Source of the DNA: Vitis vinifera
Taxonomy: Eukaryota; Streptophyta; Magnoliopsida; Vitales; Vitaceae
DNA: 64,000 nt
Assembly (NCBI RefSeq): GCF_030704535.1
Contig: NC_081813.1
Span: forward strand, 3,620,001-3,684,000
Reading direction: 5' to 3'
Shown here: piece after piece, positions 1 to 64,000 of the stretch
How positions within the stretch are numbered: the stretch's first letter is position 1
Layout: every line of letters begins with the position of its first letter
Notes under the pieces: generated by a model
Databases searched by the model: none
Told to the model about the DNA's origin: nothing
What the model saw: only the letters and a program-made list of their open reading frames with translations
Translations under genes and position numbers: made by a program

Positions 1-1374
1 TTGAACTGCTTCCAGCCTGGTCGAGGATGTCAAGAACGGTATGCCCTCCAGAGTTCCTGAAATTGATCTCCACCCTTGTTTTATTGATGATGTAGTCTGC
101 TAGCTGGAATAAATTGAGACAAAAGAGTTCTTAGAATATGCTCACGCATAATGAAATGGTCCAAGATGTATTCCAGCAGTTAATCAAATAGGCAGCATCG
201 AATATTTTGTTATTATATGATTTGTAATTCTTGAGACTTGATAACACAGAAATCTGAAATAGTCATGGAAATCACTTGTCTTTGATCAGTCTGCAGTAAA
301 ACAATTGTGTATATGTGCATATGTTTGGCTATATGAAAGATCTTTACCCGATGGCGCCCTGCAGAGGCTGCGAGATGTAAGATGGTGTTACCACTTTTGT
401 CAGGTTGGTGAAAGAGATCCGTGTCACCAAAATTCTGTGCCAACCATACAAAGGCATTGAATCGGTTGAATCTTACTGCAAGGTGAAAGACGGTCTCTCC
501 CTCTCTTGTGAGAAGTTGAAAAGAAGCGGGAACCATCGCTAGGAATTCCTCAAGGATTGCATCTTTGGCATTCATGGCCGCCAAGTGCAGTGGTGTATAA
601 CCATTGTTATCAAATTTCACTGCAAGACCCGGGTCAAGCCCTAGAAGCATTTTTGTTATCTCCAGATTGTCCCCACTACAAGCGTAGTGCAATGCTGAAA
701 GTCCCATGTCGTCAGTCTTTGGAGCAAAATTCGGGCATACCTCCAATATTCTTCTAGCAACATCTGCAATATAGCTTCTGAATTTAATACTATATATATA
801 TATATATACATGTAGATTTTGGTTGAGCAATAGAAACTATTCACTGAAATGAGCTCTTCAAATGATTTAAACAGAAATCTCAGCAAACAAATTAAGATCT
901 TGATGTAATGAAAGTTTGGAACCTACATGTGTGCCCTCTTGATACAGCGACATGAAGACAATTCATATCCGGATTGTCTTCCTCGAATTCCACCATCCAG
1001 GGTTGTTTCAAAATGAGCTCCACTACGTGAGGATGCCCGTTGTGGCAAGCTAAGAAAAGTGGGCTCTGGTCTTCATTGTTGAGCGCGCAACCAAGCCAGG
1101 GATTGGCGTCTAATAGCAGCATGACCACCTTGGCGTTTCCATTCCGGCAAGCTTCATGCAATGGAGTCTCTCCCTTTTTATTACGGGCCTCAACCATTCT
1201 GGGATGCAGCCTGATAATTTCCAGCACTAATTCGCCATGTCCAAACCTTGAAGCCAGGTGTAACACGGTGCTCTTAGATTTAGCCGTTGTCTCAAAGGCA
1301 TATCCTTCATTAATTAGCTGAATGAAGGCGGGCTTGTCGTTGGTTGCAATAGCCTTGAAAAGCGAGGTTCTCAT
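1..1374 (-). CDS. Ankyrin-repeat protein, PGG-membrane type, copy 1 (3' end outside window)
   Basis: Three exons are visible: 927-1374 (start), 348-763 and the beginning of exon 3, 1-103, which continues beyond the left edge. Exon lengths (448 and 416 nt) keep frame across phase-1 and phase-0 introns with GT-AG ends. The ATG at 1372-1374 is chosen because the protein then begins MRTSLFKAIATND, matching the tandem paralogue; an in-frame ATG lies upstream at 1462. Exons 1-2 encode a run of ankyrin repeats (motifs such as TVLHLASRFGH, GETPLHEACRNG, GLSALHYACSGDN, GYTPLHLAAMN). Family knowledge: ITN1/ACD6-like proteins carry N-terminal ankyrin repeats and a C-terminal PGG domain with four membrane spans, and act in stress or defence signalling. 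The PGG part is not in the window. The last base of exon 1 is T where copy 2 has G, changing the junction residue from Asp to Tyr and weakening the donor. Whether it is expressed is unknown. Confidence 0.8.
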
Positions 1375-1680
1375 TTTCTTGATTAGCGCTCTTGCTTCCT
1401 GGTGGATTCTCAGAGGAACGTCAGGAAGGAATATGAGAGCTGATGATACTCTCTGCACCTTCACTAGTCCTCCAAAACTGGAAGTAAATAGGGAAACTGC
1501 CTGTGAAGTGGGAATAACAAGTCAAAAGTCTTCTTCCTAGTGTCTTCTCGGATTGCATCTATCGACTGCTTATCATCTTCAAGGAAATCATCCATCGACT
1601 TCTCAGCATCCTCTTGGAAGATCATTGCTCTCGCTTCAGGATGAAGTTTACATTTATACAAGAAGGGTTACATTTTATGC
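1375..1680 (-). other. 5' region of ankyrin copy 1
   Basis: This stretch upstream of the chosen ATG resembles the sequence upstream of copy 2 (about 10919-11140), including an aligned glutamate/aspartate-rich reading. An open frame continues 30 codons above the chosen start, and another frame opens at 1464-1661. It is most likely 5' UTR or promoter-proximal leader shared by the duplicates. No clear TATA box was identified. Confidence 0.35.
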
Positions 1681-4600
1681 CTAGGAAAAAAAATGTCCGG
1701 TTCTAAGAAGTACCACCCAAATAAAAAAAAATGTTGAGAAAAATTATTTTCTCGTAGTTGGTTTTACTATAAAAATCAAAATTAATTAAAAACTTATACA
1801 TTTTAAAATTATTTAATTTTTATATAGATAATTTTAAATAAGTGAAGAATTTTTAGCATTGTATAAAACTAATTTATCGGTTTTAAATTTATTTTTATTT
1901 TTATTTTTATATTTTATAATTTTCCTTTCTTTTACTTCTAGGTTATCTTTCTATCTCCTTTCCTTTCATTTTCTTTAAATTTTATAGAATCAAATATAGT
2001 CAAGATTTGACTTTAACGTAATAGATGATGATCCCCTCGAAGATACAGGGAAGTTAAAAGATGCGTTCATAATAGATATAAGGAAATTGAGTGGAACTAA
2101 CATCTTAAATTCGAAATTGAGTAGAACCTACCATATTAAATTCTTTATACTAAAAACAAGGAAGAATTTGCTTGTGAAGAACAGTCAAAGAAGAGAGGGA
2201 GAGCAAGGTAATGGATTGTTGGTCCCATGGAATATCAATAATCTTCTTTGAATATGCAAAGGATTTGACTAGTCTAAAAATGATCCATTTGGGTCCCCTA
2301 CGTAGCATCTTTTGTTACTTTTTCTTAGTGATTGTCCTTATTTTTATAGGTTGTTAACGCTATGTTTTGTTCTAAAAAAGTACTAATAAAAAAAATTAAA
2401 ATATATATTTTTTTCTTGTCTAGTTTTATCATAAAAAGTAAAAATAAAAGAGAATAAAATATAGTTAAAATTAGTTAAAAATGTGTACATTTTCAAATGA
2501 TTTTCCTTTGAATAAGATAATCCCTAATTTGAAAAAATAACACCATTTTGATATGATTGCCAAATACTTTTTTTGTAAAAATGTGTGGACATAGAACTGA
2601 GAAAAAAATATTGATAAATTCTATTTTGTATAAAAAGGATATATTTCATGTTTTAAAAATAGAGATTTTTGTAACAATATTGAGATTATTTTATCTCATT
2701 TAATCAAATAACCCTTAGGTCATGTTTGGGACCTAGAATCGAGAATCAAAACAAGAAATTCATTCCATTTCTATTAATTCATTAATGTCTTTGGATCATT
2801 TTTTATAATAAGAATAAGATTAAAAAATTCATTGTTATGAAACCAAATTTCAATCTCATTAAGAATTTGTGTATAACATTATATACTTTTGTGCTATTAG
2901 GACAAACTTGAATGTGATGAACGTATAAATTGTATGTTTGTATGCATATACAAAAGGAAATGCACGGGTACATGAAAACAAGCAAAAAAAAAAATGTTAA
3001 TTTAACAAGAAAAACTAATTTTGGAAATCATAGATCAAGACAAATTATTATATCAAAGAAAATCTTTATAGAAATTAAATACAAAAGTAAAAGTTCAAAG
3101 CATTACACCATATTTGATTTCAAGAAAGTATTATAGAAAGAAAAAAAATACGAAGAAAAATGACTTTTTTATATTTTGTTTTACTATGAAAAATAGTTTA
3201 AAAAAAAATGAAGATAATTAAAATTAATTAAAAATTTACACATTTTCAAATTATTTAATCTTCATATAAAAGGGCTAAAATATAAAAAATAAGTTTAAAG
3301 TAGGGCTAAAACTTGAGAGGGTTGATCCGGTTTATGGCTAACCTAAACATAACCCAAATTAAGAAAAAATAAACCCAAGCTCAACTCAACTCAATCTTTA
3401 ACCTAAAGTATTCAACCTTATTTTTCTAAACTCGAGTTGAACTCCGATTGGTTGAACTAAATTTAGGTGGTATGACTTAAAATCCATACATAGTGATTTT
3501 TAAAAAACTTGTTTTTATATTTATACCAAAATTTAAATGTTAAATAACATAAAATTGCAAAATAATAATAAAAATAAACTTAAAAATAAATTTATAGATC
3601 TTTTTTAAAAAAAAATGAAAAAGTGTATGATATAAAAGTAAAAGTACACTTGTATATCTTTTTAAAAAAATGATAAAAAAAAAATATGATATAATTATAA
3701 TTTAGTATTTTTTTTCTTTAAAATATAAAAAGAAAATGAATATTATCATACAGGATAATAAACATTATAAATATTATAAAAATATTAAATCAAGTTCAAG
3801 TTAGACTCAAGTTGTTTAAACCTTAATCCGAATCCAATCCAAATTAAGTTCAAATTGAGAAAACTTAAACCCAAACTCAACTTAAGTAATAAAAATGTTT
3901 ATTGAAACTCACTCAAATATCGAATTGAGTTTGGATTGGGTCAAACCAACTTGTTCAAATTGCACTCCCAGTTTAAAGTATTATATAAAAATAATTTTTT
4001 TTTCTAAAATATGTTAAATGGGTTTAAAGTATCATATAAAAATAATTTGTTGATTTTATCTTTCTATTTTCTTTTCTTCATATTTCCTTTCAAATTTTCT
4101 GAAAGGAAACATAGTCGGAGCTTAACATTATAGACAACAATGCTGCATGAAGATATTGGGAAGTTGAAATATGTATTCATAAGAGATACATGAAAATTCA
4201 TGGGAACCTACTCTGAAGTTCTTTGTATTAAAGATAGAAAAGAGATGAAAAAAAGTTGACTAATCTACATGGGAATTTTAACGTGGCATCTTCTCATTCT
4301 GACATTAGTTTTCTGTAAATTAAATCATGTCAGTCACCACTTGTCACTTTTTCTTGGCAATCTCCCTTACTTTTATTTGATGCTATATTTGATTCTAAGA
4401 AAATATTAAAAAATAATTAAGGACAATGATTTTTTTTATTTTATTATAAAAAATATCAAAGAAAATAATATAAATTTATAGATTTTCAAATTATTTAATT
4501 TTTATATAGAAAAAAATAAAATAAGTCAAATGCATTTGAAGTAGCATAAAAAAATAAAAATAAAAATAATTGTTGAAGTATATTTTTGTAATTTCATATT

Positions 4601-5033
4601 TTCAAAAGAGGAGGTCAGTTGAATTTTATGTTTTCAATAACTTTTTTAATCAAATAATCCTTCAAAAAAAGATATAAAATTTCACCAATATTAACCTGTA
4701 TTATTTTATCATGCGTTATAGTTTCATCCATTATTTTAATTTTTCTTTTTTTTTTATGTTTATCAAAATTTTCATCGATAATAATATTCTTTCAATGTTT
4801 CATGAAATTAAATCATCCATATTTCCATCGCTACCAATATTAGTATTAATTGACCAGTCTGTGCCCATTGTACAACCCTTTCGCCACAATTTACAGCGTA
4901 AGATATGCATGTGGCTGGCCCAACTAAAAGAACAACAGCCCAGGACTACCAAGCTGAAGCCCACATTTTCAATGGCCCAACCCAAAATTCAAGATGCTGA
5001 GGCTAATTTGTTTTAAATATAGGCACCTGTCAT
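1681..5033. other. AT-rich intergenic DNA with an old internal duplication
   Basis: No supportable gene. The stretch is very AT-rich with many poly(A)/poly(T) runs. Segments around 1870-2560 and 4030-4640 share ordered blocks (for example a 'gaagatac/attgggaagtt' block followed by 'cattcataa', then 'cactttttcttggcaat'-like sequence), which indicates an ancient diverged duplication. Short ORFs here are low-complexity. Confidence 0.5.
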
Positions 5034-5705
5034 GTGATTTTGTGCTTGGATTGCGTTTCGTTTAATTCATTTCGAGTTGGGTTTGCTGCGAATATTACCT
5101 AAAATTTTCCATCTACCCTCTGTTTGGTTGCTGAGAGAGTTCAGGGAAATAAAGGAAATTTTGAAAATTGAATACATATTTCAACTTCCCAATATCTTCA
5201 TGTGAAACATGGTTGAATGAAGCTGTTTCTTAATAAATGCACTTCAGAGATTCTTGTTTGGAAGACTTGGTGGACATGTTGTCCATGTTTTGGACAAAGA
5301 GGTATAAATTATCATTGAGTAATGAATACTTCTACTTCTGGTATTGGACCTATTGGAGCATTAAAGAAAATATGGGTTATGATAATTTATTTACTACATA
5401 TTTTCTATTCTCTTTTCATTTCATCATTTTGCTTTTATTCATGTAAGTTGAAAATTTAATATATCATATGTTTAATGTGTTTTGTCAATTTCTTTTACAA
5501 AAATTTCAAACATGTTTTGCTTTTAAAGCCTTTGGTATCTTGGTTTATTTAAGTGGGCATTTATTTTACTTGAGATGCATGCATTCATATTGCTAATGTG
5601 GTGCTTTGGTATCTTGGTTTATTTAAGTGGGCATTTATTTTACTTGAGATGCATGCATTCATATTGCTAATGTGGTGAAGTATTCATTCATTGTCGTTAT
5701 TATGT
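5034..5705 (+). pseudogene. Exon-less duplicated fragment of the chaperonin-60 beta 5' introns
   Basis: Blocks align in order with the CPN60 beta gene: 5034-5170 with 13669-13806 (5' UTR intron), about 5205-5300 with 13968-14078 (same intron), 5301-5460 with 14980-15145 (intron after coding exon 2) and about 5510-5700 with 15180-15300 (same intron). The copy lacks the sequence matching 14079-14979, that is coding exon 1 and coding exon 2, and has no promoter or 5' UTR exon. It therefore cannot encode protein. The junction at 5298-5302 (caaag|aggtata) suggests a deletion at short homology. It is a relic of the segmental duplication that also gave the two ankyrin genes. Confidence 0.75.
5530..5677. 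repeat. 74-bp tandem duplication in the chaperonin relic
   Basis: Two adjacent near-identical 74-bp units, 5530-5603 and 5604-5677, start with ctttggtatcttggtttatt. The functional gene has a single related copy near 15200-15275, so the duplication arose after the segment was copied. Confidence 0.85.
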
Positions 5706-5721
5706 CGGTGGAGCTTTAATA

Positions 5722-6113
5722 TAAACAATGTTAGTTCAAGAACATAAAGATACACAAGGCTTTAATATGGTTCAACCAAACATACGAACATCCATATATA
5801 AAAGAAAATCATTTCACTATATCATAGAGAATAGTGTAAATGAGATAAATCGGATGCAACTATTGAGTTTTCGAACAATCCTATGTTTCCTCACTCATTG
5901 TATCCATACCTTGAAATATGAGTTTCTTAGTCTGTTGAGTATCTCCCATTCTTCCTCATTGTTCCATTCACCACCTATAATCTTTATAATCTCATCTCCA
6001 TTTCATAACCTAAAATATTTATACAGATATTTCTAATAATTTTCTTTATTCTATAAAGAAATCTAATACTACAATAACATATCAACTTAGAAAATATTCT
6101 ATATAATATTATT
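5722..6113. repeat. Dispersed repeat, copy A (LTR-like)
   Basis: This segment is similar along its length to 42186-42612. Shared features include an opening 'aatgttagttcaa'-like stretch, 'atggttcaaccaa', a 'tgtttcctcactc' block and the end block 'atatcaacttagaaa' plus 'atattctatataatatt'. The 'tggttcgaccaat...tacgtccac' wording in the other copy is typical of plant LTRs. No coding capacity is convincing; an ORF at 5728-6036 is inside the repeat. Family not identified. Confidence 0.55.
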
Positions 6114-6924
6114 TTATCTTTTTTAACTTTTGATTATATTTATTATTTTTGTATCCCGTGAATATGCCTCTCTTATTGTTACCATTAATAATAAAACTAT
6201 TATCATCCCATTATACAATTGAATCAAAATTTTGACAACTTTGATACCTTCATCTTGGAAAGGGTGGTTCATCTTTTGGTTGATGAGTAGATTAAGGATG
6301 TGCATGAATGAATATTTGTATGTATAATGAATTTAAAGTCGACAATTATGTATTGTTCCTTTTTAGTGTTGTCAAACCTCATTTGGGAAGAGAATATTGC
6401 TGCCTAAACCACCACCTCCCATATCCAAACATCCTTACTCCCTTCTAATCTTTAAGTCTATAGGAATTATTTTTTGTGCGCTTTTTGGTTATACACGATT
6501 GCATTGTTTAGTTAGCTTGTATATGCAATGTCTTGATACCTTTACATATTTGAAATTAGTTTTGTATGTTCAAGGACTTTCTTTGGCATCATAGGTACAA
6601 TTCGAAGAAGTAAACCTACGAGGAAAGGAAAGCTAAATTGATCGAAAGATAAATTAAATGCTTAACATAGCGGTCATTGATAATATGTATATATGTATGT
6701 ATGTATGTCATATATGAGGATTGAAATTCAAATTTTCATTAGATATTCTTTTATTGGTCTCTTTGGATTTGCACTCCCTCAATCTAATAGCTATGTGATG
6801 CAATGTGCATGATTAATTGGCATAATGACTATGAAATGATTATACACATCCAATAGTTGTACTCTGTCAACAAATTCAGTACTAATAAAACTTGTAGAGA
6901 AAACGATTTTATCGGTGCAAATGT
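6114..6924. other. Intergenic DNA 3' of ankyrin copy 2
   Basis: No gene supported. It contains a short (tatg)n-like run at about 6687-6708 and the presumed 3' UTR and polyadenylation region of the severed ankyrin exon next to 6925. Confidence 0.4.
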
Positions 6925-7660
6925 TTAGTATACATGAAATCCTTGTCCTAGAAACAGAGCACTATCAACATCAGAGTAGCTGGATTGTGTGATATTGTTA
7001 CGTTTGTCAGCAGCAGGCACTGCCTCTTCTATTTGTTTCATCCCTTTCGACTTCGTATGTTTTTCTCTCCTCGTCTTCAACTTCGTTAGTCGGTGTCTTA
7101 CCAACTTCACACCTAGATAAACAAAAACACTTCCTACTGTTCCAATAGACAAAGAAAGTAGAAGCTCAAGTGTCCATTTGGTTCCCCTGTCATGTGGTAT
7201 AATCACCCATGTTGCTGCAACATAAGCTGTAGCCATGAACGATACTGCCACCCACATGACCTTGTGAGCAACCACCAGTAGCCTTACCAGTGATTTTCTC
7301 TGGAAGGGGATGATGCTGACTAGGACTATGACGATGCAGAGAGATGAAAACAATGCGATGTTGTTGCTTATCATGAAGATCTTGAAAGCTATTGTTCTGC
7401 CTACTGTGGATTTGCCTTTCAGTGGTCCATCTTGGTAGACACCACCAGGAGGGCTTATGCCTGCTGTGAAAGTAACCGTGGCGATCAAAATTGCGACTAG
7501 TATAATTGTGTTCCTGGCATTTTGAAGGGCTTCTTTGTATATTTCATTTTGCCTATTCTGACGAATTTGGTGAAGCTCAAGTAGGTCTCTCCTGTGTCTT
7601 TGACTGAGATGCTTGTGTCTTCGCAAACTGCTTGAGGAACTCTTGGTTCTATTTGTCAAG
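6925..7660 (-). pseudogene. Severed last exon of ankyrin copy 2: PGG domain with four membrane spans
   Basis: The frame encodes a basic linker ([15 protein letters not shown]), then the PGG domain: [21 protein letters not shown] followed by [11 protein letters not shown]. Three more hydrophobic spans follow (near [39 protein letters not shown] and [18 protein letters not shown]), and the chain ends GQGFHVY. It has no start of its own; the frame runs into the inserted element at 7661. If the insertion and one copy of the 5-bp duplication are disregarded, the frame is continuous with 9343-9790 (…RTAL / TNRTK…), so this was the 3' part of the same exon. It is now probably untranslated unless the element is spliced out. 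Confidence 0.85.
7656..7660. repeat. Target-site duplication, left (TCAAG)
   Basis: The pentamer tcaag immediately precedes the TG end of the insertion and recurs immediately after its CA end at 9343-9347. Confidence 0.85.
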
Positions 7661-9342
7661 TGTTGGGGATAAATGTATGCCCAAGATCCAATCTATCATG
7701 TAATCAACTTTAGTTTTAATAAGATATTAATTCTTTATTTCATTATCATATCTGTTTAAAATAGTTTATATGATAAGGTCCTTGATTAAAATTTGAAATT
7801 GTTATCATGATAGAGATTATGATAATGAGAAGCAATTCTTTTAATAATTTTAATCTAAACTGTTCTTGATCATAGGATTATTGTCAACAGGACATCAATA
7901 ATCCAGATAGATCAATATATATGTGATGGTCTTTATTGGATAAAGATTGATATATCTCATTTGTTAAATTACATATATAGATGATGCACATGTAGATGTG
8001 ATCATTGAACTGACTCAACTGAGAATTTCTAATGGTTATCTTTACCTTAAATTGTCAATAGGAATTTCTCAAGAAGAAATATAATAGTTTTCTTTGACCT
8101 GAGATTATCAAAGTAATTAACAAGTTATTTATTATATTTTAATCCCGGACACCTAATGCCTTAGGGCACTAGTTGAATGGATATTGGATATAATTAAATA
8201 CTTGTAGAATTAATGATTAATCAAGAAGGAATCCATCAACTCCTGGTAATGAGTTTGAGCTCTATGATAAAAAAATAAGACCTTGGCCAAGGGTAATTGA
8301 ATGAATGAAGAAATGAGTTTCTTAAGTCATTCACTAAATAAATAATGTGTTGACTTATTAGAGTTTGACAGTAATACCATACTCTAGAGTTAGCCCAGAG
8401 CTGTAAATGATGGAAGGAAATATTACATTATTCTTCTACCGGTTCTTGAAAGTAAAAGATATTACTTCATACTATCTGGACGTTAAGGAGTGTTGCTAGA
8501 CGCCTACCTTAATTAGTAAATTGATTTGATTAATTTACTACCAGCTTAGTAATGAACCTACGGGGTCACACACAAACGAGTGTTTTAATCTTTGCAAAGA
8601 GCTATTTATTATTATTTGATAATTAAATTAGAGAATTTAATTTTAATCAAATAAATAAATATGTTCTATGTGGAATATTATTATATTCTTTGCTAGCACC
8701 AAGAATATAATTAATATATAGATAAAAAATAAAATAAAATAGTTTTCTTTGGACGTGGAAGTTAGTCCACGAGAATGTTTGCTAAACATATGGGTACATG
8801 CAGCAACTTACCGGAGGGATGTGGGTTTTGTTTTTTAACTTACAAGACTTGGTCAAAGTGTTTTTTCAAATGCTATTGAAAATAGCAAAAAGAAAAACAA
8901 ATGGACCAATAGAATCTCTTAGTAGCCCAAAAAAGAAGGAGGACACGATAGAGATAGATTAAGTGATAAAATCAAAAAATCAAATTAGTTGAGTTATCTT
9001 ATCACTTAAAACAGAAGTTGTATTGGATATGCTATATAGCATATATACACAATCTGAATAAGGATCGATCTATCTTTATCCTTCTTGTTTTTACGCCAAA
9101 GAAATACAAAGTGTTGTTCTATTTTATATTTTTTAAGTTCCGCGTATCAAAGGGTTGATAGCAAAGATTAATTTCGGTGTGGATACACGTAGAGTCTTCA
9201 TACAATTGGAGAAAATTTTATGCTTGAAGAACTGATATCCAGGTTATTATTTTAAATTTTTGATAGCTGCAGTATATATTTTGAATGCAAAATAGATCAA
9301 TTTTCCGCTGTATGTGTTATAAATTTATTTTATAACCTTTCA
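7661..9342. mobile_element. Solo-LTR-like insertion inside ankyrin copy 2
   Basis: A 1,682-bp segment begins TGTTGGGGATAAATG and ends ATAACCTTTCA, is bounded by TG...CA and is flanked by perfect TCAAG duplications. It has no ORF above about 60 codons, no primer-binding site and no second LTR. That fits a solo LTR left by recombination between the two LTRs of a retrotransposon. 5-bp duplications and TG/CA ends are the established signature of LTR-element integrase. A candidate TATA stretch and transcript-start area lies near 9030-9060 in plus orientation ('gctatatagcatatatacac'). The element splits the last coding exon. The lineage is unresolved: the long LTR and TGTTGGGG start suggest Copia. 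A non-autonomous element without coding DNA is the alternative. Confidence 0.8.
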
Positions 9343-10918
9343 TCAAGGCCGTCCTTGGTTCAGACTGATTATCATCCTGAATTTCAGATTTCTCTTCAAC
9401 TTGATGGTTGAGTAAATCAACCCCAAAATTCTTTTCAATGTCTAATGCAGGCAGGTGCTCTGTTGTGTGATTGCCTAGTTTGTCTTCTGTGGGCAATTCG
9501 AACCGGCTTTCAGAGTGTGTCCCAAAGTCCAGAGGAATTTTGAGTTCTTCACCATGTACATCTTCGGGTCTTTCATCATGTGCCAGAGGCTGGGGACTTG
9601 TTCCCTCAATCAATGGCATAAGGGACGACAATTCAATGCTCCTTTTACCACCAGCTTTCTTTATCATGTCTTCAAGATGCATGTTTTTGGAAGTGCTTCC
9701 AGCCTGATTGAGGATGTCAAGCACTGTTTGGCCTCTAGAGTTCCTGAAATTGATCTCCACCCCTGTTTTATTGATGATGTAATCTGCTAACTGGAATAAA
9801 ATTGAGATAAAAGAGTTGGTTGTTAGAATAGCCATGAAAATGACTCGTCTTTGTTCAATCTGCAATAAAATGTGTATATGAGCGTGTTTGGCTATATGAG
9901 AGATCCCTACCCGATGGCGCCATGCAGAAACTGCAAGATGTAAGATGGTGTTACCATTTCTGTCTGGTCGCTGGAAGAGAAGTGTATCACCAAAAACCTG
10001 TGCCAAGCATACAAAGGCACTGTATTGGTTGAATCTTACGATGAGATGAAATACTGTCTCTCCCTCAGATGTGAGAAACTGAAAAGAAGTGGGAACTATG
10101 GCCAGGAATTCCTCCAAGACTGCACCTTTCCCTTTCATGGCTGCCAAGTGCAATGGAGTACAACGGCTGTTATCAAATTTCATAGCAAGACCTGGGTCAA
10201 GCCGAAGAAGCATTTTTACTATCTCCAAATTGTCCCCACAACAAGCATAGTGCAATGCTGAAAATCCCTTTTTGTCAGTCTTTGGAGCAAAGTCGGGGCA
10301 TACCTCTAATATCTTCCTAACCACATCTGCAATATGGTATCTGAATTTGGTTAAGCAGCAGAACATTTTCACTTTACTGATTTCATCAAATGATTTAAAT
10401 GCGGGAATATCAGGAGATCCCCATAAAATCAAAGAAAAACAGCAGCTGATCGAAGTTTGCAACTTACCTGTGTGCCCTCTTGATACAGCGACATGAAGAC
10501 AAGTCAGATCAGACCCATCTTCCTCAAATTCCATTAACCAAGGCTGGTTCAAAATGAGCTTCACCACCTCCAGGTGCCCGTTGCTGCAAGCCAAGAACAT
10601 TGCACTCTGGTCTTCATGGTTAAGCACGCAACCAACCCAGGGATTGGTCTCTAATAGCATCATTACAACATTGGCATGCCCATGCCGACAGGCCTCATGC
10701 AATGGGGTCTCCCCCTTCTTATTACAATCTTCAGTCGTTCTAGGATCCAACTTTATAATTTTGGAGACCATTTCATGGTGTCCGAACCTCGAAGCCAGGT
10801 GTAATACCGTGTTCCTAGATCTGGCCGTCCTGGCACTGAGATGATCTTTGTCTTGAACTAGTTGGAAGAAAGTGAACATGTCATTGGTTGCAATCGCCTT
10901 GAAAAGGGATGATTCCAT
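9317..10918 (-). CDS. Ankyrin-repeat protein, PGG type, copy 2 (truncated by LTR insertion)
   Basis: Exons: 10468-10918 (ATG 10916-10918), 9911-10326 and 9343-9790, with readthrough into the element to a stop at 9317. Borders are GT-AG (CACACAG|GTAAGT; gcag|ATGTGG; CATCGG|GTAGGG; ttccag|TTAGCA). The spliced product is 446 aa: ankyrin repeats (TVLHLASRFGHHE, GETPLHEACRHGH, GFSALHYACCGDN, CTPLHLAAMKGKG, GNTILHLAVSA) and an acidic linker. It then gains eight element-derived residues (MKGYKINL) in place of the four-span PGG membrane domain. The intact ancestor would have been about 681 aa. Both introns (141 and 120 nt) are multiples of three without stops, so unspliced RNA gives one 533-codon frame. 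Family role, from knowledge of ITN1/ACD6-like proteins: membrane-linked stress or defence signalling. The truncated form should be soluble and is probably non-functional or altered. Confidence 0.8.
   Translation of the reverse strand: MESSLFKAIATNDMFTFFQLVQDKDHLSARTARSRNTVLHLASRFGHHEMVSKIIKLDPRTTEDCNKKGETPLHEACRHGHANVVMMLLETNPWVGCVLNHEDQSAMFLACSNGHLEVVKLILNQPWLMEFEEDGSDLTCLHVAVSRGHTGKLQTSISCCFSLILWGSPDIPAFKSFDEISKVKMFCCLTKFRYHIADVVRKILEVCPDFAPKTDKKGFSALHYACCGDNLEIVKMLLRLDPGLAMKFDNSRCTPLHLAAMKGKGAVLEEFLAIVPTSFQFLTSEGETVFHLIVRFNQYSAFVCLAQVFGDTLLFQRPDRNGNTILHLAVSAWRHRVGISHIAKHAHIHILLQIEQRRVIFMAILTTNSFISILFQLADYIINKTGVEINFRNSRGQTVLDILNQAGSTSKNMHLEDMIKKAGGKRSIELSSLMPLIEGTSPQPLAHDERPEDVHGEELKIPLDFGTHSESRFELPTEDKLGNHTTEHLPALDIEKNFGVDLLNHQVEEKSEIQDDNQSEPRTALMKGYKINL
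9343..9347. repeat. Target-site duplication, right (TCAAG)
   Basis: Second copy of the 5-bp duplication, directly after the CA end of the element and within the ankyrin coding exon. Confidence 0.85.
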
Positions 10919-12040
10919 TTTCTTAGCTTTTGCTCCCTGTCCCTGATGAATTTTCAGAGGAGTTTCTGCAAGGATGAGAGCCGATGCTTCACAACTCTTC
11001 CAGAAACTGGGAATAAATAGAGAAATTGAGTGTTAAAAGGTGGGGATGACAAGACCAAGTTTTCTTCCCGGAGGGAAAGCATCTAACAGCTTCTCAGCAT
11101 TTTCTAGGAAATCATCCATCAACTATTCAGCATCTTCTTAGCCATTGACCAAACTTCTACTTCATTAGCCCTTGTAGATACAATGACATACATGTTGACT
11201 TGGTAAATTGTTCAAGCTTAACCTATGACTTTGGTTTTAATTTATTATTCAAGAGATTTTGATTTTAGATAAATTAAATTGGTTGGTGGAATGATGATAT
11301 GTTAGAGCTAGAGTGCCAAAATTGGAGATGTCCTGTGCCAAAATTAGAGCAACTTCTCCAATGTCCTAGTCAAGACATTAGAGAAGTTGTCTACAGGAAA
11401 GAGACAACAAAGGATGACTAGCAGACAAGGACTCCTTCTCCACCAACTACAACTCCGTGTGAACATTGAGCATAGTGACTTTTCAAGTGAGTTTCAACCT
11501 TTATCCTCTTTATATTCAATTTCAACTCCTTATTTTTCACTTGTGTTAGTTGTGTGTGGGGTTTGATTAACACAACTTGAACTATTGCATGGACCAACAA
11601 TTCCCCTTCAACATTTTTTTTTGTCTTCCTTTTGTGTCCATGACAACCTCCTCTTAAAAAATAGATTTTGAAAAACAATTATGTTATGTTTTCTTTAAAA
11701 GAAAATTTTATTTGAGAATTTGTATTAATTTTTTAGAATAAATGTTTACTTGTGTTTTTAATCTTTATGTTTTCAAATATTTTTTAACAATAACTTTCAG
11801 ATTTAGCGTTTTATTTCTAATCATATTTTATGTTTATATAATTATCTTTTAAAATTATTCTTAAAAATATTTAAAATATGTTTTCAAAATTATTTTATCT
11901 TCCAAATAAGTTTTTAAACAATCATTTTTATTAGAAAATTTATTAAACAAATTTTTTTGAAATTTCGATTTATTTTTAAGAACAATTGAAAAAAATAGTC
12001 ACAAACATTATCTTTTTTCATTTTTTAAGAAAGATCCTTT

Positions 12041-12365
12041 AGTTATGTTTGGTTCTCGAAAAATTTGAGGGAAAATGTAAAAGAAAGAAAATAGAGAGGA
12101 AAAGTAAAAGGAAAAAAAAGTGAAGGAAAATAAAAAATAGAGTTAAAGATGATAAATTATTTTTATTTGTTACTTCAAACTCATTTTATTTATTTTAACT
12201 CATCAATATAAAGATTAAATAATTTTAAAATACATAAATTTCTAAGTAATTTTAATTATATTTAATTTTCTTTGAAATATTTTATAGTACAACCAAACAT
12301 GAGAAATTTATTTTCCTTAACATTTTTTTTTCTTTTCTTTGTATTTTCCAGAACCAAACATAACT
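12041..12365. mobile_element. MITE-like element with 16-bp terminal inverted repeats
   Basis: The segment begins agttatgtttggttct and ends with its exact complement agaaccaaacataact. The 325-bp interior is AT-rich and non-coding. The 'catgtttggt ... accaaacat' ends recur at several places in the window, so this is one member of a family. A target duplication could not be assigned confidently. Confidence 0.6.
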
Positions 12366-12567
12366 TTAAATCAATTTTAGTTTGATTTTCTTTCAAGTCT
12401 TCATTATTTCAAAAGTTCTTTTAAGTTAATTTCAATTCAATTTTGTATTAAATCTTTATTATTTATTTTTAAGGATCGATAATTCCAATATTGATTTTAG
12501 TTTTAAATATTTCTTGATAACTATTTTAAAATTTAATTTATATATAAGTAATGATATTATCATGCTT

Positions 12568-12938
12568 AAAAAGTAATAATATTAAAGAAAATAAAAAGTG
12601 GTCAATATATTTATTAATTTCCACAAATTTTCAACATTTACAATAATATATTATACACAATACTTTCTAATATTGCTAAAAAAAATAATATATTATTATG
12701 ACAAGAATATTTCTATAATTTCATTTGCATCTCCCCTCAAATTACAAATTTCAAAAAGTAATAATATTAAAGAAAATAAAAAGTGGTCAATATATTTATT
12801 AATTTCCACAAATTTTCAACATTTACAATAATATATTATACACAATACTTTCTAATATTGCTAAAAAAAAATAGTATATTATTATGACAAGAATATTTCT
12901 ATAATTTCATTTGCATCTCCCCTCAAATTACAAATTTC
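12568..12938. repeat. 185-bp tandem duplication
   Basis: Two near-identical copies, 12568-12752 and 12753-12938, each start aaaaagtaataatattaaag and end with 'ctcaaattacaaatttc'. Copy 2 has a one-base A-run length change and about one substitution, so the duplication is recent. The unit is non-coding; ORFs in it are low-complexity. Confidence 0.9.
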
Positions 12939-13267
12939 ATAAATAATAAAATTTTCACATTTTTTAAAATTAATTTTAAAAAATTATTATATATTTAATG
13001 TAACTCATTAAAGTTTGTATATTTTATGTAGAATTTCCTGCTATCCAAACAGAGGGTTGGTTAACACCAAATCAATTAGTTGCTATGAGTTTGATTAGTT
13101 GGATTTCTCTACCCCTTTTTAATCATCACCGCAAATCAAAATTACTCCTTTGCGAGTCAACAACATAGTCATACTTTGAACGGCTCACATCGTTCCAAGA
13201 TATTAGTAGGAGCAGGTCCACCAAAACAACCCTATGCCATGAATCCAGGCAACATTTTCCCGCCCAC

Positions 13268-13275
13268 TATATATA
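13268..13275 (+). promoter_or_regulatory. TATA box of chaperonin gene
   Basis: TATATATA lies in 'cccactatatatacaag', with a CT-rich likely initiator region about 25-35 bp downstream (13296-13306). It stands upstream of an untranslated exon that ends at a consensus donor (TTTTCAG|GTAATTT) at 13385. Confidence 0.6.
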
Positions 13276-13299
13276 CAAGATCCAGCATTTCTCTCCCTT

Positions 13300-13385
13300 C
13301 ACTCGCCGGAGTTCCCAACGTTGATAGGGCCACACGACTCACACCCTTATCCTCCCAAACCCTAAAATTAGAGCGCCGTTTTCAG
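13300..13385 (+). other. 5' UTR exon of the chaperonin gene
   Basis: Inferred non-coding first exon between the TATA box and the donor at 13386. A 5' UTR intron of about 1.1 kb follows, ending at an acceptor (gtttcag) at 14502, 14 bp upstream of the ATG. The transcription start is approximate. Parts of this intron are duplicated at 5034-5300. Confidence 0.5.
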
Positions 13386-14516
13386 GTAATTTTCCGGTAA
13401 CTGGGTTTTTCTTGTCTTCTGTTTTTTTCTGTTTGGTTCCCTAGAAAATGTAGGGGGAAAAGTTGTTGAAAGTTTCAGCCTTTCATGTTTCATTGTGTGG
13501 TTTGCCTAACAGAGCTCTAAATTCTGGCTTTCTAGAAGCTCCGCTACATTTGCCCGTAGTTTCTTCTGTAACCAGACAGAGGGTTTGAGTTTCCTTTAGG
13601 TTTCTTATTCATTGAGTGAGGTTTTGAGATTTTCAATGTTGACATATTCTCTGGCATTTTTTATATTTGTGATTTTGTGTTTGCATTGCGTTTCGTTTAA
13701 TTCATTTCTAGTTGGGTTTGCTGCGAATATTACTTAAAATTTTTCATTTACTCTGTGTTCGGTTGCTGAGAGAGTTAAAGGGAAATAAAGGAAATTTTGA
13801 AAATTGAACTACAAGTTGGGTTGGTGCATTTTATATGTTGAACACTTGTTTTACTTTTGGAATTTCAATAAGAAGCTTGATTTCTGTTTCATCATTATCA
13901 TTTGGATGATTCCAGTGATGGCTCCATTTTACATGACTGACTTGTGGGTTCAAATGAATATGTAAAACATAGTTGAATGAAGCTGTTTCCTTTAGCTTTT
14001 TCACATCCCCTAATAAATGTCCTTTAGAGATTCTTGTTTGGAAGACTAGGCGGTCATGTTGTCCATGTTTTGGACAAAGGGCTTGAAGTCCTTGACTGGT
14101 GTATGTGTGTTTTGTGATTTCTTTTGTCTTGTTTCTTGTGTGCAAGATAGTTTACATGTATTTGCTGGTTAGTTGTTTCTGTTCTTTGATGAAACCCTTA
14201 GAGTTGTACTGTCCAATTAGGGCTTCTAATCGACTAAGAGAGGATTTGAAATCTGGGTAACATCCCAATGGCATAATGCCTATAGATTTTAGGACTTGGG
14301 TTTTGAGATGGAAAATGACTAAATGGCATGTTTGAGTGTGATTGACTGTAGGTGAGGATGTTACATCATGTTATTGAGGAATCAAGGTCATTGTTGCTAA
14401 ATAACATTGCTTATCTGCTCTTCCCTGTTCTTTTCTCTTTTAAATTATGTCGGTTATTCTTTTGGTTGGGATTTGAAGAGAAAATGATGTTTGAAGTTTC
14501 AGGTTCTTGAAAGAAA

Positions 14517-18619
<4,103 letters not shown>

Positions 18620-18900
18620 GCTGCTGCATCATGTTATGGCAAATGATGACTGCAGTTTGTTGCTGCATCATATTTGGTTTGTTGATGAATATGAAAGTTG
18701 AGTTCTCTTCGAGGTTTAACAACGAAATGTTTATTTTAGAAGCAGTCCAGTGAGAGATCTCGGATCAATTTTATTTGTAATAAATTGAGCATTATTGGAG
18801 TTGATAGGGTTAATATTTATTCCACCAGAAGCAGTCTGGTGGAATTTGGACTTGTATTGTGTACACCTTTGAGTGTCAACTTATAGATTTTGTGACATTG
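18620..18900 (+). terminator. 3' UTR and polyadenylation region of CPN60B
   Basis: The stop codon TGA is at 18617-18619. A canonical AATAAA is at 18779-18784 in 'ttgtaataaattgag', followed by T/GT-rich sequence. The exact cleavage site cannot be read from sequence alone. Confidence 0.5.
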
Positions 18901-21900
18901 TATATGCGATTTTGTTACACTAGTCTCATGAGTAGTTGATACTTCATGCTGTTGTATGTTTTACTTGTCCGTTAAATATTCTGCCCAACTGTTGGAACTT
19001 TAACATCTAGCAGTTGTTAAGACTAAACAGCGGCTGCTGAAGCTAGCCTGCAAAACCTAAGTCTCTATTTGAAATTATGCACTTTTGAAATCTAATGCTT
19101 AATACCACAGCCTTAGAAAGGCCTTGTGTTTCCAGGCAAACATTAGGCATGTTACCCTTAGAATCTTCCTAGGTAGCTACAAGGAAGAGAAAAGCCATAA
19201 CTTGGTAGAATGAAATCAGAACCCATTGCCTACATCAAAGGACATGGTCAGTCGGACTGGACATTTGAAACCAGCTAGAAATAACACTTCCAACAGTTAT
19301 TAAGATGATCTCAATAAACCATTGAAGCAAATAACTTTTTTGTAGTTGTTTACTGTAGGCAATATGCAGTTTGCCCGTTCTTTGTACATAAACCTTTGTG
19401 ATGATTTCGTGCAGTTTCAGTAGTTCTTCCGCTTCCATGACAAATTCTCCTGCTTGTGCCTGCCGGTTGATGGATCATTACCCTGATGATATAACATAAT
19501 AAATGATTTCTCTATTTCGTATGATGACTCGAAGAGAAGAGATAAAGAATAACAAGAAAAAAAGATAGAATAGAACAACCGTACAGGCATCTTTTGCGAA
19601 TTGCATACAGCTCTACAATGGAATTGATTTTTACCTGCCATCGAAAAATGTAGGATCTGTTAGATCCAGATCGGTAAACATGCTTGCGATCTCAACAGGC
19701 CATGCATTATATTACAGTCAACTTTTGTTAATACCCTTCTTGTGCTGCTGGTTTCTGGGTCTTACAAGCTCTTGCCTTTTTCATCCCCGTGTGCCAATCT
19801 GGGCCTTGGTTGGCTAAATTTCTAGCTTGGTTTTGTGGTAACCCTTTATCATATTTGTTTTACTCATTGAACATTGTAAAGATGTCATTTCCCTTATTTC
19901 ATTTTCTAACAACACTTGGCTCATACTAGAAGTTACTTTCCATGTGAAAGTAACTTCTTACTTGCTGAAGCTTATACAATATCATCTAACAACACCTGGC
20001 TCATACTAGAAGTTACTTTCCATGTGAAAGTAACTTGTTACTTGCTGAATCTTATACATTATGAAAGTGACCGCTAGTTAGTCTACTAACTTGTGCAATT
20101 TGTTTTCACTGCTTCCATGTTGTAGTTTCTAGTTGTAAATTCTGGAGTTTAAGTCTAAATTGCCTGAGTTTCTATTGTTCACTCTTACCTGCAGCAGATA
20201 GTAATTTTCTTTTTCCAAAAGACTCATTTTGGTGGATGAATAAAACTTAGATTCATGTGGTCTTTAGTGATGAACATGACTTATCAAATACTCTTGTTTA
20301 TTGATTCCTCCACATCAAATTTTTGTCCCCCAAGCAGGTTTTGGCACTGCCATTTTTGTCTATACAACATGAGAACTTTTCATGGCCATGGATTGAATGC
20401 TTTCTTATTTTAGATAAACAGACAATGATATCATGAAAATAACCCTCCCCTGTGAAAATTTGAATCATGTTGCATCTATCACATTGTTGGATTTAGATTT
20501 GATTGGTTGCTTCCCCTAGTTAAAATCGAAAAACTAGTGAGGATTTTTTAAGCAATAATTGTGATGGTGGGTCAACAATATAGACAATTAAAAGCCCCTG
20601 CTTAATATGAATAGACTCTAGAACTAACCCATTGATGTTGCCCTTTGACAATTGTATTTCAAATTTTCTCTACTCTATGTGCTATACTATGCTATTGCAA
20701 TCCTTACAATGATGTGAATATCCTGTGGCTGAAAATCTTACACAAGTGCTTCTCATTAATATCCTTAGAAATTTAGTTTTCTTTGTTTTTATACACCTCT
20801 TATGTATTTCAGCATGACATCACTCCAAAAAAATATACTCTAAGATATCACATGTTTTTCTACTAAAATCATATTTAGTTAAATAATGAGAAGAAACCAC
20901 TACTTTAGGTCACTATCTCCCTATATTACAAACAACCCCCTCTATATAGATGAACTTGGAAAAAAAAAAAAAGGTTGAATTGACTCCATGCATTGCCATC
21001 ATCCATTATGGCATTATTTAGTGGAGAATCATGAGATAATGAAAAGGGGACACCCAAAATTGTCTTGTAATGGCACGTACACCTCTGCAAATTTTGTTTT
21101 GGTTCCTTTCCTTGGATAGTGGCCATAGGCTGCTACAGATTTCTGTTATTTGTGAGCAAAACAATATAATGATTCCTCATGTTTGTTTGCCTTTCTTTTC
21201 TTTGCTCCCTCAGAAATTTAGAAGAAAAAGGTCATGATCATGAAACCACTTATGTTATGGAATCTATGGAAGTGTGTCTTCTTGTGCAAGTGGTTTAGAG
21301 GGAAATGAGTATTAAACACAATTAATTGTTGCAAAAGACTACCTTATCATGATGGCTTGCAGCACAAAATGGGGTCATCTTCTTCGAATCATTTCTAGAA
21401 AAGTATCTTCATGACTGTCACATTTTTCTAAGCCGGACCCACTTTCACAAAGTCACATACTTGTCCACAAGAAAATATCTCTCCCCCTCTCTTCCTCTCC
21501 ACACACATACATGATCTTAACACCTTACCAACTGCTTAATAGTAGGCTATGCTTGCTTTTGCTTTGAAGCAAACGTGCTTAAGAATTTTTGGACAATGCT
21601 TCTCATTTGTACCGTTGTTTATTGCTCAAAAGAATGCCTTGATAGGAAATGTGTGATTGGATTAAAGATAGATGTAATGATTATTCTGTTTGTTTAATGA
21701 ATTTTATCCACTTAATCATGATAGTTGTTCATTTTGGATTGGTGAGTCAATGCCTACTCTAAAGTTTTAAAGTTTAAATCTTGTTTGCCTCAAGGATGTG
21801 TCTTTCTTGACAAGGGGAATGCATGGAAAAAAAGAAGTGGTATACTGTTTGGAGGGGGAAAGTTGTTAAAAATGATTTTCCATGGTTGTCTTGGCAGATG

Positions 21901-24283
21901 TTGGAAAATATAGATGTTTAATGCACAGGTAGAAACTTACGTTTGGTGAATGGGTTTTCTGAATTTTCATTAATATTCTAAGTTAAGTAAAGAACAGTAC
22001 AATATGAAGAAATAATGATACTTGTTCTGATGGAAGTTTTTCAATTATTGTTTTCTGAGCACTGGTTTTTCTTTCTGAAGTATTCTGATATGACTTACTG
22101 GTTCTGGACCCATGTGTGTTCTAACTTTTTGCTACAAGATATGGATCCACAGGATGATTCTAGGGATACCCACTTCCCAATTCTTGTTTATAATCCCTTT
22201 TTCATCTTCCAAAAATCAATAGAAGACCTCGACTGTATGAAACTTGTGTGTTCAGTACAGAACATGAATGGGCACTGCACTAGACTTATTGCCATCTCTT
22301 TGGACATTAATTCATCCAAACAAGGCCTTATGTAGATGGCCTCTCTGGACTCCATTATCATCTTAGGATCACTTTGATTAATCATCTTAACCACCAAATC
22401 ACCTACATTCTATTTGGATTTTAGTAGGACAATAGAAACTGGCCATAGCAGATGGGGAAGTGTCCCATTTGCTGAAACACCTAATTGATTGACTATACAT
22501 ATGTGGTTCTGATCCCAAATGCCTAATTATTTGAATTAAAAGACTTGCTGAGTCTTAATCTTTAAGTTAAAAAGGGAAAACGTTTCTTTCATCTTCCATC
22601 TTGAAAACGTCCCAATTACCTAGCAAGTTGACCCTTAAACACCATCATCTTTCACTCGCTTAAGAAATCTAATTTTCAATTAGGGTTGCAAAGCTCGTGA
22701 TCTTTAAAATATGATTAGTCTTATTTACTTTAATTGCTTTCGGTGATTCCAAGTAAAAAAGATTACTTTCTCGAATATGCTTCCTAAAGATAATGTAAAT
22801 AGTTTAAGGTTTTCTCTGTTTGTTTGTTTTTTTTTTAATTCGATGTCTTAACCCGGTTTCGAATATTCTCGTGTTCTTTGTTTTTTAATTATTTTAAATA
22901 TAAAGTTTGAGTAATACCTTTTTATTGAATTTTTTTTAGAATTTGGACAAATTAGATCTAAAATTACAGATTAAAAAGGATAAAAAAAAACCAAAAGGTG
23001 GTGTGGGCCAAGATGGTCAATCCTGTTAAACTCATTCCCACAAGATTGGGGCAACTCACATCAAATAAGGCCATTAATGAAAGGGCATCCACTTCATTAT
23101 TAACCTAAACAAAGACCCACCACAAAGGGTCCATGGGACCAATTCAACCGGCCAATTAAAGCTCATGACCTTGAAAGAAAAAGAATTAATGGTGGCACTT
23201 TCATATCGACAACGCCCCCAAGGCCTAGGGTTCTCACGCCTCCACCTCTTCATTGGTTCCCATCAATTCCTCACCCAAAAGAAAAATGGGAAATAAAACC
23301 CAACTAATCATATGTCCATTATAATTACACTCCAAAAACAAATAATTAATTTGGTAGAACAATTAAATTCAACGGTTCTAACAAATCATACACGATTAAT
23401 ATAAAAAATCAATTTAAAAAAGTATACAAAATCATAATTCAACTGTGTTACGATATTGACACGAACTAACTTGAAAAATGTTAAAAACTTTTTTATAGGT
23501 TGAGCATTTGCATCAACTGATTTAATTTATGAACCAAATATTTTTTATATATATAATGAGCATTTTATAATATCAATATTACCCTTTAAAAATTATAACT
23601 TAAATTTGATTATAATTTCACTTTAGTTTTTACCTAAAACTAAAAATAAAAAATAAGGGTTCATTTGGTCATATTTTTTAAAAATAATTTTTACTTTTTA
23701 ACTTAAAAACAAGTTTCGTAAAACATAATCAAAGAGGTCTATATTTTCTTTTTATTTTTTAAAAACTAGTGAAAACAACTCCTATTTTTCTCTAAAAATT
23801 ATTCTCTATTTAATTTAATTTTTAAAAATTGTTTCCTAAGAACAACGGTTAAACAATATTAAAAAAATTTTAAAATGATTTTTTATTTTTAAAAACAAAA
23901 ACCTATTTTTAATTCATATGCTCTAACAGACTCTAAATCTTTAATTAGTAATTAAGAATACATTTTCAATTAATAGAATATATGTCCTTAGTCTAAATAG
24001 TTGGAATTACATGGATACACACATACTAATAGAGAATTAATATTCTTAGTCATTCGATTAATTAAATCAATTTCAATATGTTTTTTGTATCACTATCAAT
24101 AAATAAATGTAAGTTGTTATGCACATTGCTATTTTTAATGGGTCAAAAAAAAATTATTGGACCACTTGCATGGATTATTAGTAAATGGTAACGTCCAATT
24201 GGTCCGATGTCCTGGTCAAGAAATATTGTTTTTAAGATTTTATAGTTATGATTTTTGTTCTCATTTTTAATACAAAGATATTG
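18901..24283. other. Long intergenic region without a supportable gene
   Basis: Composition is less AT-rich to about 22.6 kb, then AT-rich. ORFs of about 60-106 codons (for example 22015-22335 plus) show no recognisable domain, no homologous partner in the window and no convincing exon structure. The tandem hairpin repeat at 19905-20064 is the only clear structure. An unrecognised non-coding transcript is possible. Confidence 0.4.
19905..20064. repeat. Two tandem 80-bp units, each with a perfect hairpin
   Basis: Units start at 19905 and 19985. Each contains the inverted repeat agttactttc-catgt-gaaagtaact, a stem of at least 10 bp (12 in the first unit) with a 5-base loop. The two units differ at only a few positions. 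Confidence 0.85.
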
Positions 24284-24288
24284 GAATT
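24284..24288. repeat. Copia target-site duplication, left (GAATT)
   Basis: The pentamer gaatt sits directly before the TG end of the 5' LTR and is repeated directly after the 3' LTR at 28212-28216. Confidence 0.9.
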
Positions 24289-24543
24289 TGTTGAGATATT
24301 ATGATATATTCTAGGAAAGTATATTAGGAAAGTAGTTGCTATTGTTTAGGATTGTTTCCTAAACTCACGATTGAGATATTATGATATATTCTAGGAAAGT
24401 ATTCTAGGAAAGTAGTTGCTATTGTTTAGGATTGTTTCCTAAACTCACGGTTTTCCCTTAATTAGGTTTGCTTGATGTACTATATATTTACGTGGATGAA
24501 TATCAATTAGGGTCAAGCTTTGACCCTTTAATCACACTTTACA
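24289..24543 (+). repeat. 5' LTR of Copia element
   Basis: 255 bp, from TGTTGAGATATTATG to CACACTTTACA. It contains a near-perfect internal tandem duplication with an 80-bp period (units start at 24291 and 24371). A TATA-like 'actatatatttac' follows near 24479-24491, consistent with a promoter. Confidence 0.93.
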
Positions 24544-24555
24544 TGGTATCAGAGC
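24544..24555 (+). promoter_or_regulatory. Primer-binding site
   Basis: tggtatcagagc directly after the LTR is complementary to the 3' end of initiator methionine tRNA, the usual primer of plant Copia elements. Confidence 0.88.
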
Positions 24556-24580
24556 GCTGACATGCACACACAATAAAACA

Positions 24581-27500
24581 ATGGCCGGCGACGATGAACA
24601 ACCACCATTGTCGCCACCTAAAAGGGAGATGAATTCACCTTTTTTGCCCAAACAATGGAAAGCTCTTGCGGGCTTAATTGGTAATGCTCAAGTTCTGGAT
24701 GACAGGTTGAATGGTAAGTTTGACACGAAGTCATGGATCATTGACACCGGGGCAACTCATCACGTGACCGGTGATTTATCTTGGTTATTTGATACTATAG
24801 CGTTGTTTGAGTGTCCGGTTAGCCTTCCTAATGGTGAATCTGTTGTTACGACCCAATCTGGTTCCGTTCGTTTGTCGAATAACATCACTCTTCAAAACGT
24901 TCTTTATGTGCCGAAACTCAATTGCAATTTACTTTCGGTTTCACAATTGACTGATGACTTACATTGTATTGTCCAATTTAACTCTTATATGTGTGCTATA
25001 CAGGACCACACCAGGGAGCTGATTGGAACGGGAGTTAGGCGAGATGGACTTTACTACTTCGGTGGAGCTGAAGGTGATTCGGTACAACATGTTTCTGTCC
25101 ACAACGCAGCATCCACTTTGGAGTTGTGGCACAAAAGGATGGGACATCCTTCAGAGAAAGTAGTGAAGTTACTTCCTCCAGTTAGCAATCTTAAGGGTAG
25201 TTTAAACAAAGCTTGTGAAATATGTTTTCGTGCTAAGCATCCTAGAGACAAATTTCCTTTAAGTGACAATAAGGCAACTAGAATTTTTGAGAAAATACAT
25301 TGTGATTTGTGGGGCTCTTATAAACATGTCTCTTCTTGTGGAGCTCGTTATTTTTTAACTATTGTTGATGATTTCTCAAGAGCTGTGTGGATTTATTTGT
25401 TGGTCGACAAAACAGAAGTTTTTCGGATGTTTATGTCTTTTATTGCAATAGTAGATCGACAATTTTCTCAAACAGTGAAAGTTGTTCAAAGTGATAATGG
25501 TACGGAATTTAAATGCCTACTTGACTATTTTTCTGCAACTGGTATTTTATTCCAAACTTCTTGTGTGGGAACTCCGCAACAAAATGGGAGGGTTGAGAGA
25601 AAACACAAGCATATTTTAAATGTGGGGAGGGCATTACGCTTTCAAGCAAATTTGCCTATTTATTTTTGGGGCGAAAGTGTTCTTGCCGCTGCTCACTTAA
25701 TAAACCGCACTCCCTCTCCTTTGTTACACAATAAAACACCATTTGAAATCCTATTTGGCACCCCTCCTTCATATGCGGCAATTCACACCTTTGGTTGTCT
25801 TAGTTTTGCTCATGATAAAAAATCCAACGGTGACAAATTTGCAAGTAGAAGTAGAAAATGTGTGTTTTTGGGTTACCCGTTTGGAAAGAAGGGGTGGAAG
25901 TTGTTTGATTTGGACACCAAGGAATTATTTGTTTCTCGTGATGTCAAGTTCTTTGAGGATGTTTTTCCGTTTGGTAACCCGGGTGCTGTGAATATTATTC
26001 CGGAAAACATTGTGCCTACGGTAAATGTTGAAATTGATAGTGATTTTGCTGATTTTGTCGATGATGATGCTGATTTGCCTAACCCACAAGCCCAAACACA
26101 AAATCCCGAGGCTTCTTCAGCGCCTCTTTCACCTGGGCCGGAAGTTGTTCCCACTGTTGGGCTTGATTCACTTGGACTTGACAATTCAAGCAATGGGCAG
26201 TCTGCTCCTATGGGAAAGGGAATGAGGGATAAATTTCCTTCGGTTCTATTACGAGATTTTGTTACTCATACGGTGGTTGCTGAAAGTCCATCTCCCGCCA
26301 CTCCGTCTCCACAGCATCCCTCAGGTACTCCTTATCCCATAGCACATTATATAAATTGTGACAATTTTTCTATACATTATCGAAAGTTTCTTGCCACTAT
26401 TATTTCGAGCAATGATCCTAAGTCATTTAAAGAGGCTATGAAAGATGTCGGTTGGCAAAAGTCAATGCATGAGGAGATTCGGGCTTTGGAGGAAAATGGT
26501 ACGTGGACTCTTGAACCTCTTCCAAAGGGTAAGCGTGCTTTGGGAAGTCAGTGGGTTTACAGAACCAAGTACTTCTCAAACGGTGATATTGAAAGGCTCA
26601 AATCCAGATTAGTAGTTTTGGGGAATCATCAAGAAGCTAGTATTGATTATCATGAGACATTTTCTCCAGTTGCCAAAATGACTACGGTGCGTGCTTTCTT
26701 GGCTATTGCGGCTTCGAAAAATTGGGAACTTCATCAGATGGATGTTCACAATGCCTTTTTACATGGAGATCTTGAGGAGGAAGTGTATATGAAGCTACCC
26801 CCAGGATTTGAGCGTTCCGATCCGAACTTGGTTTGCAGGTTACGGAAATCACTTTATGGGTTGAAACAGGCTCCGAGATGTTGGTTTTCCAAGTTGGTCA
26901 CGGCTCTTAAAGGATATGGTTTCTTACAATCCTACTCTGATTATTCTCTTTTTACTTATACTACGGGCAATGTTCAAATAAATGTGCTAGTGTATGTCGA
27001 CGATCTTATTATCTCTGGGAATGATTCCGCTGCTCTTAAGACCTTTAAAGCCTATCTCAGTGATTGTTTTAAGATGAAAGATCTTGGTGTTTTAAAGTAT
27101 TTCCTCGGAATCGAGGTGGCCAGGAGTTCGGCTGGTTTGTTCTTGTGTCAACGCAAGTACACACTTGACATTGTATCGGAGGCCAGATTACTGGGAGCCA
27201 AGCCGTGTGGCTTCCCGATCGAGCAAAATCACAGATTAGGACTCGCAAATGGGGAGCTCTTGTCGAACCCTGAGTCCTATCGCAGATTAGTAGGTCGACT
27301 CATTTATCTGGCAGTGACCCGTCCAGATTTGGCCTACTCGGTTCATATATTATCTCAATTTATGCATGAGCCTAGAATTGAGCATTGGGAGGCAGCTTTG
27401 AGAGTCGTTCGTTATTTGAAAGGTACTCCGGGTCAGGGTATCTTGTTACGTGCAGATAGTGATCTGTCCCTACAGGGTTGGTGTGATTCTGATTGGGCAG

Positions 27501-27949
27501 CATGTCCAGTCACTAGACGCTCTTTGTCCGGATGGCTTGTGTTTCTTGGGCAATCTCCTATTTCTTGGAAGACAAAGAAGCAACACACAGTTTCCCGCTC
27601 GTCTGCAGAAGCGGAATACCGAGCTATGGCAGCAGTTACTTGTGAGCTCAAATGGTTGAAGGGGTTGCTTCTGAGCCTGGGTGTGCACCACCCAAAGGCA
27701 ATCAAGCTCTTTTGTGATAGTCAGTCAGCCCTTCATATGGCCAAAAATCCAGTATTTCATGAACGCACCAAACACATTGAGGTTGATTGTCACTTTGTCC
27801 GGGATGCGATAACAGATGGTTTGATTGCTCCATCATATGTTCCTACTGTTACACAATTGGCAGATATTTTTACAAAGGCTCTTGGAAAGAAACAATTTGA
27901 TTATCTTCTTGCCAAGTTGGGCATTTTTGAACCTCATGCTCCAACTTGA
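24581..27949 (+). CDS. Copia pol polyprotein (protease-integrase-RT-RNase H) with gag deletion
   Basis: 1122 aa, uninterrupted. The first 20 residues (MAGDDEQPPL…) resemble a Copia Gag N-terminus, but the roughly 300-residue Gag core and zinc knuckle are absent and the frame passes almost directly to a pre-protease linker. Visible catalytic features: protease DTGA at 55-58; GAG-pre-integrase zinc-finger region around 183-216 (H..H..C..C); integrase D242, D305 and E339; RT D721 and YVDD at 805-808; RNase H D969, E1010 and D1046. All are intact, so enzymes may be active while particle assembly must rely on another element. The product makes cDNA from element RNA and integrates it into the genome. 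The stop overlaps the polypurine tract. Confidence 0.95.
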   Translation: MAGDDEQPPLSPPKREMNSPFLPKQWKALAGLIGNAQVLDDRLNGKFDTKSWIIDTGATHHVTGDLSWLFDTIALFECPVSLPNGESVVTTQSGSVRLSNNITLQNVLYVPKLNCNLLSVSQLTDDLHCIVQFNSYMCAIQDHTRELIGTGVRRDGLYYFGGAEGDSVQHVSVHNAASTLELWHKRMGHPSEKVVKLLPPVSNLKGSLNKACEICFRAKHPRDKFPLSDNKATRIFEKIHCDLWGSYKHVSSCGARYFLTIVDDFSRAVWIYLLVDKTEVFRMFMSFIAIVDRQFSQTVKVVQSDNGTEFKCLLDYFSATGILFQTSCVGTPQQNGRVERKHKHILNVGRALRFQANLPIYFWGESVLAAAHLINRTPSPLLHNKTPFEILFGTPPSYAAIHTFGCLSFAHDKKSNGDKFASRSRKCVFLGYPFGKKGWKLFDLDTKELFVSRDVKFFEDVFPFGNPGAVNIIPENIVPTVNVEIDSDFADFVDDDADLPNPQAQTQNPEASSAPLSPGPEVVPTVGLDSLGLDNSSNGQSAPMGKGMRDKFPSVLLRDFVTHTVVAESPSPATPSPQHPSGTPYPIAHYINCDNFSIHYRKFLATIISSNDPKSFKEAMKDVGWQKSMHEEIRALEENGTWTLEPLPKGKRALGSQWVYRTKYFSNGDIERLKSRLVVLGNHQEASIDYHETFSPVAKMTTVRAFLAIAASKNWELHQMDVHNAFLHGDLEEEVYMKLPPGFERSDPNLVCRLRKSLYGLKQAPRCWFSKLVTALKGYGFLQSYSDYSLFTYTTGNVQINVLVYVDDLIISGNDSAALKTFKAYLSDCFKMKDLGVLKYFLGIEVARSSAGLFLCQRKYTLDIVSEARLLGAKPCGFPIEQNHRLGLANGELLSNPESYRRLVGRLIYLAVTRPDLAYSVHILSQFMHEPRIEHWEAALRVVRYLKGTPGQGILLRADSDLSLQGWCDSDWAACPVTRRSLSGWLVFLGQSPISWKTKKQHTVSRSSAEAEYRAMAAVTCELKWLKGLLLSLGVHHPKAIKLFCDSQSALHMAKNPVFHERTKHIEVDCHFVRDAITDGLIAPSYVPTVTQLADIFTKALGKKQFDYLLAKLGIFEPHAPT

Positions 27950-27956
27950 GGGAGGG
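27948..27956 (+). promoter_or_regulatory. Polypurine tract
   Basis: gagggaggg directly abuts the 3' LTR and overlaps the pol stop codon. It is the expected plus-strand primer site. Confidence 0.85.
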
Positions 27957-28211
27957 TGTTGAGATATTATGATATATTCTAGGAAAGTATATTAGGAAAG
28001 TAGTTGCTATTGTTTAGGATTGTTTCCTAAACTCACGATTGAGATATTATGATATATTCTAGGAAAGTATTCTAGGAAAGTAGTTGCTATTGTTTAGGAT
28101 TGTTTCCTAAACTCACGGTTTTCCCTTAATTAGGTTTGCTTGATGTACTATATATTTACGTGGATGAATATCAATTAGGGTCAAGCTTTGACCCTTTAAT
28201 CACACTTTACA
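27957..28211 (+). repeat. 3' LTR of Copia element
   Basis: 255 bp. Reading against the 5' LTR shows no difference, including the internal 80-bp duplication (units at 27959 and 28039). Confidence 0.93.
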
Positions 28212-28216
28212 GAATT
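28212..28216. repeat. Copia target-site duplication, right (GAATT)
   Basis: Matches 24284-24288. Confidence 0.9.
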
Positions 28217-30146
28217 CATCAATTGGAGTACGTGTCACCGATCACCATAGAATAACATGGCCTATGGAATCCAATATATTCACAATCGTATATACAGGCC
28301 TTTGCTTTCGTGACAAAGACTTGTATAATACAATCATAAATGTTAATGCAATTAAAGACTTAGTTTTTGACTTTGGGATGCTAATCCTGAGGTTACTTGC
28401 TTTAATCCACAAAGGGGAGTGGTTTGTTTGGAAGGGAGGAAAATTTCAACTTGGTGTAAGAATGAAATCATCTGACGTAGATGGCTTTAAATTGATAATT
28501 TTGTAGTTTGGATTTATAAAAAAAAAAAAAAAAGATCTTAAAGTGTGAAAATATTATGAAAATTCAAATGCATAAAAATTATTTGACAACTTAAACATTC
28601 TAAAATTATTTAAATTTATATAAGAGAATAAAATAGAAAATAAATTTAACAAATTTGGGATAAAATTAATTGAGTTTCATTTATATTTTATTTCCCTTTT
28701 TTTTTCCTTCCAAATTTTTCCACTAATTTTTTGCTCTCCTTCTTTTCATTAATATTAAAGTCATGTTTGGTCCTTGAATATGCTGATAAAAGGGGGAAAA
28801 AAGTATAAAAAATGATTTTGTTACGTTTTTATACTATAAAAATTGTAAAGAAGAAAAGCAAGAAAATATTAAAAAAAAAAAAAAATCACTGTTTTTCTTA
28901 GAAAACCCATGGAAAATATGTGATAATATAGTATTCCTTCGTGACTAAGGTTTTGTTTAGGAAGTGTTTTTTAAAACAATTCAAAAAGTATGTAGATTTT
29001 GTTTGGTGACTATTTTTAAAAATAATTTTAAAAAATAATTTTTATAATAGTTTTTAAAAACTGTTATTTGATTTTTATAAAAAAAAAAAAAGTTTATTCG
29101 AAAATTTAAAATATTTTTAACATGTTTTAAAAATAATTTTTATATCAAATATTTTATTTTTAATCATTTTACATGTTTGTATAATTATTTTATAAAAACA
29201 ATCCTTAAAAAATAAAATAAAAAAGTTTTTAATTACTAAATATGTTTTTTGTTCTGAAGAACCAAAAACTATTTTAGAAAACTGTTCCTAAACATGCCTA
29301 TAGTTTTTTTAGAAAAGTTTTTAAAATTATTCTAAAAAATAGTTCTTAAACATACCCATAGTTATTAAAAACTATTCTACTATGCTTCATCAAATAAAAG
29401 TTTCTTTTGAAAATCTAAAATATTTTTTATGTTTTTACATATATTTTAAAAATAGATTTTATACACAATGATTTACTTTTAATTATTCTCCATATTTACA
29501 TATTTTAAACCGAGTATAAGAAGACAAAAAAAAATAACTAAAAGATATTTCCTAAAAATACCATGATTTGTGTTTTATACATGTTATAATGTTAATTTAA
29601 AATAAAAACAATCCTTCTTGTGTATGAAAATTAATAAAACAATAAAAAAATTTCAAAACTTTAAATTTAAAGTTATTTTATTTTATTTGTCTCCCATCTA
29701 CCATTTTATTAACATTTTCTCATTGTCATGAGTTCATAGTTTGACTTCATCGGTTCAAGATAACTATGATTATGGGGGAGAAAAATCCTTTGGAGAAATT
29801 GATGAAAGAGACAAGAAAAAAAACCATTATTAAGTAAATATCAATTTTTAATCTGGAAAGGAAGAAGATGAAGATGAAGATGAAGAAGAAAAATGTAAAT
29901 GTCATTGTCAAGTGCTTGCTGTCTCCCAGAAACATACATAAATCGAAGGTATATGATTTTTTTAATAAACAGTTAGTTAATATGACAAATTCAAACTCAT
30001 GTAAGCATTGAAATAAAATCATTGACAATGTATATTTTAAGCTTATAGCCATGGGCATATCTTCGTCATCCTATGATCCTACCTTTCCTAGTAAGTGCTA
30101 CACAGTGAACTACAAATTGAAGGCCAAGAACAAAAAAAATTGATTT

Positions 30147-30340
30147 AGATGGTGTTCTTGTTTTTGGCCGATATTCAATGAAAAGTACGTGTTTACATCA
30201 ACTAATATAATTAAAGTTAACTTATTATCAATAAGTTAGAATTTGGTTACGTTGATGGATATAACAGATTACTTTTAATTGAATAGAAAAAAATTAAATA
30301 TTTTAATTTTTTTTATTTAGTCAAGAAACAAATACCATCT
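30147..30340. mobile_element. MITE-like element, family 2, copy A
   Basis: The ends agatggtgttcttgttttt and aagaaacaaataccatct form an imperfect inverted repeat. The interior 'acttttaattgaataga' and 'tatttagtca' blocks match the element at 43997-44128, showing a shared family. It is about 194 bp and non-coding. Confidence 0.5.
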
Positions 30341-31299
30341 TAGTCTCATTTAATATAACTTTATTTTTCTATAAATTCATTTAGAGTGGTTTTACAATAT
30401 ATCATGTTCAAAGTGATCAATAAAAACATTTCAAGAAGCACTATAAATGATTTACTTTTTAATTTTTTAAGAGGTTTTTTTTTTTATAAAAAAAAAATAT
30501 ATGAAATTAAGAGTTAAATACTTTGTAAAAGATTTCTATGCTAAAGATTCCAATTTAAACTTTTTATAATATATTAAATAAGATTTTTGTCTTTACAGAA
30601 TTTTTTTTCAAAATTTTACCTTCACAATATCTTATAACTATATCAAATAGGCTTTTTTGTAAATGAATTTTTGGATATTTGAATCCATTATTAGATTTAA
30701 TTTGATTTTGAAAATATCATTTGACCTTGCAATGAAACAATTAAGTGGTTTTGAGAAATTATAATATCATTTGACCTTGAAAATATTGGATGGTGGTTTT
30801 GGCATTGGTGACTTAGATTTCCATTATAAATTATAAAAGTACTTCTCAAAGTGTCTTTGGCATTCTTTTATAATAAAAAATTGATGTTTTGAAGGGGTAA
30901 TTATCAGATACTAATTTAAGAAAAATCTTATCTAATTTTTTAAATGTCTAGAAAAAAGTTAAATTTTGTTAAACAAAATTTTTTTTAACACTTTCAAGCA
31001 TTAAGAAGTACTTATATAAAGTATAAACTTATTCTCTTTCAAATAGGTTTTTAAGATGGAAATTTTAACTTATATAGATATAGTGACCTTGAGGTTGAAT
31101 GAAGAGTTTTCGTGTCGTGTTTGAATTAACTTCTAAGAAGTTATAAATTCTTATTTAAATTTAATAAGAACTTCTATATTTGTTTATGTTAGCACATTGA
31201 GTTTTTATTTTGTTTGTTGACAATTTTGTTCCTATTCATCCTAACTTATGAAACTTTTTAGATAGTGACTTATTCTCCATTAAAGATTCAAGGTTGTTG

Positions 31300-32095
31300 A
31301 TTACTCAACCGAAAAGTTACAAGTAAGTTTAAAAAAGTTTGTTTAGTGGCAAGTTAGGTGGTTGAAGAGTTAGAGTGGATTGATTACTCTTTTCTAATTA
31401 AAATGCTTGAACTTATGTTTTGAAAAAACAAGGGATACTTGAGTGGTGAAACCAAGGCTCAAGTGTTGAAATCACTCAAGCATTTATCTAATGCTCAAGC
31501 AGTGGTTAAGTGTACTCAAACAATCTTTTTAAATTTTCTAGAATATAACAACTTTTGTTTTTAAAAATTCACAAGTATTCCTTTTAGTAAATTCTAAATA
31601 TAAATCCTCTAGGTTTGTGGACCTATATAAACCTTCTCTCTTAACTCTGTTTAGGGTTGGATATTTTAAGATCGAGAACCAACCTAATTACTTACCCTAT
31701 TATTCCCAAACTCTCAACAAAGAATTCATAAGTTGAATTCTAGGTTGTGAAGAATCTAATGGAGCATTGGAGGTGTTGCATCGTGGACATGAATCAATGT
31801 ATAGGTATTGGAGAATAAGTCTTTAAGATAAAGTGACCATGTAAATCTATATACTTTGATCACGTATAGTAGATTAGTAGATTAGAAGTTTTAAATCATA
31901 TGATTTTTTTATCTTCACAGTTATTATAGGGGTTTTCCATATAAAATTTCAATGTCCCTTGCATGATTGTGATTGCTTTGATTATTCTTATTCTCACATA
32001 ATTTAATTTTGGTTAATTTATTCAACTCTTATAGTGTAATATTTAAAAACAGTCATTCATCCCCCTAAGTGTTATCCTACTTGACAAATGGTTTT
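31300..32095. repeat. Probable old LTR fragment
   Basis: Sequence near 31620-32095 has wording typical of plant Copia LTR 3' portions: 'gggttttccatat' followed by 'ttgattattcttattctcac' and 'catccccctaagtgttatcc'. No second LTR, no primer site and no coding remains were found. The boundaries are approximate. Confidence 0.3.
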
Positions 32096-34119
32096 TTAGT
32101 TTAGTTAATTTTTACAAAGTCACTTATAATTTATTTTTATTTTTTTGAAAAAAAAAGTCTAATTTGAAATATAAGAAAATATTATCTTTTATAAAAGTTA
32201 TATTTTGACATATGCAAAAAACTACTTCTTATTAAATAAAAAAATTTAAAATATTAATATTACTTTAAAAATTATAATTTTAACTTCAACTTCAATTTTA
32301 GGTAAGTCCAAAAATACAAAATTATGAAATCTCTCCCTCTTTCTAATATCCATATTTTACTATCTAATACAACCCTCAAATTGAAAGTTTATCATAAATA
32401 TTAAATGTTATGGACATATCCTTATGGAATAAAAAACAATAACTCTTCATTTTTAATTTAGTAGATAAAAAATATAAATAATCCTTTCGTGGTCTTTCTT
32501 TCAAATGATACAATTATCATTATATATCACCATTTGTGTTTGGATATTAATAAGAAAACATTTTCATTTTCTAATTATTCTTGATTTATTTTTCTTAATG
32601 ACTTGGTGTTGAAATTTGTTTCAAATTCATAATAGGTATATATTTACTTTGTATGGAGAATGTTATACATAATATCATTAATATGTCATATTAGATATTT
32701 TTATGGAAAAAATATATTTATTAATAATGTTCTTGTTATATAATTACCAAACATTATTTTATTTTGTGTTTTTTGAAGCAAAAATAAGATTAGAATCCTA
32801 AGCATAGTTAATATTTATAAAATTTTAAAGTATAGTTGTAAATTTATTTATGTTTTCTAAGTTAAGTGTATATTAAATCTTAAGGTAAATACTCAAGAAC
32901 GAGAGAGACGGGTGAATCGGGGGGAAATCTCTTACCCTCAAATTGAAATTCCTATCTCCTCAACCATTTTGACAATGATTGTGTTGTCCAAATGCAAACC
33001 TATACATGCTCTAAAATCATTTTCTCCTCCTTCTAGAAAGTGGGTGGTTATTTGTCCGTAAAGAGCTAGTATGAATTGGCTAAAAGAAAGATAAGATGGT
33101 TACGCATCACAAGTCCAAAAAATTTTATATCATTGCATTAAGTTATGAGCAAATTGGAAAACTTTGTCTTATTCTAAAATTGACTTTTTGATTGCGACGG
33201 CTATGAGCAAATTGAAAAACTTGATCTTGGTCCGAAATTGATCTTTTTTACTACAACAAGATTGTCACTTATTTTTTAAGTCTCTTAAATATCTTTAAGA
33301 TACCATTACATTTTTTTTTTTTTAGAATCATCAACATATTTTTTAGATTTCTTTCTTTCTTGATTGTAAGGAAAAACAATTTAGCAATTGTTCTTTACTA
33401 AATATGTGCACTTAATAAAAAAACTTGACTTATTTATACCTTAACAAAATCAAATTTTATTTGTTTTAAATTCATTTGAAATAAAATAATATTAGCAATT
33501 ATTAATTTTAAATTATTATTATTTATTTTTAACAAAATAAATCAGTTATGATTTTACGAGGTTGTTAATATCCATATTTTTATAATATTTATAAAAAAAT
33601 ATACTTTATGATTTTATTATGATATTATTATTCATATTTTATTTAAAACTATTTATTTGTAATTAAAAAATTATTTTTATTTTTAATAAGACTTTAATTG
33701 AATTTAGTTTATATTATATAAATTGTAAATAAATTGAATTTATAATTTTTTAGAAAATTAAAATAAATAAAAAATTAAAAAACACTTCATCCAAACAAGT
33801 TTTTGGTTTTTTTTTTTTTTTTTGAAAAGTGCTTTTAAAAATTACTTGCATTAAGAGAATCAAAATACCTTCTTTTAGAGATCAATTGAAATCTCACTTT
33901 TAAGTGAGATTTTATTTCTATTAGAATCATTTTTTATTTCATTCTCATTATCACTTGAATTACCCAAACACGAGAATGGATAATAAAAGAAATAAGATGT
34001 CCATTTTTACACGTCCATTCTTACCCTCTCATTCCCATGTATGAAACATTCCCTAATAGTATGAGATGCAATACCTAATCATTGGAAAAAAAAAAAACCA
34101 ACAACCTAGATTAGTTAAG

Positions 34120-34800
34120 GTAGTGGTGGATGTACCTTCTCAACCAATGGTTACCGCTTGTAAGTATCGATAGTTGGATGTGAGTTAATAGGCCTAATCC
34201 ACCTATAAGCTAGAGCCTAAACACCTTTGTAATGGGTCCACAATGAGTTGAACGATTCTTGGGATAGTTGGAAAGGTAGCAATCGAACAAGACATATGAG
34301 CAATGGTAGAGCGTATGATGAATTCCCATACGAAGCATCCCAAAGGACAGTTTATTAAGGAACATCCGACGGAACCACCTAAGCCATAAGCCCACAAATC
34401 ACAAATACCAAGGACCAACCTACCCATAAGCACATACGAGGAACTAATTCCAAAGCATAGAAATAAGAAAGTACCTTTACAAATCTACCATGTGTCGCTT
34501 GAAGTAAGTCAGACCAACTAACAACAAATCAGTAAAAAGGGTACTTCCTAAAAGAAAGGTTGATCTGTGCCTCCACCAATCAAAGCTCGCAATTAAGGAA
34601 AACTATAAAAACAAACATCGAATTAGAGAATGAGGCAAGTAAAAAAAAGGAAGAAGACGAGGAGAATTTAGGTGAAGTCCCCCACCCTTTGTCTTTGAAG
34701 CTACAAACACCCGAAGACACGTGATATTCATCAACCATTGATGTGAGACCTAGAGGTTATGTCGTTATAGTACTTGCATGGCAATAAAGGATTTGTAAGG
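34120..34800. repeat. Unidentified less-AT-rich segment, possible LTR relic
   Basis: This segment has clearly higher GC than its surroundings and is stop-rich. It includes 'aaccacctaagccataagcc', 'caatcaaagctcgc' and 'gatgtgagacctagaggt' phrases of the type found in plant Gypsy LTRs. No domain, tRNA or splice structure was recognised. Boundaries and identity are uncertain. Confidence 0.25.
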
Positions 34801-35860
34801 AAAGCAACTCGAATACCTTAGGGGTCAATAATCAACATTGTCAATGCATGGTTTAAATCATTTCTAAGCCACCTTGATCGGTAAAACTAAACAATCGATC
34901 GATACCCCTTGAGTCATTTACGATTTTGTAAATTTTTCAAATTTTAATCAAAATAGAGGAGATAAATCAACTATATAAACTCATTATTTTGAAGGGAAAA
35001 AAAAACCTTTTTAAATATTAACTTAATCAATTTGAGCTTAGGTTTTTTTGCAAAATAATTTTCATCTCATTTATAAAATTATAAAACCAATTTAAGTTCA
35101 TTTTTGGATGAATTAAGGTGCATAAATAAAGCTATAATGCAATATGATTTCAATGCATCAATCAATCTTACGAAATTATATCATATGGTTTTTAAATGCA
35201 AATGTCAGCAAGATTGCAAAAATAAAATAAAAATTAAAAAAATAAAAGAAAAAAAGTACAAGTGCAATCAAAGATACACTTTATAAAAATAAATAAATAA
35301 ATAAAATAATTCCAAAGAAAAATAACCTCTTTGAAAAATCTTTATCTCACACCAACTTTCAAACTCTGTAAATTAATTGGAACAACGCCGGTCCAACTGT
35401 GCCATCAAAAGTAAAGACAGACACTGACCTCATGACCAAATTCTGAATAAATTTCAGCTTTCTACTCACTCAAACGTTTGATAAATTGATGAGAAAGTTG
35501 ACGGGAATTTGAAAGCTTTTAAAACACAAACGCAGAGATGTACAAATTTGAGGTGGGAATTCAAAACTTCAAAGAAAAAGAAGGAAAAAAGACAGCATCT
35601 GCAACGGTACAATTGGAGTCGGTCACGTCAGTGGATATTCCGTAGCTTCCATTGTCCAACAGTACGTTACAATTTACAAAATCTATCCGTTAACGGATTT
35701 CATCATCCCGTAGCCAATCGGAGATGAGAGACAAATGAAAGTGTCACGCCGCCCAATCACTAATTGGACTCTTCATCCATTTAAACGTTGAAAATTGGCT
35801 TTAGCAACTTTTTGAATGTGAAAAGTCATTTTCCCTTTTAAATTCCTTTTCAAAATATTT

Positions 35861-36111
35861 AGCTTATGTTTGGGAAAAAATAAATGTTAAGAAAAATATT
35901 TTTTTCATGTTTAATTGTATTATGAAAATTATTTGAAAAATTAAAATTAATAAAAAATTATGTATTTTCAAATTATTCAATCTTTATATGAAAGAATAAA
36001 AATAAATTAAGTGAGTTTGAAATGATACAAAAATAATTTATTGATTTTAAATTTTTTTTTTGTTTTTTTTTATATTTTCTTTTAAATTTTTTAAGAACCA
36101 AACATAATCTT
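35861..36111. mobile_element. MITE-like element, family 1, copy B
   Basis: ttatgtttgg (35864-35873) and ccaaacataa (36098-36107) form a 10-bp inverted repeat around an AT-rich interior resembling the 12041-12365 element. Confidence 0.45.
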
Positions 36112-36208
36112 AGACTTTATTGAATTTTTTTTTAAATGTATAAGAAAAGAAAATAGAGAAAAAAAATATTATGAAATAAAACGTAAAATAAAATAAAAAA
36201 TAGACTCG

Positions 36209-36652
36209 GGATATGTTTGGTTCTCAAAAAGTATTAAGAAAATAAGAAAAGTGTTAAAGAAAATTATTTTTCTCATATTTGGTTTATGTTGGTGCAGTGC
36301 CAACCAGATTAAGTCCGTTTAGCTTTTCTAGAGTTAAACGGGATTCTTCCTTGCATAAAAAGATGTCCGAACAAATGGTCTGGCACAAAAAAAGTTCTGA
36401 AGCTTAAGTAAAAAAAGAATAAAAATGGGTGTAATTCTTTCAAATGGCCCTGTAAAAATACAAATGAAAATCAAATATCGTTAACTTTGTCAAAATTTAT
36501 ATATTTTTAAATCACTTAATCTTTACATAAAAAAAGCAAATAAATAAAATGAGTTTGAAGAACCATGTAAAAATAATTTATCAAGTTTAAACCTATTTTT
36601 TATTTTCCTTCACTTTTTTTTCTTTCAAATTTTATAGAAACCAAACATGACC
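36209..36652. mobile_element. MITE-like element, family 1, copy C with internal insertion
   Basis: atgtttggtt (36213-36222) and aaccaaacat (36639-36648) bound the element. A non-AT-rich block of about 130 bp (36285-36420) absent from other copies interrupts it. The inner half 'tttatatatttttaaatcac' recalls other family members. Confidence 0.4.
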
Positions 36653-37565
36653 TTAAAGTCAATAAATTATTTTTATAATATTTTAAAATTATTTCACATA
36701 TTTTAATTCTTCTACATTAAGATTAAATAGTTAGAAAAATATATTAAAAAAATAACTAATCTTAATTATATTTAATTTTTTGTGCATTAGTAAAATCAAA
36801 TACCATAGAATAATTTTTTTAAATATTATTTTCTTAGTACTTTATAAAAATGTTTAGGTCATGAAAAATATTAAGAAAATGAAAAAACTATACTAAGAAA
36901 AATAGTTTTCTTTTATTTAATTCATTAAACTTATGTATTTTGACCGCCTCCCTAGAAAAGGTCTTATCCATTCAATCTATTAAAATACCAAGCTATCTAT
37001 CTACCTATCTACCTACAAGCCCACGGTTTCATTCCAATGCTTTGATTAGTTACTAAGACTTGAACCTTTAAATAGAAAAATTCAAATAAATGAATATAAA
37101 AATAATTTATTAATTTAATTTCTTTTTTTTTTCTTTCCAATATTTTCTCGAGGAATCCAAGATTATTTTGTCGCATAAAAATACAAACACTGCCAAATGC
37201 ATTGTTTCTATTCGTCATGGATTTAGTCTATGTCAGGTCACCGTGGGCAGAACGGCAAGGTATTTTGCAATCAATGGACCAACTTTATTAAATGTGATTT
37301 GGTGATTGTTGCATCCATATTTTCAATGTCTTCTACTATAAGCTTCATTCTTATCAAGACTTTATGAAATTATTATAATTTTTACATTTTATTACAATGG
37401 TGTCCAAAATTATGAAAAAAAAAAAAAAGCATTGACTTTGACAAATGAAGAAGTGAGAAAATTACTATTTTCACCGATGTTTTTATTTTACATGTTAGGT
37501 GAATAGTAATAGAAGTGGGGAAAAAAAAAAAACCAAGGAAAGAATATCACACTAATTTAGCAAAA

Positions 37566-38279
37566 TTAAGAATCCCAAAAGAGAGTTTCAAAGCTGATCG
37601 GATCACCGAAATATGCACAAAAGTTTTCTTCCGCCGTAGCCGGCGGTGGATACAACCACCCCTCCACGGAGTCGGCCAATATAAACTCGTTCCTCGACTC
37701 GTCCGAGTCAAGCTCGCCTTCTATATTGGGCAACTCAACGATCTGACTCAGTTCATCCGACGTGGACTCCTCCGACGAAGACGACAACGACGATGACGTT
37801 GTCGTTGTCGTTGTTGTTGTCGAATTTAGCGTCTCCATTGCCGCAGCTTTGGCCGCGGCAGCCTGGACGTCGCGCGGGGAGAGCGTCACCGGCCGGGGAA
37901 GCAAATGGGCGAGGTCGGGGAAGTTTAGGATCGCTGAGTCTCCCTTGATGCTCAAGGCGGCGGAGTCATGGGCTCGCGCTGCCATTTCCGGGTTCGGGAA
38001 TGTGCCGAGCCAGATTCTCGATTTCTTGCGCGGTTCTCGAATTTCGGACACCCATTTGCCCCAGCTCCGCATTCGAACCCCTCTGTACACTGGGTGTCTG
38101 TTGCAGTCTCTCCCTCTCTTGGTGGCTGGGTTCTGAGCTTTGACTTGTTTGGATGTGTCAGAAACCGAGTTGGGAACAGACTGAGAAGACCCAGATGAAG
38201 ATGGCGAAGATGGAGAAGCCGAAGCAGTACTGTTACTAGTACTCTCAGCTTCCGAACTTGGTCGCTCCCCCATTACCAA
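37566..38279 (-). CDS. AP2/ERF transcription factor, DREB subfamily (A-4, TINY/ERF034-like)
   Basis: Single exon, 237 aa. A Ser/Pro-rich N-terminus precedes one AP2 domain at about 64-121 ([20 protein letters not shown], then [17 protein letters not shown] and LNFPDL). The YRG and RAYD-type elements are complete, and [19 protein letters not shown] is typical of DREB group A-4. LLPRP directly after the domain and an acidic C-terminus ending TLFWDS support this. Acidic stretches near 170-205 are a likely activation region. An eight-threonine run sits at 154-161. Expected role: a nuclear factor that binds DRE/CRT-type GCC-box-related sites in cold, drought or hormone-responsive promoters. A second ATG two codons downstream (MGERPSS) is an equally likely start. 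Targets are unknown. Confidence 0.93.
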
Positions 38280-38408
38280 AAGGATAAACCCACCTCGAAT
38301 CCTTCCAAGAAAATGAATACAGCAGTACAGATGATAATGTAGAGACGTCTCAAAGAGGCCAGAGGTGAAGAGATGACTACAGCAATGGAGAGAGAATCAA
38401 GTATGTAT

Positions 38409-38440
38409 TGAGAGAGAGAGAGACAGAGAAACAGAGAGAG
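38409..38440. repeat. GA microsatellite in DREB leader
   Basis: An interrupted (GA)n run ('agagagagagagacagaga') about 130-160 bp upstream of the DREB start. On the coding strand this is a CT tract, common in plant 5' UTRs. Confidence 0.7.
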
Positions 38441-38585
38441 AGATTTGAGGGATTGTTGGTGTGTATTTGAGGTGGGAGAAGGATGGGGTTTTAAGGGATG
38501 GAGACGCTCCTTTTCACAGCGACACCCAACCTACCAATTTCATGTCACTACACTACCAAAACCAGAGTCTTAAGAGTACATACAA

Positions 38586-38597
38586 GAGAGAGAGAAA

Positions 38598-38633
<36 letters not shown>
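38586..38633. repeat. (GA)n microsatellite upstream of DREB gene
   Basis: A long dinucleotide run of about 20 uninterrupted GA units with a short imperfect lead-in, roughly 310-355 bp upstream of the DREB ATG. On the gene's strand it is (TC)n, a likely promoter or leader element and a length-polymorphism candidate. Confidence 0.9.
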
Positions 38634-38637
<4 letters not shown>

Positions 38638-40225
38638 CCCATAGGAAGAATGGGTTGAGCCAAGAGAACTGTGGGACCAAGGCTGTGGCACAAGGCAGAC
38701 CCCCACCTCATTAAAACGCCCCTTTTCTAACTCTTCACCTCCACTGCCCACGTCCACCTCCATTTGTCCGTTAGGGCATTTTCATTTGTCTCCACCCATC
38801 TCAGTTGCTCACCACCCTCTCTCCCACTCCCATATACCTACAAAAGGCTACAAACGTGGATCAACCCATCCTCACTGCTGCATTTTCTTCCCTTTTCACT
38901 TATTGGGAAAGAGATGGAGGTCGCTAGAATTTACTTTTTTTCAACCTTTTTCCATACAAGAGCTACCATATCTCTCCATCAAATCACTTCTCCTTCATCT
39001 CTTTTAGTAACAAAATCTCCATGATTTTCCCTTCTTTTCTTTTCTATTTCACATTGTTTATGTTTCTCGGGGAACAACGTATCTTAAGTGTACTATTGAA
39101 ACTTTTGCTAAATATTTATTTTCTACCAAGTCACTTGCCTTGTGTTGTCATTTTCAGCTTACAATGCTTATTTTAATTTCCGCTTCCATTAATTTAATGC
39201 CCAATTGCCTCCATGATTTGAACTCCAAAGGTATGATTCCATACGTTCATAATTCTCTTGGAGATCCATCAAGTTTTAGCATATTGGAAGATCAAGGGTC
39301 AATTTAACTTCAAATGCCCACTCTAATAATTCAACCAACTAATAATTTAGTTCATAATTTTATTCATTTTGCTTAATAATACCAATGGGGACAGTGAAGC
39401 TTAGTTTAAGTATCACTTCAATCACAAAATCATAATTAAATAATGCTAATATTTTTTTTTTTTTTCTTTTGAAAATTTCAACTATCTTGAAGTTTTGGCC
39501 AATTTTGTTTTTTCATCTAAAGAGTATTAGCCTTCAAAATATGCTTTATGCCATTAATATTTTAAGTCAAATCTTATTCCTAAATATTTTGTATCATGAT
39601 AAAAATAGAAAGTTTTAGATTTTGTTCGGTAATTGTCTTTTAAGAATAGTTTTCTATTTGTTAATATAAAAAACAAAAATCATAACTAACAAGTAAGAAA
39701 CAAAAAAAGAAGAAGTAATTTTATGTATTTAAAAATAGAAAATAAGGTATTTTTAGGTATTTTTTTTTTTGTTTTTTATTATTTTTTTAAGATTATTTTA
39801 AAAATAATTATATAATATAAAAATAAAACATTACATATAAAAATTATTTTTAAAACATAGAAAATAAATAAATTAATAATATTTTTAAGAAAAATATGCT
39901 TTCATACACTGATATGAAAAAAAAACTATCAAATAGAAACTCAAATTTATAATATACAAATTTCAAGTAATCGTTTAGAAATAATTAACATTTCATGTAT
40001 TTTTTTTTTATCAAATGGATTATCTTTGAGCATTTAAGTACTATCTTTTAATGATATAAGTACTATTTTTAGTCATCCTCGATACTATTTTTAGTCATCC
40101 TAGATACTATCTTTGACTATTGAGTCATAAAGCTTGAATTATTTCTAAAGGGTTTCTATTTTATGATCATTTTATGAAATCACACTTTTCGTAACATTTT
40201 TTTTTTGAAAAAAAAAATATATATT

Positions 40226-40335
40226 TTATTACAATGGAGATGTACATTATACCACAAATGAAAGAGAAAAAAAAAATATCTTATTACAATGGAGATGTAC
40301 ATTATACCACAAATGAAAGAGAAACGAAGAAAATG
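40226..40335. repeat. 55-bp tandem duplication
   Basis: Units beginning ttattacaatggagatgtac at 40226 and 40281 are nearly identical and are separated by an A-rich linker. Confidence 0.85.
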
Positions 40336-41867
40336 GAAAAGAAAAATGAAGCCAGGGATGGAGAAATTGAAGGTACACACACATGGTCAACAGGCTCATA
40401 GCACGAGGACTGTATTGATTCGTCCCAGCGCATGGTGGCAAAAGAACAACTCAGAGATTTCATCGATGGGTCCATTTTCATGAATTATGAGATCTGCACA
40501 CGCCAACACCACCCAACTGAGATAGATCTTTTGTCTTTCTATTTCAATTTTTTAATGGGGTTTTTTCTTGATATTTTATTATTTTATTATTTTTATTTTT
40601 TGTTTCGATCGGTCGTAGCTGGCACTGAAACCGCTGAGAAAGTGAAATCTGTTTTCCCAAATTACTTCATTGATCCATTTTTTTGTTTCCACTTTTGCTA
40701 TGGTTTTCTCATATGATTGAATCACATGGTCTTATTTTAAGTTTGATGTCACGTATGCTTTCACATGATATACGGTTACAAGAAAAACAACAAATTTTTT
40801 TTTTTTTAATATATTAATGTTTTATTGTTTTAAATTTATACGTGATTATGTCATCCACCACTAAAGTTAGTTGTAAAATGAAAAAAAAAAACACAAATAA
40901 TATATTCATAATAAAAAATATAAAAGAAAAATCATATATTCACTCTTAAAATTTTTGAGAAAAATGGAAAGAAAAGAAAATATGTTGGAATTGAATTAAG
41001 ATGCCAAAAGGACTCACATGCCTACTCAATAAATGAGAGAAATAAGAGAACAGTTTCTCGAAGTTTTAAAACTATCTAAAAACTGTTATTATTAAAAAAA
41101 AAATTTCTATGAGAGCAATTTCTCTTTGAAAAACAAAAAAAAATGAATATGTTTTCTTCTTCTCTCTTCTTGAAAACAAAAAAATAAAAAATACGATTCT
41201 TCTTTATAAAAAAATAAAAATATTTTCTCTTAAATTTTTTTTCTTGTTTTCACTATGAGAACGAAGGTCAAAACTCTTATATTGTGAAAACGATTAATTC
41301 TCGTATTTATTGTTTAATTCAAAACGAGAAACAACTCATTGAAATTCCTTGACATCTCAAAAGATAACCCCAAAGCTTTATTTTATATTAAAATAAAAAA
41401 AATAAAAGAAAATTATTATATTTTTTTTAAACCCATTTAACTTACTTCAATTATTTTATACAAAAATTAAATAATTTGAATATAAGTTTCTCATTCATTT
41501 TATTTTTTATTTTTATAGAAAAACTAGATATACAAAAATTCATTTTTATCATCTTTTTAATACTTTAAAACCAAACATATGTAAAAGTTGTCCCTCTTTT
41601 TGTTTAAATTTTCCTATTTATGATCGTATTTTTCCTCACAAGAGGTTGTACCAATTTATTAGGATTATATGACTCTCAACTATCGTATACTTTTCAAACC
41701 ACTCTTTTTGGTATGATAATCCACCTTTCTTACTCAAACATGTGCAATTTGGTGCTAAAACTTCAAATATTTCTAAATTTTCAATTCTTTTATTCAATAA
41801 TTTTTTATTTTTCTATTTTCCTTTTGTCCAGTTTTTCTTGTCGTCATCCCTTTTGGGATACTTCCCT

Positions 41868-41881
41868 CCCCCCCCCCCCCC
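41868..41881. repeat. C14 homopolymer
   Basis: Fourteen consecutive C (G on the minus strand). It is isolated in an AT-rich area and error-prone for assembly. Confidence 0.9.
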
Positions 41882-42185
41882 AGCCATCCCTAATCCATGT
41901 TAAGGCAAAAGGCTTCAAGAAATAGACTTTCTAGAATGGATGACATAGAAAAGATTAGGTGGGTAGGGAATTGAATTAGTCATCTCAATGACTCATCCAA
42001 ACACACACCATTATCTCCTCATTAATTTAAACCTTTTCACAAAGCTTTTACACCAATTCAACATGTCTAGAACACATCAAAATAAGCTGTACAGCAGTCC
42101 TTTTAGCCCATTATGATGATTTCAAAAAGTGCTTACAATTAAGCTTTGGGGTTTGCAAAGTGTTGTGCAAGCAAAAGCTTTGATG

Positions 42186-42612
42186 TCAATAATGTTAATT
42201 CAAAAACACAAAGATAAAATAATCACACATACGGTACATGATGTTTTAACATGGTTCGACCAATCATACCTACGTCCACAGATGAAAGAAAATGATTCCA
42301 CTATATAATAAAGAATATTACAGAAGACAGAACCGATATACAATTATTGGGTTTCTGAAATATCTCATGTTTCCTCACTCCTTATATCCATATCTCACTA
42401 CAAACCCTTTCGCTCCACTAGCTACCTCCCGTTCTTCCTTACATATCTATCCATCTCGTATAGTTTCTACATGTCTATCTCCATCTCATAACTTTTTTCC
42501 CTTATGACCTATAATGTTTATAAAGATATTTCCAATAATATTCCTTATTATTCTATAAGGAAGTCTAATATTATAATAATATATCAACTTAGAAATATTC
42601 TATATAATATTC
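42186..42612. repeat. Dispersed repeat, copy B (LTR-like)
   Basis: Homologous along its length to 5722-6113. It contains 'acatggttcgaccaatcat' followed by 'acctacgtccac', an arrangement common in plant LTRs, and ends with 'atatcaacttagaaatattc'. No flanking duplication or partner LTR was found. Confidence 0.55.
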
Positions 42613-43996
42613 TTTACAAAAAGGAATTTATACTAATTAGGAATTTGGGGCACTTTCTAACACAAAGCGAAACACCACATGAAGATGAAGGTTGGGGGGT
42701 GGGGTGGAGGCGGGAGTTAATGTGGATGCAGGTACCCAGAAGGCCCAAATCTAATCATGCAACTTATCTGTCAAGAAGAAAATGGGCGATGGACCCAAAA
42801 GCTTTAATCATCTCCAGGATATATGAGCTGTAATGTACAGTTAGATTCACCTTATAACTGTAGCTCTTAAAGACCCATGATTTGATCTTCAAATCTGCGT
42901 GCAAAGCTGTGTTTGTACAATGAAATGAAGGGTGAATGAGAAACATATGGTCTGTTCATGACTCTAAATCTAGCCCTTCTCTGCCACACAACTTTGGTTT
43001 TTTTTCTACGTTCCTTTTTTGGCGTGGAGGGAGTGGCCATGATAAGATGAAGAAGAGACAAACTAGTGATTGGAGTAAGGAGAAGGGTGCGAGCATTGAA
43101 GGTGGTGCGGGATTAAGTCGGAAAAGAGAGAAATTTGAAGACGTAATTCGTTAGTGGCCTACTTTTGCTTGATGTGGATGGAATTGGGGACGTGGTGTGT
43201 GAGAGAAAGGACTTCTTTCCGTACCTATTTATTTTAGACATGTTCTTTCATGGTTTCCATCTTTCTTTTTCTCTCCCTCTTTCTTTTATTGTCCTTTTTT
43301 GTTCTTGTTTGTTCTTCTCCTTCTTTATGGGAATATAATTTCATTTTTTTATTCATTTTTTTTCTATATTAATGATTTTGTAAAACAAGAAATTTTGTAT
43401 AAGTTTTAAATATTTCAATTAAAGAAAAAATTTACTTATTAATTATAAATTGTAAAATGATTTTCAAATAATATTAAGGCATTTTGTATTCCTTTAATAA
43501 CAAAAATTGAGATAAAATATATTTTTACTTTTAAAAAATATCAAATATCTAAATATATTAAATATTAACATCTTTGAAGATATATTTATCTTTTATCTTA
43601 TTCTAATTTCTATCCCATTTAGCAAAAAAGGGGAGTTCCACAAACCGACATCTTGGTGCACGTGTCAACACGAACGGGTTTTGGGCTTCGTTCCGGATTC
43701 TGGAACCAGGCCTGAATCCTGATATTGGAGCAGCCAAGCCCCTGGTTGGATAGTTGGGACAAGAGTGAAATGCCACCAAAAGTCTAGGCCCAAGCTTTGT
43801 TGTCTACCTTTTGGGTCAAAAAGGCCCAGTCCAGAACCCATTGGGTGAAAGAAAAAGCCCCATAAAGATTTGCAGGCCGGTAATGAGTCTTACAAAAAAA
43901 AATTCAGTCAATACGTATACCATGAAATTTCTGAAGTTTCGGTTTAGTTGTCGGGATTTACTTAATTCTTGGAAAGAAATTCTAACTACTATTAAA

Positions 43997-44128
43997 GGTG
44001 GTGTTTGTTTTTGTGACTGAATGCAAATTTACTTTACTTATGTTAGTTTATATCAATATGTTACTTTTAATTAAATAAAAAAATCAAATATTTTAAATTT
44101 TTTTATTCAGTCAAAAAACAAACACCAT
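43997..44128. mobile_element. MITE-like element, family 2, copy B
   Basis: Inverted ends 'ggtgtttgtttttgtgactg' and 'cagtcaaaaaacaaacacc' enclose an AT-rich centre with 'acttttaattaaataaaa', shared with 30147-30340. About 132 bp. Confidence 0.55.
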
Positions 44129-45968
44129 GAGTGAAAAGTGATGTTATTAGATTTTCAACTTTTTTTTTTTTTTTTTTTCTAATATACATAGTCCATGAAT
44201 TCTCTAAACCTCTTTCGGACCTTTAAACATATAGTTCGAACTCCGGTGTTAGGGTTCAAAAGAGGCTCTCAAAGGGGCATTCAACACAATTTTTATGTGA
44301 ACTCACCCTTGAAAATCGACTGTCAAAGATCAGATGTCAAAATGTTTACAAACCCAACCATTAAGCCTTAGTTTGGTGGTGTGGGACTCAACCGGATTGT
44401 TACAAAATGACGGACCCAAAACCATGAAACTTGGGCGGGTCCTTTGCCAAAATGAATGACCCAAATCTAACATATTTTGAGTATCCATTGATTTTGTAGA
44501 AGGAAGACCTTGATGCAATTTTCTTTTAGGGATTTGCACTTCACCATTGCATATAATGCTATTTTATAAGCATGAGTCCAAAATTGAAATTTTAGGAATT
44601 TCTTCCAGGTGAATGGAGTAGGGTTGAAGGAAAGTAATCTTATGAGTGAGTTTGGTCACCTAATGTACATGTTCCGTTCTTGTACTGCAACTAAATCTCA
44701 ATCCCTCAATTTTCTAACAGAACAACTTCCCCCAAACAGCCCTCAAGAATGTCAATGTCAGATAGCCCAAAACTTGCTTAGTAGTTGGTCATGTTGAACA
44801 CCAGCTTCACCACATCCCCATTTTTATTCACATTCAATCCAATTTTCTTTTCTCCTCTTTCTTTTGGTCAATCCCATCATAGGAAAACAAAGGAATGTTG
44901 TTGGGTTGGGCCTCCTAAACCTCTTCCCTATCATAGGACCCACAAATGCCATCCAAGTAGTTTGTTTAAAAAAACTTTTGATTTTTAGAATAAATTTGAG
45001 GTATTTTCAATTATTTTTATAAAGTATTTTGAATAATAATTAAAAATATAAAAATTATTTTTATATTATATTTAAGTGCATAGCACTTTTATCGAGAATA
45101 AACCCACAAAAAAAAAACAATTTTTCATATTTGATCTCTGAAGCATGATTTTATTTCTAGAAACAATTAAAAAAATATTATTTTTAAAAACATTATCAAA
45201 CAAACCATTAAACATTATCGAGCTAGACCTAGAATACAATTGTTAATAAAACGGAGATTCCTTCCATGCAACAAAATCCAATTTTGGATTTCCACTTACA
45301 TGAACATGGGTGCTTTCAATGGTAAATGATCTTTTGATGATTGAGAAGATCTTCCAAAATTTGGGCTAGATATGAGGAGAGCACAAGGGAATGAGTGGTT
45401 GTGTTGCATGACACCATCATCCACTTCAATACCTACTTGCTTCATTTCCTCTCCCCCACGCCACAAAACCAGACCCATCATCTTTCCATTCTTATTAAAT
45501 CATAATTTAAAATCACTAAAATTCCCAAAATTCTTACCACTTGTCAATAAAATAATTAACACATATATTTCTAATTTTTTTCTCTAAATAATTGCTAAAT
45601 TTTTCTAATATATTTGTAAATATTTTTATATTATGATATCATATTATTAAAACTTTATCAACTTTTTTGCCTCATGTAAGTAGTATACACCCTTAACATA
45701 ACATACTAAAAAGACCATAGCATAGGCAAATAGATTTTTTTTTATGCCCTAATCATATAATTAATTAAATATTTTTTTCATGAATTTAATGTTAATTTTG
45801 TAATTACATTTATGGATTCACAAAAATATGAAAAAGAAATAATAATAATAAAGACACGTTTGCAATGTGTGAGCAGTATATATAAAATGTGTAGGCAAAA
45901 ACACACCAACGTAACTGAAACTGAACTCTCTTCTTCGTCTTCTTCATCTCAGAGTTTGGGATTTGAAA

Positions 45969-48900
45969 ATGGACGTGTCAGAGAGTTTTGGTGGATACCG
46001 TATCGGATTGGACGAATCGTATCGGCCTCTTCCTTCTGTGTACTTGGCTTTCCTCTCGATCTGGTTCGTCTCCGCCTGTTCTTGGACCGTCAATACCTGG
46101 AAAAACCGCCATTTTCAGGTCATTTCTCTTCACTCTTTGTTTCTTGATTACATGTGGGTGGCCTGTTTGTTTTGATGGGAAATTTTTTCTGGGAAAGTTA
46201 AGTATTTGTTGGAGAAAAAGATGAGTTTTTCTGAGAACCAGAGGGGGGTGAGGAAAATTGAGACTTGCATGTTCAGTGATGGGTTTGATCTGATGATTCT
46301 GCGCCTTTTATTTTGATTAGACTTGGGAAAGTTGATGGTTTTTGTATTTTTTTTAGGGGTTTTTATGTTTTTTTTTCTTCTTTCGAAAGAATGCTCTTTT
46401 TGGTTGCTGAGAAAATGGAGGAAAAGAAAATAAATTCAAATTCTTGGTTTCTGAATTTTCCGTTGCTTCAAACCCCTCCAATCCACTGAATCCATAGAAC
46501 TACTGGGGTAGTGGTGAATTTTTTTTCCATTTTTGGAAACCAGAACAGAACAACATGAACTCAAATTGCATTCTCTTTTCTTTTTCACCATTTCTTCTCT
46601 CAATCAAAAGGAGGGTTTAAGCGATTTCCTTCAAAATTATTAGCCTGGATATTTCCTGTTTATAATTTTCATTTTTTAATCACCTGTACTGTGAATTAGA
46701 TTTTCATTTGATTGGATTCTGTTTTGTAATTGCTTCATTTTTGTGTCATTGTTATACTAGAGCAGACGAATAATTTGCAGTGGACACTTGCATCTGTTCC
46801 ATTGATTAAAGCTCTGCAACTCGCCCTTTCCTTTATCTTCTGGTAAGCCTCATGATTAAACTGAAACGTGGTAGTGCCTATAATGAAAAAATTGAAAAGA
46901 AAAAAATGAAGTTTCAAGGTTTTTCATAGTTCTGTATTTTGGATGACAATAGCTTTTGAACCGGTTCTTCGCTGTTTTCGTTTCAAATTATCCGAGTTCG
47001 ATCATTTACCGAAACAATCTTAATATTGCATTAACTGTTTTTCATATTTCAAAGCACTGGTCTTGCAGGTATTCATGCTTTAATCTTCAGATATGCTCAG
47101 TGTGGATGTCATTTGGGGTGTATGTAACTGGGGTGCTCTTTCAGACTGCTTCTTTCGTGTCTTTCTTGCTCATTTCTCATGGTTATTGTATCATGTGTGA
47201 GCGTTTATCGGTCCCTGAACGACGCACTACAGCTGCACTTGGATGTGTCTTTTACTTGACTCTTGTTGGTTACCGAGCTTCTGTACCTTACTTTGCAGTA
47301 AGTTTCTAACTATCTAATGCAATATGATCTTGAATCTGTGGCCGCATCCAATTTTTGTCGATGTCAATTTTAAAGAGTAATCCCCATTTGCCTAAATCTA
47401 TTTTTTCTACCTGAAATAGTAACCCCTTTTCACTTCCTATGATCCAGGTCCTTCTTCTGCTTAATTATTTTATTTCCTTCTATGTGATCTTCCACCATAT
47501 ATCCCGAAATTTATTATTGTTACGGGAACAATTGAGTTTCATAGAGGATGAGGAGGTTCATGCAATGCATGATGCGGTTTACACAAAGTATATCATGTTC
47601 AAGTATGTGTTTCTGGTACTATAAATGGTCTAGCCTTTTCTTCATGGAAGAATATTATGGTCTGAATTTGATCTGCCATTTTCTTTCGTATATATAGAAA
47701 ATTTCAGGGTGCAATGCAGATAGTAGCCATGGCAGAAACTGTGGTATGAATTTCCTAATCTGTGGATTCTAATTATATTTACTAATATGCTAAATACCGA
47801 AGCTCGATCGATGAGACAGTTGAGTGTTTTTCTGGATGTCAGATATACATTAACGTGGATGACTCATCAGAAAAATACTGGCTTCGCTTGTTAGTTCGAG
47901 AATGGGCACAATTCTGCATCTTTCTGTACATTGGGTATGTGTTAATCACATGATATAGTCAAAGTCTTCAATAGAAACATTTTAGTTCTTAACGATTCAC
48001 GAAGTTACTAATTATAGGTGTAGACAATGTCTAGAAAACACGACAAATTTGCTTACTGGTTTTAATCCATTTTGGTTTTGTAGATGGACCTTCAGGTCAC
48101 AAGACTTGGCGCCACGCTTCTCTTTTATGCCATCCTTAAAATCTAACATGGAAGTATGGTTGCCTCCAGTGTACAGCATTGTAAGTTCTTAGTCAAATTT
48201 GAACACTTCAAGACTATTGAAATAACATTTTGGACCATGCCTAACTGATCAGTCTTCCTTTTCATAGCCATATGAACCCATCATGCACAATCATCTTTTG
48301 AGGATTTGAGAAATGACGTTGTTTATGATTCTTGTTGTCGGTCTTTTTGTGGAGAGTGGGTAAAACAAGTATCATGATCAAACCATTCTCAGTCCCCAAC
48401 TTCTGATTCTTAATTTCATCATCCATGGATTCTAGTTTCATCGAATATGAGGATGTATTATACATCAATGAAACTCCTATTTTTGTATTTGCCATTTCAA
48501 ACACCTCGACTCAGACTAGACTCTGCCATATCTTACAGTTCTTAACTCAAAATTGTATTGGATTTCATTATTTGCTTGTTGAGCACTAACACGTCTTAGT
48601 AGTCGGTTGATGGCAGACCTGCTGAGATAGGCAGGGTTGGTTCTTATAAACAGAACCCAAGATGCAGGGTTTCTCTGTATACCTCTAGATACACAGTTAT
48701 GAAATTAGTATTCTTTTTTTTCTTTTCTTCAGATAATAGTAACTCATGTTCCTGCAGGAAATGGATGCAACAGCTTTCAAAGATTTTAGCAGTCATGAAT
48801 GGCATATTGGGGTGGTAAGTGATGTTAAACTCGAACCCCTTGCCTGTTTATGGTCTCATTTATTCAAATTTTTAGTAGTTTCTCCATGGATTGATGAAGC

Positions 48901-49243
48901 CTAAATATCAGTTATCCTATGAGCTTATTTTTTCCAAATGGCTGCCAGCATCCTTTCACAAAAGCTCTCCATTATCCTGTTTAGGTTCTTAATTTTGTGC
49001 AGTATTCAGTTATTCTATACTAAATCTGAGTTGGTATTGTTACTGAAAAAGCGATTTATGCTCTTCCAGCCATCTTCGCTTTCCTGCAATGAACGATTTA
49101 ACGATTCCGTTCTAGTAGTAATTCAGCATCCACATGCACATAGGCCAACTTCAGCAACGCCCTCTTCCCCAACTCCAGCTGGTGTAGCCTCTTCTGCAAC
49201 TGACTCCAGTTCAGATTCATGTCCAAGCAAGAATCACGAGTAA
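45969..49243 (+). CDS. Seven-transmembrane protein, plant GOST/lung-7TM-like core, function unknown
   Basis: Nine exons: 45969-46118, 46766-46842, 47069-47297, 47448-47602, 47698-47743, 47843-47934, 48084-48180, 48758-48814, 49070-49243. All have GT-AG borders and the phases agree, giving 358 aa. Hydrophobic spans are near 23-41, 57-77, 87-112, 131-149, 151-170, 205-222 and 238-251. There is no obvious signal peptide or long lumenal domain. The C-terminal tail of about 100 residues is soluble and ends Ser/Thr/Pro-rich. The pattern of spans recalls the membrane core of GPR107/GPR180-type (GOST, lung-7TM) proteins, but the usual N-terminal ectodomain is missing; this assignment is my inference. 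The sequence looks strongly conserved and intact, so it is probably an expressed membrane protein. I do not recognise a specific function. Confidence 0.8.
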
Positions 49244-50951
49244 AATTTACTCATAGAATAAACTACTGCAATATGCTCGCTAATGTTCTTCACAAAAAAT
49301 TTCAGCAGTAAACGTTGATCTTCCCTCGTGCCTCCGATACCCGTAAACCTGACAGCAAGAGCTGCAAAAAGGGTGGATGGTGATTCGTTGGCTTAAGCTA
49401 TAGAACTTGCAGTTGATTGATTTAGTAACTGTATATTCCTCTCCCCTTTGTGTTGTTTCTTGTTTGAAGTTGTATTCCTCCTGTAAATGTAATTCTGATT
49501 TTGGTTGATGTTTAACTACTAATTTTTCTAAAAAAAATCTTACCCACAAGTGAAGAGACAAATAGAATTTGCATTTATATTTAATAGAGACAAACAAAAC
49601 CCGAGACTTCTCGTCAAACCAAATTCTGACATCATGTTGAACTACTAATTTTTCTAAAAGTTTAAGTTTCTAGGGTTCAATATACATATTGTGCTCCTTA
49701 AGGTCAACTATTTTGGGCTCAAGCCCATGCTTGCCAACAAAGCTAAAAAACCTTGAGATTCCTTCATGTTTACTAATAAATTTTCAAAATTTAACTTTCA
49801 CGATGTTTTCTTTAAGTATTAAAAATGGTAAAAAAAAAAAAAATTTAATTTAATTTTTATTTTCAAAACTAAACTTACATAATTTTAAATTATTTAATCT
49901 TTATATAGAAAAGTTAAAATAAGTGAAAATTATTATAAAATATAAAAATTTATCAAATTATGGTACTTGTAGATGATATTCCATATTGATGTATATCTTT
50001 TTGTAACTTTCAACAAAAGACAGATATTTGTAATGAAAATTTATTATGTTCTTTTCTACATTCAATTTTATTTCTTTTTGAGGATTTTTGTTTATTCTTC
50101 ATTCTTTCTTTTTCTCATTCTTTTATTTTACATCAGAAATGAACTAAATATTATATAAAAATAATTTATTGATTTTATTTTTTTTTTAAATTTCCTTATT
50201 TTTCTTTACTTTTACTTTTTCCTTTTTATTTTTTCCCAAAATCTCCTTAAACCAAACATAAAGATAACATAGTAACTTCAAATAATTAAAATATCTAAGT
50301 TCATATAAGATATCTTGATTATTTTCTAGAATTTAGAGGAGCTTTGAAAAAGAAAAAGGAAACAAATTTAGAAGGCCAAAAAAGGGAAAAATAATTTAGA
50401 AGAAAAAAACATTAATTAAGTAAGAGGAAAAAAATGTTATCCGGGGGGATTAAGACTACAACTTGAATGGGTTAAAAGACTAACGTGCCAAACCCAATCT
50501 AAGATCGAGTTGAAAATTAGCAACCCATAACCAAGTCCATGCCCAATGCGGGTAATTATTTTAAATGTTCAAGATTTAAAATAAATAATTACCCACAAAC
50601 TCAAATTTCAACTCCAAAAACATTCTAATAATTAAACAAAAATGATAAATATATTAGTTTTTAAGATGATTAAGAATTGACAAATCTTGATATTTTTCTA
50701 ACCCATTCAAACCTTGGGTGGGTTGAACCCATCTAAGTTTCAGATGGGAGACAATATCCAGGCCCAAAAATCTATCCTACTCTCGAACCTGGGCCAACTC
50801 TATTGGGCTGGGTGTGTAGAGCCCCCCCCCGTGAATGAAATCCACCGGGAGAGCTTTCTCTCTTCTTCTCCGCAGCATTCGGGCTTTCGTGGGACGAGCA
50901 GTGAGTGCAGAGACTGAAGTAGCGTGACAGAACAATCCAAAGCCGACAAAT
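49244..50951. other. Intergenic region and COX19 leader
   Basis: The first part is the 3' UTR of the seven-span gene; no unique polyadenylation signal was assigned. The middle is AT-rich repeat-type sequence ending 'aaccaaacataaag', similar to MITE family 1 ends. From about 50790 GC rises, with a C9 run at 50822-50830, and the stretch up to the ATG at 50952 is the probable COX19 promoter and 5' UTR. Confidence 0.4.
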
Positions 50952-53390
50952 ATGAGTTCAGGTACCCTCTTATGGGGTTTGATTTTGTATTTCCAATGAT
51001 TACTATGATCATGGTGTTTCGCCTTCTAGTTTGATCAAAATGCAAAAAGCCTTAATTTTTGCTTTTCTAATTCTCTGTTTGGTTGCCCAGAAAACGGAGG
51101 CGAAAGAAAATCTGAGACCCATAATTTTTTTTGGGTTTAAAAGAAAAAACCGAAATAATCAATAAAAGGAATTCCCTTTTAACTGTTCTGGGTTTTCTTC
51201 ACTGCTTAATTTTTTTTTTCCTTATTTTTTAGCAACCCAAGGGAGTAGTATGATGCACAATGGATGATTTTCTGGATTTTTGTTAATATGAAGAGAAATT
51301 TTTTATGAAGGTTCTGTTGAATTGGTATGGAAATACAAGGCTTGTTTCCGTTAGTAAGAATTTAGGGTCTTCGAAACCAAACCCATTTCTAATAATTAGG
51401 GTTAACTTAAAAACCACCTGCATTTTGTTCTGGAGTCCATGATACATGTTTACGTTTTTATATTAGATTGTTCTCTTTGTTGGGTGGTTTGATTCATGAA
51501 CCAGATCAGACTGTAGAAATCATTACTGTCAACTTTTCTTACTTATCAAATCTGTCTATTGAAAAGAAATAAAAATGCAGTCAAGGATTATTTCATTCTT
51601 TTTTTCATTTTATTAGAAAGTTTTTGATTTTGGCAGGTGGTGCATTTGGTGGAGCCAGGGGTGCAAGGCCAGTGCCACCGGAAAAAGGAATATTCCCTTT
51701 GGATCGCATGCATGAATGCGACCTGGTAGAATTTCCCTCATGTTTTCACTAGAAATGAGTTTTTACTTATATTTATGTTCATATGTTTTTTATGCCCTTA
51801 TATTAAGCATAACAAGTTCTTGAACATTGTGTGGTTTCAACTTAAATTTCGGGTGTCTTTTGTTTCTTTGGCTATTTTTCCTTCATTTCATAGTTGCTGT
51901 TGCTGTATTGATGTGTTTCAGGAGAAGATAGAATATATCAGCTGTCTCAAATCCTCTGGTAATAATTCTGAAAAATGTAGGCACCTCTCAAAAAAGTACC
52001 TCCAATGTCGTATGGATAAGTAAGTGGATTTTTGTTTTGCTTTTCTCTTTATTGAGTTCGGAGATAAGTTCCATTTGTTTGGAGAAAATGGAGTAGTTGA
52101 AAGGGTGAACCTGTGAATGGGATAAGTGAGGATCATTTTTATTTTTAAGGTGAACTTTGTCATGACTCTACTTGGATGGTTAAAGCTCCATTGACATATG
52201 AATGTGGCCTTTCCATAACAAAACCTTGGTTCAAATGTGAAATTAGAAGGCAAACTCTTTGCCTTTCAAGGTTAAGCTGAATCAGCTTAATTTTAATTTA
52301 GAGCTGTCTCAGGGTATTAATTTCTGAAAGCAGTGTAGTGACTCTGTGCAGGTCTTAATTTACTCAACCAAGATGTTATTTGATCTCCTAATTGCATTTG
52401 GCACTATAAGTAGATTGTCATTTTTTGAAGGGTTCAATAACTAGAACTAAGTTGTCATTGATGAAGTTGCATATTGATTCTTTTTCTCTTTTTCTGTAGA
52501 AGGAGCTTTTCTTTTTTTGCAGCACCTTCAGAAAAATTGCTTATTTAGCGATTTTGTAGTTAATTTGAAGGAAAATAAATCCTCATATTTCAGTCTAAAG
52601 GATTTTACTTCTTCCAAAAGCTAGCCAATGGGATGCCATTTTGTCCTTTTCTCTTTTCTCCTTTTTTGAGTCAACAGTAGTGTTATTGGAGTGAAAACAT
52701 GTCTAATTGCTAAAATTTTTAACACCAAAATTTGGATAAGGAGTTCCATATGGATTTTAAAGAAACCCTATTGAGCGGAATATTGGAACTGTTGCTGAGG
52801 GAGATTTGCTCATACCTTGTCCCATCTGAGTTTGATACAACTTTCTCTCTAATTGACAAATATAAAAAATGTGTATGTTACAAACTTAGGGTGATAATTT
52901 TTCTCTCCACTGATTCTTTATCCTCTAAGATTGAGATGTTAGTTCATGCCAATCTTCCCAACTTAGGGTGTGTCTGTAAATATGTCCAAGGAAGAATAAC
53001 TTGGATAACCATTAAAGCATATTCTTCCTAGTGTAATACTGCTTTTATATGTGGAGGATTGAATATAATGGTGAAAATAAACATAAAGTAGCTTGTTGGT
53101 GAAACTCACTACTCTCTCTGTCTCTCTCTCTCTCTCCCTCCCTCTCTCTGAACACCACCGCAGCCTCCTAGCTTCCCAGTTCAAAAAATATAAAAAAGAA
53201 TAGAAAAACAAAAACATTTCTCCTGACTAGAGTGGTTCTTATCTGAAATGCTGTCAGACTAAATAATAATCTTTTGATGGGATCTTGCAGGAACTTGATG
53301 GCAAAACAAGACTTGTCAGAACTTGGATTCAGAAAGGAAGCTGACACCGTATCTTCTGAAGGGAAAAATGATCTGAGGATTGATTCTTGA
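50952..53390 (+). CDS. COX19: COX19-like twin-CX9C protein (cytochrome c oxidase assembly)
   Basis: Four exons: 50952-50961, 51637-51725, 51922-52019, 53291-53390. The product is 98 aa. The first coding exon is only 10 nt (MSS plus one base). The N-terminus is Gly-rich (GGAFGGARGARPVPPEKG), then FPLDRMHEC and two CX9C motifs, C-x9-C before LKSSGNN and C-x9-C in the KCRHLSKKYLQC block, followed by NLMAKQDLSELGF. In the family these cysteines form two disulfides in a helical hairpin after Mia40-dependent import, and COX19 acts in the mitochondrial intermembrane space in copper delivery to cytochrome c oxidase. The length agrees with plant COX19. All four cysteines are present and splice borders are canonical; the last intron is long (about 1.27 kb). 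Confidence 0.92.
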
Positions 53391-54218
53391 AGCCCATCAC
53401 CATTTGTTTTGAGAGCATGACAGTAGTTTTGCAAAGTGGAAGACCATTTCCCTAATTTTGATTAGTTGTTTATTTTTTGTTCTTTTGATACAAAACCATG
53501 TAAATGACCTAAGAAATCTGAGGATTACAAGCTTTTTACTGCGACAGCTATGCTCAAATTTAGGCTAGAAACTACTAGGGTAACCCTTTACTATTTTCTT
53601 GAATTTTCCCTGAATTTTGTTGGATCCAGCAACATTTTTGGAAATTGTTATAAATATGCAAATAAAGGATGCACTGAAGCCCATACTCTGGGTTTTAAAT
53701 GGAAGTGAACTCTTTATTCTTTTATTTCTGGAGGATGATATTGTCTGGGATTGTTTGCATTATAGGTTGGATACTGAGGAAGCTCTTACTATTTTACTTT
53801 TGCGCCAATTCTGCTAGCATTGATGGGGATGAAGTATGGAGCAGACTGAAAAAGGGTCTTGTTTTGGGAAACCATTGTGTTTTGAAGCTCGATATGTCAT
53901 TCTTGATAATAGCCTACTTTCATGGAATTCTTTAAAAAACAGTTTTTCTTCTGGTTTTAGGACAGAAGAGACATATGAGATAGTGTGGGAGATTTGGGTT
54001 TGAGCACCTATACACAATAAACTTCCCTTCCAATAAACAAATGACAGTTCGTATACTTCAAAAAATTTTGGGCTGGCGGGAGACAAACCCAAGAAAAGAG
54101 ACAAATATTTTAGTAATTTCTTTATTATTTTCCAACCATTTCTCTGTGGTCGCCCAACCTCTCCATTTGTTTCTGCGCTTGGTCCTTTCCTTCTCTCTCT
54201 CTCTCTCTCTCTGGTTCC
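53391..54218. other. Spacer between COX19 and LETM1-like gene
   Basis: About 0.83 kb containing the COX19 3' UTR and the promoter and leader of the next gene. A CT-rich tract with (TC)n at 54191-54212 lies directly upstream of the downstream ATG. No further gene is supported. Confidence 0.4.
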
Positions 54219-57200
54219 ATGGCTTTCCTTCTCTCTCTGCAACTCCCCCATTCATACTCGTAATCTCTCTCTCTCTCTGAGAATCTCACTCACTCTTTAT
54301 ATATATATAATGAAAGTTAATGAATAAGTTCACTTTTCAACTTCTATACCAGTAAATGTATGTCTCAATTGATTATCAGCCTTTTATATTTGTAATATTT
54401 AGTCTGTTGTGTATCATCCATCTGTTGAATTTTGAGTTAAAAACTGCTCTCAGAACTTTGTTTTTCCAACTGGGTGTAGTGTTCATGAACTTTCCCAAGT
54501 TTTTGAGATTGCCATAGAGTTTTGAAATTCTGGGGAAAATTTTAATGTAGCTAGCATTGAAGTAATTAGGCTTGTTCATTTTATTACTTATTTAATTTTT
54601 TGGAGAGAGGGAAAAATCATAGGCAGTATGTTGAGATCTCCATTACTTACCTAGTGTATATTTCTTGAAGTTAATTGGTGTACAAAATTTTCATGACTTG
54701 CTGATGGTGATTCAGTTGGAACTTCTCAACATCTTGGTTTGGTGTTCCATATCTATATGTAAATCAACTACCCAGAAAGGTAGGAAGGTTGCAAAGATGT
54801 TTTTATATCCAAACATTTGGTCTTGGACTTGGAAAAAAAAACGAAGCTTCCATGTATTTTGTGTTAATTGTAGCATTACATTGCCTTCTGAATTCCAGGA
54901 CTAAAAGATTCATGAATTTTTTTTTTTTGTGCCCCAGAAACTTTGAATCAGAGGACAGAAGAACAGTAAGGAGCAATGCACCTTATTCTTCAAAGTTCAA
55001 TGGCAAGAAGAACAGAATTTTGTTTACATATTCCACTTATTCATCAAGGTGGTTTTCTTCTGGGGTGCCATCATCCATGGTTTCTTCAGCTTATTCTGAT
55101 CAAACCAATAATAAGAACGTGCCTCCTCCGGTTAAAGCTATCAGTACCAAAATGGAATTCAATCGGGTGAATTGTCTTGTGTGGGTATTGCATGAGTCTG
55201 CTAGGAGCTTTTCCCACACGGTTGAATCTTTTGAATTGGCAAGATGCGGTCCAGAGCTAGCAATGGCTTGGGTGGGAGTTGATGTGCATGCCTGGCATAA
55301 GCGCATTGCCCATCAGGTATGCACTTACACAAAAACCATTAGCACTAAGTGATTAGGGTTCTTCCTCCATAAACTGATACAGAGTATTATGCTTGTACTT
55401 TTATGACTTTCTTGTTGGCAAGATAAATTTAAATAAGAATTATACCATTGTGGTAGGACAGGTAGCAGTGTATGCTTTGTTAAGAACTGCAATTGAACTG
55501 GAATTCTTCCTTTCTCATGGACGCTGCAACAATCCTTCTCTAGTTCGTGAGATGTAAGTTCTAAAATCGTCTTTTAGAAGTCTAATGTTAATGGATTTGC
55601 TTTAGTCCTGGAAGTAGTAGTTGGTTAACTAGTGAAACTTGCACATGCTATGCCTGAAAACATCTTTTTGAAGTTTTGTTTGAACTTCCATACATGTTGA
55701 TATTCCATCACTTGTGGCTCAGTTTTGATGTCTCTTCCTCACTTCAAAGGCAAACGGTGATTGCAACCTTGTATGCTAGGACTAAAATTTTGTTCCTTCA
55801 TTTCATTCAGCTTGTCCCCAATAATAAACTCGATCGAGCAGAACATAGAAAGCCAGCTGAAGGCAAGGCACCCAAAATTGGTTGAATGGTTTAGAATGGT
55901 GGAACTGCCACGTATAGCGGGATTTTTCATTCCATTGTTGAAGAAGTGGTCTATGGAATATGCTGGAAGGTTAGCTCACAGAATTCTCAGCTTTTAGTAT
56001 AACATTGTTGAATCTTGGACAAATTCCCACTGCTTTTCCAGGTTTATTTTTTCACCTAGTACCTTGAATTGGGAAAATAGTATAAAACACAATAATTTTC
56101 AGTGGTGTTGCAGGGATTATTCTGGCTATAAGCTGCTGTGTGGCAGTAGGAAAATTGGGTTCTGGCCATATTTCCTGCCCCTTGTTTATATCGTCTATTG
56201 AGGACGCATTAATAGAGCTCATGAATTTGTCACATAGTCTTGTTTCAGTGGATAAATTGCACCAGTTAGCCACTGAGGCAGGTTTTGAACAGGAGTTCCT
56301 GTATAATTTTGGTACAAAGATTCTGCCTAGCCAGAAAAGTGAAGATGTAGAATTTTGGATTGGTTTGGCTCAGAAAAAACTCGCTAAAGCAATTCGCAGA
56401 GAAAGTGTATTTTCAGGCCTTCAGACTTTTCAAGACAAGGTCAGTTCAGTGATTCATGTAATAACCTCCTGGCCTTTGTCATGGACACTCTTGGACAATC
56501 CCTAGATAATTTCATTTTCAATTTACTGAACCATAAGAGTTTGTTCTAAAGGATTCCATCAAAGCTAAGTGTTCAAGTTCTACAGAAGCAAACATATAGT
56601 TATCATCCCAAATGTCGATCCCTCATTCGGAATTGTGAATATTTGAATGCTAAGGGAAGTATTTCTCATGTTCTAAGCCCTGGTCTTACCTTTCTCTATT
56701 AATGGTTGACAGGTTCAAGAGAGTAATTGTCTGGCTACTCTAGGAATTTTTGCATTTCTGGGAAGAAAAACAAGATTATTTTTGTTAGGAATGGGAATAA
56801 AGGATCTTGATGAGCAGGTTAAGGACTTCCTCAGGTACATCACTCTGCATTTTTTTTTTATAACCCTTTTAAACTTCTCAACTTTATCCTTAGACTCCAG
56901 TAGGTTCAATGCTTTGATTTCAGTTACTTGGAGTGTGGTAGCCTTTTCATTTACCCCAAGTTTTCTTCACTCTCTGTGTATCAACTTTTCATGGAGGTCA
57001 GTTAGTTTCAACACACTTACAATAGGGAAGGTAATATATGAAAATATTCTAATATTCAAACTCTCTTTACAGGTAGTAGCTGATGAAATTGGATGGCTTG
57101 ATTTTTATGCTGCATTTCCTTTGGGATTCAATCAAGAGAGAAGGAGGTCCAAACAGCATGCCATCCAAGCAGAGAAAGAGATTATTTTACATACTGTTTT

Positions 57201-58638
57201 TACGGTTTGCTATGATGTTTTCTCTGGGTTTGCACATTTCAGCAGTTCAACTCAGCAGCCCTTAAATGCAGACTTGTTGGCATTCTTGCTCCGAAGGTAG
57301 TAAGCATAATCTCAATTTTAAATTTTCTTTCCTGGAGTTGCCATGATTGTTGATTTATTTTACTTTTTATATTTTTTTCAGTCAAAGCCTGCTTACTAGT
57401 TGTCTGGAAGACTACTGGGCTGCCTATGATAGATCAGGGTATGATAATGCCGATTTCTCAAGCAGTCAGCTGCAGAAGATTGCAGAAAGAAATGCCCTTG
57501 ACCAAACACAATCCAGTGGAACTAAAGACACTACAAGTTCATCAGTAACCTTGGATGCACAACAGAAGGTGACTGACTTAATGGCAAGGAGAAATCCAGA
57601 AAAAATACCTCAGTCTGGGAATAAACTGAGCAAGGTATGAGTCCTCAGTGGATAGATGGACCCAACAACAACTGTGAAACACCATTCTGAAATTATTCTT
57701 TGTAAATAAGTGACTGCACTACACAATTTTAGGCAACAATTACAATAATTTGCTGCTGGCAGGCTAGCTGCAAAGTGGGGACAGAGACAAGAACCCTGGT
57801 GGAGGCAGGAAGGACAGCTGAATCAGAGGCTCTGCATCAAAATTTACTCAGGAAATCCAGCATGAAGTTGATATCTACAAGCTCTGTAAGTCCAATGATC
57901 ATCTGACTCGATGATTAGTAAAAAAAAACCATCTCAAAGTTCAGATGCTAATGCTTCAAATTGAACTGTGTTTAAGGATATATGGATGGGCACTCAGCTG
58001 CTCTTCATAGACATCATGGCTTCTCTGGAGCTTCTACTAAAGCAAATGCGTGGCCGCAGGGTTACAGAAAGGGAAAGAAAGAAGCTAAAACAAACACTAG
58101 CTGATATTGCTTCACTTATCCCAGTTACAATTCTAATGCTACTCCCTGTAATCACCTACTCATCAACTCTTTATTCTCCAATTTTTTATCTTTCATCATT
58201 GGCTGAAGTAGCAGTTGGCTTTCTCTTTTCATATCCATGTTTGTGACTTTTGATCAGACAAAATGAATTATAATTGCCATAGAAGACAATTTATCTGGGC
58301 TTGCATCAACTGTCAAAATAATTATAAGAGAGGTGCTTTAAAATCCTTTTATCTTTTTCTGTGATCCAGGTATCTGTTGTAGGGCATGCGGCCATCTTAG
58401 CAGCTATAAAGAAGTACATGCCATCCTTGGTAATTCTTGTCACCCTTTCCCTCACATTTATGGTCTTATCCTTTCTTTCTGCTTATCCTGTTTCATTGAT
58501 GATACCGGATATTAGATCCCATCTCCATATTCCTCCGAGCGACTGGATGTTGTAAAACAACTGAAAAGAAGCAAGAAGATGGAAGTTCAGACACTGAGCA
58601 ACCAAGAGGATGCATCCTCTGCTATCTCTCAAAAATAA
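54219..58638 (+). CDS. LETM1-like protein (plant-specific, probably organellar)
   Basis: Thirteen exons: 54219-54259, 54938-55316, 55462-55553, 55811-55969, 56103-56439, 56713-56834, 56924-56996, 57073-57296, 57382-57634, 57763-57885, 57977-58147, 58370-58429, 58516-58638. All borders are GT-AG and the phases sum to 718 aa. Exon 1 is 41 nt (MAFLLSLQLPHSY…), chosen because its phase-2 donor (CTC|GTAATC) fits the exon-2 acceptor; it is the least certain part. Recognisable parts: ESQLKARHPKLVEWFR, a hydrophobic span near 224-243, and a C-terminal LETM1-like stretch at about 602-700 (LLKQMRGRRVTERERKKL, then SLIPVTILMLLPV and VVGHAAILAAIKKY). LETM1 proteins act in mitochondrial ion exchange and membrane homeostasis. 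Plant members of this longer class are poorly characterised and often predicted plastidial. The Ser/aromatic-rich N-terminus could be a transit peptide. Confidence 0.88.
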
Positions 58639-59676
58639 ATGGTTGATGCTAACGTGTTGTCCATTGATCACTTGAACATGACATGTATACATTTCTATGA
58701 ACATGTGGATGCTTACATATATTCATTGGTGATGATCAAATTCGTAGTGTCAAGACAAATAATTCTATTATTCTAAAGTAGATTTTGCTTAAACAAATAA
58801 CTTTAGGTATTGTTCACTAGGATGACGAATATATTTGGTAATTAAGAAAGAATATCGTGTGAATCGAGATGGCGATGATAAAAAAGGGAGACGGTGAAAA
58901 ATCATATATGAGATTTGAAACAAAATATATTAATGAAAAAACACTAAGATTTCAAATTCATTAGAAATCAATTTCGATATTAAAAAAGTTAATAAGATGT
59001 ATAATTTATCAAGTTAGGTTGAACCGTTGAAGACCTTAAAATGTCATCTAAATTGATATTTAATTTAACTTTAAATTTAAATCCATTAAAATCTCAAATT
59101 ATGAATCTTAATTGCTTCGATCAATTATTCACAATTAAGCTCAATTTATCTTTAATTACCTTCTAATAGATCTTATAATGACTCTTTATGATTTCATCTT
59201 ATCAATATTAAATATTTGGCAAATTGATTAAGATTATTATATTCTTTATTAAAGGAAATTAAAAGATATTATTTTTCTCAAGTTAATCAATTTATTCAAG
59301 ACTACCTTTCAATCTTAGTTTCAAGCTATTAATTCATCATGTATCTTGACTCTAAATCCTTCCTCCTTTGATAAAAATAAAATCTAGTCACTCATGTTTG
59401 AGAGATTTATTACAAAAAAAATTTATTAATAAAAAGAAAATGTCAAAAAAATTTATTACAAAACTTCATTTTTAAAAGATATAAAAATGGTCAAAAGATT
59501 CAAAAAAAAAAAACTAAAAGATAAAAAAACTAAAATGAAAGTTTCTTATAAGCCATTTGATCTGTTAGCAAGTATATGTGAAATTTCCATGATCATATGC
59601 AATGATGAAAATATTAGTTTTTACTAAAATATACAAAATAAATATCACTAAGATGAGATTAAATTGATAATAATAC

Positions 59677-59714
<38 letters not shown>

Positions 59715-61267
59715 TTTGTGACTTTAAGTAATAATTTTGTCTTAAAAATATATTTAAAATAATTAATTTGAATATGCTTAAGAATATATATCCACATAGC
59801 AAGGGAGATTTGCCTTCAAGTTCTAATCTCTTCCAAATTTGTAGTTTGGACTCCTTTGGCATGATAATAAGAAATTGCAATTTCTTCTCTTTTAAGCATT
59901 TTTCAATCTTCACCCAAGCTATCTCTTCTCTATCTAACAATTTTCAATCTTCTTACTAGACAAATAGACTTCAAATCATGAGAACTTAATGCCTTAATAT
60001 TTGTAAACACGTTTATTAATTTTTAGCATATAATTTGGAATTCAAGAAATAATCCAATTACCACTAAAAAGTACAAACTAAAACTAGTTCAAAATTAATA
60101 TTATTTCTTCTCTATACTCCATTATATTTGTTATAAAATTTTAAACTAAACGAATGAACTTCAAATAATGCATTAGATCTATTAATGAGTAAATTTTTAA
60201 AAATACTTTGGAACTAAAAAATATGCCCAATAAATACCAAAAAGTGAAAGACCAAAACTAATTTAGAATGAGTCACAACTTTATTAGTGCATGTAATTAT
60301 ACTTTTATGAATTTTTTCGTTAAAAGCAAATAAATTCAAAGTGAAGTGAGATTTAATGTTTTAATTTTTTTTAAATAAATCTATTAATTTTTAAAAATAA
60401 TATGAAATATGAAAAATTTATCCAATTAATTACATATTGAATCAAAATTAGTTTAAAATACTGTGTATGAGCACTAAATATTTATATACAACGAAAATTT
60501 TCACTTATGTATAAAAAAGGTTATTGTCAGTTTTGATTTTTCTATTGAAATCTTTATATTTAGTTTGGATCATGAAAATACATAAGCAAAGGGGAAAACA
60601 CATCATTCATGCAACTTACAAGTCACTGAGTTCAAAAGAAAGGATAAGAATTGAAAATGGAGCTTCAATGATGAAAGCAAACAGTAGGGGCACTAACATG
60701 GAAAAGATGAAAAAGAAGAAAAAGTGGTGGAACCCAACATAAAGTAAACATCTCCTTTACAGGCTGTTGGCCACAATTTATTGCCTGCTAAAATGTCTTG
60801 CATAATCCATGAAATTAATGTTCGTCTAGTCTCCACAATTATAGCTGCAAAAAATTTTTTTCTGGGTGCCAAAAATCTCTCTTAACAGTTGATGTTCAGG
60901 TATCCAGAAAATTAATCATAATTACCAAAAGGAGCAGAGCATGACTGGTCGAATCTTTTCGGGCTAAGAATGAAAAAAGAAGAAGAAAGCAGCATATGTG
61001 GGACAGGAGAACCAACACTCCCATCTATCTCTTTGGATTCCCATTACAAATTGTCTACCACAATGACCCACCAACGCGTCTTGCATAATCTACCCACGAA
61101 AAAGTTTTGATGTGGGAATCTTTTTTCTTTCTTTTTTTCTTTTCTTTTTTGGTGGGCTGTTAAGCAACTGTTATTCATCAGATCCATTACGGCAACTCAC
61201 CCATCTCCTCTTTTGAGTTCTTCAGTTGTCTTTCAAACTCATCTTTTTCCTGTCATCCCCTGAAGCA
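58639..61267. other. Intergenic region upstream of the resistance gene
   Basis: About 2.6 kb, AT-rich, with a (TA)n microsatellite at 59681-59709 and no supportable gene. The ORF at 60524-60742 is Lys-rich low complexity. A pyrimidine-rich tract at 61110-61150 lies in the probable promoter or leader of the CC-NBS-LRR gene; no clear TATA box was assigned. Confidence 0.4.
59681..59709. repeat. (TA)n microsatellite
   Basis: About 14 consecutive TA units; a probable length polymorphism. Confidence 0.85.
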
Positions 61268-63916
61268 ATGGATTGTGTGAGCCCAATCCTGGACGTCGCC
61301 ACCTGCTTGTGGGATTGCACCGCCAAGAGAGCAGTTTATATTCGTAAGCTTGAAGAAAATCTCAAGTCTTTGGAGAGCTCAACGGAGGAACTGCGCAACT
61401 TAAGTGAGGATGTGATGGGAAGAGTCGAGCGTGAGGAGCAACTACAGAGTAGGCGTACGCATGAAGTGGATGGTTGGCTCCGCGCTGTACAGGCCATGGA
61501 AGCTGAAGTGGAAGAAATATTGCAAAATGGGGATCAAGAAATCCAACAGAAATGTCTCGGAACCTGTCCTAAGAATTGCAGGTCAAGCTACAAGCTGGGG
61601 AAGATTGTGAGAAGAAAGATCGATGCTGTGACTGAATTAAAGGGCAAAGGGCATTTTGATTTTGTGGCTCATAGTTTGCCTTGTGCTCCGGTGGATGAGA
61701 GACCGATGGGGAAAACTATGGGCTTAGACTTGATGTTCGAGAAGGTTCGGAGATGCCTGGAAGATGAGCAAGTAAGAAGTATTGGGTTGTATGGAATTGG
61801 GGGTGTTGGAAAAACGACCCTCTTGCAGAAAATCAATAATGAGTATTTTGGTAAAAGAAACGATTTTGATGTTGTGATGTGGATAGTGGTGTCGAAACCA
61901 ATCAACATAGGAAATATTCAAGACGTGATCCTAAATAAATTAACGGCCCCAGATGACAAATGGAAGAATCGAAGCAAGGAAGAGAAGGCTGCAGAAATAT
62001 GCAAGTTGTTGAAATCCAAAAACTTTGTGATATTGCTTGATGATATGTGGGACCGACTCAATCTCTTGGAGGTGGGGATCCCTGATTTGAGTGATCAAAC
62101 TAAGTCCAAAGTAGTACTCACTACCCGATCTGAACGAGTATGCGATGAAATGGAGGTTCATAAGAGGATGAAGGTAGAGTGTTTGACACGGGATGAAGCG
62201 TTTTCTCTGTTTCGCGACAAGGTTGGTGAGAATATCTTGAATTCACATCCAGATATAAAAAGGCTTGCTAAGATTGTTGTTGAGGAATGCAAAGGATTGC
62301 CGCTTGCCCTCATCGTCATCGGGCGAGCAATGGCTAGCAGGAAAACTCCTCAAGAATGGGAGCAAGCAATACAAGTGTTGAAGAGTTACCCAGCAAAGTT
62401 TTCAGGTATGGGAGATCAAGTATTTCCGATTTTGAAATTCAGTTACGATCACTTGGACAATGACACCACCAAATCATGTTTCCTATATTGTTCGCTATTC
62501 CCTGAAGACCATAAAATTTGGATTGAAGACCTCATAGATCTTTGGATCGGGGAGGGGTTTATGGACAAATTTGTTGATATATATGAAGCACGCAACCAAG
62601 GAGAGGAGATTATTAGAAGCTTAAAACTTGCATGTCTCTTGGAAGGTGGTGTATCGGAACACACTTGTAAGATGCATGATGTGATCCGTGACATGGCTCT
62701 ATGGTTATCATGTGATTATGGGGAAGAGAAACACAAAAGTTTTGTACTAGATCATGGTCAATTGATTGAAGCATATGAAACTGTGAAATGGAAAGAAGCT
62801 CAACGGATTTCACTATGGTATTCTAATATCAATGAAGGACTCTCTCTATCACCCTGTTTCCTCAATCTCCGAACTTTGATTTTGAGAAATAGTAACATGA
62901 AGTCACTTCCAATTGGATTCTTCCAATTCATGCCTGTCATAAGAGTTTTGGATTTGTCGTACAATGCAAATTTAGTGGAGTTACCTCTGGAGATTTGTAG
63001 ATTAGAGAGTTTGGAATTTCTTAATCTAGCAAGGACGGGTATAAAAAAGATGCCTATAGAGCTGAAGAATTTGACAAAACTGAGGTGTTTGATATTAGAC
63101 AATATATGGAAGCTTGAAGTAATTCCACCAAACGTGATATCTTGCCTTTCAAATTTGCAGATGTTTAGGATGCAATTATTAAACATTGAAAAGGATATTA
63201 AGGAATATGAGGAAGTTGGAGAGTTGCAGGAGTTGGAGTGCTTGCAATACCTGAGTTGGATAAGTATCACGTTACGTACAATCCCAGCTGTTCAAAAATA
63301 TCTCACCTCCTTGATGCTGCAGAAGTGCGTACGACATTTAGCGATGGGCAACTGCCCAGGTTTGCAGGTGGTGGAGTTGCCACTTTCAACTTTGCAAAGA
63401 CTCACTGTGCTTGAATTTCAAGGCTGTTATGATTTGGAACGTGTTAAAATAAATATGGGACTGTCTCGAGGTCATATCTCAAACTCAAACTTCCACAACC
63501 TTGTTAAGGTGTTTATTAACGGGTGTCAATTCTTGGACTTGACCTGGCTTATTTATGCTCCAAGCCTTGAGTTGCTGTGCGTTGAAGACAATCCTGCAAT
63601 GGAAGAAATTATAGGGAGTGATGAGTGTGGAGACTCAGAAATTGACCAACAAAATCTCAGCATATTCTCAAGACTTGTGGTGTTATGGTTACGTGGTCTC
63701 CCAAATCTAAAGAGTATCTACAAGCAGGCCTTGCCATTTCCTTCCCTCAAAGAGATCCATGTGGCTGGTTGTCCAAATCTAAGGAAATTGCCATTGAATT
63801 CCAATAGTGCCACCAACACTTTAAAAGAAATTGAGGCGCATCGAAGCTGGTGGGAGGAGTTGGAGAGGGAGGATGACAACCTCAAGCGCACTTTCACTTC
63901 GTATCTTAAAATATGA
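61268..63916 (+). CDS. CC-NBS-LRR disease resistance protein, RPS5-like class
   Basis: Single exon, 882 aa from the ATG at 61268 (MDCVSPILDVATCLWDC), preferred over an in-frame ATG at 61226 because this N-terminus is the family norm. Coiled-coil region about 20-135 with the VDGWL element. NB-ARC: P-loop GIGGVGKTT (176-184), RNBS-A FDVVMWIVVSK, kinase-2 FVILLDDMW (253-261), KVVLTTRS (281-288), GLPLA (CKGLPLAL, 341-348), RNBS-D CFLYCSLFPED (404-414) and MHDV (469-472). LRRs of non-TIR type cover about 500-868 (for example LRTLILRNSNMKSLPIGFF and LEFLNLARTGIKKMP). All ATPase and switch motifs are intact. Family role: an intracellular immune receptor that detects pathogen effectors directly or via guarded host proteins and triggers hypersensitive defence. 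The effector specificity cannot be told from sequence. The gene ends 84 bp from the window edge. Confidence 0.95.
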   Translation: MDCVSPILDVATCLWDCTAKRAVYIRKLEENLKSLESSTEELRNLSEDVMGRVEREEQLQSRRTHEVDGWLRAVQAMEAEVEEILQNGDQEIQQKCLGTCPKNCRSSYKLGKIVRRKIDAVTELKGKGHFDFVAHSLPCAPVDERPMGKTMGLDLMFEKVRRCLEDEQVRSIGLYGIGGVGKTTLLQKINNEYFGKRNDFDVVMWIVVSKPINIGNIQDVILNKLTAPDDKWKNRSKEEKAAEICKLLKSKNFVILLDDMWDRLNLLEVGIPDLSDQTKSKVVLTTRSERVCDEMEVHKRMKVECLTRDEAFSLFRDKVGENILNSHPDIKRLAKIVVEECKGLPLALIVIGRAMASRKTPQEWEQAIQVLKSYPAKFSGMGDQVFPILKFSYDHLDNDTTKSCFLYCSLFPEDHKIWIEDLIDLWIGEGFMDKFVDIYEARNQGEEIIRSLKLACLLEGGVSEHTCKMHDVIRDMALWLSCDYGEEKHKSFVLDHGQLIEAYETVKWKEAQRISLWYSNINEGLSLSPCFLNLRTLILRNSNMKSLPIGFFQFMPVIRVLDLSYNANLVELPLEICRLESLEFLNLARTGIKKMPIELKNLTKLRCLILDNIWKLEVIPPNVISCLSNLQMFRMQLLNIEKDIKEYEEVGELQELECLQYLSWISITLRTIPAVQKYLTSLMLQKCVRHLAMGNCPGLQVVELPLSTLQRLTVLEFQGCYDLERVKINMGLSRGHISNSNFHNLVKVFINGCQFLDLTWLIYAPSLELLCVEDNPAMEEIIGSDECGDSEIDQQNLSIFSRLVVLWLRGLPNLKSIYKQALPFPSLKEIHVAGCPNLRKLPLNSNSATNTLKEIEAHRSWWEELEREDDNLKRTFTSYLKI

Positions 63917-64000
63917 ACGTGGTGATTCAAAGGAGGAGATGGTTCTAGAGTTGTATGTCATGGAGGTTTGCAGGAATTGTTGGGTTTCCTTCACTTCCTT

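Follow-up and report, generated by a model that had tools for sequence, protein, structure and literature searches.

The closest published counterpart of the locus described here is the grapevine AMAT gene, exon 2 of which carries a solo long terminal repeat (LTR) between 5-bp direct repeats (PMC7166211, in the portion used here). In Arabidopsis, ATCOPIA93 inserts in exons, and both ATCOPIA93 and ATCOPIA78 are found in environmentally responsive genes, according to the sections of that study on which we draw (PMC6668482). Genes of the ANKTM type are described, in the relevant part of the source, as coding for a membrane part that comes after ankyrin repeats (PMC9353636).

We analysed a 64,000-nucleotide stretch of the Vitis vinifera genome (the window), in which an ankyrin-PGG gene has its last exon interrupted by a solo LTR from a Ty1/copia family. 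As in AMAT, a solo LTR with 5-bp direct repeats interrupts a coding exon in Vitis; the AMAT insertion, however, is a 499-bp TRIM LTR with a larger TRIM insertion known at the same place (PMC7166211, same portion), whereas here the LTR is 1,682 bp long, belongs to a copia family with full-length members and lies in an ankyrin-PGG gene. Since an exonic solo LTR has been published for AMAT, this type of event is already known. No prior account of the present insertion or of its LTR family was found in the open-licence literature searched. With ATCOPIA93 and ATCOPIA78 the family shares its Ty1/copia class and insertions into environmentally responsive genes and, with ATCOPIA93 in particular, insertions into exons; the Arabidopsis work is backed by experiment and H2A.Z data in the sections cited (PMC6668482), while ours covers 21 sites at the sequence level. 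The interrupted gene resembles the ANKTM genes in the order of its parts (PMC9353636, relevant part) but is cut between the ankyrin and membrane parts, and any role of its own in defence is putative. The locus offers a naturally occurring, clean disruption allele within a gene family that other work has tied to plant defence.

The solo LTR and the interrupted exon

The earlier note had described a 1,682-bp TG...CA segment between perfect TCAAG duplications, and had read it as a solo LTR inside an exon. The coordinates are exact to the base, with TG at 7661 and CA at 9342 (Table 1). The segment recurs at many places in the genome, has a 5-bp target-site duplication (TSD) and is without internal sequence. 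It is a single LTR directly bracketed by the matching TCAAG copies, and neither genome BLAST nor the flanks revealed a second match nearby. The reading is further backed by other genomic copies, by full-length relatives and by an uninterrupted paralogous exon. As the transcriptional direction of the LTR is the plus strand, it lies antisense to the minus-strand ankyrin-PGG gene.

Table 1. Features of the interrupted gene and of the exonic insertion sites of the family (window positions unless a contig is named)
Feature	Position	Strand	Basis or remark
Ankyrin-PGG gene, exon 1, ATG at 10918	10468..10918	-	frame, donor site, tandem paralogue
Exon 2, ankyrin repeats	9911..10326	-	frame, tandem paralogue
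Exon 3, part before the insertion	9343..9790	-	frame, tandem paralogue
TSD TCAAG, right copy	9343..9347	.	sequence
LTR bases translated in frame	9317..9342	-	two bases finishing the M codon, seven codons, TAA
Solo LTR, Ty1/copia family	7661..9342	+ (antisense to gene)	genome copies, primer-site side in full-length relatives, copia domains of L012
TSD TCAAG, left copy	7656..7660	.	sequence
Exon 3, part after the insertion: PGG and four hydrophobic clusters, native stop 6925-6927	6925..7655	-	Pfam, hydropathy
Exonic site, window copy			ankyrin and PGG exon
Exonic site, L012 (full-length)	C19:12063344-12071720		ankyrin exon in large C19 ankyrin-gene cluster; closest paralogue 98%, uninterrupted
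Exonic site, L015	C8:17995560-17997236		short-chain dehydrogenase (SDR); domain match itself spans site
Exonic site, L018			C-JID (TNL); closest paralogue 92%, uninterrupted over site
Exonic site, L020			terpene synthase; closest paralogue 95%, uninterrupted over site

The interrupted gene, which we take to be an ACD6-like ANKTM gene, has three open exons with GT/AG splice sites. Disregarding the LTR and one TSD copy restores, as had been proposed, a continuous frame (681 aa) through the ankyrin repeats (Pfam, in 9344-11032) and the PGG domain (PF13962, in 6928-7656, E=1.1e-32). The two parts likewise share one frame in the tandem paralogue, but not in the product of the present allele. Here the M codon straddling the junction is begun in the TSD and completed by LTR bases, and 23 nt of LTR are translated before a premature TAA at 9319-9317. 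The resulting product has 446 aa, of which 438 are native and eight are wholly or partly LTR-derived; the predicted truncation is upstream of the PGG domain. Kyte-Doolittle peaks above 1.6 form four clusters, near residues 488-506, 538-562, 561-591 and 601-621 of the restored frame, and at this threshold no hydrophobic cluster precedes the insertion site. The proposed loss of all four membrane spans and gain of eight element residues thus agrees with the calculated product, and a membrane protein is predicted to have been turned into a soluble one.

A tandem neighbour at C9:3618817-3621374, which lies partly outside the window on its upstream side, shares the three-exon structure and encodes 716 aa. 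Its exon runs uninterrupted through the paralogous insertion position and so stands in, as a paralogue, for the empty site. Of 680 aligned residues, 526 are the same in both proteins. Among the 138 PGG matches listed in the genome this neighbour is by far the nearest (83%), followed by two on C4 (50% and 48%). The intact sister may serve as a built-in control for the disrupted gene. We also note stretches of 76-92% identity between 5033-5700 and 13668-15295 of the window, which suggest that the tandem duplication behind the two ankyrin-PGG genes may also have included some of the 5′ region of the following gene; that gene resembles, by eye, a chaperonin-60 gene. Downstream of the intact paralogue, and upstream of the window (L009:959-3082), there is a copia remnant with its pol frame in three pieces separated by stops.

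A young Ty1/copia family

BLAST of 7661-9342 against its own genome (495.6 Mb in 21 contigs; match counts are lower bounds) returned at least 27 matches, the window copy included, so that the possibility of a sequence with no other genomic copy falls away. Bases 1 to 1680 or 1682 are spanned by 24 of the 27 listed, and the 23 of these outside the window are 96-99% identical to it. The search for full elements with the same LTR, suggested in the earlier note, yielded four (L011-L014, accounting for eight LTRs). Also among the matches listed are 17 solo LTRs, namely 16 near-complete ones (the window's counted) and the internally deleted L030, which is in two pieces, and one 337-bp LTR fragment (L031). 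Leaving out the fragment, the solo and full-length copies make up 21 insertion loci. A perfect 5-bp TSD, different in sequence every time, is present at 18 of them. Of the three exceptions, L021 is flanked by ATTGC at either end provided that the final two LTR bases are read as GA, the flanks of L025 differ by one base (TAAGA/TCAGA), and the full-length L013 (C10:26388393-26396784) is without matching duplications (TAAAC/ATAAC), possibly because elements recombined with one another.

The LTR of L011 and L012 is directly followed by tGGTATCAGAGC, presumably an iMet-tRNA primer site; L014 is identical over the sequence examined, and a single base of this site is missing from L013. The interior of L012, the one full-length copy searched in this way, was cut into five pieces and each was compared with Pfam. 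Pieces 1-4 gave, in order, copia-type gag with zinc knuckle, pre-integrase, integrase core (rve) and, after rve, RVT_2 (E=4.3e-68); the fifth gave no Pfam match, and the coding frame is interrupted by stops. Because this domain order places integrase before RVT_2, the family is classed as Ty1/copia.

Divergence between the two LTRs of each full-length copy is low (L011 0.0006, L012 0.0060, L013 0.0096, L014 0.0018), and on these sequence measures the family is judged young. In an alignment and tree of 24 copies (L030 and L031 omitted) the window LTR clusters with L015 (support 0.94), and its private changes comprise three substitutions and two insertions. Three substitutions over the 1,682 bases would take about 0.14-0.27 million years to accumulate at rates of 1.3e-8 and 6.5e-9 per site per year, a figure nearer an upper bound since some of the private substitutions may precede the insertion.

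Probable origin of the allele and predicted fate of its product

We consider it very probable that a Ty1/copia element inserted antisense in the last exon and was reduced by LTR recombination to a solo LTR, leaving an early stop and a truncated or poorly expressed product. An element of about 8.4 kb would have landed in the exon and created the 5-bp duplication; its two LTRs would then have recombined, with loss of the interior, so that the single 1,682-bp LTR remained. Translation would enter the LTR for 23 nt and end at the TAA. We infer this order of events, as we do the loss of function and the fate of the RNA. The outcome would be either a 446-aa ankyrin protein that lacks the PGG membrane part and is soluble, or an mRNA that is poorly expressed or possibly unstable and whose 3′ UTR is very long. 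Low mRNA would be expected because this 3′ UTR exceeds 2 kb if transcription reads through the LTR. The RNA could also end within the LTR, where AATAAA occurs on the gene's strand at 8610, 8133, 7937 and 7739.

An allele in which the LTR is excised within a new intron, and which still yields a shortened membrane protein, is in our view unlikely. GT/AG pairs over the LTR were scored with a crude consensus matrix. There are 155 frame-keeping pairs, and the best (9337 to 7460) scores 5.28, close to the weaker of the gene's own introns (4.09 + 1.88 = 5.97; the other scores 11.1). Against this, donors in exon 3 reach at most 2.1, compared with 8.6 and 4.1 for the native donors, and use of the 9337-7460 junction would remove some 65 residues and with them most of the first hydrophobic cluster. 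The scan thus contained no strong cryptic splice pair across the LTR. Splicing over the LTR was rejected as the source of the main product, the best pairs being weak and losing part of PGG even though one of them nears the weaker native intron; minor in-frame splicing is possible on paper.

That the element landed in an existing pseudogene is very unlikely. The close tandem copy alongside means that its loss may have been tolerated, but decay before the insertion is contradicted by the open frames of all exons, by the GT/AG splice sites and by dN/dS against the paralogue, which is 0.31 before the insertion site and 0.36 after it. These values point to relaxed constraint in neither half over the lifetime of the gene pair. 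The same absence of decay on both sides of the insertion also weighs against our favoured account, in that any loss of function would be recent, partial or not real. Finally, a full-length element collapsed to one LTR by the assembler is extremely improbable: the family's LTRs are nearly identical, a type of repeat prone to collapse, but four full-length copies were assembled whole and the genome size is close to that of a gap-free grapevine assembly, given as 494.87 Mb in the part of the report cited (PMC10199708).

Insertion into coding exons across the family

For each of the 21 loci the flanks were joined and screened for open frames across the insertion site, and the frames were compared with Pfam. 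A frame of at least 80 aa runs over the site at ten loci, and at five of these host-gene domains score above cut-off (Table 1); C-JID is presumably the C-terminal domain of TNL proteins. Only at L015 does the domain match itself span the site. The site is next to the match at L012, L018 and L020, where the exon reading relies on the uninterrupted closest paralogue. The closest paralogue of L015 (71%) extends only five residues beyond the site and another (54%) twelve; as the frame departs from its paralogues past this point, a second lesion in the dehydrogenase gene is possible. The five loci are all within tandem arrays or pairs, as judged from the positions of paralogue matches. L026 was rejected as a sixth, its PROPPIN match being 15.9 bits against a cut-off of 30 and its site just past the exon end; these features suggest an intronic position within a PROPPIN-like gene.

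Twenty random sites on the same chromosomes were treated identically. Eight have a frame of at least 80 aa at the centre; four of these match domains that we read as transposable-element and four (L067, L068, L075, L080) have no Pfam match, so that unrecognised exons among the controls are possible. With this open-frame and Pfam procedure none of the 20 gave a host-gene domain. Exonic sites thus number 5/21 in the family against 0/20 at random (p=0.048), or 4/20 against 0/20 (p=0.11) when the window copy, which prompted the analysis, is excluded. For an assumed coding fraction of 7-8%, four or more of 20 would be exonic with a probability of 0.05-0.07. A second control set, which does not enter the p values, consisted of 20 random sites with 200-bp flanks and a threshold of 60 aa. 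Frames of this length cross the centre at ten, and the longest of each, when compared with Pfam, gave nothing above cut-off; the sole match was DUF6634 (16.7 bits, cut-off 27) in the repetitive L098, while L087 has an open 133-aa frame with no Pfam match. These second controls are weak, because the short-flank rule recognises only three of the five exonic family sites.

The enrichment of the family in coding exons is suggestive, and we treat it as a lead rather than a result. The exonic sites fit the preference of ATCOPIA93 for exons and responsive genes, as given in the sections of that study cited (PMC6668482). A broader reading is tentative, and we would not bet on it: the family would prefer coding exons of clustered, environmentally responsive genes (here ankyrin-PGG, TNL, terpene synthase and SDR), and rapid LTR recombination, with 17 solo to 4 full-length copies, would leave short loss-of-function alleles in these arrays. 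With the insertions of this small, young family one could ask whether copia elements target exons in a woody crop as they do in Arabidopsis.

The window holds one further copia-like insertion, at 24289-28211, with two identical 255-bp LTRs, a GAATT duplication and the primer site tggtatcagagc. The identity of its LTRs indicates a very recent insertion. Its pol frame is long but no gag is evident on inspection of the sequence, and the element is for this reason perhaps dependent on a partner element.
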